Shown one piece after another: positions 1 to 64,000 of a DNA stretch of 64,000 nt (within the stretch, counting starts at the first letter, position 1; each line of letters opens with the position of its first letter). The translations under genes and the position numbers were made by a program. Location: contig NZ_JAPWIJ010000001.1 of NCBI RefSeq assembly GCF_027270735.1, positions 310,001 through 374,000 of the forward strand. Direction: 5' to 3'. The DNA is from Rhodococcus ruber. GTDB lineage: Bacteria > Actinomycetota > Actinomycetes > Mycobacteriales > Mycobacteriaceae. The notes under the pieces are model-generated. The model was given only the letters and a program-made list of their open reading frames with translations, was not told the origin of the DNA and searched no databases.

Positions 1-570
1 CAGGGTGGCGTCGCGCGTCGCCAGCCAACCGAGCGGAATGATGATGCCCCAACTCACCACGTTCCAGGAGATCCTGGCCCGGAGCGAATCGTGTACCGAG
101 TACTCGTGGAACGCGATCGTCGAGCCCGGACGCAGCAGCGACAGCAGCGATTTGAGCTCTGTATCGGGTTCGTCGACATTTCTGATGAGGTACGCGGCCA
201 GGATTGCGTCGAACGGGCCGTCTACCCCGTTGACCGCCAGATCTTCGACCCGCGAGTGCACGAACGTCACGTTCGACGGCCAGTCCTTGCTGCGGGCCAC
301 CTCGAGCATTTCGGCAGACGCGTCGGCAGCGACGATCTCGGCATGCGGCGCGGCTTCGAGCAGCGCGGCAGTGGATGCACCCGTGCCGCAACCGATGTCG
401 AGCAGACGGAGGCCCGCACCGAGATCGGGGATCCGCAGGCGCTGAGCCGACTTGAGCAGGTGTTCGTGATAGCCGGGGTTCGCTCCGACGAGTCGGTCGT
501 ACGCCTTCGCGCCGACGTCGAATGCTCCGGGAACTTCGTTACGCGGCAGTCCGCTCTTACCGACCTTCAC
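1..570 (-). CDS. Class I SAM-dependent methyltransferase, 3' end cut by window edge
   Basis: The first 190 codons of a small-molecule methyltransferase; the gene runs off the left edge. Residues 58-64 read DIGCGTG, the glycine-rich SAM-binding motif I, followed by an acidic strand (AADAS). A downstream stretch (residues about 110-125, FDAILAAYLIRNV) matches motif II of UbiE/MenG-like enzymes. The GTG start overlaps the stop of the upstream S4 gene by four bases (GTGA), so the two are probably translated together. The substrate cannot be told from this part. Confidence 0.8.
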   Translation of the reverse strand, partial: MKVGKSGLPRNEVPGAFDVGAKAYDRLVGANPGYHEHLLKSAQRLRIPDLGAGLRLLDIGCGTGASTAALLEAAPHAEIVAADASAEMLEVARSKDWPSNVTFVHSRVEDLAVNGVDGPFDAILAAYLIRNVDEPDTELKSLLSLLRPGSTIAFHEYSVHDSLRARISWNVVSWGIIIPLGWLATRDATL

Positions 571-800
571 AGTGCCTCTTCCTTGCTCACGCGGGCAGAG
601 GGCCCACCCTGGACCGTTACGACATCACCGTGCTGCAGCTGCCGTCCGCGCCGCACATCGACGTCCCCGTTGACGCTGACGAGACCGTCGGCGATGACGC
701 CCTTCGCCTCCGCACCGGATTCGATGAGGTTGGCGAGCTTGAGGAACTGACCCAATCTGATCGATTCGTCGCGAATGGGGACATCGTGTGCGTCGGACAT
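567..800 (-). CDS. S4-domain RNA-binding protein (YbcJ-like)
   Basis: A 77-residue protein consisting almost wholly of one S4 RNA-binding fold. The typical features are present: IRLGQFLKLANLIESG, then AKGVIADGLVSVNG and RRGRQLQHGDVV. Family members bind structured RNA, probably rRNA or tRNA, but their physiological role is poorly known. I chose the ATG at 800 because GGAG lies about 7 bases upstream; an in-frame start at 839 would add 13 unlike residues. It sits between the copper ATPase and the methyltransferase, and its stop overlaps the start of the latter. Confidence 0.8.
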   Translation of the reverse strand: MSDAHDVPIRDESIRLGQFLKLANLIESGAEAKGVIADGLVSVNGDVDVRRGRQLQHGDVVTVQGGPSARVSKEEAL

Positions 801-843
801 GGCTCCATCCTGTACTAGCGCGCCGTTCGCTGCTACCAACGAG

Positions 844-3030
844 TCACATCGAGGAACGGAACCTGCGCAATCGCAGGCTGTTGCTCACCACGAACACCGA
901 GGACAACGCCATCGCGGCACCGGCGAGCATGGGGTTGAGCAGGCCCGCAGCGGCGAGCGGAACGGCAGCGACGTTGTAAGCGAAGGCCCAGAACAGGTTG
1001 CCCTTGATGGTGCTCAGTGTGCGCCGCGAGAGCCGAATGGCATCGCCGACGGCCCGCAGGTCGCCTCGAACCAACGTCAGGTCACTGGCCTCGATCGCTA
1101 CATCCGTGCCGGTCCCCATCGCGAGGCCCAGGTCGGCCGTGGCCAGCGCGGCCGCGTCGTTGATACCGTCGCCGACCATCGCCACGACCTTGCCCGACGC
1201 CTGCAGTTCACGGACGGCGTCCACCTTGCCCGACGGCAACACACCCGCGATGACCTGATCGATCCCCACCTCGGAGGCGATGGCCCTGGCGGCGGCCTCG
1301 TTGTCGCCGGTCAGCATCACCGGCGTCAGGCCCAGTGCCCGCAGTTCCGCGACGGCCTGCTTCGACGTGGGCTTCACCGAATCGGACACAACCAGTACCC
1401 CGCGGGCCTTACCGTCCCACCCGAGCGCCACAGCTGTCCGGCCCTGACGTTCGGCGGTCTCGAAGGCATCTGCCAACTCCGCCGGAAGCGGCATCGACCA
1501 GTCGGCCAGCAATGAGCGACGGCCGATAACTGCGGCGCGACCGTCGACGACACCCTGCACCCCGAGACCCTCGAGGCCGGTGAACTCCTCGACCGGCAGG
1601 GACGACGCCCGGCCCGCGATGGCTCGGGCGATGGGGTGTTCCGAACCCGACTCCAATGCCGCCGCCACGGCACGGACCACTTCCTCGTCCTCGCCGTCGG
1701 CCACGTGCACCGACTGCAGAGTCATCTCCCCGGTGGTGACGGTGCCGGTCTTGTCCAGTACGACGGTGTCCACGCGTCGCGTGGATTCGAGAATCTCCGG
1801 GCCCTTGATCAGGATGCCGAGTTGCGCGGCTCGGCCGGTGCCGACCATCAGCGCGGTGGGTGTGGCCAATCCGAGCGCGCAGGGGCACGCGATGATGAGC
1901 ACTGCGACCGCAGCCGTGAACGCACCGGCCGCGGAACTGCCTGCGCCGAGCCAGAACCCGAGCGTGGCGACCGAGATCGCGATGACGATCGGCACGAAGA
2001 TGCCGGAGATGCGATCGGCCAAGCGCTGTGCCTGCGCCTTACCCGTCTGCGCGTCCTCGACTGCCTTCGCCATCTGTGCCAGCTGGGTATCCGATCCGAT
2101 TCGGCTTGCCCGCACTACGATTCGGCCACCGACGTTCACCGTCGCACCGACCACGGCGTCGCCGATGCCGACCTCCACGGGTACGGATTCACCCGTCAGC
2201 ATCGATCGGTCGACGGCCGAGGAGCCGCTCTCGACGGTGCCGTCGGTGGCTACCTTCTCACCCGGACGAACGACGAACAGATCTCCGACGACCAACTGAT
2301 CGATCGGAATCTGCTGTTCTTCATCACCTTTCAGGACCGAGACCGTCTTGGCACCGAGGTCCATGAGGGCGCGCAGCGCCGCCCCGGCCTGCCGCTTGGA
2401 CCGGCTCTCGAACCAGCGACCCGCCAGAATGAACGTGGTCACTCCCGCCGCGGCTTCGAGGTAGATGTTGCCTGCCCCATCCGTCCGCGCGATCGTGAAC
2501 TCGAACGGATGCGTCATGCCGGGCGTGCCTGCGGTGCCGAAGAACAGTGCATACAGTGACCATCCCAGCGCCGCAAGGGTTCCCATGCTGACGAGGGTGT
2601 CCATGGTCGAGGTGCCGTGCCGCAGGTTGGTCCACGCGGCACGGTGGAACGGTAGAGCACCCCACACGACGACGGGAGCGGCGAGCGTCAGCGACAGCCA
2701 CTGCCAGTTGGTGAACTGGAAGGCCGGGATCATCGCCATCGCGATCACCGGAATGCTGAGCACCGCCGAGACGATCAACCGCTGTTTCAGCGGATCGGTA
2801 GGGAGTTCTTCCGCGGGCTCGGCGGCAGGCACAGTGGCGGTGTACCCAGCGGCTTCGACAGCGGCGATCAGATCCTCGGTGGCCACGCCGTCACTGGTGA
2901 CGCGCGCCTTCTCGGTGGCGTAGTTGACCGTCGCCGATACCCCGTCGAGCTTGTTGAGCTTGCGTTCGATGCGGTTGGCGCACGACGCACAGGTCATGCC
3001 GCCGAGGATCAGTTCTGTTTCCTGGCTCAT
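844..3030 (-). CDS. copA: Copper-translocating P1B-type ATPase
   Basis: A 728-residue inner-membrane heavy-metal ATPase, predicted to export Cu(I). It has one N-terminal heavy-metal-associated domain with the CASC metal site (residues 14-17), the TGES actuator motif (279-282), the intramembrane CPC ion site (382-384), the DKTGT phosphorylation site (426-430), the SEHP motif of P1B pumps (about 463) and GDGIND (620-625). Length and order are normal for CopA/CtpV. Its start overlaps the stop of the upstream membrane-anchored partner by four bases (ATGA), and that operon starts at a TACCC/GGGTA palindrome typical of CsoR/RicR copper sensors. Copper rather than silver is inferred from CPC plus CxxC. 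Confidence 0.95.
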
Positions 3031-3914
3031 GCCTGCCCCTCCTGTACCTCGATGGTGAATTCGGCTGTGTGCACGACGCCCCCGTGCTGGAAGTCCAGAT
3101 AGAGCGCATATGTTCCCGCGGTGGGCGCGTCGACGGAGAAGTCGACCGTCGGGCCCGGCGGCCCCTCTTCGGGGTGTACATGCAGGTAGGCCAGGTCGTC
3201 GGCCCGCAAGGCCACCAGATGTCCATAGGCACCGAGGTAGGGCTCGAGATCGGTGACCTCGCGCCCCTCCTGCTCGATGGTCAGCGAAACGGTGGAGTTC
3301 GTGCCCGCGGTGACCGCACCGGCGAGCGTCACGTCATAACCGTCGACACTCGATGTCACATTCGGTGGACTCAGGGGCTGCGGTCGATAGTCGCCGGGAA
3401 CGGTCAGCTCGGTTCCGAGGGTGATGTTCTCCCCACCGGCCGGAGTGAAATCCGCGAACAGACGGTACGGGCCGGGCGTCGCGAGATCGAGGGCCGTCGA
3501 CCACATCCCCGACGCGTCACGCACCGGATGTACGTGCTGAAAGTCCGTCAGATCGCGTCGCACGACAACGAGGTGCAGTTCCTTGGTGTGCATGTCGTCG
3601 TAGTCGGTGAGCGGTGCCCCATTCGGTCCGCTGATCGTGAAGGCGACCGGTACGTCCGCGCCGGACGGGGCGACGGATCGATCGAGCTCGAGCGTGTAGC
3701 CATCCTGGGTGGCCTGCAGCCCGGCCGGAATCGCGGTCGAGGCGGCTGCCGCGTCGTGCGCGTCGTGGCCGGTGTGTGACGCGACCGCGGTCGCCTGGGC
3801 GTCGGGCCCGATCGTGTCGCCGACGAACAGTGCCGCGAGAAACAGAAACGCGATCCCCACGAAGAATCCGACGAGCTTGGTGGGGGCGTCGAGTTCCTGC
3901 CGTCCGTTGCGCAT
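3027..3914 (-). CDS. Membrane-anchored extracytoplasmic protein of the copper operon
   Basis: A 295-residue protein with one N-terminal membrane segment (residues about 13-32, [16 protein letters not shown]) and an exported remainder. The linker carries a His-rich stretch (SHTGHDAHD). Two beta-rich domains follow, each with a histidine pair near DFQHVHP and [11 protein letters not shown], like YtkA/FixH-type modules next to copper pumps. It may present or store copper outside the membrane; that role is inferred from context. It is the first gene of the operon and overlaps copA by four bases. The operator lies just before the ATG, so the transcript may be nearly leaderless. Residues encoded at 3347-3372 coincide with half of the dispersed palindrome found elsewhere in the window. 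Confidence 0.75.
3347..3372. repeat. Half-copy of the dispersed palindrome inside a coding region
   Basis: This 26-base stretch matches the left half of the 52-bp intergenic repeat (CACTCGATGT, then ACATTCGGTGG, then ACT). It encodes a linker between the two beta domains of the copper-operon protein. The match is close to the variants at 28975 and 26779. Chance cannot be excluded without a genome-wide count. Confidence 0.45.
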
Positions 3915-3939
3915 GGCACTACCCTACCCCCCCAGGGTA
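3671..3939. repeat. Direct repeat copy A (functional copper-operon leader)
   Basis: This is the operator plus first ~80 codons of the copper-operon protein. It is repeated in the same orientation at 4936-5194 with roughly 80-85% identity by eye. The two copies bracket the MarR/4-TM gene pair. Confidence 0.8.
3920..3939 (-). promoter_or_regulatory. Copper-responsive operator (CsoR/RicR-like), copy A
   Basis: An inverted repeat TACCC-N10-GGGTA with a C-rich centre ends 5 bases before the ATG at 3914. It overlaps the likely -10 element of the copper operon. The layout resembles CsoR/RicR boxes of mycobacteria; no csoR gene lies in the window. Confidence 0.7.
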
Positions 3940-3943
3940 TAAA

Positions 3944-4405
3944 TCAGCTCAGCTGGTCGTTGCTCAACCGTTCGTAGAGATCGCCGAGGCGCTCGTTGTA
4001 GTCCTCGATGACACCGAGCTGTTCATCGTCGTAGGAGTCGAGGATGCGAGTGGTCTCGGAGGCCACTGTCCGATATTCCTCGACGATCGCGGAAATTCGG
4101 TTGGTGTCGACCGATACCCACACTTTGCGTCGGTCGAATTCATCGACCTGGGTCACCACTATGTCCGCGTGCCGGAGTCGTTTGATCAGCGCGGTCACCG
4201 CACCTTTCGACAACCCCGTTGCCTGTGCAATATCCCCGGCACTCAGACGGTCGTGGCCGCGTAGCAAGTCGACGCATTCGGCGTCGGTGACATGCATTCC
4301 GGATCGTTGTGCAAGTGCCTGGCGCATCGACACCGACAGCGCCGACGTACGGCGCATCGCGTTCAGTACCGAGTCCACCCTCGCACGTCGATTGCGATTA
4401 CTCAC
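3944..4405 (-). CDS. MarR-family transcriptional regulator
   Basis: A 153-residue winged-helix regulator. The recognition region reads LSAGDIAQATGLSKGAVTAL, followed by the MarR wing with the D-x-R motif (DEFDRRKVWVS). The GTG start at 4405 overlaps the stop of the upstream membrane gene (GTGA), so both form one operon. A longer in-frame extension up to 5167 runs antisense-like through the membrane gene and is not credible. It probably controls its own operon through the CCAATAGT palindrome at 4879-4905. The ligand is unknown. Confidence 0.85.
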   Translation of the reverse strand: MSNRNRRARVDSVLNAMRRTSALSVSMRQALAQRSGMHVTDAECVDLLRGHDRLSAGDIAQATGLSKGAVTALIKRLRHADIVVTQVDEFDRRKVWVSVDTNRISAIVEEYRTVASETTRILDSYDDEQLGVIEDYNERLGDLYERLSNDQLS

Positions 4406-4863
4406 TCGCGGCCGTTCCTGTAGAAGTGACGCGCGGATGTCGACCACGCCAGCACGACCACCGCCAGGGCAGCGAGGTCCAGCACCGGGATCAGCGCATG
4501 GAACATCGCCGAGGACGACCAGGAAATGACGCTGAAGGCGATCGACATCGCTTGGGACACGAGAAGGAACCGTCCCGCCCAGCGTCGCCTCGATCTGAGC
4601 GACCACATGCCTACGAGGCAGACAACAACCGCGACGGTATGAAATACCGAAGCGGACCTTACGGCGATGGCAACCGATTCGTTGACGGTATTGATGTCGA
4701 ACGTCGGATTTTTGGTTGCGATCTCGGCGCTCAGCTCCGCTCGACGCGCGTTCATGACGAACGGAATTGCACTGTGGGCCAATGCGATGAGAATCAGGAG
4801 CGTGTGAATGGTCCGAACCGACGTGGGTGCAGACACTGTCGGCGCGTTCCTCGTGTGCGGCAT
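4402..4863 (-). CDS. Four-TM integral membrane protein of unknown function
   Basis: A 153-residue protein with about four hydrophobic segments: near residues 18-38, 68-88 (VFHTVAVVVCLVGMWSL), 95-115 and 122-142. No catalytic motif is seen. A strong ribosome site (GGAGGGA) precedes the ATG. It is the first gene of a two-gene operon with the MarR regulator. The operon sits between two copies of the copper-operon leader. Confidence 0.7.
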   Translation of the reverse strand: MPHTRNAPTVSAPTSVRTIHTLLILIALAHSAIPFVMNARRAELSAEIATKNPTFDINTVNESVAIAVRSASVFHTVAVVVCLVGMWSLRSRRRWAGRFLLVSQAMSIAFSVISWSSSAMFHALIPVLDLAALAVVVLAWSTSARHFYRNGRE

Positions 4864-4878
4864 GGGACTCCCTCCAGA

Positions 4879-4905
4879 CCAATAGTACGATCATTAAACT
4901 ATTGG
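4879..4905. promoter_or_regulatory. Perfect inverted repeat, probable MarR operator
   Basis: CCAATAGT and ACTATTGG are separated by 11 bases, 16 bases upstream of the membrane gene of the MarR operon. The centre is AT-rich and could hold the -10 element. Autoregulation by the adjacent MarR is inferred. Confidence 0.65.
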
Positions 4906-4935
4906 CCGCTGTGGGCGTCGTCAAGACCGGATCAT

Positions 4936-5167
4936 CGACGGATCGATCGAGTCCGAGGGTGTAGCCGTCCTGGGTGGCCTGTAGCCCGGCCGGAATCGAG
5001 GTCGACGCTGCCATCGAATCGTGACCGGTGTGCGCGGCCGCGGTGTCCGCCGGGTCGTCGGGGTCCGCGCGTGCCGCCGACGAACAGTGCCACGAGAAAC
5101 AGAAACGCGATCCCCACGAAGAATCCGACGAGCTTGGTGGGGGCGTCGAGTTCCTGCCGTCTTGCAT
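4936..5167 (-). pseudogene. Decayed 5' fragment of the copper-operon protein (direct repeat copy B)
   Basis: This is a second copy of the first ~75 codons of the protein at 3027-3914. It keeps the membrane segment (GIAFLFLVALFVG) and the tract [14 protein letters not shown]. The original start is out of frame, and the membrane segment and His-rich linker are now in different frames. The fragment ends abruptly at about 4936, and nothing of the two beta domains follows. With copy A it brackets the MarR/4-TM cassette, which suggests a tandem duplication followed by insertion or deletion. Confidence 0.75.
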
Positions 5168-5176
5168 GGATGGACT

Positions 5177-5194
5177 TACCCTCCCCCCAGGGTA
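5177..5194 (-). promoter_or_regulatory. Copper-responsive operator, copy B
   Basis: TACCC-N8-GGGTA is a slightly shortened version of the operator at 3920-3939. It sits upstream of the decayed leader fragment and just after the stop of the GNAT gene. It may still bind the copper sensor but now drives no intact gene directly. Confidence 0.6.
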
Positions 5195-5195
5195 T

Positions 5196-5714
5196 CTAGC
5201 CGGTAGTTCCGATCGTCATCTTGAAACCGACATGGGAGGCAGCAAAACCCAGACGGGTGTAGAAGCGGCGGGCGTCCACTCGACGCGAGTCGGACGTCAA
5301 TTGCACCAGAGCGCACCCTCGCCGCGTGGCTTCCTCGATCGCCCACCTGATCAGTGCACCGCCGAGTCCCCGACTGCGCCACGCCGCGGCCACCCGCACG
5401 GCTTCGATCTGCGCCCGCAGCGCTCCCCCGCGCGCCAGCCCCGGAATGACGGTCAACTGCAGCGTTGCCACCACCTCGTCACCGTGCACCACGACCACCT
5501 GAAGGTTCCGTGGATCCGACGAGATGTCGTCGAAGGCGGCGCGATACCCGGCCACGTTGTCGACGACTTCGCGCGTCGCGCCCAACGAGTCGTCGACCAG
5601 CAGCGCCACGATCGACTCCAGGTCCGATGCAACCGCCTCGCGCACGACACACGTCGACCCGTCGGTCAGGCTGAATTCCATCGATGTCATTTGGGGGTGA
5701 ATTGCCATGCGCAC
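5196..5714 (-). CDS. GNAT-family N-acetyltransferase
   Basis: A GCN5-type acetyltransferase of up to 172 residues. The acetyl-CoA-binding loop reads AAWRSRGLGGALIRWAIEEA, preceded by the beta-strand IEAVRVAA and followed by LVQLTSDSRRVDARRFYTRLGF. These are the normal motifs A and B. Several ATG codons lie close together at the 5' end (residues 1, 3, 9 and 12), so the start may be up to 33 bases further in. The acceptor substrate is unknown. It ends right at the second copper operator. Confidence 0.85.
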   Translation of the reverse strand: MRMAIHPQMTSMEFSLTDGSTCVVREAVASDLESIVALLVDDSLGATREVVDNVAGYRAAFDDISSDPRNLQVVVVHGDEVVATLQLTVIPGLARGGALRAQIEAVRVAAAWRSRGLGGALIRWAIEEATRRGCALVQLTSDSRRVDARRFYTRLGFAASHVGFKMTIGTTG

Positions 5715-5830
5715 GACGGTAGATCACCCATTTTGTAACGCGAACGATCCTGAGGACGAAATGCCGGGTAACCCACTGGCAACTGCAGTCGGGTAAATCG
5801 GTTCGGGCTGTGAGCGATGGGGATCGAAAC

Positions 5831-7513
5831 ATGAATGTTGGCAAGTCGAAGCGTGCACGCGTTGCGTTGAGCGCGTTCGCTATCGGAGCACTGGGTGCCG
5901 GGGTTGTCGTTGCAGCTCCTTGGTCGACACCGACCACCACCGAAGCCTCCATCGAGCTGGTGTCGACGGCAACGTGCTACGACATGGTCAGCATTGCCAT
6001 CGGCGGACGCAGCGACACACCCCGCGACGGCGTCAAATGGCTCACCACTCCAGACGGCACGCGACTTCCCGCAGCGATGTCGGGCGACTACACCAGCGAC
6101 TGGATCGACCAGGCTGTGCGTGCGCCGATCGGGAAGGTGGATGCCGATTCGTACGCAGCCGTCTACGTGGAATACCCAGCAAACATGGCGAGCTACGAAA
6201 ACTCCGTCGAAACCGGTGTCATCAACTCGCAAACCATCATCCGTGAGATCTCGAAGTCCTGCCCACAGACACGTTTCGCCATCGTGGGCTACAGCGAGGG
6301 CGCGGACGTCGCCCGTCGCACCGCGATGGAAATCGGGAACCAGACCGTTCCTCAGGACGGCAAGTACGGAATCATCGACCCCTCACAGGTCGTCGGGGTC
6401 GTCATTCTCGCCGATGCGGGCCGCGTCGCCGGAGAGGGCCCGTTCCCCGGTGCCGACAACCCGTTCAGCAACCCGGACGGCTTCGACACCAAATATCAGA
6501 ACGGCAACAACGCAATTCCCGGACAGGGCGCATTGCCCGGCACGTCCGGCAGCTTCGGCGCACTCGACGGCAAGGTCGCGTCCTTCTGCTCCGACGGCGA
6601 CCTCACCTGCGCGCTCCCAGAGAACACCTCACTGATCCACCTGGCCGCCAACGTCGGTCGCCAGGTCAATGCCGACGCGTTGCAGAACGAGCAGCTCACC
6701 CCCGCCACCGGTGCCGATCTCGCACTGGCTCTGGGGCGCATCGCAGTCAACGCCTTCAACGACATCGCCTCGCAGCCCAACTGGATGCAGAGCGACGAGA
6801 CATTCCTCGACGTGCTGATCAAGGTGTCCGAGCCCAACTACAAGCCCGGCGCAGTCACCACTCCCGTCTCGGCGAAGGTCGACGGCGAGCAGGAGCCGAT
6901 CGAAACCGGTCAGATGATCGACCTCGTGTACCTGCCGCAGAAGATCTTCCGCGAGATCACCGGGTTCATCTCGTCCAACCAGAACACCGTTCCGGTGATC
7001 ATGAACGATCCGTACGGCCTGACGTTGGCTCCCGGATCGGGACACCACTTCGATTACTGGCGTGACGCCGACGCCGCCAACGGCAAGCCCTTGACCTCGG
7101 TGCAGTACGCCGCGGCATGGCTGACCCAGCTGGCAGAGCAGGCCAACAAGGGCGAGCCGGTGAAGACCAAAGAGGTTCAGGAGAAGGCTGGACGCGCAGT
7201 GGTCGAGTCCATCGCAGCAGCACCCGCGACCACGTCGGCAACGGCAACTCCGACGGCCACGGCGACTGCACCCGCAACCTCGACGCCCGTCGTGACCACC
7301 ACGGTTCCGGTTGTGCCTGCACCCGCAGCAGAGGCACCGGCACCGGCACCGGCGTCCGAGCCGGTCACAACCCCCGAGTGCACCGTCCCCGTCGATGGCG
7401 AGACCCCCGTCGAGGGAGCACCGCCGGTCTGCGTCACCCCGACCGAAGCACCCGCTGCTGTAGCACCCGAGACTGCGGTTCCCACGACCACCGAGGTTGT
7501 ACCTGCACCGTAG
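5831..7513 (+). CDS. Secreted cutinase-family esterase with long Ala/Thr/Pro-rich tail
   Basis: A 560-residue exported serine esterase. A signal peptide covers residues 1 to about 29 (basic start, then ALSAFAIGALGAGVVVAA). The nucleophile elbow is GYSEG (residues 153-157, Ser155), and the following region has the cutinase-type Cys and Asp (FCSDGDLTC). From about residue 455 the chain is low-complexity Ala/Thr/Pro, likely a cell-wall-spanning or surface tail. I chose the ATG at 5831 (GGGGAT upstream) over the GTG at 5810. Mycobacterial relatives hydrolyse lipid esters; the substrate here is unknown. A hairpin terminator follows. Confidence 0.85.
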   Translation: MNVGKSKRARVALSAFAIGALGAGVVVAAPWSTPTTTEASIELVSTATCYDMVSIAIGGRSDTPRDGVKWLTTPDGTRLPAAMSGDYTSDWIDQAVRAPIGKVDADSYAAVYVEYPANMASYENSVETGVINSQTIIREISKSCPQTRFAIVGYSEGADVARRTAMEIGNQTVPQDGKYGIIDPSQVVGVVILADAGRVAGEGPFPGADNPFSNPDGFDTKYQNGNNAIPGQGALPGTSGSFGALDGKVASFCSDGDLTCALPENTSLIHLAANVGRQVNADALQNEQLTPATGADLALALGRIAVNAFNDIASQPNWMQSDETFLDVLIKVSEPNYKPGAVTTPVSAKVDGEQEPIETGQMIDLVYLPQKIFREITGFISSNQNTVPVIMNDPYGLTLAPGSGHHFDYWRDADAANGKPLTSVQYAAAWLTQLAEQANKGEPVKTKEVQEKAGRAVVESIAAAPATTSATATPTATATAPATSTPVVTTTVPVVPAPAAEAPAPAPASEPVTTPECTVPVDGETPVEGAPPVCVTPTEAPAAVAPETAVPTTTEVVPAP

Positions 7514-7534
7514 CCCGGTGCATGCAGAACGCTC

Positions 7535-7579
7535 ACGAGCCCGTCCACCGCTGTCATAGGGTGGGCGGGCTCGTCTGTT
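7535..7579 (+). terminator. Rho-independent-like terminator after the cutinase gene
   Basis: A 14-base stem, ACGAGCCCGTCCAC with GTGGGCGGGCTCGT, closes a 12-base loop and is followed by CTGTTT. It lies 21 bases after the cutinase stop. Confidence 0.7.
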
Positions 7580-7666
7580 TCCACATCGAGAGTGCCGCAG
7601 CCGCATTCACTGACCGGCCGCGGGTTCCATGCGACCGACCGGCGCGACTCAGGCCGTGCCGCGTAG

Positions 7667-7765
7667 CTACCCCCGGACCACGATGCCCACGATCAGAAGC
7701 GGTGCGAGCAACGCCAGCACCAGCGGCGGCAAGACTGCCACCGCTATCTGCGACGCAGCAACCAC
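7667..7765 (-). CDS. Possible 32-residue single-TM mini-protein
   Basis: A GTG-started ORF overlaps the 3' end of the multi-TM gene by 22 bases in another frame. It encodes about 25 hydrophobic residues in a row (AVAVLPPLVLALLAP, then LLIVGIVVRG) ending in Arg-Gly. It could be a translationally coupled small membrane protein, or the remains of a final TM helix of the upstream gene after a frameshift. Support is only composition and position. Confidence 0.25.
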   Translation of the reverse strand: MVAASQIAVAVLPPLVLALLAPLLIVGIVVRG

Positions 7766-8964
7766 ACCCCAGCCGCGCAGACCGACAGCACGACGATGCC
7801 ACCGATGGCCAGCGCGGTCTCGGTCGGCTGAGAACCCCCGAAGAAGTCCGCCCCGGACTCCAGCGCCCCATAGCTACCCCCGTAAATCGTGACCGTCAGG
7901 ACCATGGTGAACGGGACGGTCATGCCGATGGCCAGCGAGGTCGGAGCCGCGGGCAGGGCGGAGACCACGACGTAACCGGCAATCACCGGCACCGCCCACT
8001 GCACGAGCGAGGCGGGGAGATCACCGAGATAGCTCTGCGCGAGATTCGCGGCCGCGAGCACCAGTAGCGCGAGAAGTCCGAGATAGATCTGCGGGAAGCG
8101 GTAGGCGACAAGCCCGCCTGCGGCCAGCAACAGCACCGTGAATCCGAGCGAGGCGTAGGTCGTGTCGAGGAAACTGAGGGCTCCCACCCCGGCCGCCCAC
8201 GAGGCGAGCAACACCAGGATCAGTGAGCCGTCGCGCTTCGGTAGGAGCCAGGCAGCAACGAGCGCCGAGGCGGTCAACCCGGCGAGCGCAAGGAACCATA
8301 CGAGGGTGCTGTCGCTGTATTCACTGGCCCACCAACCGAATCCGCCGGCGACCAGGGGCAGTGCAATACCGACCGCGAGCATCCGAGTGCTCGCCTGCGA
8401 CGCTGCAACCGACGAGGTTCGATATCCGGCAACGAGAAATATCGCGGCGAAGACGGCCAGGACAACGGCGATGGCAGCCCTCTCGGGCACCACCGCGTCC
8501 TCGGGGCCGGCGACCACCCAGGCGAATTGCGGGCCGGACGAGCTCGTCAGCAACGTTCCTAGCTCGGCTCCCACCCGCGCGGCGGCGAGGACTCCGAGCG
8601 CCAGAGCCGCCTGCGCTCCGCGATGGGTTGCAGACAGGATTGCCGACGCACCGAGCAGCACTCCACCGCTCAGCGCTGCTGCCCAATCGCCCAGCAATCC
8701 CGAAGCCATGCCCAGAGATTCGAAGACGATCACCAGCAGCGCCCCCACCGCGATCCACGGGGTGGCTCGTCCACCCGAGCGAGCCGACACCACTGCGCTC
8801 ACTGCTGCAGCGACGGCGAGCACGACCACACCGTCGACAATTGCCGACGCACCGAAGCCGAAGTCGTTGTACAGAAGCGGCTCTCGCAGGGCCATCACGC
8901 TGATCGAGTAGCCGACGGTAAGACCGGCCAGGAGCATCGACAGAACTTTCATACTGCCGATCAT
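7744..8964 (-). CDS. Polytopic membrane protein of unknown function
   Basis: A 406-residue protein made almost entirely of hydrophobic helices, about 12-13 by eye, ending in a basic tail (LLRRR). No transport signature, nucleotide site or catalytic motif is visible. The start used is ATG at 8964; a second ATG at residue 5 is equally possible. Its 5' end is only four bases from the stop of the dehydrogenase gene on the same strand, so it is probably the second gene of that operon. Confidence 0.6.
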   Translation of the reverse strand: MIGSMKVLSMLLAGLTVGYSISVMALREPLLYNDFGFGASAIVDGVVVLAVAAAVSAVVSARSGGRATPWIAVGALLVIVFESLGMASGLLGDWAAALSGGVLLGASAILSATHRGAQAALALGVLAAARVGAELGTLLTSSSGPQFAWVVAGPEDAVVPERAAIAVVLAVFAAIFLVAGYRTSSVAASQASTRMLAVGIALPLVAGGFGWWASEYSDSTLVWFLALAGLTASALVAAWLLPKRDGSLILVLLASWAAGVGALSFLDTTYASLGFTVLLLAAGGLVAYRFPQIYLGLLALLVLAAANLAQSYLGDLPASLVQWAVPVIAGYVVVSALPAAPTSLAIGMTVPFTMVLTVTIYGGSYGALESGADFFGGSQPTETALAIGGIVVLSVCAAGVWLLRRR

Positions 8965-8968
8965 GCCG

Positions 8969-10504
8969 TCAGCCGAATTTCACTCCCTGCGCCAGGGGCA
9001 GTTCGTTGGAGTAGTTGACGGTGTTGGTCGCGCGGCGCATGTAGGCCTTCCATGCGTCGGAACCGGATTCGCGGCCGCCGCCGGTTTCCTTCTCACCACC
9101 GAAGGCACCGCCGATCTCTGCGCCGGAGGGTCCGATATTGACATTGGCGATGCCGCAGTCCGAACCGGCGGCGGACAGGAATCGCTCCGCTTCACGCAGA
9201 TCGGTGGTGAAGATCGACGACGAAAGCCCCTGCGGCACATCGTTGTGCAAGGCGATTGCCTCGTCCAAGGTCTCGTACGTCAACACATACATGATGGGCG
9301 CGAAGGTCTCGTGCTTGACGATGTCGGTCTGCGCGGGCATCGTCACGATCGCGGGCTGAACATAGAACGAGTACTCGTCGACCACGTTCACGCGCTCGCC
9401 GCCGACCACGACGGTTCCGCCGTCGGACACTGCGGTCTGCAGGGCTTTCCGGTAACCCGAGAAAGCACCCGCGTCGATGAGCGGCCCCACCAAAGTGTCA
9501 CTGGCCAGAGGAGATCCGATCGACAGCGTCTCGTACGCCGCCACCAGCTTGCCGACCAGTTCGTCCGCAACGGAGGAATGCACGATGACGCGTCGCAGCG
9601 AGGTGCAGCGCTGACCGGCAGTTCCGGCCGCCGAGAACACCAGTCCGCGCGTCGTCAGATCGAGATCGGCCGACGGCGTCACGATCGCCGCATTGTTGCC
9701 GCCGAGTTCGAGCAGCACCCGGCCGAATCGTTCGGCGACCCGCGGCGCGACGGCCCGGCCCATTCTCGTCGAACCGGTTGCCGACACCAGTGCGACGCGC
9801 GAATCGTCCACCAGCGCTTCGCCGGATGCGCGGCCACCGACCACCAACTGAGCGATCTTGGGGTCCACACCCGCAGCGGCGGCAGCACGCTCGAACAGTG
9901 CCTGCACTCCGACGGCAGTCAACGGAGTCTTCTCCGACGGCTTCCAGATGACGGTATCGCCCGCGACGAGCGCGAGGGCGGTATTCCAACTCCATACCGC
10001 CACAGGGAAATTGAAGGCCGTGATGACGCCGACGACTCCGAGCGGGTGCCACTGTTCCATCATGCGATGCCCGGGCCGCTCGGTGGCAATCGTGTTGCCG
10101 TAGAGCTGGCGTGAGAGTCCGACGGCGAAGTCGCAGATGTCGATCATCTCCTGCACCTCACCGAGGCCCTCGGAGACGATCTTGCCGGCCTCGATGGACA
10201 CCAGTGCGCCCAGATCATCCTTGTGCACGCGCAGCAGTTCGCCCAGTTCGCGGATCACCTGGCCACGAACCGGGGCGGGCACCTGCGACCACGATACGAA
10301 CGCGGTGCGCGCGTCGGCGATGACACCTTCGACGTCGGCTGCCGACGCAGACGCCAGCGTCGCCAAGTTTCCGCCGGTGATGGGCGAGCGCGCGATGATC
10401 GCGTCGGGTCCAGCGGGAGCGTCGAGCGCGATCGTCGCACCCAGCCGGTCGAGGATGGCGCGAGTGCGCACACTCAACTCGTCGTGGGTGATGGATGCAG
10501 ACAT
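8969..10504 (-). CDS. pcd: L-piperideine-6-carboxylate / 2-aminoadipate semialdehyde dehydrogenase
   Basis: A 511-residue aldehyde dehydrogenase. The NAD(P)-binding region shows ATGSTRMGRAVAPRVAERFG, the general-base glutamate is in LELGGNNAAIV, and the catalytic cysteine is in GTAGQRCTSLRR. The C-terminal part (GAFGGEKETGGGRESGSDAW) is typical of the ALDH7/AmaB type. It lies divergent from lat, whose product it would oxidise to 2-aminoadipate. This is the second step of lysine catabolism in actinobacteria. Specificity is inferred from family resemblance and from the neighbour. Confidence 0.88.
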   Translation of the reverse strand: MSASITHDELSVRTRAILDRLGATIALDAPAGPDAIIARSPITGGNLATLASASAADVEGVIADARTAFVSWSQVPAPVRGQVIRELGELLRVHKDDLGALVSIEAGKIVSEGLGEVQEMIDICDFAVGLSRQLYGNTIATERPGHRMMEQWHPLGVVGVITAFNFPVAVWSWNTALALVAGDTVIWKPSEKTPLTAVGVQALFERAAAAAGVDPKIAQLVVGGRASGEALVDDSRVALVSATGSTRMGRAVAPRVAERFGRVLLELGGNNAAIVTPSADLDLTTRGLVFSAAGTAGQRCTSLRRVIVHSSVADELVGKLVAAYETLSIGSPLASDTLVGPLIDAGAFSGYRKALQTAVSDGGTVVVGGERVNVVDEYSFYVQPAIVTMPAQTDIVKHETFAPIMYVLTYETLDEAIALHNDVPQGLSSSIFTTDLREAERFLSAAGSDCGIANVNIGPSGAEIGGAFGGEKETGGGRESGSDAWKAYMRRATNTVNYSNELPLAQGVKFG

Positions 10505-10571
10505 GCGCGTACACCTTCCGTGAAGAGAACCGAACTGTCGGAGATCAGCCTACCGATGAGGGTCACAACCG

Positions 10572-10577
10572 TATAAT
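10572..10577 (+). promoter_or_regulatory. Candidate -10 hexamer in the pcd/lat divergent region
   Basis: A perfect TATAAT lies in the only AT-rich part of the 124-base region between the divergent genes, 52 bases before the lat ATG. It is followed by an imperfect palindrome (AATTTCC...GGAATATT) of the kind bound by Lrp/AsnC regulators. No lrp gene is present nearby. Confidence 0.4.
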
Positions 10578-10628
10578 TTCCTGTGTATTGGGCTTGCTTA
10601 CGGAATATTAACGCGTATCTTCGACGTC

Positions 10629-11957
10629 ATGACGCAAGTATTACAGCGCACCGGAGTGACGATCGACGCCTCCAACGTTCGCGACGTGATCGGTGAACAC
10701 CTACTGGCCGACGGTTTCGAGCTGGTCCTCGACCTCGATGCCTCGACCGGTTCCACCCTGGTCGACGCCAGGGACGGCACCCGCTACCTGGATCTGTTCA
10801 CGTTCTTCGCGTCCAACGCCCTGGGCATGAACCATCCGGCCCTGATCGACGACCCCGAGTTCCGGGCGGATCTGATGCAGGCGGCGATGAACAAGCCCAG
10901 CAACTCCGACATCTACACCGTGCCCATGGCCCGGTTCGTCGACACGTTCGCCCGTGTACTCGGTGACGATCGATTGCCGCACCTGTTCTTCGTCGAGGGT
11001 GGTGCACTGGCAGTGGAGAACGCGTTGAAGGTGGCGTTCGACTGGAAGTCACGCTGGAACGAAAGTCAAGGTCTGGACCCATCACTGGGCTCCCAGGTGA
11101 TGCACTTCGAGCATGCGTTCCACGGCCGTTCGGGTTACACGATGTCGCTCACCAACACCGACCCGAACAAAGTTGCCCGCTTCCCGAAATTCGACTGGCC
11201 ACGCATCCCGTCCCCGTTCATCCGATCCGACGCGAACATGGACGAACTCGAGAATGCATCGTTGGCGGCAGCACGCCTGGCCTTCGAGGCCAATCCACAC
11301 GACATCGCCTGCGCCATCATCGAACCCATCCAGGGCGAGGGTGGAGATCACCACTTTCGGCCCCGCTTCCTGCAGAAGTTGCGAGACCTCTGCCACGAGT
11401 TCGATGCCTTGTTCGTCATGGACGAGGTGCAGACCGGCGCTGGAATGACCGGTACCGCATGGGCTTTCCAGCAGCTCGACGTCGTTCCGGATATCGTCGC
11501 CTTCGGCAAGAAGGTTCAGGTCTGCGGCGTCATGGCCGGCGGTCGCGTCGACGACATCGACGACAACGTCTTCGCCGTCAGCTCTCGCATCAATTCGACG
11601 TGGGGTGGCAACCTCACCGACATGGTGCGGTCGCGTCGAATCCTGGAAGTGGTCGAGTCCGAGAAGCTCATCGACCGCGCAGGCAAGCTGGGGGTGGTGC
11701 TGCTGACCATGCTGGAGGAGCTGGCAACCCGGCACAGCGTGGTCTCCGAGGTACGCGGACGCGGCCTGATGTGCGCCTTCTCCCTGCCCGACGCCGCAAC
11801 CCGCGACCGAGTCATCGAGCTGTTGCGTACCGAGGAACATGTGCTGGCTCTCGGCTGCGGCGACGCGGCAGTGCGATTCCGTCCGGCACTGACGATCACC
11901 GAAGCCGAGCTGACCCAGGCCGTCCAGTCCATCGATCGGGTGCTGAGCATGCTCTGA
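10629..11957 (+). CDS. lat: L-lysine 6-aminotransferase
   Basis: A 442-residue PLP enzyme of the class III aminotransferase family. It moves the epsilon-amino group of lysine to 2-oxoglutarate and yields 2-aminoadipate 6-semialdehyde (piperideine-6-carboxylate). The family-specific segments LDLFTFFASNALGMNHPAL and FFVEGGALAVENALKVAF are present, as are HAFHGRSGYTMSLTN, the acidic PLP motif FVMDEVQTG and the Schiff-base lysine in AFGKKVQVCG. The length matches mycobacterial Lat. It is divergent from pcd, and the lysine exporter and its regulator lie 0.5-1.4 kb downstream. Confidence 0.95.
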   Translation: MTQVLQRTGVTIDASNVRDVIGEHLLADGFELVLDLDASTGSTLVDARDGTRYLDLFTFFASNALGMNHPALIDDPEFRADLMQAAMNKPSNSDIYTVPMARFVDTFARVLGDDRLPHLFFVEGGALAVENALKVAFDWKSRWNESQGLDPSLGSQVMHFEHAFHGRSGYTMSLTNTDPNKVARFPKFDWPRIPSPFIRSDANMDELENASLAAARLAFEANPHDIACAIIEPIQGEGGDHHFRPRFLQKLRDLCHEFDALFVMDEVQTGAGMTGTAWAFQQLDVVPDIVAFGKKVQVCGVMAGGRVDDIDDNVFAVSSRINSTWGGNLTDMVRSRRILEVVESEKLIDRAGKLGVVLLTMLEELATRHSVVSEVRGRGLMCAFSLPDAATRDRVIELLRTEEHVLALGCGDAAVRFRPALTITEAELTQAVQSIDRVLSML

Positions 11958-11973
11958 CACTGTCAGGGAAGTC

Positions 11974-11979
11974 TTGACA
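11974..11979 (+). promoter_or_regulatory. Candidate -35 element upstream of the small HTH gene
   Basis: TTGACA lies between two CTGTCAGG/TTGTCAGG copies, about 47 bases before the ATG at 12026. A strong AGGAGG ribosome site sits at 12014-12019. No convincing -10 was seen at 17 bases. Confidence 0.35.
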
Positions 11980-12025
11980 ATCCGGATCTGCGTTGTCAGG
12001 CTGTACCTGACTCAGGAGGTCGAGC

Positions 12026-12430
12026 ATGGATCCCATCACCCTCGCAATCGAGGCGGATATCTCTACGGCAACGCAGGCGGTTGTGACGGCAGCGGCCATC
12101 GAGGCCGGACGGGTTGCCGACGAGATCATCGGCACAGGTCCCCTGCCGGGCACACCGGAATGGGAGGCCGAGCAATCGACCGACCTGCCCGCACGACGCA
12201 GCCTCGCGTGGCATCTGCTGAGTCTTCGTGTGCAACTGGCAGCGGGGCTCGACGGCCTCGAAACCGTTGTTGTGCTGAGGGTTCAGGGTGCAACGTGGGC
12301 GACGATCGGAACGGCAGTCGGCATGACACGACAGTCGGCCCACGAGCGGTGGGGCGCCCGGTCGGCGGCGATTCTGGACCCCGTCGGCGACGGACTGCCG
12401 CAGATCGTGCCGAACGATAACCCGGCCTGA
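12026..12430 (+). CDS. Small protein with C-terminal helix-turn-helix, unknown function
   Basis: A 134-residue soluble protein. The N-terminal half is alanine-rich and helical; the C-terminal part (GATWATIGTAVGMTRQSAHE, then RW) resembles a sigma-70 region 4 or transposase-like HTH. A strong AGGAGG precedes the ATG. Similar small HTH proteins are common in rhodococci, but I know no assigned function. It is convergent with the LysR gene, with only one base between the stops. Confidence 0.65.
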   Translation: MDPITLAIEADISTATQAVVTAAAIEAGRVADEIIGTGPLPGTPEWEAEQSTDLPARRSLAWHLLSLRVQLAAGLDGLETVVVLRVQGATWATIGTAVGMTRQSAHERWGARSAAILDPVGDGLPQIVPNDNPA

Positions 12431-12431
12431 G

Positions 12432-13286
12432 CTACAACAGCATCCTCGCAGCACCTGCTGCCACGGCGTCTGCTGCTCGCTGGAGTGCGGGAGAAGACAG
12501 CGACCACTGCTGCCAGTACAGCGTCACGTCGTCGATTCCATTGTCGTCGAAGCACTTCAGCGAGTCGCGCGCCTGCAGATCGGGAATCATGCCCCAGCCG
12601 AATCCCAGATCGACGGCGCGTGCGTAGTCCGCAGAGGCCGGCACCAGGTGCCGCGGCGGCTCGTGCGGTTCGACATCGAATCGCTGTAAGTAGTTGTCCT
12701 GCAACCGGTCGTCGGCGTCGAAGACCACCACCGGGGCGACCCGCAGCGCAGCGGCCGTCACCCCTGCAGGGAACCATCGCTCGACGAATCCAGGCGTAGC
12801 CGACGGCCGGTAGCGCATCGCACCGAGGCGTCGAACGGTGCAGCCACGAACCGGATCGGCCACCGATGTTATTGCGGCGGAGACGATCCCGTCGTGCAGC
12901 AGTTGGGCGGTACGATCCTGATCTTGCCGATGCAGGTCGAAGGTCGTCTGGGACGCCAGTGGCGCGAGCACAGGCAGTACCCAGGTCGCCATCGAATCCG
13001 CGTTGACGGCAAGGGAGACAGGAGCGGCGATTCCGTCGTCGTTCAGTTCGGCCCGAGTCTGTCCGGTCAAGGTATCGATCTGACGCGCCAGACGCAGCAC
13101 GGCGATACCCGACTGCGTGGCCGCCACCGGTTTGCTTCGCTGGACCAGCGTTCGACCCAATGACTGCTCGAGGGACTTGATTCGCTGGCTCACCGCCGAC
13201 GGAGTCACGTGCAGTGTGCGAGCCGCAGCCTCGAACGTTCCCCCGTCGACCACCGCTTTCAGAGCCCTGAGCTGCTCGATCTCCAT
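12432..13286 (-). CDS. lysG: LysR-family regulator of lysine export (LysG/ArgP type)
   Basis: A 284-residue LysR regulator. The N-terminal HTH reads TFEAAARTLHVTPSAVSQRI. The effector domain has the ArgP/LysG hallmarks, including a C-terminal GFGWGMIPDLQARDSL segment. It is divergent from lysE with 75 bases between, the arrangement of lysG-lysE in Corynebacterium, where LysG with lysine or arginine activates the exporter. The start is the first ATG of the HTH. Confidence 0.9.
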   Translation of the reverse strand: MEIEQLRALKAVVDGGTFEAAARTLHVTPSAVSQRIKSLEQSLGRTLVQRSKPVAATQSGIAVLRLARQIDTLTGQTRAELNDDGIAAPVSLAVNADSMATWVLPVLAPLASQTTFDLHRQDQDRTAQLLHDGIVSAAITSVADPVRGCTVRRLGAMRYRPSATPGFVERWFPAGVTAAALRVAPVVVFDADDRLQDNYLQRFDVEPHEPPRHLVPASADYARAVDLGFGWGMIPDLQARDSLKCFDDNGIDDVTLYWQQWSLSSPALQRAADAVAAGAARMLL

Positions 13287-13361
13287 CAGATGAAGATACG
13301 CTAATCATCCCTGAAATACATTCGCTGGACCTAACCATCGTGTGCTCCTAGCGTTGCAGTC

Positions 13362-13979
13362 ATGACATCGCTTGCCGCCGCACAATCGACCCTCACCGGG
13401 CTGGGCGTGGGTCTCTCGCTCATCGTTGCCATCGGCACACAGAACGCGTTCGTGCTGCGCAAAGGCCTGCAACGCACCCACGTGCTGCCGGTGGTGGCGG
13501 TGTGCGCCCTGTCCGACGCGGTACTGATCCTGGCCGGGGTAGCCGGCATCGGGGTACTCGTCGACCGCTTCCCCGTCGCTCTGCGCATCGTGACCGTTCT
13601 CGGTGCCCTGTTCCTCCTCGTCTACGGACTGATGGCTCTCAATCGCGCGCGCACTCCCTCGACGATGACGACCGAACTGCACGGGGGCGGTTCGCTGATC
13701 GCAGCCGTAGCGACGTGCCTGGCGCTGACCTGGCTCAACCCGCACGTCTACCTCGACACCGTCGTGTTCCTCGGTTCGATCGGTAACCGTCAGCCGGGAG
13801 ACCTGCGTTGGTGGTTCGCCGCCGGCGCGATGCTGGGCAGCGTGCTGTGGTTCACCTCGCTCGGCTACGGCTCACGTGTGCTCAGTCCGCTGTTCGCGCG
13901 ACCGTTGGCGTGGCGAATCCTCGACCTCGGGATCGGGATCATGATGCTCACGCTCGCGGCGTTGCTGGTATTCGGCTGA
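13362..13979 (+). CDS. lysE: LysE-type lysine/arginine exporter
   Basis: A 205-residue membrane protein with about six hydrophobic segments. The family signature VAIGTQNAFVLRKGLQR is at residues 23-39, and the second conserved region is LTWLNPHVYLDTVVFLGSIG. LysE exports excess basic amino acids driven by the membrane potential. It is divergent from the LysG-type gene, which almost certainly controls it. With lat and pcd upstream, this forms a module for disposing of lysine by export and by degradation. Confidence 0.93.
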   Translation: MTSLAAAQSTLTGLGVGLSLIVAIGTQNAFVLRKGLQRTHVLPVVAVCALSDAVLILAGVAGIGVLVDRFPVALRIVTVLGALFLLVYGLMALNRARTPSTMTTELHGGGSLIAAVATCLALTWLNPHVYLDTVVFLGSIGNRQPGDLRWWFAAGAMLGSVLWFTSLGYGSRVLSPLFARPLAWRILDLGIGIMMLTLAALLVFG

Positions 13980-14065
13980 ACCTGAATACTTGATCCGCGG
14001 TACAACGAGTGATCTGATAGTCGCGGTAGACCGACCGCACGGTCTCGAAACCCTGGAGGACTCCC

Positions 14066-14419
14066 GTGCCGTACCTCGGCCTGCTGATCATGCTGATGGC
14101 GATCTTCTGTCTGATCGACGTCATCACCGCCGACGACTCCGGTATCCGCCACCTCCCGAAAATAGTGTGGCTGCTGCTCGTCATCGTCCTGCCGTTGGCC
14201 GGCTCCATCGCGTGGCTCGTCGTGGGAAGACCCGAAGGCGGCGGCATCTGGGGTGGCAGCGGTGCCCCGCGCACCGCGTCGGCCTACCCCGAGTACGACG
14301 CCAAACCCGGCCGGGCCGTCGCCCAGTCGCAGGAAAGCGACGAGGAGTTCCTACGCCGCTGCCGCGCCCGTGCCGAGGAGCAGCGCCGCATCGCCCGCGA
14401 GCAGCGCACGAGCGAATGA
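14066..14419 (+). CDS. Two-TM membrane protein with PLDc_N domain
   Basis: A 117-residue protein with two N-terminal membrane helices (residues about 2-20 and 31-52) and a charged Arg/Glu-rich tail. The helices match the phospholipase D N-terminal domain (PLDc_N) found alone in many actinobacterial proteins: CLIDVITADDSGIRHLPKI, then WLLLVIVLPLAGSIAWLVVG. Despite the name there is no catalytic HKD motif. The GTG start is preceded by GGAGGA at 14055-14060. Function unknown. Confidence 0.75.
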   Translation: MPYLGLLIMLMAIFCLIDVITADDSGIRHLPKIVWLLLVIVLPLAGSIAWLVVGRPEGGGIWGGSGAPRTASAYPEYDAKPGRAVAQSQESDEEFLRRCRARAEEQRRIAREQRTSE

Positions 14420-14453
14420 GACCACAATCCCCAGTGCACGCGGAATAGACACC

Positions 14454-14975
14454 ATGGCCAAGTTGACGACGTTTCCCGAACCGAGTTCCGTCTTGTCCGA
14501 TCCCGCCGACCTGTTTCGCGAGTACCTACGCTTCTATCGCGGCGAGTTGGTTCGGCGAATCACTGCCCTGAGCGGCGATTCCCTGACCACCACAACCGTT
14601 CCCTCGGAGTGGACGCCGCTGCAGATGCTGACGCACCTGGTGCATATGGAGCAGCGCTGGTTCGTCTGGGGGTTTCTCGGCAGGGCAGTCGACGCGCCGT
14701 GGGGTGACGAGAAGGACGGTTCGTGGCATGTGCCGGCCGATGTGGACGCCGAGACCCTGCTGACCAGGCTCGACGACGGCGCCAGGCTCACCGAGGAGGT
14801 GCTGAGCTCACACCGGATGGACGACTTGGCCACTCTTGGTGGACGATTCACCGATGAGAGGCCGACTCTGATCTGGATCTGCTTCCATGTACTCCAGGAA
14901 TACGCCCGTCACCTCGGCCACCTCGACGTCGCAGTCGAACTGGCCGGCGGGCCGAGAGGTGAGGGACCGGCATGA
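14454..14975 (+). CDS. DinB/DUF664-family protein (mycothiol transferase-like)
   Basis: A 173-residue four-helix-bundle protein. Metal-ligand histidines of the DinB fold are visible in LTHLVHMEQRWF and LQEYARHLGHLD, with the DUF664 pattern between them. Relatives are metal-dependent thiol S-transferases using mycothiol or bacillithiol; the substrate here is unknown. The ATG at 14454 was chosen because homology starts there, although an open frame continues upstream. Its stop overlaps the next VOC gene by four bases. Confidence 0.75.
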   Translation: MAKLTTFPEPSSVLSDPADLFREYLRFYRGELVRRITALSGDSLTTTTVPSEWTPLQMLTHLVHMEQRWFVWGFLGRAVDAPWGDEKDGSWHVPADVDAETLLTRLDDGARLTEEVLSSHRMDDLATLGGRFTDERPTLIWICFHVLQEYARHLGHLDVAVELAGGPRGEGPA

Positions 14976-15364
14976 GAATCAACATCACCAGCGTCTTCGT
15001 CGACGATCAGAGCAAGGCTCTGACGTTCTACACCGAGGTACTGGGCTTCGTCGTCAAACACGATGTGGCCATGGGCGGCCCCGATCGTTGGCTCACGGTC
15101 GTCTCACCGCAGGATCCGGAGGGCACTGAGTTGCTGCTCGAGCCAAGCGGTCATCCCGCAACCGCGCCCTTCAAGGATGCGCTTTTCGCGGACGGCATCC
15201 CGTTCACGCAGTTTGCGGTGGACAGTGTTGCAGCAGAATACGATCGGCTCATCGGCCTCGGCGTTCGGTTCACTCAGCAGCCCACCGAGATGGGCCCGGT
15301 GATCACTGCGGTATTCGACGACACCTGCGGAAACCTGATTCAGATCATCGCTCCGGCGAGCTGA
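14972..15364 (+). CDS. VOC-family (glyoxalase/dioxygenase-fold) protein
   Basis: A 130-residue vicinal-oxygen-chelate protein with two beta-alpha-beta-beta-beta modules. The start ITSVFVDDQSKALTFYTEVLGF and the end AVFDDTCGNLIQII are typical of this group. A glutamate in TELLLEPSG and a polar residue near the C-terminus could bind metal. It is coupled (ATGA) to the DinB-like gene. Whether it is an enzyme or a binding or resistance protein is unknown. Confidence 0.8.
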   Translation: MRINITSVFVDDQSKALTFYTEVLGFVVKHDVAMGGPDRWLTVVSPQDPEGTELLLEPSGHPATAPFKDALFADGIPFTQFAVDSVAAEYDRLIGLGVRFTQQPTEMGPVITAVFDDTCGNLIQIIAPAS

Positions 15365-15368
15365 CAAC

Positions 15369-15755
15369 TCAGACGTTCGCGTACAGGTCGACGGTGGTGC
15401 CGTCGGGATCGTGCACGACGGCATAACGCTGCCCCCAGAACGCATCCCACGGCTGCAGGTGGCCGGTGTACCCCGCCTCGGTCACCGCTGCCCACGCCGC
15501 GTCCACTCCGGCGGCCGAACCGCAATCGAAGGCGAGCGCAACACGATGACCGCCGCTGGGCGGTGTCCACGTCGGGTCGAAAGAGGTGATCGTGGAGGGC
15601 AGGTCGAACAACAACCGAACGCCGCCGAGATCTACCTCGACATGTTGCTCGGCGTCGGCGTCGGCCGGAATATCCAGTCCCAGAACGCGATAGAACGCCA
15701 GCGCGGCAGCCATATCGGCGACGACGATTTCGATTCCTGCCAGACGTGGTTTCAC
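15369..15755 (-). CDS. VOC-family protein
   Basis: A 128-residue glyoxalase-fold protein: LAGIEIVVADMAAALAFYRV, then LFDLPSTITSF, and the C-terminal YAVVHDPDGTTVDLYANV. The GTG at 15755 was chosen because homology begins directly after it. An ATG at 15794 would overlap the upstream VOC gene by 20 bases. It is convergent with the previous VOC gene. Substrate unknown. Confidence 0.78.
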   Translation of the reverse strand: MKPRLAGIEIVVADMAAALAFYRVLGLDIPADADAEQHVEVDLGGVRLLFDLPSTITSFDPTWTPPSGGHRVALAFDCGSAAGVDAAWAAVTEAGYTGHLQPWDAFWGQRYAVVHDPDGTTVDLYANV

Positions 15756-15774
15756 GACGCCAAGGCTAACCGCG

Positions 15775-16152
15775 TCAGCCCCAGTTCGCGGCATTTGTCA
15801 GGCAGAAGGGATGCCCTGCCGGGTCGAGCAGCACGCGCCAGGTCTCACCCGGCTGGTCGTCGGGCAGGGTCGCCCCGAGTTTCACGGCGGCCGTCGCCGC
15901 GGCGTCGAGATCCTCGACTGCAAGATCGAAATGAAACTGTTTGCTGCCGTTCGCATTGGGCCACGACGGCGGCTGATAGTCGTCGACGCGACCGAATCCG
16001 AGCGCACTGCTCGGACCTTGCAGCATCGCGTACTCCTGCTCCGAATGTACGACGCTCCAGCCCAACAACGACGACCAGAATTTCGCGTTGGACACAGGGT
16101 CTGCACAGTCCAGGGTGACCATCTTCAGCGTGGCCACGGGTGTCTCGGTCAT
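15775..16152 (-). CDS. VOC-family protein
   Basis: A 125-residue glyoxalase-like protein: VTLDCADPVSNAKFWSSLLG, FHFDLAVEDLDAAATAAV and WRVLLDPAGHPFCLTN. This is the common actinobacterial glyoxalase-like subgroup of unknown substrate. It is divergent from the AraC regulator, with about 50 bases between the starts, and upstream of the preceding VOC gene on the same strand. Confidence 0.8.
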   Translation of the reverse strand: MTETPVATLKMVTLDCADPVSNAKFWSSLLGWSVVHSEQEYAMLQGPSSALGFGRVDDYQPPSWPNANGSKQFHFDLAVEDLDAAATAAVKLGATLPDDQPGETWRVLLDPAGHPFCLTNAANWG

Positions 16153-16202
16153 TGTCTCCTCCTCAACAGCGGGTGTCGGACCAGACTCCTACACTGACGC
16201 CC

Positions 16203-17027
16203 GTGCCGGATAGGAAAAACGCGACAGCCACCCAGTCCGGCGTCCTGCGGCCGGATCAGCTGGCACAGTACGTCGACCTGGTACGGCTGCCGTGTACGGC
16301 GGAGTTGCAACCGTGGGTCGAGAACTACTGGCAGCTTCGGTGGAATCTGCCGCCCGGCACCTCGTACCGCAGCTCGACGCTCCCGCACCCTGCCTGCACG
16401 CTCAGCGTCGAACACGGCTGGACCAGGAAAGGCGTCGTCGACCCGGTGGTGGTGACGGGAGTGCTCACACGCCGCTTCGACGTCGTGCTGGCCGAATCCG
16501 GTTGGGTCTTCGGCGTCAAGTTCCGGCCGGGCGGTTACGCGGCCTTCACGGGAACTGTGGCTCGAAGCCTGCGCGACGTCCACGTGGCTCCGCCCACTCC
16601 GTTCCGGACCGACACCGTCGACGCCCTGGCGGAACTGGGCGGACATCTGGACGCCGACCACTGCCGAACCGTCGTCGACGCGGTTCTCACGCCCTACGCA
16701 CCGGAGGTCGAGCCGGAGTACGAGGTCGTTCTGGACATCATCGGGACCATGCTGGGAGATCGGACGCTGATTCGCGTCGCCCAGGTCGAAGAGCGTTGCG
16801 GTATCGGCACTCGGCGAGTGCAGCGGCTGTTCGAGCGTTATGTCGGAGCGACGCCGAAGTGGGTTCTCGGCCGGTATCGCATTCACGATGCGCTCAGTGA
16901 GCTCGACGACGGCTACTCGGGTCCCCTGGCAGACCTTGCGGCGCGGTACGGCTGGTTCGACCAGGCGCACTTCACCCGTGAGTTCACCGAACTGGTGGGA
17001 ATGCCACCGAGTTCGTATCAACTGTGA
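16203..17027 (+). CDS. AraC-family transcriptional regulator
   Basis: A 274-residue regulator with an N-terminal DUF6597-like sensing domain (LPCTAELQPWVENYWQLRW) and a C-terminal AraC HTH pair. The second HTH reads PLADLAARYGWFDQAHFTRE, then FTELVGMPPSSY. The GTG at 16203 was preferred over the start at 16140, which would overlap the divergent VOC gene. It may control the VOC genes on the other strand; this is inference. Confidence 0.82.
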   Translation: MPDRKNATATQSGVLRPDQLAQYVDLVRLPCTAELQPWVENYWQLRWNLPPGTSYRSSTLPHPACTLSVEHGWTRKGVVDPVVVTGVLTRRFDVVLAESGWVFGVKFRPGGYAAFTGTVARSLRDVHVAPPTPFRTDTVDALAELGGHLDADHCRTVVDAVLTPYAPEVEPEYEVVLDIIGTMLGDRTLIRVAQVEERCGIGTRRVQRLFERYVGATPKWVLGRYRIHDALSELDDGYSGPLADLAARYGWFDQAHFTREFTELVGMPPSSYQL

Positions 17028-17142
17028 GTAACGCCTTCGTCACGCATTGGGACTTTTGCCGATTCGTTTGGCACAGTATCCCGCGGTGCTCGGTAGTACC
17101 GGGCGGGGAACAGCAGCACAGAGGAAGAGTGGGCTCCATCGC

Positions 17143-18213
17143 ATGATCAACATTCTCGTTGCCGGCGGTATCGCGTTGGCGGTCTCGATTCTGTTGACGC
17201 CGTTTCTCATCGCGCTGTTCACCCGGCAGGGCTTCGGCCAGGAGATTCGCGTCGAGGGCCCCGCAAGCCACCAAGCCAAGCGAGGGACGCCGACGATGGG
17301 CGGCGTCGCGATCATCGTCGGTCTGTGGGCCGGCTATCTCGGCTCCCACCTCGTGGCGATGGGCGGCGACGGCCCGTCGGCGTCCGCCCTGTTGATCCTA
17401 GGTCTCGCGACTGCTCTCGGCGTCGTCGGTTTTCTCGACGACTACATCAAGCTCCGCATGAAACGAAGCCTGGGCCTCAAAGCGACAGGCAAGTACGTCG
17501 GGCAGATCAGTGCAGCGGTGATCTTCGCAGTATTGGCGCTGCAGTTCCGCAATGGGAACGGGCTGACGCCGGGCAACGTCGAACTCTCGCTGGTGCGCCA
17601 ATCGACGTTCTTCACGATGGCCCCCATCGTGTTTGTGCTGTTCTGTGTTTTCCTCATCGTCGCGTGGTCCAATGCGGTCAACCTCACCGACGGGCTCGAC
17701 GGTTTGGCCGCAGGGTCGATGACCCTCGTCCTCGGCGCGTACACGGTGATGACGTTCTGGCAGTACCGGCAGTCGTGCGCCACCAATTCCGTCGCCGGGT
17801 GCTACCAGGTGCGCGATCCACTCGACCTCGCCGTCGTCTGCGCCGCCGCTGCGGGTGCCTGTATCGGGTTCCTCTGGTGGAACGCCGCCCCGGCCAAGAT
17901 CTTCATGGGCGACACCGGGTCGCTCGCCCTCGGCGGACTGCTCGCAGGATTGTCGATCGTGAGCAAGACCGAGCTGATCGCCCTCGTCTTCGGGGCCCTC
18001 TTCGTGGCCGAAGTCGCGTCGGTCGTCATTCAGGTCGCCTCGTTCAAGAGCACCGGCAAGCGGCCTTTCCGGATGGCGCCCATCCACCACCACTTCGAGT
18101 TGGGCGGCTGGGCGGAGACGACGGTCATCATCCGGCTGTGGCTCTTCGCCGCGATCGCATCGGCGCTGGGGCTCGGGTTGTTCTACAGCGAATTCCTCGC
18201 GGCCGTCGGCTGA
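17143..18213 (+). CDS. mraY: Phospho-N-acetylmuramoyl-pentapeptide-transferase (MraY/MurX), outside a dcw cluster
   Basis: A 356-residue, about ten-TM enzyme that makes lipid I from UDP-MurNAc-pentapeptide and decaprenyl phosphate. Conserved segments are [19 protein letters not shown], the aspartate pair in [35 protein letters not shown] and the MraY signature [13 protein letters not shown]. All catalytic aspartates are present, so it should be active. It closely resembles mycobacterial MurX. None of murE, murF, murD, ftsW or murG is adjacent, which is unusual. The start is the ATG at 17143. Confidence 0.93.
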
Positions 18214-18229
18214 CCTCTACGATTCCGAT

Positions 18230-18442
18230 ATGACCGACGAATTGTCTCCGGTGGCCAAGGTCGACGCGCTCGCCGCCGAACTCGAACAACTCGATGCTCG
18301 ACGCGTCGCCATCGGGGTCGAACTCGTCAACCTTCAATTCGGCCTCGACGGAGATGCCAAGATCCGCGCTACCGAGGTGTTTCACAGCGACTACCTGGAG
18401 CGACTGTTCACGTTGGTCGACGAACTTCGCACGGACGAATAG
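18230..18442 (+). CDS. Small acidic helical protein, unknown
   Basis: A 70-residue, mostly helical protein rich in Leu, Glu and Asp (VDALAAELEQLDARRVAIGV), possibly a short coiled coil. It begins 16 bases after the mraY stop on the same strand, so it is likely cotranscribed. No family recognised. Confidence 0.5.
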   Translation: MTDELSPVAKVDALAAELEQLDARRVAIGVELVNLQFGLDGDAKIRATEVFHSDYLERLFTLVDELRTDE

Positions 18443-18453
18443 TTCCGGCCTCG

Positions 18454-19122
18454 TTACCCGGCGTCCGGGTCCGAGCGCGACACCACGCTCAGCCGGAAGT
18501 CTCTCAGCGACAGAGTGAGTGCCGCCGACGCTGCAACAAGTACGCCGCCGACCGGGAACACCAGCCACGGATTGCCTATGGTGGGGGTGAAGGTCGGTGG
18601 GATGACTTCACTGTCGAGAATGATGGTGGCGGAGTTGGTATCTACATCGGGGTCAACCGAAATTTCTCCGATGGCGACGCCGTAAGGCGATTGGTGAAGT
18701 CCGGCAGCGCCGCCGTGGCTCTCGAAGTATCGAGGCCACACAGGCGACATGACAACCACTTCAGTAGGTTGCGGTGGCCAATGCGTCCAGGCAAGTGCAC
18801 TGCCCGCTCCCAGTGCCGCACCCACGACGATCAACAATCCGAACAGGTGAATGCGGCTGCGTTCACGATCCCGGACGATGCGCAGACCCGAATCGACGAC
18901 AAACGACGCCACCACCAGACCTGTCACTATCCCTGCTGCAACAAGATAGAGCGTCATCGGGAACCAACTCGGCCGAATGTAGATCACGCCCACATCCGGT
19001 GGGCCGGCAACCGCAACGTGCCAGACCACCGCTGCCGCAGCGCCTGTCGAGGCACCGACAGCGGCGAGTACCGCCACGAGGCCTTTCCCTGATGGGCTGT
19101 CCACGGTCGGGACTTTACCCAC
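18454..19122 (-). CDS. Four-TM membrane protein, possibly DUF2567-like
   Basis: A 222-residue protein with four hydrophobic helices (about residues 9-35, 52-75, 88-108 and 180-202) and an extracytoplasmic stretch with prolines between helices 3 and 4. The helix pattern resembles the DUF2567 membrane proteins of mycolata; this is a weak guess. The GTG at 19122 was chosen because the in-frame upstream extension is polar and unlike a membrane protein. Divergent from the exporter gene. Confidence 0.6.
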   Translation of the reverse strand: MGKVPTVDSPSGKGLVAVLAAVGASTGAAAAVVWHVAVAGPPDVGVIYIRPSWFPMTLYLVAAGIVTGLVVASFVVDSGLRIVRDRERSRIHLFGLLIVVGAALGAGSALAWTHWPPQPTEVVVMSPVWPRYFESHGGAAGLHQSPYGVAIGEISVDPDVDTNSATIILDSEVIPPTFTPTIGNPWLVFPVGGVLVAASAALTLSLRDFRLSVVSRSDPDAG

Positions 19123-19169
19123 GACGGAACTCGGTGGCGTCGGAGGGGAAGTCGCGTTACGGTGAAGCC

Positions 19170-19217
19170 GTGAGTTCACCCGAGGCATCCAGATTCGAGC
19201 TACCGGCACCCCGGTAG
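19170..19217 (+). CDS. Possible 15-residue leader peptide upstream of the exporter
   Basis: A GTG-started ORF of 15 codons (MSSPEASRFELPAPR) whose stop codon falls inside the perfect hairpin at 19197-19220. Short leaders that stall ribosomes precede many chloramphenicol-resistance genes, so this could be an attenuator. The Shine-Dalgarno (GGTGAAG) is close to the start. Only position and structure support it. Confidence 0.35.
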   Translation: MSSPEASRFELPAPR

Positions 19218-19220
19218 CTC
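19197..19220 (+). promoter_or_regulatory. Perfect 10-bp hairpin in the exporter leader
   Basis: GAGCTACCGG and CCGGTAGCTC are separated by CACC. It overlaps the end of the candidate leader ORF. A weaker hairpin (GGTCCA/TGGACC, 19272-19290) follows before the ribosome site. No T-run follows either, so they look like regulatory structures rather than simple terminators. Confidence 0.55.
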
Positions 19221-19314
19221 GACAAAACCGAAGCACTCGATCACGACACGTTCGGTGAGCACCCGTGTGCCGGTCCACCTGTCCTGGACCCGTCTCACAT
19301 TCGGAGAACCCTCC

Positions 19315-20445
19315 ATGCCACCGCTCGTATTCTTGCTCGCCACTGCAGTTTTCGCCCAGGGAACGTCCGAGTTCATGCTCGCCGGCCTGCTCACCGATAT
19401 CGCCACCGACCTGAACACCACGGTTCCCAGTGCGGGGATGCTGACCTCGGCATTCGCCGTCGGTATGGTCGTCGGCGCACCGGTCATGGCCGTTGCGACA
19501 CGTCGGCTACCACCCCGTGCCGCACTTTCCACCTTCTTGGCGATCTTCATCGCTATGCATGTAATCGGCGCAACCACATCCAGTTATCCGGTGCTGTTCG
19601 CCTCTCGGGTGCTGGCCGCCTTCGCCAACGCCGGGTTTCTGGCCCTCACCTTGGCCATGGTCACAGCGCTGGTCACACCCGACCGCCTCTCGCGCGCCAT
19701 CGCCACCATCCTGGCCGGCACCACTTTTGCCTTGGTGGTCGGCGTACCGGCCGGCACGCTGGTGGGGGCACTTCTGGATTGGCGCGCCGCGCTGTGGGGG
19801 GTGGCATTGCTGTCGGTTCCCGCCCTCATCGCCGTGACCGTCGCTGCACCCACCACACAGGACCGGCGATCCGGTGGTTCACTGACTACGGAATTTGCTG
19901 TCTTGCAGCGATATCCCCTGATTCGCATCCTCGCTCTCTGTATTCTCGTCAACGGTGCCACGTTCTGCGCGTTCACATACTTGGCTTCGGTCGTCACCGA
20001 ACGAGCGGAATTGCAGAGTGCGATGGTGCCAGTGGTGCTTGCGCTGTTCGGGATCGGCGCGCTGGGTGGAGTGTGGGCAGCGGGCAGATTCGGTGACCGC
20101 TACGCAACGACGATCGTGTCTGTAGGCTGCGCAGCGCTTCTCGTCGGCTGGTGCCTGTTCGCGCTGCTGTCGCAGTGCCCGGTCGCCGTGTTGGTCTTTG
20201 CCTTCGTGCAGGGCGGACTGTCGTTCGCCCTCGGCAGCACACTGGTGAGCCTGGTGATGCGCAACGCGGCGGGTGCGCCCACGATGTCGGGTTCGTACGC
20301 GACAGCGAGTTTGAACATCGGTGCTGCAGCCGGGCCTGCTCTCGGTGGAGTGGTCTACAGCTCAGCACTCGGACCGATCGGACCACTTGCCGCCAGCGCA
20401 GTCTTGGCCGGTATGGCTCTTGTGGCGTCTGTCCTGTTGACCTGA
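19315..20445 (+). CDS. Chloramphenicol-type MFS exporter (Cmx/CmlR family)
   Basis: A 376-residue, 12-TM major facilitator. The subfamily signatures are FAQGTSEFMLAGLL at the N-terminus, SAFAVGMVVGAPVMAVATRR and, near the C-terminus, GAPTMSGSYATASLNIGAAA. These match Cmx, CmlR and Rhodococcus Cmr chloramphenicol exporters, so drug export by proton antiport is likely; the actual substrate is inferred. The ATG at 19315 (GGAG at -11) fits the family start. An in-frame GTG at 19255 would add 20 residues. A MarR-type gene follows 30 bases downstream. Confidence 0.82.
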   Translation: MPPLVFLLATAVFAQGTSEFMLAGLLTDIATDLNTTVPSAGMLTSAFAVGMVVGAPVMAVATRRLPPRAALSTFLAIFIAMHVIGATTSSYPVLFASRVLAAFANAGFLALTLAMVTALVTPDRLSRAIATILAGTTFALVVGVPAGTLVGALLDWRAALWGVALLSVPALIAVTVAAPTTQDRRSGGSLTTEFAVLQRYPLIRILALCILVNGATFCAFTYLASVVTERAELQSAMVPVVLALFGIGALGGVWAAGRFGDRYATTIVSVGCAALLVGWCLFALLSQCPVAVLVFAFVQGGLSFALGSTLVSLVMRNAAGAPTMSGSYATASLNIGAAAGPALGGVVYSSALGPIGPLAASAVLAGMALVASVLLT

Positions 20446-20474
20446 AGCGTAGTTGAGGTTCTACTGTCGCTTTC

Positions 20475-20939
20475 ATGAATACACACGCACCCCTACAACG
20501 ACCACCGATGCAGCCACCCGAGCGACAGCCGATCGGATTCTGGACCGCCCGCGCCGGCGAAGCCATCCGAGCACGTACCCGCGGCGCCCTCCACGACATC
20601 GGTATCACCCAACCCGAATGGTGGCTCCTGCATCAGATCTCGCTGCACCCCACAGGGGCCGACAGGGAAGCGACGATCGAGAAGATCGGCCACAACGACA
20701 CCCCGGAGGCAATCGTCGAGGCCATCGACTCTGCACGGTCCAAAGGTTGGATCGAGGAATCGAATTCACGCGTGACGTTCACCCCGGAAGGTGAAGCACA
20801 ATTCCGACGGGCGTCGGACGTTCAGCAGATGCTGCAGGACGAGCGCATGCAGGGCATCGGTCAGGACGAGTTCGTCACCGCAATTCGAGTGTTGCAGCAG
20901 ACAATCGAGAACGTCGGGGGCGACGCCTGGCACTGGTGA
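20475..20939 (+). CDS. MarR-family transcriptional regulator
   Basis: A 154-residue winged-helix protein: ARTRGALHDIGITQPEWWLL, then a helical recognition region (DTPEAIVEAIDSARSKGWIE) and a short wing (SRVTFTPEGEAQF). The family is recognised from overall order; the HTH is divergent. It follows the exporter on the same strand and may regulate it. Confidence 0.7.
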   Translation: MNTHAPLQRPPMQPPERQPIGFWTARAGEAIRARTRGALHDIGITQPEWWLLHQISLHPTGADREATIEKIGHNDTPEAIVEAIDSARSKGWIEESNSRVTFTPEGEAQFRRASDVQQMLQDERMQGIGQDEFVTAIRVLQQTIENVGGDAWHW

Positions 20940-20989
20940 GATCAGCTGCCTCGAATGCGGACCATCCAAAACCGATGAGCATGAACGGC

Positions 20990-21715
20990 TTACGCATCGT
21001 CCACTGCCGTTCCGACAGCCGTTGCGAAGGCAGCCATGCTCGGGAATCTCATGTCGAAGCTGTACTTCTCCGTGGGCTCCGGAGTTGCGCCCCAACCGGG
21101 TCGGTCGTGACGCCGGTCGATCCACACCGAGGAGATGCCGTGACGCTTGGCCGGAACATGGTCGTGGAACAGACTTTGCGCAACGTGGAGCAGACGCGAC
21201 CTGGGCACGCCGAGGTTGTCGAGAACTCCATCGATTGCGTCGAAGTGGTTGGCGGCCGGCTTGTATGCCCCCACGTCCTCGGCGGTGACGATAGCGTCGA
21301 ACCGAACGCCGAGCCGGCGATTGCTGCCGGCGAAGCCTTCGCGGTGGACATTGGACAGGATGACGAGCTTGTAGTTCTGGGCGAGACTCGCCAACGCCTC
21401 GGCGGAGTCCGCAAATGCAGGCCAGTCCGGTACCGACGATCCCAGCCGGTTCGTCCAGTCCTCCGATACGGGGATTCCCAGGGCGTCACCGGTGCGCACG
21501 AAAGCTTCGGCGAGAATCCCGGGATAGAGCATCGCGGGGAAATCTCGTTGCGCCTGAGACTCGTTCACCCCGAATGCCACGAGCAGTTCATCTCGAGACA
21601 GGGCCGCACCGGACTGCTCCGCCCAGGCACCGAGAACGCTCAGAATCCCGGCCTCCCAGTCGATCAGCGTTCCGTAGCAGTCGAAGCTCAGCACGTCGTA
21701 GTCGGCGAGGTTCAT
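20990..21715 (-). CDS. HAD-superfamily haloacid dehalogenase, type II
   Basis: A 241-residue HAD hydrolase. The nucleophile loop reads FDCYGTLIDWE (Asp11), motif II is VILSNVHREG, motif III is the lysine in AYKPAANHF, and the cap contains AAxS-like LSRDELLVAFG. Type II enzymes hydrolyse L-2-haloacids, but many relatives act on other substrates. It is divergent from the PheRS-like gene, with 195 bases between the starts. Confidence 0.85.
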   Translation of the reverse strand: MNLADYDVLSFDCYGTLIDWEAGILSVLGAWAEQSGAALSRDELLVAFGVNESQAQRDFPAMLYPGILAEAFVRTGDALGIPVSEDWTNRLGSSVPDWPAFADSAEALASLAQNYKLVILSNVHREGFAGSNRRLGVRFDAIVTAEDVGAYKPAANHFDAIDGVLDNLGVPRSRLLHVAQSLFHDHVPAKRHGISSVWIDRRHDRPGWGATPEPTEKYSFDMRFPSMAAFATAVGTAVDDA

Positions 21716-21804
21716 CTGGCAGGCACTCCTCGGAATTCGGTAGCGAACAACTGCTCGCGTCGATACCGTCTACAGGTCATGAGCATCGTACTGCGATTTA
21801 CAGG

Positions 21805-21877
21805 CCCTCGACCGGGTATCGGTCGTCGGGTCAGCCCAGTGCACCGCTGAAGTCCTGACGTCCGACTCGGTCGAGGG
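21805..21877 (+). ncRNA. Structured 5' leader of the PheRS-like operon
   Basis: A perfect 10-bp outer stem (CCCTCGACCG at 21805-21814 with CGGTCGAGGG at 21868-21877) encloses a second helix: GTCGG 21825-21829 with CCGAC 21862-21866, continued by TCAG 21831-21834 with CTGA 21855-21858. The apical loop is 20 bases. It ends 33 bases before the ATG. This nesting suggests a cis-regulatory RNA; no T-box or known riboswitch core was recognised. Confidence 0.5.
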
Positions 21878-21910
21878 AATCCCAACCGTCGATCGACAGA
21901 GGACACTCAC

Positions 21911-23077
21911 ATGAAGAGCTATATCTCCAATTCCCAACTGATTCAGAATCTCTCGATTCGCGACCTGACCGACCCGGACCAAGGCGCACACGCGATGCAA
22001 CTCCTGTTGACCGCTGTGGTCGAGAATCTCACACACATGTGGAACACGGACACCGACGTTCTACGTCTCGGTGCCGTTGTACCGGTGCAGGACAACTACG
22101 ACAAGCTCGGCTTCGATGCCGATGCCGTCACCCGCGACCGACGGTATTCGCGCTACCTCGGTCCCAACGTGATGCTGCGCAGTCACACATCCGCATACAT
22201 CCCATGGATCCTCCAGCAGATGGACGACGCATCGGATGTCGATCGACTCGTCGTTCTGCCCGGCCGCGTCTATCGGCGCGATGCCATCGACCGAACGCAT
22301 GTCGGTGCGCCTCATCAAGTCGATCTGTGGCGATTGGTGTCCCGGCCCGACCTCACCGATCAAGACCTGTCGGCCATGATCGAGTCGGTTGTCCGCTCCG
22401 TCCTTCCCGACGCCGAGTGGCGGGCGGTGCCCGCGGACCACCCGTACACCCGGGGTGGCCATCAGATCGACGTGCGCATCGGCGACGCCTGGATGGAGCT
22501 CGCCGAGTGCGGCTCGATCTCGCCACAATTGTTGCAGCGCAGTGGCCTCGACCCGACTCGGTGGTCCGGCCTCGCACTCGGAATGGGGTTGGACCGCGCG
22601 TTGATGCTGCGCAAAGGGATCGACGACATTCGTCTGTTGCGCGCCGAAGATCCTCGAATTCGAAGCCAGATGCTTCACTTGGAACGGTGGCAACCGGTGT
22701 CCTACATGCCGCCTGTTCGGCGTGACATTTCTGTCGTAGTTCACGAGAGCATCGACGGCGAACTCCTCGGTGACGCAATTCGCACCGCATTGGACGGGGA
22801 CGGTGAACTACTCGAATCCGTGGAGCTACTCTCCGTCACAACCTATGACGATCTGCCCGACGCAGCCCGCGTCCGACTCGGTCTCGGTTCCAACCAGGTC
22901 AATGCGCTGATCCGGATCACGCTGCGGCCGATCGGGCGCACTCTCACCGACCGAGAGGCAAACCTGCTGCGCGACAGAGTGTATCGAGCTGTTCACATCG
23001 GTCCTGCATCCGAGCTGATCGACGGTAGAGTTCTTCTTGACGGTCGATCGGCTGACGACGAAAGGCAGAACCCATGA
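21911..23077 (+). CDS. Monomeric phenylalanyl-tRNA synthetase-like ligase
   Basis: A 388-residue class II synthetase-like protein built like mitochondrial PheRS: a PheS-type catalytic core (residues ~30-260) fused to a ferredoxin-fold anticodon-binding-like (FDX-ACB) domain (~266-365). Motifs are intact: RSHTS (90-94), motif 2 GRVYRRDAIDRTH with HQVD (118-138), MELAECG (195-201) and motif 3 GMGLDR (224-229). The N-terminal tRNA-binding coiled coil of bacterial PheS is absent, and the FHQVEG of true PheS is changed to PHQVDLW. It should activate an amino or related acid with ATP; whether it charges tRNA is unknown. I recall an NCBI family label 'PheS-related mystery ligase' that may apply, but cannot check. 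Its stop overlaps the next ORF (ATGA). Confidence 0.85.
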   Translation: MKSYISNSQLIQNLSIRDLTDPDQGAHAMQLLLTAVVENLTHMWNTDTDVLRLGAVVPVQDNYDKLGFDADAVTRDRRYSRYLGPNVMLRSHTSAYIPWILQQMDDASDVDRLVVLPGRVYRRDAIDRTHVGAPHQVDLWRLVSRPDLTDQDLSAMIESVVRSVLPDAEWRAVPADHPYTRGGHQIDVRIGDAWMELAECGSISPQLLQRSGLDPTRWSGLALGMGLDRALMLRKGIDDIRLLRAEDPRIRSQMLHLERWQPVSYMPPVRRDISVVVHESIDGELLGDAIRTALDGDGELLESVELLSVTTYDDLPDAARVRLGLGSNQVNALIRITLRPIGRTLTDREANLLRDRVYRAVHIGPASELIDGRVLLDGRSADDERQNP

Positions 23078-23256
23078 ACATGGGCAAGGACGCCGAGGCA
23101 CGCAACGTCGTCGAGGCGCTGAGTGTGATCGACAAGCCCTGGCAACCGCGCCGACTCGCCGGCATCAACGACTACGACGTCGTACTCGGGCCCGGTGACA
23201 CTGCCGATACCGGCGATGCAGGCGGTGACAGGACCTCACAGGTCGAAGAGTTGTGA
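23074..23256 (+). CDS. 60-residue protein coupled to the PheRS-like ligase
   Basis: A short ORF that starts inside the stop of the ligase gene (ATGA) and ends inside the start of the GNAT gene (GTGA). Residues 19-37 (IDKPWQPRRLAGINDYDVV) look like the N-terminal segment of small cupin proteins, but the cupin barrel is missing and is not found in other frames. The tail is acidic and Gly/Asp/Thr-rich, ending in VEEL. It could be a substrate or carrier peptide of the ligase, or a truncated cupin kept for coupling. Confidence 0.6.
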   Translation: MNMGKDAEARNVVEALSVIDKPWQPRRLAGINDYDVVLGPGDTADTGDAGGDRTSQVEEL

Positions 23257-23732
23257 CGGTGGTCCTGCTGCGGCCGGCTGTTCGGTCCGACGCCGAGTTC
23301 CTGTTCTCGATGGCGTCGGACGTCGAGGTAGTTCGATGGGTTGGCGACGGAAACCCCTGGACCAAGACGTATTTCGATCAGCGACTTGCGCTCGCACTGA
23401 GCGCGACGGGCAGCCGCGATCCGGACGTGCAGAGGTGGTTCGTCGGAACTACCGAGGAATCGCTGCGCGTGGGGTTGCTCAGCATCATTCGTCGATCCGA
23501 CCACCTGGAGGTCGGCTATTGGGTACATCCGGACCATTGGGGTCTCGGCTACGCGGGCGAACTCCTCGTTCACGCGCAAGAGCATGCCTCTGGTTTACCG
23601 CTGGCAGCGCAGGTGTATCGGGCGAACGTTGCCTCTCGTCGGGTTCTCGAGCGGGCCGGGTTCGCACTCGTCGACGATGGGGATCCCATGACCTATCGGC
23701 GTCGGCCAGCGCACTGGCCTACCACGTCCTGA
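23253..23732 (+). CDS. GNAT acetyltransferase coupled to the PheRS-like operon
   Basis: A 159-residue RimJ/RimL-type GNAT protein. Strand beta4 and the acetyl-CoA loop are seen in EVGYWVHPDHWGLGYAGELL, followed by AQVYRANVASRRVLERAGF. The GTG start overlaps the stop of the 60-residue ORF (GTGA), making a tightly coupled three-gene operon. It could acetylate the ligase product or the small protein; this is inference. The 3' end overlaps the convergent aldo/keto reductase gene by 14 bases. Confidence 0.8.
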   Translation: MTVVLLRPAVRSDAEFLFSMASDVEVVRWVGDGNPWTKTYFDQRLALALSATGSRDPDVQRWFVGTTEESLRVGLLSIIRRSDHLEVGYWVHPDHWGLGYAGELLVHAQEHASGLPLAAQVYRANVASRRVLERAGFALVDDGDPMTYRRRPAHWPTTS

Positions 23733-24792
23733 CAGGCCGGGGACGAACGGTGGTGCGGCCGGTCGTGACGCCACGCACCATGGGGCGCGTCAGAAATTCG
23801 TGGGGAAACCCGGGATCGACTGCGCTGACTGCATGCAGTTCGTCGAGCTGCGATCGGTCGAATACGACATCGAGCGCAGAAATGTTCTGCTGCAACTGTT
23901 CCAACGTGCGCGCCCCGATCAACGAACTTACCACCGACGGATGCCGAAGAGACCATGCCAACGCCACCTGAGCAGCGGTCACGCCGAGTTCGTTCGCGAC
24001 GTCGACGACGGTATCCGCAATCTCGAGCCCGCGCACGGTCAACGTTCCGTTGGCCTTCGCGTGATCGCGACGCGTCCCTGTTGGACTCTGGGAACCGGCC
24101 GTCGCAAGATCTGCGGCAGTGTATTTCCCCGTCAACACTCCTCCACCCAGCGGGGCCCATGGAACAACACCGATGCCGAGATTCGCTGCCATCGGCAGCA
24201 ATTCCCGCTCGGTGGTCCGTTCGATCAAGCTGTACTCCACCTGGAGGGCCGCACACGACGGCCAGCCGCGCAGCTCCGCTGTGGTCTGCATGCGCGCGAC
24301 TTCCCATGCCGGTGTATCGGAAATACCGATGTACAGAACCTTTCCCGAACGGACCAGCTCACCGAGCGCGGCGATGATCTCGTCACTGGGCGTCATGCCG
24401 TCCCATGCGTGCAGGTACAGCAGGTCTATGTGGTCGATGCCGAGATTCCGCAGGCTTGCTTCGACAGAACCGCGCAGGCTCTTTCTACCGCCGCCACCTG
24501 CATTAGGGTCGGACGGATCACGCGTCGCCGCGTATTTTGTTGCGACGACGACCGAATCGCGGCGGCCCCGGAGAAATCGGCCCAGATACTGCTCCGACTG
24601 GCCGTCGGTGTAGATGTTGGCGGTGTCGACAATGTTTCCGCCGGCATCGAGGTAGGCGTCGAATATTCTTCTCGAGTCGCCCTCATCTGCACCCCAGCCC
24701 CAGGCGGTTCCGAATGTCATGGCTCCCAGCGAGAGTGGTGATACTCGAAGGCCGGAGCGGCCCAGCAACCTGTACTCGTCCATGCGTGTCAT
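23719..24792 (-). CDS. Aldo/keto reductase
   Basis: A 357-residue NADPH-dependent oxidoreductase with the AKR tetrad: Asp and Tyr in DTANIYTDG, Lys in VVVATKYAA and His in LLYLHAWDG. Coenzyme-binding residues appear near the C-terminus (SLIGARTLEQLQQN). Of several ATG codons at the 5' end, the one at 24792 has the best spacing from GGAG. A longer frame up to 25137 is antisense to the XRE gene and was not used. Divergent from an XRE/MmyB-type regulator, a frequent pairing. Confidence 0.88.
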   Translation of the reverse strand: MTRMDEYRLLGRSGLRVSPLSLGAMTFGTAWGWGADEGDSRRIFDAYLDAGGNIVDTANIYTDGQSEQYLGRFLRGRRDSVVVATKYAATRDPSDPNAGGGGRKSLRGSVEASLRNLGIDHIDLLYLHAWDGMTPSDEIIAALGELVRSGKVLYIGISDTPAWEVARMQTTAELRGWPSCAALQVEYSLIERTTERELLPMAANLGIGVVPWAPLGGGVLTGKYTAADLATAGSQSPTGTRRDHAKANGTLTVRGLEIADTVVDVANELGVTAAQVALAWSLRHPSVVSSLIGARTLEQLQQNISALDVVFDRSQLDELHAVSAVDPGFPHEFLTRPMVRGVTTGRTTVRPRPVRTW

Positions 24793-24918
24793 GGTCATGT
24801 CTCCTTCGTGTGCGGTCCTACTCACCGTCCTTGCCCCGTCGGGAAACAGGAAGGACGAGATCATCCTGGGAAGGGCGGTACCAGGCTGATCGCACCGAAG
24901 TGGCCTACCGTGGATCGG

Positions 24919-25779
24919 GTGAGTACGCAGTTGGGTCGAGACGAGCTGGCAGCATTCTTGCGTGCCAGGCGCGAGGCGCTGATCCCGTCGGACGTCGGTC
25001 TGCCACCGCGAATAGGGGCTTCGCGCACGCCCGGTCTGCGGCGCGAAGAAGTCGCTGCATTGGCAGGGGTGAGCGTGGACTACCTCATTCGGCTCGAACA
25101 GGCACGGGACGTTCGACCATCCGCCCAGGTGGTGCAATCGCTGTCGAGCGCCTTGAAACTATCCACCGATCAGACGAGATATCTGTTCACTCTCGCCGGT
25201 CACCGTGCACCCGAGCAGACCACCGCCCAGCAGGTACCCGACGGCATTCGGCAACTGATCGACGACGTCGCCCCACTGCCGGCGATGGTGCTGAATCACC
25301 GACTCGACATCCTGGCCACGAACGACATGATGGCCGCGCTTCTGCTCGACATCGACCGGCGAGCCGTCGCGGACCGCAATGTTCTTCGAATGTGTTTCCT
25401 GGACAGCCGGTTCGATGGATTCTACGAGGCGCGTGACGACGTGGTCCGAGGTGCGGTGGCCGACCTGCGGGCTGCCTGGGTGAACCACTCACACGACACC
25501 GCGTTGGCAGCGTTGATCGAGGAACTCGAACGAGAGAGCACGGAATTCTCCCGCTACTGGCGGTCCCGAGAAGTCTCCGTGCGGAACCGAGGTGACAAAC
25601 CGATGCGGCATCCACTTGTCGGGCCGATCACCGTGACTTTCGATGTGCTCACTCCACTCGGCGACCCGGACCTGAGGCTCATCGTCTACCGTCCGGCGGA
25701 CGCGCAATCTGGTGCTGCCTTGTCCGAACTGGGACGCCTGAGCGCGCAGCGATCGCAGCGGCACTTGCACACCATCTGA
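24919..25779 (+). CDS. XRE-family regulator with MmyB-type ligand domain
   Basis: A 286-residue regulator. An N-terminal HTH with the hallmark RTPGLRREEVAALAGVSVDY is followed by a PAS-like MmyB ligand domain (LPAMVLNHRLDILATNDMMA to the C-terminal LIVYRPAD). Such proteins often repress a divergent oxidoreductase; here that is the aldo/keto reductase. The start is the GTG at 24919; another GTG lies three codons upstream. Confidence 0.85.
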   Translation: MSTQLGRDELAAFLRARREALIPSDVGLPPRIGASRTPGLRREEVAALAGVSVDYLIRLEQARDVRPSAQVVQSLSSALKLSTDQTRYLFTLAGHRAPEQTTAQQVPDGIRQLIDDVAPLPAMVLNHRLDILATNDMMAALLLDIDRRAVADRNVLRMCFLDSRFDGFYEARDDVVRGAVADLRAAWVNHSHDTALAALIEELERESTEFSRYWRSREVSVRNRGDKPMRHPLVGPITVTFDVLTPLGDPDLRLIVYRPADAQSGAALSELGRLSAQRSQRHLHTI

Positions 25780-25867
25780 ATCCGACTGTGCCGGGCACAG
25801 AAAGTCGGGTTTGCACTGCCGTTTCTGCCTATCGTTTCGGTCAGAACGAGGGAAGGTCTGGCGGCAC

Positions 25868-26737
25868 ATGCTCGAGCGATGGAACGCAGCACTCGACTAC
25901 ATCGAGGACAATCTAGACCACGAGATCGACACAACCGAGCTCGCTCGCATCGCACTGACTTCGGAATACCACTTCCGACGCGTGTTCTCGGCCCTCGCCG
26001 GGATCCCGCTGTCGCTGTACATCCGACAACGCCGAATGACATTGGCGGCAGCGGAGATCCTCGACGGACAGGGCGTACTCGACGTTGCGACCAAATACGG
26101 TTACTCGGCAGATGCATTCACCCGAGCTTTCCGAGATCTGCACGGCGTCACACCATCTCAGGCACGCCGACCCGGGGCCATCCTTCGTTCCCGACAAGCA
26201 GTGACATTCCACCTGACCATCGAAGGACGAAGCACAATGCGATACCGCATCACCGAACTGCCGCCATTCCACATCGTCGGCAAAACCACCCGAATCCCAC
26301 TTCGATTCAGCGGCGAGAACACCGCAATGACCGAATTCCACCGAAGCCTGGCCCCGGGAACCGGCGACCGACTGCGTGAACTCGCCGACCTACCCGAACT
26401 CCCCGAGATCCTGTTCGTCAGCGACGGATTCGAACCCCAACGCGAGGACGGCAGTCTCTTCGACTACTACTTCGCCGTCGCCACCACATCGACCGCACCC
26501 CCCGAATGGAACACCCTCGCCGTCCCCGCATCGACCTGGGCGGTATTCGAGGCACACAGCGACACCGCATTGGCACCCGTACTCCAAAAACTCTGGGCCG
26601 ACGCCTTCGGCGAATGGTTCCCCTCCAACCCTTACGAAGCAATCCCTGGACCGGAAATTCTCACGGTCACCGAAAATTCCCCCGACTGGTCCTCGGGTGC
26701 GGGAGAACTGTGGATCCCGGTTCGACGAAGCCACTAG
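25868..26737 (+). CDS. AraC-family regulator with GyrI-like effector domain
   Basis: A 289-residue protein with an N-terminal AraC HTH pair (TTELARIALTSEYHFRRVFS and LDVATKYGYSADAFTRAFRD) and a C-terminal GyrI/Rob-like binding domain (YRITELPPFHIVGKTTRIPL ... DYYFAVATTST). This order is like the SoxS/Rob-type proteins that sense hydrophobic or cationic ligands. No target operon is obvious. The first palindromic repeat lies just downstream. Confidence 0.85.
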   Translation: MLERWNAALDYIEDNLDHEIDTTELARIALTSEYHFRRVFSALAGIPLSLYIRQRRMTLAAAEILDGQGVLDVATKYGYSADAFTRAFRDLHGVTPSQARRPGAILRSRQAVTFHLTIEGRSTMRYRITELPPFHIVGKTTRIPLRFSGENTAMTEFHRSLAPGTGDRLRELADLPELPEILFVSDGFEPQREDGSLFDYYFAVATTSTAPPEWNTLAVPASTWAVFEAHSDTALAPVLQKLWADAFGEWFPSNPYEAIPGPEILTVTENSPDWSSGAGELWIPVRRSH

Positions 26738-26778
26738 CCATTGCGTCCGTTCTTTCGCTCGCACCCTCCTTCCCTCAG

Positions 26779-26830
26779 CACTCAATGTGACCTTCGGTGG
26801 CCTTTTCGGGGGTCGATGTCACCTTCGGTG
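26779..26830 (+). repeat. Dispersed palindromic repeat, copy 1 (degenerate)
   Basis: This copy begins CACTCAATGTGACC, has the central GGCCTTTTCGGGGGTC and a right arm that has changed to GATGTCACCTTCGGTGG. It sits between the AraC gene and a membrane protein gene, both on the plus strand. Confidence 0.75.
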
Positions 26831-26876
26831 GACTGCGCGAGGGGGTCCAACATCCAGTTTTCGCTAATCTGGCTGT

Positions 26877-27368
26877 ATGGGCACGAGTCGACGGCAGGTA
26901 TTGCGTCGTCGATATTTGTCCCTGGGGTTGGGAGAGTTGGCCGCAGCCGGGGTGTTTCTGACGATTGCACTTGCCATCGTGGTGCCGAGGCTCGAAGAGG
27001 AAGGCCGTCTGGCGTTATGGTTCGCGCTGATCCCACTGCTGGTCGTGCTGGTGCAGGCGGGAATCTATTGGCTGCTGGCACGCTCCTGGGTCGAGCGTCA
27101 CCCAATGCCGCCTTCCCTGCGCAATATCTACCGCGCTTTTCGCAGAGTAGACCTCGCGCTGCTGGTCGGCGGTTTACTGGGAGTGATGGTGTGGCTCCCC
27201 GATAACCTCGGTACCGGTCTCGGAGTTCTGGCCATCTGGTTCTTCGGGGTCATCGAATACGTCAACTACTTCGTGATTCGACTGTCCTATCCCGCGCGCA
27301 ACTGGCTGTCGACCGTCGGCCAGTTACGCACACCTCGTCTGGTCCGGGATCTGAATACCGGTAGCTGA
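26877..27368 (+). CDS. Four-TM membrane protein of unknown function
   Basis: A 163-residue protein with four hydrophobic helices (about residues 18-36, 46-67, 93-108 and 113-135) and basic ends. No functional residues stand out. It is flanked on both sides by copies of the palindromic repeat, at 26779 and 27394. Confidence 0.6.
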   Translation: MGTSRRQVLRRRYLSLGLGELAAAGVFLTIALAIVVPRLEEEGRLALWFALIPLLVVLVQAGIYWLLARSWVERHPMPPSLRNIYRAFRRVDLALLVGGLLGVMVWLPDNLGTGLGVLAIWFFGVIEYVNYFVIRLSYPARNWLSTVGQLRTPRLVRDLNTGS

Positions 27369-27393
27369 CCCCTCGTACTACGGAGGCGCGGCG

Positions 27394-27445
27394 CACTCGA
27401 TGTGACATTTGGTGGCCTTTTCGGGGGTCAATGGCACATCGAGTG
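27394..27445 (+). repeat. Dispersed palindromic repeat, copy 2
   Basis: The outer arms CACTCGATGTG and CACATCGAGTG are perfect, and the centre is GGTGGCCTTTTCGGGGGTC. It lies between convergent genes (membrane protein and MarR), where it could act as a bidirectional terminator. Confidence 0.85.
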
Positions 27446-27470
27446 GACTACAGGATCCCGGCCGTTGAAA

Positions 27471-27932
27471 TCAGGAAGGTCGGCGAGCCAAGATCGTCGT
27501 GAGCTCGGCAAGAGCTGAGGTAGCCGCAGACAGTGCTCGACGACCGTCCGGGGTCAGTTCGTCGAGCGCGTCGGAGAGCACTCGAGAGCTGACCGCGTCG
27601 TATTCGGCCAGGAGGTGAATTGCCTTCGGTGACGCTGTGAGGGCCGCCCCGCGCAGGTCATCCGACGAGACCGATCTTTCGACGAGTTCCGCGTCGACCA
27701 TTGCCTTGATCAGATTGCTCACGGTGGATCGAGCCAGGTTCAGGTGTGCGGCGAGGCTCCCCGGGCTCATAGACGGCTCAGCGACGAGGGCTCTCATGAC
27801 CTCGATGTGCGAATCGGGGATGTCCGGTAGTTGGGCGGCCTCTCTCGTCGCGCGAATCAACGACCGTCGCAGGGGTCCCAAGTGTCGACCGAGTTCGATC
27901 GCGGTGGAGTGCATTGTTCGATGGTCCCACAA
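27471..27932 (-). CDS. MarR-family regulator, divergent from phenolic acid decarboxylase
   Basis: A winged-helix regulator of up to 153 residues: MSPGSLAAHLNLARSTVSNL is the recognition helix pair and DDLRGAALTASPKAIHLLAE the wing and dimer region. It is divergent from the phenolic acid decarboxylase gene with 41 bases between, and two AT-rich palindromes fill that gap. It likely represses the decarboxylase until a phenolic acid binds, as PadR does in firmicutes but with a MarR fold. The ATG at 27914 is an alternative start. Confidence 0.82.
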   Translation of the reverse strand: MWDHRTMHSTAIELGRHLGPLRRSLIRATREAAQLPDIPDSHIEVMRALVAEPSMSPGSLAAHLNLARSTVSNLIKAMVDAELVERSVSSDDLRGAALTASPKAIHLLAEYDAVSSRVLSDALDELTPDGRRALSAATSALAELTTILARRPS

Positions 27933-27967
27933 CTAGTTTTGCCGCAAACATGATTTTGTGACAAAAT
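27931..27967. promoter_or_regulatory. Operators between marR and the decarboxylase gene
   Basis: Three symmetric elements lie in this short AT-rich gap: AACTAGTT (27931-27938), GTTTTGCCGCAAAC (27936-27949) and the perfect ATTTTGT-G-ACAAAAT (27953-27967). The last ends six bases before the decarboxylase ATG. Repressor binding there would block both promoters. Confidence 0.65.
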
Positions 27968-27973
27968 AGATTT

Positions 27974-28501
27974 ATGAGCGCAGACACCACCGTCCACAAC
28001 CCTGTTCCGACTCAAGACCTCAGCGGCATCGTCGGACACCGCTTCATCTACACCTACGCGAACAATTGGCAGTACGAGATGTACGTCAAGAACGCGACCA
28101 CCATCGACTACCGCATCCACACCGGCATGGTCGGCGGACGATGGGTCAAGAATCAGGAGGTCGATCTCGTCCAACTCGACGACGATGTCTACAAGATCTC
28201 CTGGAACGAACCCACCGGAACATCCGTCGTCGTCAACGTCATTCCCGGTAAGCGACGGCTGCACGGCACGATCTTCTTCCCTCAGTGGATCGAGCTGGAC
28301 GGTACGAAAACCGTTCTGTATCAAAATGATCATCTCGACGAGATGCGCTCCTACCGTGATGCCGGACCGACCTACCCCATTTACGTGGTCCCCGAATTTG
28401 CCCGAATCACTCTGTTCGAGCACGTCGGTATCGACGACGAAACGATCGTGTCGGTCGCGCCCACCGATCTGCCCGACGGGTTCGCCGACCGAACGAACTG
28501 A
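27974..28501 (+). CDS. padC: Phenolic acid decarboxylase
   Basis: A 175-residue cofactor-free decarboxylase turning ferulic or p-coumaric acid into 4-vinyl phenols. The family pattern is clear: [38 protein letters not shown], then [13 protein letters not shown] and IFFPQWI. Length is normal. The conserved Tyr, Arg and Glu of the beta-barrel are present. It is divergent from a MarR gene and is followed one base later by a DUF3237 gene, which may share the operon. Confidence 0.92.
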
Positions 28502-28502
28502 C

Positions 28503-28958
28503 GTGGTCCCCGAGCTGATCTTCGTCGCACATCTGTCGGTGACCGTGGGCGAACCGATCGACATGGGCGAGGTGGTCGATGGTCACCGTCGCCTCGTGCC
28601 GATCCTCGGCGGGACCGTCGAGGGCCCCCTACTGCGCGGTCGAGTCCTGCCCGGCGGAGCGGATCACCAGATTCTCCGCACGGCCACACTCACCGAGTTG
28701 GACGCCAGATACGGGCTCGAGACCGATGCGGGCGAACGAATCGCCGTACACAACCTGGGCATACGAAGTGGTGCCGAAGATGACATCGACGCACTTGTCC
28801 GCGGTGAACATGTGCCCCCCGAACGGATCTACTTCCGAAGCCAACCACGCCTGTCGTCGGCCGCAAGCCGCCTCACTTGGATGAACGAACGACTGTTTCT
28901 CGGATCCGGCCAGCGATTGCCGAACTCCGTCGAGCTGGACGTGTATCAGGTCACCTGA
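28503..28958 (+). CDS. DUF3237-family protein
   Basis: A 151-residue beta-barrel-like protein with the family segments IPIL-like VPILGGTVEGPLLRG, VLPGGADHQILR and FRSQPRLSSAASRLTWMNER. Members often accompany aromatic or fatty acid degradation genes, but no activity is proven. The GTG at 28503 is immediately after the decarboxylase stop. A role in using hydroxycinnamate derivatives is inferred from position. Confidence 0.75.
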   Translation: MVPELIFVAHLSVTVGEPIDMGEVVDGHRRLVPILGGTVEGPLLRGRVLPGGADHQILRTATLTELDARYGLETDAGERIAVHNLGIRSGAEDDIDALVRGEHVPPERIYFRSQPRLSSAASRLTWMNERLFLGSGQRLPNSVELDVYQVT

Positions 28959-28974
28959 GCGGTGGGGTGACCTG

Positions 28975-29026
28975 CACTCGATGTCACCTTCGGTGGCCTT
29001 TTCGGCGGTCGATGTCACATCTAGTG
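28975..29026 (+). repeat. Dispersed palindromic repeat, copy 3
   Basis: Left arm CACTCGATGTCACCTTCGG, centre GGCCTTTTCGGCGGTC, right arm GATGTCACATCTAGTG. It lies between convergent genes (DUF3237 and the PPOX remnant). Confidence 0.8.
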
Positions 29027-29039
29027 GACTCGAGGGGGG

Positions 29040-29416
29040 TCAGGCGAGGGACTGGCCGTACACGTGGGTCACAGAAATGGTCACCAACACTCGTCGGTCG
29101 GCGACCATGACTGCTCGGTATTCGTTCCAGTCAGGGTGTTCACCGGCCGCGGCGCGGTAGTAGTCGACCAGGGCCTCGATTTCGGGGCTGTTCGGTGACG
29201 TACCCGGGCCGGTGAGGGTGACGGTTCCTTCCGCCGTTGCCCATGCCGAGCCGTCGGCGTTGGTCACTTCGAGAGCGGCACGTGGATCTCGGCGGCGCGA
29301 TCGTAGAACGGCGTCACCGGCGACAGTTGCGGAAGTCCACTGGACTTGATGGTGGCCAGCACTCCGATTCGGCTCTGCTCGAGAAGGTCGTGTGGATCGA
29401 ATGCGCTGTCGGTCAT
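29040..29416 (-). pseudogene. Frameshifted F420/FMN-type PPOX oxidoreductase
   Basis: The first 50 codons (from the ATG at 29416: DLLEQSRIGVLATIKSSGLP, then TPFYDR) and the last ~80 codons (RRDPRAALEVTNADGSAWAT ... VDYYRAAAGEHPDWNEYR) of a pyridoxamine-oxidase-like protein are in different frames. About 18-19 residues normally between YDR and RRDPR are missing, and the N-terminal frame stops at 29264. This is an internal deletion that also shifts frame, so the enzyme should be inactive. The start overlaps the TPR gene stop by four bases. Confidence 0.8.
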
Positions 29417-29934
29417 GGATTCCCTTCAGGTCGTGTGGACAACTCGGCCGCGTATGCCCCGATTGCTCGACGGTATCTCCCCGTCGCCGGGCTCGCGGCC
29501 TGAAGCGCACTACGTAGCGCCTGCGCAGCATCCCCCATATCCCAGAAGTTCAGCGCCACGAATGCGTCACGTGCAGAGATGTATTCGTTCGAGAACTCGA
29601 AACTGTGCAGCACCTGCAGCGCGTCGCGCAATCGCCCCACATTGCGCAAGGAGCTTGCCAATTGGATCCGGGCTTGATTCTCCCGGTCGCCGTCGAGCCC
29701 AGCTGACAGGGAAGCTTGGTACAGCGGGATCGCACCCGCTTCGTCGCCCAAGAAGTCGTCGAGCGATGCACGCTCGAACAACACTCGAGCATCCGAATAC
29801 GATGCGGCCGAAAGCAAGTGCTCCATCTCGACTCGCATCCGGTCTGGGTCAGCGTCGTCCGCGTCGCGCCAGAACGCCATGAGCGGGTCCACGTTGCCTC
29901 CCCCTGTCGTCACGCGCTCCATCGTCGCAGACAC
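29413..29934 (-). CDS. TPR-type protein
   Basis: A helical protein of up to 173 residues with degenerate tetratricopeptide repeats (SDARVLFERASLDDFLGDEA, AIPLYQASLSAG, NQARIQLASSLRNVGRLRDA). It belongs to a small family of actinobacterial tetratricopeptide proteins and probably mediates protein contacts. Its stop overlaps the PPOX remnant (ATGA), so the two formed an operon. A GTG at residue 15 is an alternative start. Divergent from a LysR gene. Confidence 0.72.
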   Translation of the reverse strand: MSATMERVTTGGGNVDPLMAFWRDADDADPDRMRVEMEHLLSAASYSDARVLFERASLDDFLGDEAGAIPLYQASLSAGLDGDRENQARIQLASSLRNVGRLRDALQVLHSFEFSNEYISARDAFVALNFWDMGDAAQALRSALQAASPATGRYRRAIGAYAAELSTRPEGNP

Positions 29935-29950
29935 CGCTTAGTCTCGACAG

Positions 29951-30853
29951 ATGGATGTGGAACTGTCCCTGCTCAAGTTACTGGTTGAAATCGACTGCAG
30001 CGGGTCGATGACGGCTGCTGCCGAACGTCTCATGTTCACGCCTTCAGCTGTGTCGCAGCAGGTCAAAAGACTGGAGGCCATCGTCGGAACCCCGGTACTC
30101 GAGCGACACGCGCGCGGAGTGCGACTCACCGAGGCCGGTCGGCTCGTAGCCGCGAGGGCGGCGGCGATCGACACGCAACTGTCTGCCCTGCGAGCCGACC
30201 TCGACGATCTGCTCGACGCCCGCAGCGGCCACGTCACCCTCGGCGTCTTCCCTTCCTTCGCTGCATCTCTTCTGCCGGACGTCATGGGAGCCTTTCGCTC
30301 GGCGCACCCGGGAATCGACCTGGGCATACGGTCGTCACGACTGCGCGACCTCCACGCCATGCTGCTGGGCCGTGAGGTAGATCTGTCCTTGGCATGGGAT
30401 TACCCGGAACTGCCGATGGTGGTCGACGACGTCGAGACCGAGGTCATCGCCGACGACGCCACCGTCCTTCTCGTTCCAGCGGGCTGGTCACGTGGAGGTC
30501 CGGTTCTGCTCGAATCGCTCGCAGACGAGCAATGGATCGTTCGCGCATCGCAGCACCCCATCACCACGATGTTCCGATCAGCCTGTCGCAGAGCAGGTTT
30601 CGAGCCGAGGGTCCTGGTCGAATCCAACGACTACATGGAGTCTCAAGCAATGGTGGCCGCCGGGCTCGGACTCACCGTGGCACCCGCAATGACCACTCGC
30701 TACCTGCGCGACGGCGTCGACTCCATCGCCCTGGACGAACTGTCGAAACGGCGAGTCCTCCTGTGCCGACTCGATCAACGGAAGGCGACTCCCGCGACGG
30801 ACGCCATGGGATCGGTCCTCGCCGCGCTATTCGCAGCCATGAATTCTACTTAA
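29951..30853 (+). CDS. LysR-family transcriptional regulator
   Basis: A 300-residue LysR protein. The HTH reads SMTAAAERLMFTPSAVSQQV, followed by the linker helix and a periplasmic-binding-like effector domain (HVTLGVFPSFAASLLPDVM; GLGLTVAPAM). It lies upstream of and in the same direction as the dehydrogenase/CitMHS operon and may activate it in response to the organic acid. That target is inferred. Confidence 0.87.
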   Translation: MDVELSLLKLLVEIDCSGSMTAAAERLMFTPSAVSQQVKRLEAIVGTPVLERHARGVRLTEAGRLVAARAAAIDTQLSALRADLDDLLDARSGHVTLGVFPSFAASLLPDVMGAFRSAHPGIDLGIRSSRLRDLHAMLLGREVDLSLAWDYPELPMVVDDVETEVIADDATVLLVPAGWSRGGPVLLESLADEQWIVRASQHPITTMFRSACRRAGFEPRVLVESNDYMESQAMVAAGLGLTVAPAMTTRYLRDGVDSIALDELSKRRVLLCRLDQRKATPATDAMGSVLAALFAAMNST

Positions 30854-30930
30854 GTCAGATGTAAGAAACAGTCTCTGGTCTTCACGCTCGCAGCCCGGCA
30901 AGGTATGCGACAGGTCACAACAACGACCGA

Positions 30931-30948
30931 GTCCGCAACGGTGCGGAC
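30931..30948. promoter_or_regulatory. Inverted repeat before the dehydrogenase operon
   Basis: GTCCGCA...TGCGGAC with a four-base centre lies 20 bases before the start of the dehydrogenase gene. It could be an operator or a leader hairpin. Confidence 0.4.
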
Positions 30949-30967
30949 GTGAACACATGGAGACATC

Positions 30968-32077
30968 GTGACATCCGGACATTCCGCAGACCCCCGTCCC
31001 AACGCCGTCGAACTGGTGGTTCTCGCCGGAGACGGCATCGGTCCCGAGATCAGCGTCGCGACGGTCTCCGTCGTCGAGGCCGCGCTCGCACGCAACGGCA
31101 TCACGGCCACCTTCACCGACGGCACCATCGGATTCGACGCACTTCGCGCATCGGGTACGACGATGCCCGACGCCATCGTCGACATCTCACGCGCAGCCGA
31201 CGGCGTCGTGTTGGGCCCGGTGTCGCATCTGGACTATCCCCCGGCCTCGGAAGGTGGCGTCAACCCGTCGGGAATTCTACGGCGAGAGTTGGACCTGTAC
31301 GCCAACATTCGTCCGGCCAGGACCGTCTCGGCTCTGCCGAATCCGCTCGGGAAGAGCTTCGACCTGGTGATCGCCCGGGAGAACACCGAAGGTTTCTACG
31401 CCGACCGCACCATGTTTGCCGGTGGCGGTGAGTTCATGCCGACGGAGGACCTCGCCCTTGCCGTCAGAAAGGTGACCCGCCACGGTTCCGAACGAATCGT
31501 GCGGCGCGCCTTCGAGCTTGCGCAGACGCGTCGATCGAAGGTCACAGTGGTACACAAGGCCAACGTTCTCAGGCTGAGCGACGGGCTCTTCCTCGAGGCG
31601 GCCAGGGCCGTCCGGCAGGACTTTCCCGACGTCGACTACGAGGAGCTACTGGTGGACGCAGTCGCCGCTCTGCTCATCCGTCGACCGGAGTCGTTCGACG
31701 TCATCGCCACCACCAACATGTTCGGGGACATCCTGTCCGACGAGGCGACCGAACTCTCGGGCAGCTTGGGGCTGGCAGCGTCGCTCAACGTCGGCGACAG
31801 TCATGCCGTTGCGCAAGCCCAGCACGGATCGGCACCCGACATCGCTGGGCAAGGAATCGCCAACCCGGCATCCTTGATCGGTTCTGCAGCCATGCTCCTG
31901 GACTGGATCGGTCAGCAGCGGGGAGACGAAAGACTTTCTGCAGCCGGACAATCGATTCATCGAGCCATCGACACAGCCGTGGGCAGGCCCGAGACGCGCA
32001 CCGCGGACCTCCACGGAACCGCAACCACCGAGCACTTCACACGCGCGGTGATCGACCATCTCGATTCGGCGATCTGA
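30968..32077 (+). CDS. Isocitrate/isopropylmalate-family NAD(P)-dependent dehydrogenase
   Basis: A 369-residue decarboxylating dehydrogenase. It shows GDGIGPEI (22-29), the substrate-arginine helix GILRRELDLYANIRPAR, the ENTEGFY loop, VVHKANVLRLSDGLF and FDVIATTNMFGDILSDEA, with the metal aspartates. The match fits 3-isopropylmalate, tartrate or homoisocitrate-type enzymes rather than a particular one. It sits four bases before a CitMHS-type transporter gene, so it probably works in catabolism of an imported hydroxy-di- or tricarboxylate, not in leucine synthesis. The GTG start has GGAG upstream. Confidence 0.88.
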   Translation: MTSGHSADPRPNAVELVVLAGDGIGPEISVATVSVVEAALARNGITATFTDGTIGFDALRASGTTMPDAIVDISRAADGVVLGPVSHLDYPPASEGGVNPSGILRRELDLYANIRPARTVSALPNPLGKSFDLVIARENTEGFYADRTMFAGGGEFMPTEDLALAVRKVTRHGSERIVRRAFELAQTRRSKVTVVHKANVLRLSDGLFLEAARAVRQDFPDVDYEELLVDAVAALLIRRPESFDVIATTNMFGDILSDEATELSGSLGLAASLNVGDSHAVAQAQHGSAPDIAGQGIANPASLIGSAAMLLDWIGQQRGDERLSAAGQSIHRAIDTAVGRPETRTADLHGTATTEHFTRAVIDHLDSAI

Positions 32078-32080
32078 ATC

Positions 32081-33397
32081 ATGTTGGCAGTACTGGGATT
32101 TTTGTCCCTTGCGTCCTTCATGCTGGTCGTCATCAAGAAGTGGGCGACGGCGCTCGTAGCCGTTGTCACCATCCCCATCGTCGTTCTGCTGATCAGCGGT
32201 CAGGGCGCAGAACTGCCCGAGATGGTGGCGGAGGGCATCGAGACCGTCGCTCCCACAGCAATTCTTCTACTCTTCGCCGTTCTGTATTTCGGAATCATGA
32301 TGGACGCCAAACTCTTCGACCCCATCTCACGCGGCATCATCCGACTGTCCGGCGGGGATCCAGTCAAGATCTGCGTCGGCACAGCGGTTCTCGCACTATT
32401 GGTCGCACTCGACGGCGACGGCACGACGTCGTACATGATCATTTGCTCTGCGTTTCTGCCCATCTATCGCAAGCTTGGAATCAACCCCCTGGTGATTGCC
32501 ACAATTGCCACGATGGCTCTCGGGACGATATCCGGCACCACACCGTGGGGTGGGGCTGCCACCCGAGCGATCAGCGTGCTGCAGATCGATGCCACCGACT
32601 ACTTCGTGCACATGCTGCCGGCCATGCTGCTGATGTCTGCGGCGATCATCGGGCTTGCGTACCTGTTGGGGCGCAGCGCACGTAAGAAGATTTCTCCGGA
32701 ACGCGTCGCCGAAGTCACCGCACACGTGTCCTCCGGCGGGCACGAAGACGGCTCGGAGGGAACACTTCTGACGAAGGCAACCTGGCGAACCTTTGTCAAT
32801 GCAGCACTCACGGTGACACTGCTGGTGCTGCTGGTGCTGGGGGTTGCAGACCTGCTGGTGCTGTTCATGCTCGGATTCATCATCGTGCTGATCGTGAATC
32901 ACCCCAAGCCCTCCGTTCAGGGCGAGGTGATCCGATCGCATGCTGCCAACGCCGTCCCCGTCGTCATATTGGTCCTCGGTGCCGGCGTGTTCACCGGCAT
33001 ACTCACCGAGACCGGTATGACCACCGCCATGGCCGACGCGCTGATCTCGCTGGTTCCGGACGGTGCCGAGGGCATGATCCCTGCCGCAGCCGCGCTGATC
33101 GGCATACCGTTGAGCTTCTTCATGGCCAACGATGCCTACTTCTTCGGAATCGTGCCGGTCCTCGCGGAATCGGCTGCGCAGTACGCCATCCCACCGGAGG
33201 AGATGGCGCGCGCCGCAGTGATCGGACAGATGGCTCACTCGATCGGACCGGCGTCGGCACCGTTGTGGGTTCTGCTCGGCTTGGTCCGCGCATCACTGGG
33301 CGACTTCCAACGCTTCGCATTCCTGTGGGTACTGGCCGCGTCGCTGATGTACATCGTCTTCGCGACACTGACCGGAGCGATCTCGGTGGGTCTGTGA
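32081..33397 (+). CDS. CitMHS-family citrate/hydroxyacid transporter
   Basis: A 438-residue, about 12-TM secondary transporter. CitMHS signatures are LLFAVLYFGIMMDAKLFDP, VALDGDGTTSYMIICSAFLP, TPWGGAATRAI and the C-terminal MANDAYFFGIVPVLAESA. Relatives take up metal-citrate complexes with protons. It follows the dehydrogenase gene after three bases and forms an uptake-plus-oxidation operon with it. Confidence 0.9.
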   Translation: MLAVLGFLSLASFMLVVIKKWATALVAVVTIPIVVLLISGQGAELPEMVAEGIETVAPTAILLLFAVLYFGIMMDAKLFDPISRGIIRLSGGDPVKICVGTAVLALLVALDGDGTTSYMIICSAFLPIYRKLGINPLVIATIATMALGTISGTTPWGGAATRAISVLQIDATDYFVHMLPAMLLMSAAIIGLAYLLGRSARKKISPERVAEVTAHVSSGGHEDGSEGTLLTKATWRTFVNAALTVTLLVLLVLGVADLLVLFMLGFIIVLIVNHPKPSVQGEVIRSHAANAVPVVILVLGAGVFTGILTETGMTTAMADALISLVPDGAEGMIPAAAALIGIPLSFFMANDAYFFGIVPVLAESAAQYAIPPEEMARAAVIGQMAHSIGPASAPLWVLLGLVRASLGDFQRFAFLWVLAASLMYIVFATLTGAISVGL

Positions 33398-33398
33398 T

Positions 33399-33767
33399 CT
33401 ATTGTCCTGCTACGAATTCGATGCGATTGCCCACCCCGTCGCTGGTGTGGAACCGTCGACGCCCCGGGATCTCTTCCGAGTCGGTCCAGTCCACCGGATA
33501 GCCGGCAGACACCAACGCCGTGGCAGTGGCATCGACATCGACGACGAAGGCCGGATGAGCCTTCCGCGCCGGCCGGAAGTCGTCCTCGATGCCGACGTGT
33601 ACCTCACCATCGGGACCGCCCACCCCCGGCACACGAAACCAACAGCCCCCGCGGACAGCCAACAGCGGCGGCTTCGCGATCTCCTGCCAGCCGAGCGCAC
33701 CCGCGTAGAACTCACGCTCGCGGTCCTCGCCGCCCGCCGGACATGCGACCTGCACATGGTGAATCAT
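33399..33767 (-). CDS. VOC-family (glyoxalase-like) protein
   Basis: A 122-residue protein with the pattern MIHHVQVACPAGGEDREREF, YAGALGWQEI and, at the end, RRFHTSDGVGNRIEFVAGQ. It is a common small glyoxalase-like family of unknown substrate. The ATG at 33767 was chosen because homology begins there; the in-frame extension to 34157 is antisense to the SnoaL-like gene. It ends one base from the convergent CitMHS gene. Confidence 0.8.
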   Translation of the reverse strand: MIHHVQVACPAGGEDREREFYAGALGWQEIAKPPLLAVRGGCWFRVPGVGGPDGEVHVGIEDDFRPARKAHPAFVVDVDATATALVSAGYPVDWTDSEEIPGRRRFHTSDGVGNRIEFVAGQ

Positions 33768-33821
33768 CGAACGAACGTACCGCCATCTCGATTGACACGT
33801 CGGTGAACGGTAGGCAAACGT

Positions 33822-34298
33822 ATGGGTATGCAACTGAGATTTCTGGCCGGCGTCTCGACGGCCTTTGCAGTCAAGCTCCTGGTGATGCGAGCGCTGACAC
33901 TCAAGCTGCAGCGAGACATCGCGGCACTGAACAACGGCGACTACCGTCCCCTGCTGTCGTCGTTCCACCGAGATGCGGTGCTCAAATTCGCCGACGGTGA
34001 CAGCCGCTGGTCTGGTACCCACCGCGGCCGACCGGCCATCGAAAAGTTCTTCCAGGACTTCGTCGCCGCCGGCATCAAGGGTCAGATCACCGAAATCTAC
34101 AGCGGCGGCGCACCGTGGCGCATGACCCTGCTCGCGCGCTTCGACGACCACGCCCACACAGCCGAGGGCACCGAGCTATACAGCAACCGCACAGTACTGC
34201 TGGTCCGTACGAGCTGGGGAAAAATCGTCTCGCAGGAAGACTTCTTCGAGGACACCACACGCATCGACGCATTCGAGAAGAAGCTCCGCCAACTCTGA
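33822..34298 (+). CDS. SnoaL/NTF2-like protein
   Basis: A 158-residue protein with a cone-shaped alpha+beta barrel pattern: LKLQRDIAALNNGDYRPLLS, FADGDSRWSGTHRGRPAIEK and ELYSNRTVLLVRTSWGKIVS. This is the SnoaL-like domain seen in small cyclases, isomerases and ligand-binding proteins. The first 20 residues are hydrophobic and could anchor it. Function unknown. Confidence 0.72.
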   Translation: MGMQLRFLAGVSTAFAVKLLVMRALTLKLQRDIAALNNGDYRPLLSSFHRDAVLKFADGDSRWSGTHRGRPAIEKFFQDFVAAGIKGQITEIYSGGAPWRMTLLARFDDHAHTAEGTELYSNRTVLLVRTSWGKIVSQEDFFEDTTRIDAFEKKLRQL

Positions 34299-34337
34299 AA
34301 TCGCCCGTCCACTCCTCCGGTGCACCACTTCTGCCTG

Positions 34338-34389
34338 CACTCGATGTGACATTTGGTGGCCCTTTCGGGGGTCAATGGCACATCGAGTG
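34338..34389 (+). repeat. Dispersed palindromic repeat, copy 4
   Basis: The arms CACTCGATGTG/CACATCGAGTG are perfect; the centre is GGTGGCCCTTTCGGGGGTC. It lies between convergent genes (SnoaL-like and ABC ATPase). Confidence 0.85.
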
Positions 34390-34417
34390 GACTCATGGGG
34401 CCCGGTAGCGAGAGGAA

Positions 34418-35176
34418 TCAGGGACGTCGGTAGGTGACCTGTGGATAGTTGTCGGCGTTCGTAACGCTGGCGTGCACGTTGTATACCGTGCGGACCAGGT
34501 GCTCGGTGATCACATTTGCGGGGGTTCCCGTTGCCACGATGGTGCCGTTGTTCAGGACGACGATACGGTCGCAGAACATCGCAGCGAGGTTGAGGTCGTG
34601 CAGGGCGATGTAGCTGCTCAGAGGTAGGCCGGCGACGAGAGTGAGGATGTCGAGTTGGTGTTGGATGTCGAGGTGGTTGGTCGGCTCGTCGAGCAGTAGT
34701 TCGGTGGGCTGTTGAGCCAGGGCTCGCGCGATCTGGACGCGTTGGCGCTCGCCGCCGGACAGCGTGTGCCAGCGCCGAGTGGCTTTCGACGCCATGGCGG
34801 TGTCGGTCAATGCTCGTGCAATCGCGATGTCGTCGTCGGCCGCGTCTCCGCCGAGGATTCCGTGGTGCGGTATTCGCCCGAGGCGAACGACATCGCGGAC
34901 GCTGATGTCGACGTCGGTGTCGGAGTGTTGGTCGACCATCGCCACGCGCCGGGCGACGCGCCGTCGACGCAATGTACGGAGGCTGTCTCCGTCGAGCAGC
35001 ACGTCGCCACTGTCGGGGGCGACGATGCCTGCAAGTATTCTCAGTAGAGACGACTTGCCCGACCCGTTGGGCCCGATCAGACCGATGGTCTCCCCCGGCT
35101 TCGGCTCGAAGCTGATTCCGTCGAGAATGGGGTGTCCGCTGCGCGTCCAGCGAATATCTCTGGCGTGCAGTGTCAT
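34418..35176 (-). CDS. btuD: ABC transporter ATPase, cobalamin uptake (BtuD-like)
   Basis: A 252-residue FecE/BtuD-type ATPase. Walker A is GPNGSGKS (35-42), the Q-loop region is MVDQHSD, the signature is LSGGERQRVQIARAL and Walker B is LLLDEPTNHLD with an H-switch in ALHDLN. It overlaps the permease gene by four bases. The operon is preceded by a cobalamin riboswitch, so B12 or a corrinoid is the likely substrate; by protein sequence alone siderophores would be equally possible. Confidence 0.88.
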   Translation of the reverse strand: MTLHARDIRWTRSGHPILDGISFEPKPGETIGLIGPNGSGKSSLLRILAGIVAPDSGDVLLDGDSLRTLRRRRVARRVAMVDQHSDTDVDISVRDVVRLGRIPHHGILGGDAADDDIAIARALTDTAMASKATRRWHTLSGGERQRVQIARALAQQPTELLLDEPTNHLDIQHQLDILTLVAGLPLSSYIALHDLNLAAMFCDRIVVLNNGTIVATGTPANVITEHLVRTVYNVHASVTNADNYPQVTYRRP

Positions 35177-36198
35177 CGGGATCTCCTGAGCCGGAACAGA
35201 ATGAGGGCGAAGGCAGGCACTCCGATCAGTGCAGTGACCACTCCCACGGGAATTTCCTGTGGTGCGAACACTGTTCGAGCAATGGTGTCGACCCAGACCA
35301 TGAAGATCGCACCGATGACCACCGTCGTCGGCAGTAGTCGGCGGTGCCGCGCCCCGACCAGAAAGCGGGCTGCATGCGGGAGGACCAGCCCCACGAAGCC
35401 GATAGCCCCTGCAGCACTGACGAGGGCGGCAGTGATCAATGCAGTGATGACCAGCAACAGGATTCGCACCCATTTCACCGGAACGCCGAGAGATGCGGCC
35501 GCGTCGTGCCCGAACGTGAAGGCGTCGAGGGCAGAGGTGTTGAACAGGCACACCGTCATTCCCAACAGCGTGACCGCACCGCACAGTGCCACGTCCGTCC
35601 AGTCGGCACCGCTCAGGGAGCCGAGCAGCCAGAACAGCACCCCACGAGTCTGCTCGGCATCGGCCGAGGAGATGACGATGAACGACGTCAGAGCCGAGAA
35701 CAGTTGCGTCCCAGCCACTCCCGCCAGTACGACGCGGTCGTTCCCACCGCCCGCTCCGGCGGCCAGCAGCATCACCAGCACGAACGAGAGCAGCGCACCC
35801 GCGAACGCACCGGTCGACAGCGACAGTGCGCCACCGCCGACTCCGAGCACAGCTACGACGACGGCACCGGTGGACGCGCCCGACGAAATTCCCAAGACGA
35901 ACGGGTCGGCCAAGGGATTGCGCAGCAACGACTGCATGATTGCGCCGCACAGCGCCAGTCCGGCACCACACACGGCGGCGAGCAACGTCCTGGGCAGCCG
36001 CAGCTCCCAGACGATCCCGTCCTCGATGCGACTGACCTCCGCCGTCCCGATACCGATGTGCCCCAGTATCACTCGATACACATCGGATACCGACACCGAC
36101 GCCGGACCGATCGTCACGGCCACCCCGATCGACAGCACCAGCAACGCACAGCCACCGAGCAGAAGCGGGATCAGCAACCCGCGATCGGTTCGGGTCAT
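35173..36198 (-). CDS. btuC: ABC transporter permease, FecCD/BtuC family
   Basis: A 341-residue, about ten-TM permease. Family motifs are LRLPRTLLAAVCGAGLALCG, LLRNPLADPFVLGISSGAST and SAAGAIGFVGLVLPHAAR, the last contacting the ATPase. Both ends overlap neighbours by four bases, so btuF, btuC and btuD are strictly coupled. A longer in-frame extension upstream to 36537 runs against the binding-protein gene and is rejected. Confidence 0.9.
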   Translation of the reverse strand: MTRTDRGLLIPLLLGGCALLVLSIGVAVTIGPASVSVSDVYRVILGHIGIGTAEVSRIEDGIVWELRLPRTLLAAVCGAGLALCGAIMQSLLRNPLADPFVLGISSGASTGAVVVAVLGVGGGALSLSTGAFAGALLSFVLVMLLAAGAGGGNDRVVLAGVAGTQLFSALTSFIVISSADAEQTRGVLFWLLGSLSGADWTDVALCGAVTLLGMTVCLFNTSALDAFTFGHDAAASLGVPVKWVRILLLVITALITAALVSAAGAIGFVGLVLPHAARFLVGARHRRLLPTTVVIGAIFMVWVDTIARTVFAPQEIPVGVVTALIGVPAFALILFRLRRSR

Positions 36199-37223
36199 CG
36201 GGTGGTCAGTCCCCAATTCTGCAGAGCAGCAGCCACTTTCTCGACTCCATCGACGGTGCGAACCGACGGGTTGAGATCGGCACCGTTGACAACGATATAG
36301 CGCTTGTCCTCGACGGCGGCCAGTCGGCTCGTGACGGCATTCGACTCGAGGAATTCGATCTTGCTGTCGAGGGCATCTCCGGCGATGCTGCGGCGGCTCA
36401 GATCCGCAAGGACGAGCGCCGTCGGATTTCGGTCGAGAACACTCTCCCAATTGACCTGGGGCCATTCGTCGGTGGTGTCGGCATAGATGTTCTCGGCACC
36501 CACAGAATTGGTGATGATGCCCGACGACCCGCAGCACCCCGCCATGTAGGGGGTATCGGTGTCGGCAAACCAGTACGCCAACGTCGCACCCGAGGCATCG
36601 ACCGCACCGGAAGCCTTGGCGAAGCGATCCTGCAACTCGCTGACGAATCGCTCACCGCGGTCGCGGACGTCGAAGATCGCAGCCAGATCACGTATCTCCT
36701 GATACACCGTCTCGATCTCGAGCGGCTGCGTGCGGGCCCCGTCGGAATTGACGCTGTCGTCGGTCTTTCCGTTGCAGTCGGTCGGTGAGAGGTAGTTCGG
36801 TACACCGAGTTGGTCGAACTGGCTCCGGTCGGCGACGCCCCCCGGACCGAGGGTGCCGCCGAAGGACGCGGACACGAAATCGGGCTCGGTATCCAGCACG
36901 ACCTCGAGCGACGGCTTGTTGTCTGCCAGCCTCGGAACCTTGGCGTTGTCCGCTTCGAGATTGGCTCGAACCGGGTCGGTCCACGTGGCGGTGCCCACCA
37001 TTCGGTCGGCCAGTCCCAGGGAGAGGAGGATTTCCGTCGAGCTCTGATTCAGCGACACAGCGCGTTGCGGCGGTGCGTCGACGACGACCTCGCGGCCGCA
37101 ATTCTCGATGGTCAGCGGATAGCTGCCCGTCGTGTCGGTGGACGCATCGGGCGTCGGTGCCGTCGAACAGGCAGAGACGAGAAGGAGGGAGACAACGCCG
37201 AATGCGGCGAGAGTGGTGCGCAT
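36195..37223 (-). CDS. btuF: Cobalamin-type substrate-binding lipoprotein (BtuF-like)
   Basis: A 342-residue exported lipoprotein. The signal peptide ends in a lipobox (LLVSAC, Cys19). The class III binding-protein fold follows: AVSLNQSSTEILLSLGLADR, then a long linking helix and IVVNGADLNPSVRTVDGVEK. It captures the ligand outside the membrane. The GGAAG ribosome site follows directly after the cobalamin riboswitch, which probably masks it when B12 is plentiful. Confidence 0.87.
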   Translation of the reverse strand: MRTTLAAFGVVSLLLVSACSTAPTPDASTDTTGSYPLTIENCGREVVVDAPPQRAVSLNQSSTEILLSLGLADRMVGTATWTDPVRANLEADNAKVPRLADNKPSLEVVLDTEPDFVSASFGGTLGPGGVADRSQFDQLGVPNYLSPTDCNGKTDDSVNSDGARTQPLEIETVYQEIRDLAAIFDVRDRGERFVSELQDRFAKASGAVDASGATLAYWFADTDTPYMAGCCGSSGIITNSVGAENIYADTTDEWPQVNWESVLDRNPTALVLADLSRRSIAGDALDSKIEFLESNAVTSRLAAVEDKRYIVVNGADLNPSVRTVDGVEKVAAALQNWGLTTR

Positions 37224-37254
37224 CGAAGGGCTTCCTGCTTGGGGCTCGTGTCGC

Positions 37255-37375
37255 GGAGCCGCGGGTGGGGTGACTCACGACGTCCGAGCATTCGGACTTC
37301 GAGCTCTCACCCGTCACCGTTGCGCGCCAGCTCCGGAATTGCACCGGATTCCCTCGTTCGTCGCGTGCTGACCTT
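37255..37375 (-). promoter_or_regulatory. Cobalamin riboswitch
   Basis: Read on the minus strand, 37353-37314 carries the conserved core GGGAATCCGGTGCAATTCCG, then GAGCTGGCGCGCAACGGTGA. This is the AdoCbl riboswitch pattern GGGAA-GGTG-AATCC-CCCGCAAC. Downstream, GTCCGAATGCTCGGAC (37297-37282) corresponds to the B12-box arm. It ends about 30 bases before the btuF start and fits translational repression by cobalamin. Confidence 0.85.
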
Positions 37376-37396
37376 ACCGTGCGGGTACCGCAACGG

Positions 37397-38596
37397 TCAG
37401 CGTGCCGCTGCAGTCACCGGCTCCTGCCCGTAGGTTCGAGGGAAGGTGTTGCGCGCCAGTACAACCACCGCGAGGGCACCGGCAACCAGAACCGTTGCCG
37501 CAGCGGTGACGGCCACGATGCCACTGACGTCGACGACGACGCCGCCCACCAGGGCGCCTGTGGCGATCGCCAGTTGAAAAGCGACCACGTAAATCGCCGA
37601 CGCCTTGTCCGCATCGGCCGGTGCCGCCCGCACAACGGCGGACTGAATGCACACCGGAAGCGTGGTGAAGGCCAGCCCCCACAACGCAATGGCCACGACG
37701 GCAAACACGGCGAAACTACGCGGTGCGCCACTGAGCGCGCACCACAGAATCGCCGCCGCGACGGCAACTGCACCGAGTGCCGCAATGGTGGAGTGACGGG
37801 GCCAACGGTCGTACGTTCTGCCGATCACCCAGATGCCGACTACTCCGAACAGCCCATACAGCATCAACATCAGCGTCAGTGTGGTTCCTGCCGAACCGAT
37901 TGCCCGATCGACGATCAGCGCAAAGTAGGTGTACGCGGCGAAATGACCGAGGACGGCCAGAAACGTCACTCCACACAGAATCGCCAGGGTGCCGTCGAGC
38001 ACCCGCGGTGTCTTTTTCTTGTCCGACGCAGCGCGGCGGACCGGTAGGGGCGGAAGTACGAAATACAGCGCCACCGCGATGGCAGCCGCTACTACCCCGA
38101 GAATTGTTGCAGCGGCGCGCCATCCGAGCCATTGTCCCAGCGCAGCGGTGAGAGGGTTGCCGGCAACCAATGCCAACGAGGTTCCTGCGTACACCGTCGC
38201 GATGGCCTTGCCCTGCTTGCCGGGTAGCGCCAGTGACGCGGCGACGGGCGCAACGACGGCCCAAAAGATGCCGTGCGTTGCCGCACAGAGCATGCGCGAG
38301 ATCACCAACATCGGATAGCCGACGGACACAGCGGAGAGCAGTTGCGAGAGTGCAAGCGCGGCAACGGTGATCACGACGACTCGCCGGCGCGGCCATTCGC
38401 GCACGAACCTGATCAACGGCATGGTCATCACAGCGACGCCGTAGGCGTAGAAGGTCAGGAGGAGCCCGACGGCCGATTCGCTGACACCGAGGTCGCCGGA
38501 TATCTCCGGGAGCAAGCCCACGGGCAGGGTTTCCGCCGTGACGTAGATGAAGGCGGCCGCTGCGAGCACCAGCAGCTTCGGAACGGGGGAGGACAT
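37397..38596 (-). CDS. MFS transporter, DHA1 family
   Basis: A 399-residue, 12-TM major facilitator of the AraJ/sugar-efflux type: AETLPVGLLPEISGDLGVSE, VREWPRRRVVVITVAALA and the second-half loop GRTYDRWPRHSTI. Substrate unknown. It is divergent from a LacI-type gene with only 20 to 47 bases between the starts, and a LacI-like operator fills that gap. The cobalamin riboswitch of the next operon lies just beyond its stop. Confidence 0.85.
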   Translation of the reverse strand: MSSPVPKLLVLAAAAFIYVTAETLPVGLLPEISGDLGVSESAVGLLLTFYAYGVAVMTMPLIRFVREWPRRRVVVITVAALALSQLLSAVSVGYPMLVISRMLCAATHGIFWAVVAPVAASLALPGKQGKAIATVYAGTSLALVAGNPLTAALGQWLGWRAAATILGVVAAAIAVALYFVLPPLPVRRAASDKKKTPRVLDGTLAILCGVTFLAVLGHFAAYTYFALIVDRAIGSAGTTLTLMLMLYGLFGVVGIWVIGRTYDRWPRHSTIAALGAVAVAAAILWCALSGAPRSFAVFAVVAIALWGLAFTTLPVCIQSAVVRAAPADADKASAIYVVAFQLAIATGALVGGVVVDVSGIVAVTAAATVLVAGALAVVVLARNTFPRTYGQEPVTAAAR

Positions 38597-38598
38597 GC

Positions 38599-38614
38599 TG
38601 TGTATCGTTACACA
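38599..38614. promoter_or_regulatory. LacI-type operator between the MFS and lacI-type genes
   Basis: TGTGTATCGTTACACA is a near-perfect 16-bp palindrome with the central CG typical of LacI-family operators. It sits three bases upstream of the MFS start and would block both divergent genes. Confidence 0.7.
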
Positions 38615-38643
38615 AGATGTCGGCCTCGCGCTACAGTGACCCG

Positions 38644-39693
38644 GTGAACACTCGGGTGACCATGGCCGACGTCGCCGCGACCGCAGGCGTCTCCACCATG
38701 AGCGTGTCCTACACCTACAACCAACCGAACCGCGTCTCGGATGCCACCAAGGACCGCGTCCACGCGGCAGCGGCGCATCTCGGCTACACCGGGCCCAACC
38801 GCGCAGCCCGCTCGCTGCGGAGCGGCAAGCACAACAGCATCGGCGTCGTACTCGGAGAAAAGCTGACCTATGCCTTCGAGGATCCGCAGGCTCGACGCTT
38901 CCTGTCGGGTATCGCCGACGCGTGTCTCGACGCCGACACCGCGCTGGTAATGCTCCCGAATCTGCATCGCGACAACGACATTGCGCGAATCCGTGACGCC
39001 CAGGTCGACGGATACGTGGTGTGGACCACCGAGATCGCCGACCCCCTCCTCGACGTACTCGTCGCCACCGGCCGTCCGACCTGCATCCAAGGTGGGCCCG
39101 AACATCCGGGTCTGGAGTGGATCACCATCGACGACCGCGCGGCGGCCGACGCCGTGGCCACTGTTGCGCTGAAGGACCGAATACACCCGGCGATCGTGGC
39201 CCTTCGACCTGATTCGCTACGCACGTCGACCGTCGTGCGCGGCGCGGACCCGTCGGACGTCTCGATGCCTGTGACGCGCGCTCGTCTGGACGGTTATCGC
39301 GATGCGTGCCTGCGCCTGACTATCGACTGGTCGACGGTGCCGACTCTGTTCACTACCCACAACGCGCGGGCAGAGGGTGATCGCGCTGCGAGACTGTTGC
39401 TGCAGGACAACGTGATCGACACCTTGCTCGTGATGAGCGACGAACTCGCACTCGGAGCTCTCGACGCTGCAGCGGCGTCCGGGGTCGAGATTCCATCACG
39501 GCTGGCCGTCACTGGATGGGACGACTCCAGCGCTGCGGCGGCCGCGGGGCTGACCACGGTGGCGCAGTCCTTGTTCGACCAGGGACGCTCGGCGGCTCGG
39601 TGGGTACTCGGGCTCGACGACTCCGTGGACGCCGCGGCCTGGAGGGTCGAAGAACGAGGCTCGACAGGAGCCGAAACGGGCCACAAACCGTGA
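38644..39693 (+). CDS. LacI-family transcriptional regulator
   Basis: A 349-residue regulator: the HTH reads VTMADVAATAGVSTMSVSYT, then the hinge SLRSGKHNSIGVVL, and a periplasmic-binding-like core ending in VAVTGWDDSSAAAAAGL. The GTG at 38644 is used because the in-frame ATG at 38617 starts only two bases after the operator; either is possible. It probably represses the divergent MFS gene and itself. The inducer is unknown. Confidence 0.85.
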   Translation: MNTRVTMADVAATAGVSTMSVSYTYNQPNRVSDATKDRVHAAAAHLGYTGPNRAARSLRSGKHNSIGVVLGEKLTYAFEDPQARRFLSGIADACLDADTALVMLPNLHRDNDIARIRDAQVDGYVVWTTEIADPLLDVLVATGRPTCIQGGPEHPGLEWITIDDRAAADAVATVALKDRIHPAIVALRPDSLRTSTVVRGADPSDVSMPVTRARLDGYRDACLRLTIDWSTVPTLFTTHNARAEGDRAARLLLQDNVIDTLLVMSDELALGALDAAAASGVEIPSRLAVTGWDDSSAAAAAGLTTVAQSLFDQGRSAARWVLGLDDSVDAAAWRVEERGSTGAETGHKP

Positions 39694-39800
39694 ACAGCGT
39701 GATCTAATAGGTCATAAAAAAGGGGATGTACCCGGTTTATAGCGTTAAAGCAAACTCTCAGCTAGTATCCGTTGTGGCTATCCGGCCATGAGGGGGAACA

Positions 39801-41150
39801 GTGAGCCGAGAGCACGACGCGCCGCCCCGTCATGTCGCCGCCCGCCACGATGCGCTGACCGGACTTGCGAGCCGTGACGAGATTCTTGCCCTCATCACCG
39901 CAGAATTCGATTGCCGGAGCTCGGACCGCCACTTCAGCGTCCTGCTGGTCGACATCGACGGATTCCGAGAATTCAACGACGCACTCGGGCCGGCCCAAGG
40001 CGACGAACTGCTGTGCATGATCGCCGACCGACTCACCGCGTCTCTGCGCCCCGGCGACACCATCGGCCGACTCGCCGGCGACGAATTCGTCGTCATCGCA
40101 CGCCGATGCCACTCCATCGCCGCCCGGGCAATGGCCGCAGGATTCGCGAGCATCTTCGAGCCCGCCTTCGAGCTCGGCAATCGGCAACTGACCCTCACGG
40201 CCAGCGTCGGAGTCGCCTCCAGCACCGACACAGACATCAGCGCAACGCAATTGGTTCACAATGCCACCGCAGCGATGCACGCAGCGAAAGCCGTAGGACG
40301 AAACAAGCATCACGTCTTCACCGACGAGTTACACAACACCAACCGCACCCGACTGGAACTCATCGAACGGCTCCGCGGCGTCGCCATGGTCGAGCGTGAA
40401 CTGACGATGGCCTATCAGCCCATCGTCGAACTGGCGACGGGAACCGTGGTGGGCGCGGAAGCGCTCATCCGATGGAACCACCCCGAACTCGGCCTGCTGA
40501 TGCCCGATACCTTCATACCCCTCGCCGAAGACGCCGACCTCATCGTCCCACTGAGCATGTGGATCATCGCCGAGGTCGCGGGCACGATAGCTGATTGGCA
40601 GGCCCGCGACATCCACCTCCAGATCGGGGTGAACGTCAGCCCGGCACACTTCGCCACCGGAACCCTCGCCACGGACGTCATCGACATCGTCGACACCTAC
40701 CGCATCGAACCCGGACGGCTTGCGCTCGAACTCGCCGAATCGCAGACATTGCACGACCTCGACGGCGTGCATTACCAACTTCGCGACGTCCAGCGCCACG
40801 GCGTTCTCATCGCCATCGACGATTTCGGCACCGGCTTCTCCTCCCTCGAGCGACTCGCCACCCTTCCAGTCGACATCCTGAAGATCGACAAATCCCTCAC
40901 CCAACACCTCGACAGCGACAACCTGCACCGACGCCGCGCCATGACGACGCTGTGTACCGCCCTCGTCGACGTCACTGCCACCCTCGGCAAAGACACCGTG
41001 ATCGAGGGAATCGAGACCGCAGAACAACTCCAAATCTGCACCGACATGGGCGTAACCTTCGGCCAAGGACACCTACTCGGGCGCCCCATGTCCAGTGCAG
41101 CACTCGAACAATTCATCGCCCGACACAGCACCCACAGCGAATCCGCATAA
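39801..41150 (+). CDS. GGDEF-EAL cyclic-di-GMP protein
   Basis: A 449-residue cytosolic protein without a recognisable sensor. The GGDEF domain (about 15-165) has HDALTGLASR and a catalytic loop RLAGDEF (AGDEF variant, possibly weak). The EAL domain (about 190-440) looks complete: EALIRW, NVSP, LELAES, DDFGTGFSS, KIDKSL, EGIET and QGHLLGRP. It may mainly degrade c-di-GMP. The 100 bases upstream are unusually AT-rich (A-run and TTTATA near 39716-39741) and probably hold the promoter. A PPOX gene follows after 15 bases. Confidence 0.9.
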   Translation: MSREHDAPPRHVAARHDALTGLASRDEILALITAEFDCRSSDRHFSVLLVDIDGFREFNDALGPAQGDELLCMIADRLTASLRPGDTIGRLAGDEFVVIARRCHSIAARAMAAGFASIFEPAFELGNRQLTLTASVGVASSTDTDISATQLVHNATAAMHAAKAVGRNKHHVFTDELHNTNRTRLELIERLRGVAMVERELTMAYQPIVELATGTVVGAEALIRWNHPELGLLMPDTFIPLAEDADLIVPLSMWIIAEVAGTIADWQARDIHLQIGVNVSPAHFATGTLATDVIDIVDTYRIEPGRLALELAESQTLHDLDGVHYQLRDVQRHGVLIAIDDFGTGFSSLERLATLPVDILKIDKSLTQHLDSDNLHRRRAMTTLCTALVDVTATLGKDTVIEGIETAEQLQICTDMGVTFGQGHLLGRPMSSAALEQFIARHSTHSESA

Positions 41151-41165
41151 CCCGAGGAACCGAAC

Positions 41166-41585
41166 GTGAAGATCGACAACGAAGTTCAACGCTTCACCGA
41201 CGCACCCCGAGCTCAGCTCTCCACCATCAACCCCGACGGCACACCACACCTGGTCCCGATCGTCTTCGCCGTCGCGGACACCGGCGACCGCATCTTCACC
41301 GCCATCGACTGGAAGCCCAAAACCACCCAGAAACTCCAGCGACTCGACAACATCCGCGCCGACTCCGCCGTCAGCCTCATCGTCGACCACTACACCGACG
41401 ACTGGTCCCAACTCTGGTGGATCCGCGCCGACGGAAACGCCCACATCGCCGAATCCTCCAGCACCGACGGCACAGCGGCCATAGACGCCCTGGTCGCGAA
41501 ATACAGTCAATACAAGAACAACAGACCTGGGGGCCCGGTGATCATCATCGAAAAACTGTCCTGGCGATCCTGGTCCGCTTCCTGA
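41166..41585 (+). CDS. F420-dependent PPOX-class oxidoreductase (TIGR03668-like)
   Basis: A 139-residue split-barrel flavin/deazaflavin-binding protein: RAQLSTINPDGTPHLVPIVF, DWKPKTTQKLQRLDNIRADS and LIVDHYTDDWSQLWWIRADG. The last pattern marks the TIGR03668 group, for which coenzyme F420 is the expected cofactor. It is intact, unlike the two broken PPOX genes at 29040 and 49140. It follows the GGDEF-EAL gene after 15 bases. Confidence 0.85.
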   Translation: MKIDNEVQRFTDAPRAQLSTINPDGTPHLVPIVFAVADTGDRIFTAIDWKPKTTQKLQRLDNIRADSAVSLIVDHYTDDWSQLWWIRADGNAHIAESSSTDGTAAIDALVAKYSQYKNNRPGGPVIIIEKLSWRSWSAS

Positions 41586-41602
41586 CCCGCATTCTGCCCG
41601 TC

Positions 41603-41654
41603 CACTCAATGTGACATTTGGTGGCCTATTCGACCGTCGATGACACATCGAGTG
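41603..41654 (+). repeat. Dispersed palindromic repeat, copy 5
   Basis: Left arm CACTCAATGTGACATTTGG, centre GGCCTATTCGACCGTC, right arm GATGACACATCGAGTG. It begins 18 bases after the PPOX stop and upstream of a GNAT gene on the same strand. Confidence 0.8.
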
Positions 41655-41723
41655 GACACGGCAGCGGGCGCACGTGCAACAAATCGTTCGCCGATATGCC
41701 GCACGGTCGTCAGACTGATCACT

Positions 41724-42278
41724 ATGGCCCCCGTACCTCGCGATTGGATCGAGACCGAACGCCTCGTGATTCGTCGTGAGTCGCCGCACGATTCCGTCGC
41801 CGTTGCCGCTGCGATCGCTCGAAATCACGCTCGGCTACTGCCGTGGATGGTGTGGATAAAAGATGAATCTGCCCAGGTCACTACGCAAGTTGCTCGTATT
41901 GCAGACGCGCGTGAGCAATGGGACGCCGGCGAGATGTTCGACTATGGAATCTTCGACCTCGTCGACGGGTCCTTCATGGGCAAGATCGGAATGCATCGCC
42001 GAATCGGCCCGCACGGAATCGAATTGGGGTACTGGCTCGACGCCGACGCCGAGGGACGTGGACTGATGACAGAGGCGACCGCGGCGCTCGTGCGAGAGGC
42101 ACTCGAGCTCGACGGCATCACACGCGTCGAAATCCACTGCGATGCAGCAAATTCGAGGAGTCAGGTCGTACCCGAAAAGCTCGGCTTCGCCCTGGACCGC
42201 ATCGAGCATCGATCGATCACTGCGGCGTCCGAAACCGGCCGACACATGGTGTGGGTATATCAGCCGGATCGTCGGTAG
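41724..42278 (+). CDS. GNAT-family N-acetyltransferase (RimJ/RimL type)
   Basis: A 184-residue acetyltransferase: WIETERLVIRRESPHDSVAV at the start, GIELGYWLDADAEGRGLMTE as the acetyl-CoA loop and IHCDAANSRSQVVPEKLGF as motif B. It resembles ribosomal-protein or small-molecule acetyltransferases of the RimJ type. The ATG at 41724 was chosen because homology starts there. Its 3' end overlaps the convergent AbiEi-like gene by 19 bases. Confidence 0.85.
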   Translation: MAPVPRDWIETERLVIRRESPHDSVAVAAAIARNHARLLPWMVWIKDESAQVTTQVARIADAREQWDAGEMFDYGIFDLVDGSFMGKIGMHRRIGPHGIELGYWLDADAEGRGLMTEATAALVREALELDGITRVEIHCDAANSRSQVVPEKLGFALDRIEHRSITAASETGRHMVWVYQPDRR

Positions 42279-43249
42279 GTCCGGTCCGTTGTCGGGCGCG
42301 CTCTGACGTTGGGACGCTCCCGTGCTCTGGCCTGTTCGTAACGTGCACGCAGGTCCGACAGCACTCGTTCCGGATCGTCGCGTATGTCGCTCGGTAGGTG
42401 TGTCACCACGATGATGCCGGCGTTCTGCGCTCGCTCGCGTCTCTCCACAGTCGATCTGTGGGCCGCCGGTGACAGGTGGAACTCGAGCGAGTCGATCTCC
42501 CAGTCCAACGCAACGTCGTCGAGCCAGTTGTCGGCAATCAGGAGGATTCTTCCTTGCGCGTCGTAGACGGCCACGTTGTGTTGCATCGCCGGTAGTCCGC
42601 TGCGTCGATACAGCTTCTGGGCTTGGGCTTCGGCCACGGAGTGCGCGCCCGCAGCCAATTCCCGTAACACTCGACGGGGCATCGCAGTCCCTCGCGTGCT
42701 GCCGGCGTCGAGTTCCTTCATGATCGCGTCCACGGTGGCTGCTCCCCGCTGAACGACGCTTGCGATCAAAGCCATGCACTGCTCGGTATCCCTCATCCGC
42801 CGCACCGCATCGCACAAGCACCGAACAACCGGCGCGACGCGCAGCCCCGATTTGATCTCCGGGGTCGGCATCCGCCACGTGCGCTCCACCGCTGCGAAGC
42901 CCACGGACTTGCGATGCTGCGACTCGGGAATGAGTGCAAACGTCTCCTCGAACGACCCGGATGTGCCCAATCCATGCAACGCCAACCCCGCCCGACCGCT
43001 GATCACGGACTCGCGGCCACAGTAGATCGACACCGCGGTCGCTCGTTCCATCGACGTCAAGGACCGGTTCTTCAGAAACACCAGTCCGGGTAGCGCCCTG
43101 GACCAGATGCCGTCTGGCAGGGTGCGTCGAACAATGGTCTTCGACGCCACCCCGAGCTCGAGCAGATGCGCCGTCCGCACTAACCCACGATCCGACGCAG
43201 CCGCGATCACCTTCGCATCGATTCGTGCGCCGCCCCGCTTCATGCCCAT
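42260..43249 (-). CDS. AbiEi-like protein with PD-(D/E)xK-type C-terminus, no AbiEii partner
   Basis: A 329-residue protein. The N-terminal part (ASDRGLVRTAHLLELGVASK, TIVRRTLPDG, WSRALPGLV) is the winged-helix AbiEi antitoxin-like domain. The C-terminal part (residues about 240-300, DVALDWEIDSLEFH followed by ERRERAQNAGIIVV) resembles the Vsr/DUF559 nuclease fold with acidic residues in place. Such stand-alone proteins are common in mycolata and are often annotated as type IV antitoxins, yet no nucleotidyltransferase toxin is adjacent. The ATG at 43249 or 43243 is the start. Confidence 0.65.
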   Translation of the reverse strand: MGMKRGGARIDAKVIAAASDRGLVRTAHLLELGVASKTIVRRTLPDGIWSRALPGLVFLKNRSLTSMERATAVSIYCGRESVISGRAGLALHGLGTSGSFEETFALIPESQHRKSVGFAAVERTWRMPTPEIKSGLRVAPVVRCLCDAVRRMRDTEQCMALIASVVQRGAATVDAIMKELDAGSTRGTAMPRRVLRELAAGAHSVAEAQAQKLYRRSGLPAMQHNVAVYDAQGRILLIADNWLDDVALDWEIDSLEFHLSPAAHRSTVERRERAQNAGIIVVTHLPSDIRDDPERVLSDLRARYEQARARERPNVRARPTTDRTYRRSG

Positions 43250-43404
43250 GATGATGCGCTGCCCGCACGAGAGCAATCGCACACAAGGACGGTGAACGTT
43301 CTGGGCTGTGGATAACTCACACCCTGTGGACAAACGCCAGACCCGCCGATGCGTCACCGGGCGATTCTGAACCGCGATCGGCGTCCAGTCGGGATTCCGG
43401 GGGC

Positions 43405-43456
43405 CACTCGATGTGCCATTGACCGTCGAAAAGGCCACCGCCGGTCACATCGAGTG
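43405..43456 (-). repeat. Dispersed palindromic repeat, copy 6 (inverted)
   Basis: The only copy in reverse orientation: CACTCGATGTGCCATTGACC ... GGTCACATCGAGTG, with the centre TCGAAAAGGCCACC. The outer arms are perfect. It lies between the divergent AbiEi-like and lysX genes. Confidence 0.85.
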
Positions 43457-43546
43457 GGCGAGTGGGGTGGGAATGGTCGCCTGACTCGAGGCTGACGGGG
43501 ATACCGTCTACCTTGCATAAGTGCATTCTGACTTCGGGAGTGAGAT

Positions 43547-46500
43547 ATGACGGCGACAGCAGTTCCCTCGGAGCGGTCCGGGTCTTCGGTTCCCCGGTCA
43601 TTCTCGCCACCCGAGCGCGGTCGTTTGCGCGAGGTTCCGCACATCGCGGGACTGGTGCTCGGGGTGTTCGCGGCGGCGTTGTTTCTGTGGAGTCTGTCGC
43701 CGACTCTTCGCTACCTCATTCACGCACCTCGCGAATACGTCGACAGGTACTACTTCGATGCGCCGGATACGAGTTTGTCGTGGGCGCTCGTTGTCGGGCT
43801 ATTGGCGGCGGCGTTGGCGAGTCGCAAGCGAATTGCATGGTGGTTGCTGACCGTCTATCTGGTGTTGTTGGCGATCACCAATGTCGTCGAGGGTATCCAG
43901 GACAAGGACGTCAATTCGTGGATCGCGCTGGCGGTCCATGTGGTAGCGACAGGCTTGCTGATCGCGGCGCGCAAGGAGTTCTACACCCGTGTTCGTCGTG
44001 GTGCGGTGTGGAAGGCCCTCGGCGTACTCGTTCTCGGGGCGACCGTCGGGACCATCGTCGGGTGGGCGTTGGTGGCGTTGTTCCCCGGGTCTTTGCCGGA
44101 GGGTCAAACATTTCTGTGGGCCTTCAATCGCGTCACGGCGTTGGCGACCGTGGACAACGAGCAGTTCGACGGCAGGCCCAACGGCTTCGTCAACACGGCG
44201 TTGGGATTGTTCGGAGCATTGGCGCTGTTGGGGGCCGTGGTCACACTGTTCCGATCGCAGCGGTCCGGCAATGCGCTCACCGGTCGCGACGAGTCAGCGC
44301 TTCGTGGCCTGCTCGACAAGTGGGGTGCCGACGATTCCCTCGGCTACTTCGCGACGCGCCGCGACAAGGGTGTCATCTTCGCCACCAGCGGTAAGGCTGC
44401 GGTGACGTATCGCGTCGAGGTGGGAGTGTGCCTGGCCAGCGGTGACCCGATAGGTAATCCAGAGGCATGGCCGCATGCCATTTCGGAGTGGCTGGACCTG
44501 GCCGAGAAGTACGGCTGGACCCCAGCTGTCATGGGGGCCAGCGAGATCGGAGCTACCGCCTACAAGCGCGCCGGGCTCAGTGTCCTCGAACTCGGCGACG
44601 AAGCAATCCTGAAAACCAAGGATTTCAACCTCAATGGACGCGAGATGCGCCCCGTGCGTCAGGCGGTCAACCGGGCTCGCAAGGCGGGCGTCGTGGTCAC
44701 CGTGCGTCGTCATCGAGACATTTCGTCGGAGGAGATGTCGGAGATCATTGCCTGCGCGGATGCGTGGCGCGATACCGAGACCGAGCGGGGATTTTCGATG
44801 GCGTTGGGCCGGTTGGGTGATCCGCTCGACGGCGATTGTCTCCTGGTGCAGGCGGTTCAGAGCGAGAAGGTGGTGGGTGTTCTCTCCCTCGTGCCGTGGG
44901 GACGAACCGGCGCGTCGTTGGATCTGATGCGCCGCGATCCGGCGTCACCGAACGGCGTGATCGAACTGATGGTGACCGAATTGGCGACCGGTGCCGATCA
45001 TTTCGGTGTCAGCAAGATTTCGCTGAACTTTGCAGTGTTCCGCGCGGCATTCGAGGAGGGCAGCCGAATCGGTGCCGGTCCGGTACTGCGGATCTGGCGC
45101 AGCATGCTGGTCTTCTTCTCTCGGTGGTGGCAGCTCGAGGCGCTGTATCGGTCGAACGTGAAGTATCTACCGGAGTGGGAGCCGCGCTACCTGTGCTTCG
45201 CCGACAATCGAGTGCTGCCCAAGGTCGGCATTGCGTCGGCCATCGCCGAGGGCTTCCTCACGCTGCCGACTTTCCGGCGCGCATCGAAGCACACCGGGTC
45301 GCATGTCGCGGTTCCCGCCGCTCTTGCCGACGCCGAGGACATCCATCCCGACGGCAGCGGACCGCACACTCTCACAGACGAACCCGTGCCCGGCCGCAAA
45401 CGTCCGGACCAGGTGCGCGTCCGCATGTCAAAGCTCGAACGACTCGAAAGCGAGGGCACCGAGGGCTATCCCGTTGCATATCCCCCGACTCATACGGTCG
45501 AAGCAGCAGTGGCGTCGCCGCAGGGTACAACTGTGCGGATCGCGGGCCGAATACTGCGTATCCGCGACTACGGCAGCGTGTCCTTCGCCGTCATCCGAGA
45601 TTGGTCGTCCGATATCCAGGTGCTGTTCGACCGCGAACGCGTCGGCGACAGAATCGAACAATTCGATGCCGACTTCGACCTGGGTGACCTCATCGAGGTC
45701 AGCGGAACCATCGGGTACAGCAGGCGTGGTGAGCTGTCGCTGCTGGCCACCGAGTGGCGGATGAACGCCAAATGCCTACATCCCTTGCCCGACAAGTACC
45801 GCGGTCTGACCGATCCGGAAGCTCGGGTGCGGCAACGCTACGTCGATCTGGCGATCAATCGCGATGCCCGGTCCCTACTCATCGCACGGTCCAATGTTGT
45901 GAAATCCCTGCGTGATTCGTTGGGAGAGGCCGGATTCATGGAAGTCGAGACCCCGATACTGCAGCAGGTGCACGGCGGTGCGAACGCCGCGCCGTTCGTC
46001 ACTCATATCAACGCCTACAACCTGGATCTGTTTCTGCGCATCGCCCCGGAGCTCTATCTCAAGCGCCTCTGCGTGGGCGGTATGGAGAAGGTGTTCGAGA
46101 TCGGCCGAGTGTTCCGCAACGAGGGCGCGGATTTCAAGCACAACCCCGAGTTCACGATCCTCGAAGCCTACGAGGCGCACAGTGACTACGAACGCGCAAT
46201 GGTGTTGTGCCGCCAGCTTATTCAGCGTGCGGCCGTCGCAGCGCATGGTCGCGAGATCGTCCTGCGTCCCGACGGTCCGGACGGAGAGATGATCGAGATC
46301 GACATCTCCGGCGAGTGGCCCGTCAAGACGCTGCACGGTGCCGTCGCCGAGAAGCTGGGGGTACCTGTCGATCCGGCGACTCCACTGGAGGAGCTGCAGC
46401 GACTGTGCGACGAGAACGCCATCCCGTACGAGAAGTCCTGGGATGCAGGGGCTCTCGCGCAGGGTATGTACGAGCATCTCGTCGAGGACTATACGGAGTT

Positions 46501-46858
46501 CCCCACGTTCTACAAGGACTTTCCGACGTCGATGTCGCCGTTGACGAGGCCGCATCGGAGCATTCCGGGCGTCGCGGAGAAGTGGGATCTCGTCGCGTGG
46601 GGCGTGGAGCTGGGTACCGCGTACAGCGAGCTGACCGACCCTGTCGATCAGCGGCAGCGACTCACCGAACAGTCTCTGTTGGCGGCCGGGGGCGACGAGG
46701 AGGCAATGAGCTTGGACGAGGATTTCCTGCAGGCGCTCGAGCACGGGATGCCGCCGACCGGTGGTCTCGGCATGGGCGTCGACCGGGTCGTCATGTTGAT
46801 CACCGGAGGCAGCATCCGTGAAACGTTGGCTTTCCCGTTGGCCAAGCCACGTCAGTGA
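43547..46858 (+). CDS. lysX: Bifunctional lysylphosphatidylglycerol synthetase / lysyl-tRNA synthetase
   Basis: A 1103-residue fusion. Residues ~30-230 form about six membrane helices, ~255-590 are the MprF-type DUF2156 transferase, ~660-755 the OB-fold tRNA-binding domain and ~780-1100 a class II lysyl-tRNA synthetase core (motif 2 [14 protein letters not shown], motif 3 [10 protein letters not shown]). It charges tRNA with lysine and transfers lysine to phosphatidylglycerol, lowering surface charge and resistance to cationic peptides, as in M. tuberculosis LysX. Length is close to the mycobacterial protein. Confidence 0.95.
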
Positions 46859-46966
46859 CGCCGGCGTTCACCGGTCCGACTGGACTGAACGACGCAAAAC
46901 AGGGAATATGATTGTAAACAGTGGCGAAAACCGGAAACGCGTCACCGCTATCGCCCTGGAGAAGAC

Positions 46967-47863
46967 ATGGACCGTGGAGACAGAACCGAGCCCAGTGCGT
47001 TGTTTCCCGTGAAACATCCGCCGGGACAGTTCGTCGAGGTCGACGGCCAACGCCTCCACGTACTCGTGCGCGGCTCCGGCCCCACGGTGGTCCTGTGCGG
47101 CGGTCTCGGCAGCAACTGGTTCGACTGGCAGGACACCGTCGAAATTTTGGGCCACAAGCACCACGTCGTGGTCATCGACCGTCCCGGCTTCGGACTCAGT
47201 GATCCGCTTCCCGCCGGTGCCACCCCCACCGTGCGTGGCGAAGCAGACAGGATCGTCGGCGTCCTCGATGCACTCGGAGTCACCGAGCCGACCGTCGTCG
47301 CAGGTCATTCGATTGCCGGCTTCTACGCCGAAGCTGTCGCCCGGCTGTACCCGTCGCGCATCCGAGGGGTTCTACTCCTCGATTCCAGCGCCGAATCCGA
47401 CCCTCGGCGCATCATCCCAGCCGCCGTACGCGTCGAGGCCGCTCACGTGATCGCAACGGTGCTCAGTCGAACCGGCCTGCAGAAACTGTTCGGCCCCCGC
47501 GTCCGACGCGTCCTCAACCAGGCAACCCCGCCCGACGGCATACCGCAGGAAACGTTCGACTGGGTGGACGACATCTACCGTCGACCCACATATCTCGCCG
47601 CCGCGTTGACCGAAGACGTCGTGTATCCGGATCTCGCTGTCGAACTGAACCGCATTCGTAAGAGGTTCCGACTCGACGTGCCCGTCGTCGTGGCGGCCGC
47701 ACATACGGGACGACCGTCGCCGTGGGGCAAAAGATGGGTTGGAACGCAGCGGAAACTCGCTGCCTACCTGCAGGCCGATTTCACAGTGCTCATCCCCGCC
47801 CATCACCACGCAATGATCGACAAACCCGCCGAGGTCGCAGCCCTCATCGCCGAACTGGTGTGA
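46967..47863 (+). CDS. Alpha/beta hydrolase
   Basis: A 298-residue hydrolase fold. The nucleophile elbow is GHSIAG, the oxyanion region is CGGLGSNWFDW, and the likely acid and histidine are in the C-terminal part (HHHAMIDKPAEVA). Substrate unknown. It starts 108 bases after lysX on the same strand. Confidence 0.83.
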   Translation: MDRGDRTEPSALFPVKHPPGQFVEVDGQRLHVLVRGSGPTVVLCGGLGSNWFDWQDTVEILGHKHHVVVIDRPGFGLSDPLPAGATPTVRGEADRIVGVLDALGVTEPTVVAGHSIAGFYAEAVARLYPSRIRGVLLLDSSAESDPRRIIPAAVRVEAAHVIATVLSRTGLQKLFGPRVRRVLNQATPPDGIPQETFDWVDDIYRRPTYLAAALTEDVVYPDLAVELNRIRKRFRLDVPVVVAAAHTGRPSPWGKRWVGTQRKLAAYLQADFTVLIPAHHHAMIDKPAEVAALIAELV

Positions 47864-47963
47864 ACCGCTCGACGCGACGCACGTAACGTGTGTCACCGAG
47901 CCCGCAGCCCAAGACCCGAGCCGAAGCTCGGCGATGGCGCGGTAGCACGAGAGGAAATTGAAG

Positions 47964-48968
47964 ATGGGTGCGATCAGCACGACGCAGGGACGACAGTCGA
48001 AACTACTCGGACTAGGCGTTCACCGCCCCGAGCGAGTCGTGACCAACGACGAGATCTGCGAATTCATCGACTCGAGCGACGAGTGGATCCAGACGCGCTC
48101 GGGAATCAAGAACCGGCGCTTCGCCGATCCCAAGGAAAACGTCGTGGAGATGTCCATCGCGGCAGGCCGCAAGGCCCTCGAGGCCAGCGGAATCACGGCC
48201 GACCAAGTCGACACCGTCATCGTCGCCACCTCGACGCATCTCGAACTGACCCCCCAGGCAGCTGCGAAAGTAGCGCACGGACTCGGCACCAAGGGGCCCG
48301 CCGCATTCGACATCTGCGCCGGCTGCGCAGGATTCTGCTACTCCCTCGCCGTCGCATCGGACCTGGTCAAGGCCGGAACCTCCAAGTACGTCCTCGTCAT
48401 CGGTGCAGAACAGCTCAGCGTCACCACCGACCCCTACGACCGCACCACGCGATTCATATTCGCCGACGGCGCCGGTGCCGTGGTGGTCGGACAGAGCGAT
48501 GAAACCGAGATCGGGCCCGCCGTCTGGGGCTCGGACGGCTCACAGTCCGACGCCATCGTCCAGACAACCGACTGGTACGACTACATCACCGAGGAAGGCC
48601 TCGAGCGACCCTGGATCAGGATGAACGGCATCTCCGTCTTCCGCTGGGCCGCATTCGAGATGGGCAAAGCCGCGCAGCGGGTCCTGGACGTCGCCGGCAT
48701 CAAAACCGACGAACTGCATGCCTTCATCCCCCACCAGGCCAACAGCCGCATCACCGAACTGCTGGCCAAGAGCCTGAACCTCGCCGACGGCACCCCGGTC
48801 GCCAACGACATCGCCGAAACCGGCAACACCTCGGCAGCCTCGATCCCCCTGGCCATGGAAGAACTCCTGCGCACCGGCAAAGCAAAAGCCGGAGATACCG
48901 CACTTCTGCTCGCTTTCGGTGCGGGACTCTCCTACGCCGGACAGGTAGTCAAACTCCCCAACCTGTAG
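47964..48968 (+). CDS. 3-oxoacyl-ACP synthase III family protein (FabH-like)
   Basis: A 334-residue thiolase-fold condensing enzyme. The catalytic cysteine is Cys121 in FDICAGCAGFCYSL, the histidine is in FIPHQANSRI and the asparagine in ETGNTSAASIP; GxGA-like GAGLSYAG closes the fold. It condenses an acyl-CoA with malonyl-ACP to start fatty or mycolic acid synthesis, or makes a secondary metabolite; there is no other fatty acid gene nearby. The ATG at 47964 has GAGGAAA at the right spacing; the TTG at 47958 does not. Confidence 0.88.
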   Translation: MGAISTTQGRQSKLLGLGVHRPERVVTNDEICEFIDSSDEWIQTRSGIKNRRFADPKENVVEMSIAAGRKALEASGITADQVDTVIVATSTHLELTPQAAAKVAHGLGTKGPAAFDICAGCAGFCYSLAVASDLVKAGTSKYVLVIGAEQLSVTTDPYDRTTRFIFADGAGAVVVGQSDETEIGPAVWGSDGSQSDAIVQTTDWYDYITEEGLERPWIRMNGISVFRWAAFEMGKAAQRVLDVAGIKTDELHAFIPHQANSRITELLAKSLNLADGTPVANDIAETGNTSAASIPLAMEELLRTGKAKAGDTALLLAFGAGLSYAGQVVKLPNL

Positions 48969-49024
48969 TCGACGTCTTCACCCTCGACTTCACCCGATTC
49001 CCGACCGCGCCCGGATCCCCAGTG

Positions 49025-49076
49025 CACTCGATGTGACATTCAGTGGCCTTTTCGGCAGTCAATGGCACATCGAGTG
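49025..49076 (+). repeat. Dispersed palindromic repeat, copy 7
   Basis: The arms CACTCGATGTG/CACATCGAGTG are perfect; the centre is AGTGGCCTTTTCGGCAGTC. It lies between the FabH-like gene and the PPOX remnant, both on the plus strand. Confidence 0.85.
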
Positions 49077-49139
49077 GACTTCGGGGGCGGTGTGGGCGGA
49101 AGCAGGACCGGAGCGGGGGTCGAGTCGTATGGTTGCTGT

Positions 49140-49530
49140 ATGCCGAAGCCCCCGTTGCCCGATGCTGCTGTGGAATTGTTGAAGAAGCCGAATCCCGCTG
49201 TCATGGCTGTGGTTCGTGCCGATGGAACGCCGATCACCGCACCCACCTGGTATTTGTGGGAGGACGGAAAGATTGTGCTCAATTTCGACGCGTCTCGAGC
49301 ACATCAAGGCAAATCCGAAGGTCTCGATTTCGGTGTTGGACGAGGCCAGTTGGTACACACACGTGACGGTGCACGGCTCGATCGAGTTGCAGGACGACCC
49401 GAATCTGGTGGATATCGATCGCATTTCGACGCATTACACCGGGAACCCGTATCCGGTTCGGGATCAGCCTCGGGTGACCGGTTACGTGACCGTCGACGCG
49501 TATGTGGGCTGGGGCAAACTCGGGACGTAG
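49140..49530 (+). pseudogene. Frameshifted PPOX-class F420-dependent oxidoreductase
   Basis: The 5' part (MPKPPLPDAAVELLKKPNPA, TWYLWEDGKIVLNFDASR) and the 3' part (EHIKANPKVSISVLDEASWY ... HYTGNPYPVRDQPRV) belong to one PPOX protein but are in different frames. The break is near 49292-49300, where a few bases between two TCTCGA/CTCGAG-like motifs seem lost. In the starting frame translation would run on into the DUF4190 gene without a stop. A sequencing error should be excluded. Confidence 0.75.
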
Positions 49531-49580
49531 ACACTGCGTGCGCGCTTGCGGCGACGGTGTCGAAGTGTCAAACTCCCGCA

Positions 49581-50042
49581 ATGGTGAATCCGCAGGGCGA
49601 GGGCAGCGATCCGTTCGACGCATCCAACAAGGATCAGCCGTACCCGGGCCAGCAGCAGTACCCGCCGTACCAGAACCCTCAATACCAAAATCCTCAATAC
49701 CAAAATCCCCAGTACCAAAACGCGCCGTACCCCAATCCGCAGTACGGGAATGCACCGTATGCCGGAGGGGGATATCAGACGCCCGCACCCACCAATACGC
49801 TGGCGATCGTCTCGCTCGTGCTGGCGATTCTGGGTCTGACGTTTCTGCCGCTGATTGCGTCGGTGTGCGCTGTGGTTTGCGGCCACCTGTCGCGTGGTCA
49901 GATCAAGCGCACCGGCGAGGGCGGATCCGGGTTCGCTACGGCAGGCCTGGTAGTCGGGTATGTATCGATCGCGCTGTTCGTCATCGTCGTCGGAGCGATC
50001 ATCATTTTTGCCGTCGCTGCCGCGAATACGTCAACCTACTGA
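49581..50042 (+). CDS. DUF4190 membrane protein with Pro/Tyr/Gln/Asn-rich N-terminus
   Basis: A 153-residue protein with a low-complexity cytoplasmic or surface segment of PQYQN repeats (residues about 28-55) and two membrane helices (about 76-100 and 118-145) of the DUF4190 type (VSLVLAILGLTFLPLIASVC). The tract QIKRTGEGGSGFATAGLVVG is typical of the family. Function unknown. It is convergent with the YnfM-like gene, and the last 12 bases overlap. Confidence 0.8.
   Translation: MVNPQGEGSDPFDASNKDQPYPGQQQYPPYQNPQYQNPQYQNPQYQNAPYPNPQYGNAPYAGGGYQTPAPTNTLAIVSLVLAILGLTFLPLIASVCAVVCGHLSRGQIKRTGEGGSGFATAGLVVGYVSIALFVIVVGAIIIFAVAAANTSTY
49668..49727. repeat. 15-bp tandem repeat coding for YQNPQ
   Basis: Four 15-base units (TACCAAAATCCTCAA-like) in tandem inside the DUF4190 gene encode YQNPQ. 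The units stay in frame, so copy-number change would lengthen or shorten the protein tail without breaking it. Confidence 0.7.
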
Positions 50043-51257
50043 GACCGGCCGCGCCAGCCGACCGCCCAGGCACGCAGCCCAGATTCCTGCAACGACGGCC
50101 AACGCAATGACGAACAGCGCCAACGCGTTCCATCCCAGGGACTGGAAGACCACGCCGCCGAGCCAGCCGACGATGGACGATCCACCGTAGTAGAAGAGGT
50201 TGTACAGCGAGGTCGCCTGAGCCCGTCCGTGCACTGCGCGTTGCCCGGTCCATCCCGACGCGATGGCATGGGCGGCGAAGAAGCCCATGGTCAGGATCAC
50301 CAGGCCGATCAGGATCACGGCAAGGTTCGATGCCATCGTCAACGCCACTCCGACGATCATCGTCGCGGTGGCTCCGGCGAGAACTGCTGATCGTCCGTGC
50401 TTCGTCGCCAGCTTTCCGCCCACTCGCGAGGAGACGGTACCGCTCAGATACGCCACGAAGATCAGGCTGATGAGCGATTGCGGTAGCCCGAAAGGCACGG
50501 CCTCGAGACGGAATCCGAGGAAATTGTAGATCGCGACGAACCCGCCCATCAACAGGAAGCCCTGGCCGTACAGCGCCAACATTCCCGGCTCGCGCAGGTT
50601 CACCCACAGCCGACCCGGCAGGTCGCGGATTTCGCTGTGTGCCAGTGTCGTTCGCGGTTTCGGGGCCAGCGACACGAACAACGCGGCGGCCAGCGCAGCG
50701 ATCAACGAGACGGTCAGCGTGCCGATGCGCCAGTTGGTGTATTCCGCAACGGGTCCGGCGACGATGCGGCCCAGCAATCCGCCCAGTGTCGTTCCCGAAA
50801 CATAGGTGGCGGCGGCCAGTGCGGTGTGACTGCGATGCACTTCCTCACTGAGGTACGCGATCGCAATCGCCGGAAGTCCGCCCAATGCAGCACCTTCGAA
50901 GAATCGAACGAGCAGCAACACCTCGAGCGAGGGCGACAGCGGAACCAGCAGACCCAGCGTCGTCGCAACGAGGATCGAGGCCGTCATCGCCCGTACTCGG
51001 CCGACGCGATCGGCGGCCACGGACCAGGGAATCACCGACACTGCCACCCCGACCGTCGCGAGACCGACGGCCAGCGACGACTGCGAGGGCGTGATGTCGA
51101 GGTTCGCCGCGATCAACGGCAGAATTCCCTGCACCGAATACAGCTGAGCGAAGGTCGCGACTCCGGCGAACAGCAATGCCAGCACCAACCGTCGGTACTC
51201 GCGCGATCCCCTGGGGTGTCCCTCCCATTCGAGGACGTCGGTACGCGTCGTAGTCAT
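50031..51257 (-). CDS. MFS transporter, YnfM-like
   Basis: A 408-residue, 12-TM major facilitator: ATFAQLYSVQGILPLIAANL, AADRVGRVRAMTASILVATT, and in the second half GFFAAHAIASGWTGQRAVHG. This is the YnfM/arabinose-efflux subgroup, usually multidrug or metabolite exporters. The ATG at 51257 was chosen over the upstream GTG. Divergent from a LysR gene, the usual arrangement for this family. Confidence 0.87.
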   Translation of the reverse strand: MTTTRTDVLEWEGHPRGSREYRRLVLALLFAGVATFAQLYSVQGILPLIAANLDITPSQSSLAVGLATVGVAVSVIPWSVAADRVGRVRAMTASILVATTLGLLVPLSPSLEVLLLVRFFEGAALGGLPAIAIAYLSEEVHRSHTALAAATYVSGTTLGGLLGRIVAGPVAEYTNWRIGTLTVSLIAALAAALFVSLAPKPRTTLAHSEIRDLPGRLWVNLREPGMLALYGQGFLLMGGFVAIYNFLGFRLEAVPFGLPQSLISLIFVAYLSGTVSSRVGGKLATKHGRSAVLAGATATMIVGVALTMASNLAVILIGLVILTMGFFAAHAIASGWTGQRAVHGRAQATSLYNLFYYGGSSIVGWLGGVVFQSLGWNALALFVIALAVVAGIWAACLGGRLARPVSVG

Positions 51258-51339
51258 ACCGATCACGTTAGAAGTGCTCACTACATTCGTCCAATGCATG
51301 AGACGCGTCCAACCGATACGGCAGAGCTATGCTTCGACA

Positions 51340-52251
51340 ATGCGGCGCGAAACGATCGAGCTGTTGCCCCTGCTACCGACGCTCGTCGCGGTAGCCGACA
51401 CCGAGCACATCACCGACGCCGCCCACGTTCTCGGCGTTCCACAACCCACCGTCAGCCGCCAGGTCGCTCGCGCGTCGGCAATCCTCGGCGTCGACATCGT
51501 GGAACGACGCGGCCGCGGCATCGTGCTCACCAGCGCCGGACGCGTGTTGATCCCGTATCTCCAGCGAGCGTTGAGCGACCTCGACGCCGGCATCGACGCG
51601 ATGACCGAGCACGACGCCCGAGCCAGGGGCCGCATCGCCGTGGCGTTCCAGAACACTCTGGGCGAGGACGTCGTGCCCGCACTGATCCGTCAGTTCCGCG
51701 TCGACCACCCAGCCGTCACGTTCGATCTGGACCAGGGCGCACGCGCACGCTGCCTCGAACGACTCGCCGATGGGGTATCGGACCTGGCGTTCGTATCCCT
51801 CAGCGCCGAGCACACCGACGCCAACTCGTTCCAGCTCTACGACGAGCGGCTGATGCTTGTCGTGCCCTCCGATCACCGCTTTGCATCGAGAAGAACCGTC
51901 GATCTCGCCGACACCGCCGACGAGAACTACATCGCGATGCGCCACGGCTTCGGAATGCGCTCGATCTGCGACGAGTTGTGGGCCGACGCCGGCTTCAGCC
52001 CGCGCATCGCATTCGAGGGCCAGGACACCCACACTGTGCGCGGACTGGTCGGTGCCGGTCTCGGGATAGCCATCCTGCCGCGGATCCGTGCGCACAGCAG
52101 TGAGGGCGGAACCGTCGACATCGGCCTCACCCAACCCGCGGCACGCAGGCGCATCGGCATGGTGTGGAATCCCACCACCGACCTTCCGCGCCAGGTGGCC
52201 AGCTTTCGGTCGATGGTGCAACGCAGCGGTCGAACACTCGTGATTAGGTGA
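51340..52251 (+). CDS. LysR-family regulator, divergent from the YnfM-like gene
   Basis: A 303-residue LysR protein: HITDAAHVLGVPQPTVSRQV is the HTH, followed by a typical effector domain (RIAVAFQNTLGEDVVPALI; GLVGAGLGIAILPRI). The ATG at 51340 was chosen; upstream in-frame codons are less likely. It probably controls the divergent exporter from the 82-base intergenic region. A phosphatase gene follows four bases after its stop. Confidence 0.86.
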   Translation: MRRETIELLPLLPTLVAVADTEHITDAAHVLGVPQPTVSRQVARASAILGVDIVERRGRGIVLTSAGRVLIPYLQRALSDLDAGIDAMTEHDARARGRIAVAFQNTLGEDVVPALIRQFRVDHPAVTFDLDQGARARCLERLADGVSDLAFVSLSAEHTDANSFQLYDERLMLVVPSDHRFASRRTVDLADTADENYIAMRHGFGMRSICDELWADAGFSPRIAFEGQDTHTVRGLVGAGLGIAILPRIRAHSSEGGTVDIGLTQPAARRRIGMVWNPTTDLPRQVASFRSMVQRSGRTLVIR

Positions 52252-52255
52252 GTCG

Positions 52256-52870
52256 ATGCAACTGGTTCTGGTGCGGCATGCGCTGCCGCAGCGTTCGGAG
52301 ACCTCGGCCGATCCTGCTCTCGCCGAGCTCGGCGTCGAACAAGCCCGGCGGGTGCCGGATGCCGTGGCTCGGTTCCCGATTTCTCGAGTCGTCGCGAGTT
52401 CCCAGCTCCGCGCCGTCCAGACGGCACAGCCGTTGGCCGATCGGCTCGGTCTGACGGTCGAACCCGACGAGCGCGTGACCGAATACGATCGCGATTTCGG
52501 CGGCTACGTCCCGATCGAGGCAGCCAAGACCGAATTCCGCGAGGCCTTCGATCGCATCAAGGCCGGGCACCTTCCCGAACAGGTCGACGAGCACGCGTTT
52601 CGTCAGCGCGTGCTGGCCGGAGTGGCCGACATCGTGTCGGCGAGCAAGCACAACGACACCGTCGCACTCGTCGCCCACGGCGGCGTCATCAACATCCTGC
52701 TGCAGGACATTCTGCAGACCCCGAAAGTCCTGGGCTTTCCGATCGACTACTGCTCGGTGACGCGCATTCTGTTCTCCCGGAGCGGCGCGCGATCGGTCTC
52801 CTCGGTGAACGAAACCGAGCACGTATGGGACCTGCTACCCCGCAATCGGCAATCCACAGAGACCTCTTAA
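52256..52870 (+). CDS. Histidine phosphatase family protein
   Basis: A 204-residue phosphoglycerate-mutase-like enzyme. The N-terminal motif is LVRHALPQRS (catalytic His9 region, with RHA instead of the usual RHG), the second arginine is near SSQLRAVQTAQPLA and the second histidine in ALVAHGGVIN. Substrate unknown. It follows the LysR gene after four bases. Confidence 0.85.
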   Translation: MQLVLVRHALPQRSETSADPALAELGVEQARRVPDAVARFPISRVVASSQLRAVQTAQPLADRLGLTVEPDERVTEYDRDFGGYVPIEAAKTEFREAFDRIKAGHLPEQVDEHAFRQRVLAGVADIVSASKHNDTVALVAHGGVINILLQDILQTPKVLGFPIDYCSVTRILFSRSGARSVSSVNETEHVWDLLPRNRQSTETS

Positions 52871-52957
52871 AATCCCAGGTCAGAACCATCGAACACGGCA
52901 TCTGCGAGCACGCGTCGGTTCGGAACGCCGTCAGCGGCAGTTAGCCTCGAACTCATC

Positions 52958-54466
52958 ATGGGTGAACTGCGTATCTTCCGAAGTCCTGCCGTTGCTCTCA
53001 CCGCACTGGCGTTTCCACTGGTGGCAGTCGGTGCTTTCGCACTCGGCACCGGCTACGACCTCGGCGGCGAGCCCGCTACCGCCACGACCACCGTCGTCGC
53101 CGACAGCGAACAGGGCCCGGCAGCGGAACAGCAGACGGCCGACCCCCTCTCCAAGGCCAGGAGCAGCCTCAACAGCGCCTCGCTCCCCATCACTTTCCTC
53201 TCCAGCGGCATCGGACAGCTGACCGCCGGCGGAACGCAGCTCAACGACGGCGTCGGGCAGCTCGCCGACGGCATCACCCAGGCTCACGACGGAACCATCC
53301 AGCTCGCCGACGGGTTCGGGCAGTACCGCGACGGCATCGGCCAGCTCGGTGACGGCGCATCGCAGATCAGCGGCGGCGTCGACCAGGTGGTCGACCAGCT
53401 CGCCGGATTCGGAGCCCTGCAGGCCGACTTCACCGCAAAGCTCGCCGCCACCGCGGACCAGGTCGATCGCTTTCCACACCCGGGATCCGACGCCATCTCC
53501 GGTGAAATCAGGGGCGTCATCGACACCCTGAACACGCAGGCCTTCGGTCCAGATACGCTCGCTCAGCTGCAGACCCTCAAGGGTGGTGCTCAGCAGCTGT
53601 CGACCGAACTCAACGACCCGAACAGTCAGTTCCTCGGTGCTACCGCGCAGCTCGGCGACGCGACGGTGCAGTTGCGTGACGGACTCGGCCAACTCGACGA
53701 CGGCGGCCAGCAGCTCAAGGCCGGCACCGATCAGCTCGTGACGTCGGTCAAACCGGTCGAGGGAATCGTCAACGGCATTGCCACCAACGTGCGTGACGCC
53801 TCCGCGGCACTTCCGCAGGGAGGCGCAGCCGCCACCGACGACGCCACCTCCGATCAGAACGTCGCCGCCACGTCGACGAGCACCGGCACCGGTGCCACCC
53901 CGTACCTCATCGCCGCCCTGGTGGCCCTCGGAGCTCTCGGCTGCGTCAGCCTCGTGCGGGTCCTGGGCAGGGATACCGAGCCGCGCTGGCTCGCCGTCGG
54001 AGCGGCCGTTGCCGCGGTGGGCGTCAGCGCCGCATTCGCGTTCGCCTTCGCCACCGACGCCGCCATCGGACCGGTGATCGGAGCGGGCGTTTTCCTGATC
54101 GTCTCCGCCGCGGCATATCTCGCCGCAGCGGGCGCAATTCAACGCGTACTCGGTGCTGTGGTGGGTCAGATCGTCAACGTTGTCACCCTCGCGGTGCAGG
54201 TCGTCGTCTGCGGCTTTGCGTACGCATCGACGGCACCGATCTGGGGCGACCTCGCCGCATTCATGCCGATGAGCTACACCGCCGCCGGTGCCCGCATCAT
54301 CGCGTCGGGCGAGATGAGCGGGACCGGATGGCTCGCGATCGGTGCGACGGTTGCTCTGCTGGCTGTCTCGGCGCTCGTCTTTGTGAGTGCGCGGGGTGAC
54401 TCAGCCGACGGGCCGGAGCGGGTGGATGGCGGGCGGGGCCGCGAGATGGGCACCGAACTCGCTTAG
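52958..54466 (+). CDS. YhgE/Pip-like membrane protein with heptad repeats
   Basis: A 502-residue protein. After an N-terminal membrane helix (about 10-30), residues ~85-140 and 225-260 carry L-x-x-G-x-x-Q heptads (GQLADGITQAHDGTIQLADG) in an extracytoplasmic helical stalk; about six membrane helices follow from residue 310. This matches YhgE/Pip and the ESX-like phage-receptor family of Gram-positives. The actinobacterial function is unknown. The end overlaps the convergent ABM gene by 66 bases. Confidence 0.8.
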   Translation: MGELRIFRSPAVALTALAFPLVAVGAFALGTGYDLGGEPATATTTVVADSEQGPAAEQQTADPLSKARSSLNSASLPITFLSSGIGQLTAGGTQLNDGVGQLADGITQAHDGTIQLADGFGQYRDGIGQLGDGASQISGGVDQVVDQLAGFGALQADFTAKLAATADQVDRFPHPGSDAISGEIRGVIDTLNTQAFGPDTLAQLQTLKGGAQQLSTELNDPNSQFLGATAQLGDATVQLRDGLGQLDDGGQQLKAGTDQLVTSVKPVEGIVNGIATNVRDASAALPQGGAAATDDATSDQNVAATSTSTGTGATPYLIAALVALGALGCVSLVRVLGRDTEPRWLAVGAAVAAVGVSAAFAFAFATDAAIGPVIGAGVFLIVSAAAYLAAAGAIQRVLGAVVGQIVNVVTLAVQVVVCGFAYASTAPIWGDLAAFMPMSYTAAGARIIASGEMSGTGWLAIGATVALLAVSALVFVSARGDSADGPERVDGGRGREMGTELA

Positions 54467-54697
54467 TGCCTGCTGCAGATGTGGCGTCTGCATGTGACCG
54501 TCCAGGTCCTCCTGCGACTTCCACAACTCGATTGTGACGAAGGTGCCCGGCTCGACCGCCGACTCGAACAGCTCGTACGAGATGTTGCCCTCTTCCTTAC
54601 GGGTTTCGGCCACCAGAGCCGACAGGCCGTTGCGCACGGCGTCGATAGCGTCCGGCTTGGCGATGATCGTCGCGACAACCTGCAGATCGTTGCTCAT
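54401..54697 (-). CDS. ABM-domain quinol monooxygenase-like protein
   Basis: A 98-residue antibiotic-biosynthesis-monooxygenase (YgiN-like) protein: IIAKPDAIDAVRNGLSALVA, ETRKEEGNISYELFESAVEP and TIELWKSQEDLDGHMQTPHL, the last the family signature. Relatives oxidise quinols or act in redox balance. The ATG at 54697 is used; upstream codons are unrelated. The last 66 bases overlap the YhgE-like gene on the other strand. Confidence 0.87.
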   Translation of the reverse strand: MSNDLQVVATIIAKPDAIDAVRNGLSALVAETRKEEGNISYELFESAVEPGTFVTIELWKSQEDLDGHMQTPHLQQALSEFGAHLAAPPAIHPLRPVG

Positions 54698-54795
54698 GAG
54701 GTGATGTTTCCTTCTTTCGGCGAGTCCTACTTTCCTCACCGAACGTACTCCCGACACCCCTAAGCTGAGGTGTTCGTACGGAAAGGGAAGTCACA

Positions 54796-56322
54796 GTGAG
54801 CCACAGGACCACCGAGCAACGCGCCACGAAGAAGGATTGGCTCGGCCTCGCAGTCCTGGTGGTCCCCATTCTCGTCGTGTCGATGGACATGTCGGTGCTC
54901 TATCTGGCTCTGCCGTTCATGACGGCCGATCTCGAACCCACCAGCAATCAGACGCTGTGGATTCTCGACATCTACGGATTTCTCCTCGCCGGCCTGCTCA
55001 TCACCATGGGCTCTCTCGGTGACCGCATCGGCAGGCGCACCCTCCTGATGATCGGTGCAGTCGTGTTCGGTGCGGCGTCACTCGCCGCGACGTTCTCCAC
55101 GTCCCCCGAGATGCTTCTCGTCGCACGCGCCCTGTTGGGGATCGGCGGAGCGACCATCGCGCCGAGCACACTGTCGTTGATACGCAACATGTTTCACGAC
55201 CCCGCTCAGCGCAAGGAAGCAATCGGACTGTGGACCGCAGGGTTCGCCGGCGGAGCCGCAGTAGGCCCCGTCATCGGAGGTGTTCTGCTGGAACATTTCT
55301 GGTGGGGTTCGGTGTTCCTGATCAACATTCCGATAATGGTGGTGCTGTTCGTCGCGGCACCGCTGCTGGTGCCCGAGTTCAAGGATTCCGACCCTGGGAA
55401 ATTCGATCCGATCAGCGTCGTACTCGCGATCTCCTCGATGCTCTCGATCGTCTATGCAATCAAGCACGGCGCGCAGGAGGGGATCGATGCGGCAACGATC
55501 ACCACGGCCGTGCTCGGGCTGGCGCTGGGCACGGTGTTCGTCATCCGGCAGCGCAAGGCCGCAAATCCGCTCATCGACGTGACGCTCTTCGCCGAACGGG
55601 CCTTCAGCGCAGCGGTTGTGGTGCAGTTCCTCGTCATCTTCGCCATGACCGGGTTCAGCCTGTTCGCCTCGCAGTACCTGCAACTCGTCGTAGGCCTCGG
55701 ACCGCTCGAAGCCGGGCTGTGGCTGCTCATACCGGCCTTCGCGGCGGCGGCCGGTGCCGTCCTTGCGCCGACACTGAGCAAGGTGATCAGGACCGGCACC
55801 ATCATCGCCGGGGGCCTGCTGTTCATTGCCTTCGGTTGCGCGGCAATGGTCTTTGTTGCAGCCGACTCCGGCCTGCCGTTACTGCTCACCGGGATGGCGC
55901 TGTTGACATTCGGAATCGGAGCGGCGTCGACCCTCAATTCGGACATCGTCCTCACCGCCGCCGCACCCGAGAAGGCCGGTGCCGCATCGGCATTGTCGGA
56001 AACCGGAGCCGAACTGGGCGGGGCCGTCGGCATCGCGATCCTCGGTACGATCGGCAGCACCGTCTACCGCCACCGCATGGACGACGTCATCCCGGTCGGC
56101 ACGCCCGCCGAGATCGCCGACCCCGCCAGAGAAACCATCGGCGGTGCCATCGCCGTCGCCGACTACCTGCCGGAACCGTTCGCCTCGCAACTGACCGCAG
56201 TCGCCAACTCGTCGTTCATCGACGGGTTCAATTTGGCGGCCGGCTGGAGCGCTGGTCTGATGGCCGTCAGTGCCGTGGCTGTCTTCGTGCTGCTCCGTCG
56301 TCAGACCGCGTCGGAGAGATAG
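54796..56322 (+). CDS. MFS multidrug exporter, DHA2 family (EmrB/QacA-like)
   Basis: A 508-residue, 14-TM transporter: MDMSVLYLALPFMTADLEPT and MGSLGDRIGRRTLLMIGAVV, then the motif-C-like GFAGGAAVGPVIGGVLLEHF of antiporters. These resemble SmvA/QacA/LfrA pumps of quaternary amines and dyes. Substrates here are inferred. The GTG start has GGAAAGGGAAG upstream. The last 22 bases overlap the convergent cutinase gene. Confidence 0.9.
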   Translation: MSHRTTEQRATKKDWLGLAVLVVPILVVSMDMSVLYLALPFMTADLEPTSNQTLWILDIYGFLLAGLLITMGSLGDRIGRRTLLMIGAVVFGAASLAATFSTSPEMLLVARALLGIGGATIAPSTLSLIRNMFHDPAQRKEAIGLWTAGFAGGAAVGPVIGGVLLEHFWWGSVFLINIPIMVVLFVAAPLLVPEFKDSDPGKFDPISVVLAISSMLSIVYAIKHGAQEGIDAATITTAVLGLALGTVFVIRQRKAANPLIDVTLFAERAFSAAVVVQFLVIFAMTGFSLFASQYLQLVVGLGPLEAGLWLLIPAFAAAAGAVLAPTLSKVIRTGTIIAGGLLFIAFGCAAMVFVAADSGLPLLLTGMALLTFGIGAASTLNSDIVLTAAAPEKAGAASALSETGAELGGAVGIAILGTIGSTVYRHRMDDVIPVGTPAEIADPARETIGGAIAVADYLPEPFASQLTAVANSSFIDGFNLAAGWSAGLMAVSAVAVFVLLRRQTASER

Positions 56323-57203
56323 CGCGCCAACCAACGCGTGGCGGACTGGCCGTTCTCGACGTCGTAGCTCTGGTATTCCTGGTGGATCCCCGAGCGATAG
56401 AAGGCTTCGATCTCGCGGCGGCGCTGCTCGTTCGCCTGATCGGTGAGCTGCCCCTGCAGAACCGGAAGGCCACCGGCCGCCGCCAAGTCCGCGATCAACG
56501 ACTGCGCTTCCTGCGCGTACTGATCGGCCACATCGGGCGCGGGGTTGGAGGAGACAGCGAGGAAGCCGGCCAGACGCGCCACGTAGTCGTCCTTCGGCGT
56601 CGAGCAGTACAGATCGCCGACGGCGCAGAACGTCCGCACCACAGGGCTGACGTAACCGAATCCGCCGACGCGAGGTCCACCGACTCCGGTGCCCACCACG
56701 GCGGGACCCACCAGAGCGTCGGTGTCGGAACGCTTCGGGTCCGAGATCAGACCCACCACCACCACCTTGTCCGCAGGCACGACGCCGACGCCGGTGCCGA
56801 TCGCCGCGGCGAGATCACCGGCCGCGTCGGCTCCCTGGCTGTATCCGATGATGCCGAGTTTCGTTGCACCACAACGGTCTGCCATCGCCTTCAGCATCCC
56901 ACCCGCATTGGTGACCGCAGCTGCGCGCGACTGCCCGTATACCTCGCCCTCCCACGGGAACGCGGTGGCTGGATACGAGACGTAGTCTGTGCGAATGTCG
57001 TCGCCGAGACGATCGGTGACGTCGGTGAGCATCCCCGGCTTCGGTGCGGCACCCGAGCTGGTCTCCCAGGTTCCCGGAATGGCCACGACGTACATCGACG
57101 GGCAAGCGCCCGGATCAGCGGCGGCGGGCGACGCTCCGACGACGAGACCGGACGCAACAGCTGCAGCGACGCCGATACCGGCGCAGATCTTCTTGACACT
57201 CAT
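56301..57203 (-). CDS. Secreted cutinase-family hydrolase
   Basis: A 300-residue exported enzyme with a clear signal peptide (residues 1-29, ending in SPAAAD). The nucleophile is Ser122 in GYSQG, and cysteines and the Asp in FCAVGDLYC match the mycobacterial Cut/Culp family. It is shorter than the cutinase at 5831 and lacks the Pro/Thr tail. It may act on lipid esters of the cell envelope. The ATG at 57203 fits the signal peptide; upstream are three inverted repeats. Confidence 0.88.
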   Translation of the reverse strand: MSVKKICAGIGVAAAVASGLVVGASPAAADPGACPSMYVVAIPGTWETSSGAAPKPGMLTDVTDRLGDDIRTDYVSYPATAFPWEGEVYGQSRAAAVTNAGGMLKAMADRCGATKLGIIGYSQGADAAGDLAAAIGTGVGVVPADKVVVVGLISDPKRSDTDALVGPAVVGTGVGGPRVGGFGYVSPVVRTFCAVGDLYCSTPKDDYVARLAGFLAVSSNPAPDVADQYAQEAQSLIADLAAAGGLPVLQGQLTDQANEQRRREIEAFYRSGIHQEYQSYDVENGQSATRWLARYLSDAV

Positions 57204-57222
57204 GGGAGGGGGCCTCACTGGT

Positions 57223-57246
57223 GATCGAACGCTTCGTTGTTCGATC
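57223..57246. promoter_or_regulatory. Inverted repeat upstream of the cutinase
   Basis: GATCGAAC and GTTCGATC are separated by eight bases. It lies 19 bases before the cutinase ATG and could be an operator. Confidence 0.45.
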
Positions 57247-57291
57247 CCGACAATGCCAGGGGCCTGTGACCATCAGATGCCTACATGGTTA

Positions 57292-57309
57292 ACGGACGTA
57301 ACCGTCCGT
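57292..57309. promoter_or_regulatory. Palindrome upstream of the cutinase
   Basis: ACGGACG-TAAC-CGTCCGT is a perfect 18-base palindrome, a size and symmetry typical of TetR-family operators. No TetR gene is adjacent. Confidence 0.45.
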
Positions 57310-57330
57310 CACACGGTTCGACACCCGCCC

Positions 57331-57387
57331 TTGGGATCAATGCGAGTTTCAGTCGGTCTGACTGCAACAAAGGGACATTGATCCCAA
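57331..57387 (-). terminator. Long inverted repeat after gltD, probable terminator
   Basis: TTGGGATCAATG and CATTGATCCCAA (12 bp, perfect) enclose 33 bases with an inner CAGTC/GACTG hairpin. It begins 34 bases after the gltD stop on the minus strand. No clear T-run follows. Confidence 0.5.
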
Positions 57388-57420
57388 AGGGGGCGCCGGC
57401 AAAACCACCGCGAGTGCAAA

Positions 57421-58864
<1,444 letters not shown>

Positions 58865-58872
<8 letters not shown>

Positions 58873-61800
58873 GAGCTGCCTCCATGATCGCTTCGTCCAC
58901 GTCCGCGCCGTTCTTCTCGGCTTCGGAGATGGCCAGCAGTACCTTCTTGTAGTCGCGAGGCATGACCTTCACGAAATGGTTCACCTGCTGTGACCAGTCC
59001 GCGAGGATCCGCTCGGCCACCTCGGAGCCGGTCTGCTCCTGGTGACGGGTGACGATGTCCTTCAACCAGGTGAATTCGTCGCCCTCCAGCTCGTCGATGT
59101 CGACCAACTCGGTGTTGAGGTTGGCCTCGAACGTCTTGTTCGGATCGAAGATGAACGCGACGCCGCCGGACATGCCTGCACCGAAGTTACGGCCTGTCGC
59201 GCCGAGGATGACCACCTTGCCGCCGGTCATGTACTCGCACCCGTGATCGCCGACGCCTTCGACGACGGCCTCCGCGCCCGAGTTACGTACGGCGAAACGC
59301 TCGCCGACCACACCTCGGATGAGAGCCTCGCCGCTGGTGGCACCGAACAGGAAGACGTTGCCGCCGATGATGTTGTCCTCGGCGACGAATCCCTTGGGTG
59401 CACTCAACGACGGACGCAGCACGAGATGCCCACCGGACAGTCCCTTGCCGACGAAGTCGTTGGCATCACCCTGCAACCGGAGCGTCATTCCCGACGGGAC
59501 GAACGCACCGAAACTGTTGCCGGCCGAACCGGTGAACGTGATGTCGATGGTGTCGTCCGGGAGCCCGACGCCGCCGTACGCCTTGGTGACCTCGTGCCCG
59601 AGCATCGTTCCGACGGTGCGGTTGACGTTGGTGATCTTGGATTCGAAGACGACCTTCTCGCCCTTGTCCAATGCGTTGCGGCTGGCCGCGATGAGCTGCT
59701 GATCCAGAGCCTTGTCGAGGCCGTGATCCTGAACCCCGGTGTTGTAGAGGTTCTGGTTCATGAAGGCCGATTCGACCTCTTCGAGGATCGGCGACAGATC
59801 CAGCTTCGACGCCTTCCAGTGCTCCTTGGCAGCAGTGGTGTCGAGCAGACCGACCTGACCGACGGCCTCGTCGAGCGTGCGGAACCCGAGCTCGGCCATG
59901 AGCTCGCGAACCTCCTCGGCGATGAACATGAAGAAGTTCTCGACGAACTCGGGCTTACCCGCGAAACGCTTGCGCAGCAACGGGTTCTGCGTAGCAACGC
60001 CGACCGGGCAGGTATCGAGATGGCAGACGCGCATCATGATGCAGCCCGAAACGACGAGCGGAGCGGTGGCGAAACCGAACTCCTCACCGCCGAGCAGCGC
60101 GGCGACCATCACGTCGCGGCCGGTCTTGAGCTGGCCGTCGACCTGCACGACGATGCGGTCACGAAGACCGTTGAGCAGCAACGTCTGCTGGGTCTCGGCC
60201 AGGCCGAGCTCCCACGGTCCACCTGCGTGCTTGACCGACGTCAGCGGCGTTGCGCCGGTGCCGCCGTCGTGGCCCGAGATGAGCACCACGTCGGCGTGGG
60301 CCTTGGACACACCGGCCGCGACCGTACCGACGCCGACCTCGGAGACCAGCTTCACGTGGATGCGGGCCTCTGGGTTGGCGTTCTTCAGATCGTGAATCAG
60401 CTGCGCGAGATCCTCGATCGAGTAGATGTCGTGGTGCGGCGGCGGCGAGATCAGACCGACACCCGGCGTCGAATGCCGGACCTCGGCGACCCACGGGTAC
60501 ACCTTGTGCGCCGGAAGCTGGCCGCCTTCACCGGGCTTGGCTCCCTGCGCCATCTTGATCTGGATGTCGGTGCAGTTGGTCAGGTAGTGCGAGGTGACAC
60601 CGAAGCGGCCCGACGCGACCTGCTTGACGGCCGACCGTCGCCAGTCCCCGTTCTCGTCGGGGGTGAACCGCGAGACGTCCTCGCCGCCCTCACCGGAGTT
60701 CGAGCGTCCACCGAGCCGGTTCATCGCGATGGCGAGAGTCTCGTGCGCCTCGGCCGAGATGGAGCCGTAGCTCATCGCACCCGTGGAGAAACGCTTGACG
60801 ATCTCGCTCGCCGGCTCGACTTCGTCGATCGAAATTGCCTGTCGCTCTTCGGTCTTGAAGCGGAACAGGCCGCGCAGCGACGCGAGCCGCTCGGATTGGT
60901 CGTCGACCATCTTCGTGTATTCCTTGAAGACGTCGTACTGACCGGTGCGGGTGGAGTGCTGCAGCTTGAACACGGTGTCGGGGTTGAAGAGGTGGTACTC
61001 CCCCTCGCGGCGCCACTGGTACTCGCCGCCCGTCTCGAGCTCGCGGTGCGCGCGCTCCTGACGGTTGTCGAGGTACGCGACCGCATGTCGCGCTGCGACG
61101 TCGTCGGCCACCTGATCGAGATCGATGCCGCCGAGGTGGCTGTTGAGCCCGGTGAAGTACTCGTCGACCAGTTCCTGCGAGAGGCCGATGACCTGGAACA
61201 GCTGGGCTCCGGTGTACGACGCGAGAGTCGAGATGCCCATCTTGGACATCACCTTCAGCACACCCTTGCCTGCGGCCTTGATGTAGTTGCCGACGGCCTT
61301 GTCGAACTCGATGTCTGTGAGGGCGCCGCGCTCGATCATGTCCTCGATCGACTCGAACGCCATGTACGGATTGACCGCTGCCGCACCGAAACCGATGAGC
61401 AGAGCCATGTGATGGACCTCGCGGGCGTCACCGGACTCGATGATCAAACCGACCTTGGTACGGGTCTTCTCACGAACCAGGTGATGGTGCACAGCGGAGG
61501 TCAGCAGCAGCGACGGAATCGGAGCGAGCTTCTCGCTCGACTCGCGGTCCGAGAGCACGATGATCCGTGCGCCGCCCGAGATGGCAGCGGAGACCTGAGC
61601 TCGGATGGCCTCCAACGACTTTCGGAGACCTTCGCCACCCTCGGCAACCGGGTAGAGGCCGCGCACGACCACCGAACGAAGTTCTTCCTGCGTGCCCTCG
61701 TCGTTGATGTGCACGAGCTTGGCGAGATCGTCGTTGTGCAGGATCGGCTGCGGCAGCACGATCTGCTTGCAGCTCTCGGCGTTCGGGTTGAGCAGATCGC

Positions 61801-63454
61801 CCTCGGGGCCGATCGTGCCGCCGAGGCTGGTGACGATCTCCTCGCGGATCGCGTCGAGCGGCGGGTTGGTGACCTGCGCGAAAAGCTGCGAGAAGTAGTC
61901 GAACAACATCCGCGGGCGGGCCGACAGCACGGCAATCGGGGTATCGGTACCCATGGACCCGATGGCCTCGGCACCGGACTTCGCCATCGGCGAGACCAGC
62001 ACGTTCAGTTCCTCGGTGGTGTACCCGAAGATCTGCTGACGGATGAGAACGCGATCGTGCGGCATGTGCACGTGCGGGCGCTCGGGCAGATCGTCGATCG
62101 AGGTCAGACCCTCGTCGAGCCACTGCTGGTACGGATGCTCGGCGGCGAGCTCGTCCTTGATCTCGTCGTCGGAGACGATGCGGCCCTGTGCGGTGTCCAC
62201 CAGGAACATCCGGCCCGGCTGCAACCGAACCTTGCGGACGACCTTGGACGGGTCGATGTCGAGAACGCCGACCTCGGACGCCATGACGACCAAGCCGTCG
62301 TCGGTGACCCACAGCCGGCTCGGGCGCAGGCCGTTGCGGTCGAGGACCGCTCCGATGACGGTGCCGTCGGTGAAGCACACCGACGCAGGTCCGTCCCAGG
62401 GCTCCATCAGCGACGAGTGGTACTTGTAGAACGCCCGGCGCGCGGGGTCCATGGACTCGTGCCGCTCCCACGCCTCGGGAATCATCATGAGCACGGCGTG
62501 CGGCAGGCTTCGGCCACCGAGATGCAGCAGCTCGAGCACCTCGTCGAAACGTGCTGTGTCGCTTGCTCCGTGGGTGACCACGGGGAAGATCTTCTCGAGC
62601 GCCTCGGAGCCGCCGAACACGTCGGAGGTGATGAGCGCCTCGCGGGCGCGCATCCAGTTCTCGTTGCCGGTGGCGGTGTTGATCTCGCCGTTGTGCGCAA
62701 CGCGCCGGAACGGATGCGCCAGCGGCCACGACGGGAACGTGTTGGTGGAGAAGCGCGAATGCACAAGGCCGAGCGCACTTTCCACGCGCTCGTCCTGCAG
62801 GTCGAGGTAGAAGCCCTTGAGCTGAGGCGTTGTGAGCATGCCCTTGTAGACGAAGGTCTGCGAGGACAGCGACGGGAAGTACACGGTCTCGCGGCCGGGG
62901 CCGTCCTTGCCCGCGCCCTCTTCGCCCAACTCGTGCTCGACGCGCTTGCGAATGACGAAGGCGCGACGTTCCAGATCGAGATCGGTGACCGATGCATCCG
63001 GGGCGGCGAGGAACAGCTGACGGAACGTCGGCATCGCGTCGCGAGCCAGCGCGCCGAGGGACGAGTCGTCGGTGGGAACCTCACGCCAACCGAGAACCGT
63101 CAGGCCCTCGCTCTCGACGATGCGCTCGACACCCTCGCAGGCGCGTGCCGCGTCGCTGCGGCCCTGCGGAAGGAACGCGACACCGGTTGCGTAGGCACCG
63201 GGAGCGGGGAGCTCGAAATCTACGACGGCTCGGAAGAACGCGTCCGGAACCTGGATGAGAATGCCTGCACCGTCACCGGTATTCGGTTCGGAGCCGGCGG
63301 CACCGCGATGCTCGAGGTTGACCAGTGCGGTGATCGCCTTCTCGACGATGTCACGACTGCGGCGACCGTGCATGTCCACCACGAACGCGACACCACAGGA
63401 GTCGTGCTCGTTGACGGGATCGTAGAGGCCTTGCGGGCCCGGAGTGTGCTTCAT
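58865..63454 (-). CDS. gltB: Glutamate synthase, large (alpha) subunit
   Basis: A 1529-residue enzyme making two glutamates from glutamine and 2-oxoglutarate. The class II amidotransferase domain has the nucleophile Cys20 in HDSCGVAF, which becomes N-terminal after processing. The FMN synthase domain and the 3Fe-4S cysteines ([19 protein letters not shown], about residues 1140-1158) follow, with the GltS C-terminal helix domain at the end. The ATG at 63454 was chosen as the family start, although the frame is open further upstream. Confidence 0.96.
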
Positions 63455-63691
63455 ACCTAGCCTTCGGATAAGTCCAGCCTTGAAACTCGTCGGCGACGGT
63501 GTGGTGTAACCGGCTGCTCGAACGGCCTGCGGTGCGTCCTCGCCGTTGAAGCAGCACCTGTCGATCGTCGACGCTTTCCTCTGCACGGGCGGGTAGGCAC
63601 GTGATAGAAAAGTGAGGGTCTCGACGGATCCGGCCGTGGTGAGGCCGATCCAACTACGAACGATAAGTCAGCACCTGGGTACCTCTGCAAA

Positions 63692-63706
63692 TAAGGTAAG
63701 CCTATT
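63692..63706. promoter_or_regulatory. Partial IdeR/DtxR iron box
   Basis: TAAGGTAAGCCTATT matches the left two thirds of the IdeR consensus (TTAGGTTAGGCTAACCTAA) but the right half is poor. It is about 240 bases upstream of gltB, an iron-sulfur enzyme. Binding is uncertain. Confidence 0.3.
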
Positions 63707-63826
63707 GTGGGCTTTCACCTGCGAATTTCCTTACATTCGTCGACGTATCGACCCCATCTTTCGACGGCTGGGCCGCAACGGCCGAAAAGTACACGCGTGT
63801 AAGACGATCGGACTGTGACCGCATCG

Positions 63827-63865
63827 AAAAAACTGGCCGCAGCGATCGAATCAGCTGCGGCCAGT
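63827..63865 (-). terminator. Rho-independent terminator after tRNA-Leu
   Basis: Read on the minus strand, a perfect 12-bp stem (ACTGGCCGCAGC with GCTGCGGCCAGT) with a 10-base loop is followed by six T residues. It starts two bases after the tRNA 3' end. Confidence 0.9.
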
Positions 63866-63866
63866 C

Positions 63867-63952
63867 TGGTGGGCGGAGGGGGACTTGAACCCCCACGTCC
63901 CTAAGGACACTGGCACCTGAAGCCAGCGCGTCTGCCATTCCGCCACCCGCCC
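63867..63952 (-). tRNA. tRNA-Leu (anticodon CAG)
   Basis: An 86-base type II tRNA with encoded CCA. The acceptor GGGCGGG pairs with TCCGCCC; the D-arm starts TGGCGGAATGGCAGACGCG; the anticodon stem-loop is CTGGC-TTCAGGT-GCCAG (anticodon CAG, reading CUG); a long variable arm (TCCTTAGGGA) and a T-arm GGGGGTTCAAGTCCCCC follow. It is followed by a strong terminator. Confidence 0.97.
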
Positions 63953-64000
63953 GGGTGACGGCGAGAACACTAACACGCACCCTGCCGCGCTCGAAAATCG

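Follow-up and report, generated by a model that had tools for sequence, protein, structure and literature searches.

Among the synthetases with a class II catalytic module, the mitochondrial phenylalanyl-tRNA synthetase (PheRS, FARS2 type) is the only monomer known, as stated in an extract of a 2010 review (PMC3275996). According to the same extract, Phe258 and Phe260 of Thermus PheRS make edge-to-face contacts with the ring of the substrate, and human cytosolic PheRS, which has Asn/Tyr at both positions plus another Phe, still charges phenylalanine (PMC3275996). Phe216 is given as the adenine-stacking residue of PheRS in a section of a further paper (PMC8555319). A second group of comparable genes encodes the plasmid- or cluster-borne second synthetases IleRS2, SerRS2 and TrpRS2. 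In an excerpt of PMC9437257 antibiotic-resistant second aminoacyl-tRNA synthetase genes are documented, and IleRS2 is described as retaining its amino acid specificity.

Here we present an analysis of a locus within a window of 64,000 nucleotides (the whole stretch of DNA analysed) from Rhodococcus ruber, a soil-type actinobacterium. The locus carries srmL, encoding a PheS-related class II ligase of 388 amino acids with an ATG start (21911..23077, plus strand). This protein is a full-length match to the NCBIfam family NF051887, "PheS-related mystery ligase SrmL", a model name without a substrate; nothing sets the window copy apart from the family. Literature searches gave no report on the SrmL family or its substrate among the matches listed. 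The catalogue entry gives the family no function, so that the window supplies a further member; new from the present analysis are a dead cupin gene, an unstable three-gene arrangement, invariant changes of the substrate pocket and the plasmid contexts.

Classification and domain structure

SrmL scores 507.3 bits against NF051887 (cut-off 300), with residues 16-363 on positions 1-348 of the 349 of the model, and belongs to this family. It falls outside both PheRS families, with 101.8 bits against TIGR00468 (bacterial PheS, cut-off 237) and 130.1 bits against TIGR00469 (mitochondrial-type PheRS, cut-off 258), whereas a core fragment of the genome's own PheS reaches 272 bits against TIGR00468. 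The core alone is roughly equidistant from the mitochondrial (112.6) and the bacterial model (102.7), and these scores do not favour a derivation of mitochondrial PheRS from SrmL. The normal pheS and pheT adjoin each other on a different contig of the same genome (G000:C6), and no pheT lies beside srmL in the window. The first-pass annotation, made from the window's letters, was therefore right to place pheST outside the window and to deny that the ligase is an ordinary PheRS.

The PheS-type catalytic core comprises residues 51-253 (22061..22669, plus strand), as located by PF01409 (113.5 bits) and alignments, and is followed by a ferredoxin-fold, B8-like anticodon-binding (FDX-ACB) domain at residues 264-361 (22700..22993, plus strand). 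The annotation had proposed a mitochondrial-style core plus FDX-ACB; the core stands, and the FDX-ACB domain stands with a reservation, scoring 30.5 bits against a Pfam gathering score of 31.1 while being spanned by the fold alignment. In the predicted model residues 13-368 align onto 39-415 of human mitochondrial PheRS. Confidence of the model is middling (mean pLDDT 73) and drops below 50 at residues 119-133, which adjoin a pocket motif. SrmL thus has the class II core and fold and the mitochondrial-type order of catalytic module and FDX-ACB on one chain, the single chain being read from the gene. It differs from the FARS2 type in being bacterial and accessory, in scoring below the family cut-off and in its changed pocket. 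With bacterial PheS/PheT it has in common the PF01409 core, the His-Gln motif and the class II arginines; it differs in having no PheT partner, in its replaced Phe-ring residues, in carrying FDX-ACB on the catalytic chain and in lacking the N-terminal tRNA-binding arm, as had been noticed: the long arm of the genome's own PheS is without counterpart in SrmL.

FDX-ACB is present in all 49 aligned SrmLs and is conserved nearly like the core, with a mean identity of 50% vs 57% over 1002 pairs (G023 and pairs with core identity of at least 75% excluded). Residues R271, R322 and N331 are among those invariant throughout the family. The G023 protein lacks a stretch of FDX-ACB, and its dN/dS is still below 0.3.

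Active site and substrate pocket

The active-site alignment contained 49 SrmLs and the genome's own PheS; a truncated copy (L050), the partial copy of a diphtheria plasmid and that of genome G135 were left out. The G135 gene (L093:7614-8727) lies in two frames, owing to a frameshift or an assembly error.

R122 and R229 are invariant (49/49) and supply the motif 2 and motif 3 arginines of class II enzymes, an assignment which we take from the PheS alignment. His135-Gln136, Thr180 and Ala222 are likewise invariant. Changes to the pocket are found in the motifs PHQVDLW (134-140), HPYT (177-180), E199 and GLALGMGLDR (220-229); the first of these is the altered FHQVEG site that had already been pointed out. 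Opposite Phe258 and Phe260 of Thermus PheRS the alignments with PheS place His177 and Tyr179, without exception among the 49 proteins, giving His-x-Tyr vs the Phe-Pro-Phe of PheS, so that neither this ring motif nor the FHQ(V/L)EG of bacterial PheS is found. The Phe of FHQ is Pro134 in 49/49 and the following Glu is Asp138 in 48/49; in PheS numbering the Gln and Glu of this motif are Gln218 and Glu220. Trp140 and Glu199 occur in 49/49, the latter where PheS has Gly. By our own match Pro134 would take the place of Phe216, the adenine-stacking residue named in the section of PMC8555319 cited above.

From these invariantly changed residues a substrate other than plain phenylalanine is likely. Since human cytosolic PheRS charges phenylalanine with Asn/Tyr at the two ring positions, the His/Tyr of SrmL does not by itself exclude phenylalanine.

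Locus organization and the 60-residue frame

The first-pass annotation had described a cassette of three start/stop-coupled genes beginning at 21805. No gene begins there, and the ligase starts at 21911; the coupling itself is real. On the same strand as srmL, a frame of 60 codons (23074..23256) overlaps it by ATGA (23074-23077), and this frame in turn overlaps by GTGA (23253-23256) a GNAT acetyltransferase gene of 159 codons with a GTG start (23253..23732; PF13302, 75.9 bits). Three genes upstream of srmL lies a Cmx/CmrA-family MFS exporter (19255..20445, plus strand; NF033135, 446.3 bits, cut-off 400, match starting at 19315). It is followed by a small regulator (20475..20939, plus strand), perhaps MarR/SlyA-like from a weak NF002926 match far below cut-off (E 0.0012), for which a Pfam search at E 0.001 gave no match. 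A HAD-family hydrolase (20990..21715, minus strand) is divergent from srmL and scores 124.0 bits, slightly below the cut-off of 125.4, against TIGR01428 (haloacid dehalogenase type II), with a match to PF13419. From the Cmx and HAD neighbours a chloramphenicol-derived substrate of SrmL can be imagined.

The 60-residue frame gives no Pfam or NCBIfam match. Searches with tblastn and a DNA alignment identify it as a cupin which has lost 64 middle codons (192 nt) in two in-frame deletions. The intact gene encodes 124 residues with a Cupin_2 domain (PF07883, 60.2 bits); the deleted part includes the His-rich core, so that the domain with its metal-site histidines is absent from the window copy. Alignment end to end with intact cupins also disposes of a role as small-peptide substrate: the frame is a dead cupin, the wreck of an ordinary protein and not a partner peptide. 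Intact cupins are under strong constraint, as a rule tighter than that on SrmL or GNAT: of six comparisons one gave a dN/dS of 0.21 and the other five 0.05-0.09. The GTGA overlap with GNAT is found in all six aligned cupin copies (the window's and five intact ones), and hence this coupling predates the deletion. The overlap of srmL with the cupin is not general; in G007 the ligase ends ahead of the cupin. The lesson of this locus is that a tempting small frame between genes was a deletion remnant, visible only by comparison with relatives.

Synteny and selection within the genus

Seventeen regions of the genus were compared; three (G006, G020 and G030) have no mraY-like frame, leaving 14 syntenic loci for the counts. 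SrmL is intact in three of them (window, G007 and G023, the last gapped in FDX-ACB), is reduced to a C-terminal scrap of 26-62 residues in four (G012, G013, G024 and G035) and was not found in seven. The cupin is intact or nearly so in nine loci, a remnant in three (window, G013 and G024) and not found in two, and GNAT is intact in 13, G018 being the exception. In the 11 loci with SrmL broken or not found, GNAT is intact in 10 and the cupin in seven. All three genes are of full or nearly full length in G007 and G023 only. The trio is thus not kept together, and the ligase is the least stable of the three. The annotation had suggested a search for a conserved neighbourhood of ligase, ~60-residue frame and GNAT, with loss of the trio in relatives as the outcome that would count against its proposal; this is what the 14 loci display.

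The small regulator is present in all 14 loci. The Cmx-family exporter is intact in five, namely the three with intact SrmL, G018 and the G016 chromosome. It was therefore dismissed as an obligatory partner, being intact also in 2 of the 11 loci with SrmL broken or not found. The difference of 3/3 vs 2/11 gives a one-sided Fisher value of ~0.027, calculated by hand and uncorrected for shared ancestry. Beyond the syntenic loci, a close Cmx (49% identical) is paired with SrmL only on plasmid pGnB68, and the association is kept as a hint.

SrmL is under purifying selection, with dN/dS of 0.147 against G007 and 0.265 against G023; GNAT gives 0.187-0.324 in six comparisons with the window copy. Between the window and G023 the dS of SrmL is 0.319, against 0.431 for the mraY-like gene, 0.493 for AraC and 0.75-0.94 for MFS, MarR, HAD, GNAT and XRE. 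As the SrmL value is lower than that of every other gene compared, it suggests that srmL has been exchanged between species, and kept. Its repeated breakage or loss within the genus indicates a benefit that is conditional at best.

Distribution, plasmids and phage

Of 37 genomes examined from the genus, five encode a full-length SrmL, counting that of the window. Scores above the family cut-off were obtained in 23 of 397 genomes of the order and in two of 396 genomes sampled from the phylum, with the window's genome in both sets; the genome_contigs set holds 20 SrmL loci, mostly from Arthrobacter and its kin. SrmL was also detected in three of 72,556 plasmid records at E 1e-30. On Glutamicibacter pGnB68 it adjoins a Cmx-family exporter (NF033135, 484.7 bits) and lies 8 kb from tet(33); the second record is an Azotobacter plasmid, and a Corynebacterium diphtheriae plasmid carries an incomplete copy flanked by erm(X) and tet(65). 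In the tree the copies of G016, G027 and pGnB68 form one clade spanning genera (support 100/100). SrmL thus occurs on plasmids, with mixing between genera.

A 37%-identical SrmL is encoded in the 634-kb genome of an uncultured phage (L097:8001-9080), the only phage record with a match over at least 80% of the query. A search for close relatives in IMG/VR gave four pattern matches, none of which was confirmed.

Neighbouring genes

Near genes of 25 SrmL contexts (window included) were taken from crude gene calls; the set of 94 from 100 consists of 91 genes plus three entered by hand, two of which are GNATs (L036 and L037), and the far set of 129 of 153 genes. No Pfam family exceeds 4/94 near SrmL. 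MFS_1 (PF07690) and Acetyltransf_3 (PF13302) lead with 4/94 each; neither is among the 25 families listed for the far genes, which means at most 2/129 each there, an enrichment too weak, with such gene calls, to be retained. By our reading the near PF13302 proteins are those of the window, L036, L037 and L142. In a tblastn search of 54 other loci, the only ones to combine the locus cupin and GNAT with a whole or fragmentary SrmL gene were L083, L084, L089 and L091, all of them syntenic loci of the genus.

In Paeniglutamicibacter sulfureus, of another order, a 38%-identical GNAT (L036:9285-9752) is located directly downstream of a 58%-identical SrmL, and a plasmid-like contig of G016 has, ~5 kb from its SrmL, a cupin 71% identical to the intact cupin of the locus. 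Full independence of SrmL from such genes is thus not proved, and some tie to cupins or GNATs may exist. The G016 contig (C2) encodes an SrmL (L086:7740-8861) that shares 57% identity with that of the window and is flanked by a second GAPDH-like gene and an MFS exporter. The 71% cupin forms a row with an XRE-type regulator (by eye) and a PF04073 YbaK-like editing-domain protein (L086:2513-4046), ~4-5 kb from SrmL. The same contig carries, ~15-20 kb from SrmL, a row of P450, isopentenyltransferase and LOG-like genes (L108:185-5965), similar by eye to the fas operon for cytokinins in Rhodococcus fascians. In G027 (L085:7674-13250) SrmL is preceded by an MFS gene, an aminotransferase and a fragment like an NRPS condensation domain (by eye), with transposase genes on its opposite side.

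Proposed function

We assign a probability of roughly 0.42 to SrmL being a single-chain ligase which acts alone, beside a dead cupin and a surviving GNAT. It would be a free-standing class II enzyme whose ancestor was the alpha core of PheRS fused with a B8/FDX-ACB domain. Judged from the pocket residues, its product would be the adenylate of an amino acid, probably an aromatic one of greater polarity than phenylalanine; the aminoacyl group may then be passed on to RNA, either tRNA or another kind, bound by FDX-ACB, for which RNA binding is predicted. SrmL would work by itself as an accessory trait; GNAT would be what survives of an older cupin-GNAT pair, with cupin and GNAT apparently not needed by the ligase, and no fixed partner gene of SrmL was found in the contexts examined. 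A more specific picture is tentative and rather doubtful: a mobile single-chain synthetase of new amino acid specificity, which would charge tRNA or other RNA with an amino acid that is polar aromatic or non-protein, for a task outside normal translation that is possibly protection from an amino acid antimetabolite, and which would be spread by plasmids along with exporters and resistance genes.

A back-up PheRS of mitochondrial type, which would charge tRNA-Phe and so protect the cell under inhibition or poisoning of the normal enzyme, in the way that IleRS2 from plasmids protects against mupirocin, is rather unlikely. Its layout of two modules is that of the monomeric mitochondrial enzyme, His135, Gln136, Thr180, Ala222 and both catalytic arginines are invariant, copies are carried by plasmids that also bear resistance genes, Cmx-type exporters lie nearby in two settings, and resistant second synthetases are documented (excerpt of PMC9437257). 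Yet both PheS cut-offs are missed, and the two Phe-ring residues, the presumed adenine-stacking Phe (Phe216 in the section of PMC8555319) and a pocket Gly are replaced in 49/49 SrmLs, an extensive alteration if the copy were simply resistant. The rebuilt pocket would suit a tRNA-independent ligase linking amino acids to small molecules or proteins, like EpmA, AsnA and amino acid:carrier protein ligases, with FDX-ACB as docking domain; class II relatives with such jobs exist (same excerpt, PMC9437257), FDX-ACB is just below its Pfam score and partly deleted in G023, and PF13302 GNATs make up 4/94 near genes (the L036 and L037 rows entered by hand). We consider this unlikely, as FDX-ACB with its invariant R271, R322 and N331 is kept in 49/49 copies, whereas carrier-protein ligases of this kind lost the tRNA-binding part (PMC9437257, excerpt), and no fixed substrate gene or pathway partner appears in the contexts examined. 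EpmA too lacks such a part. The data do not firmly separate these two alternatives from the ligase with RNA as acceptor that we prefer.

The annotation had proposed a single pathway of peptide modification or biosynthesis, with the ligase, the 60-residue protein and the GNAT translated together; this is most improbable. The overlaps are real, that of cupin and GNAT is old, and the Paeniglutamicibacter GNAT and the G016 cupin lie near SrmL; but the small protein is a broken cupin, 11 of the 14 syntenic loci have a broken SrmL or none that was found, 10 of them with an intact GNAT, and among the 54 other loci cupin and GNAT accompany SrmL only in syntenic loci of the genus. Self-resistance, also suggested, may hold in the broad sense of an accessory trait of mobile DNA. 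It is very unlikely that the locus is simply decaying and the window's SrmL a dispensable relic. Four remnants and seven loci without detected SrmL among the 14, and a cupin already broken in the window, would fit decay; the window's SrmL is nevertheless of full length, keeps the family-invariant residues, has dN/dS of 0.147-0.265 and by its low dS to G023 suggests exchange and retention.

The preferred ligase looks like a bacterial, horizontally moving use of the single-chain PheRS layout with a changed substrate pocket. With IleRS2, SerRS2 and TrpRS2 it has in common that its gene is synthetase-like and accessory and is found on plasmids beside resistance genes; IleRS2 retains its specificity (excerpt of PMC9437257), whereas the pocket of SrmL is rebuilt. 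Finding the substrate would either give bacterial biology a new aminoacyl product or expose a transferable resistance trait.

RNA elements

At the Rfam gathering score no match lies near srmL in the window, and seven other loci gave none; T-box or other RNA control of srmL was rejected, the two Rfam matches of the window lying elsewhere. A linked tRNA gene as partner was likewise discarded, as a scan of 50 loci gave two tRNA genes, both more than 4 kb away from srmL. The window holds a cobalamin riboswitch aptamer (37229-37353, minus strand) and a tRNA-Leu(CAG) gene (63867-63952, minus strand).
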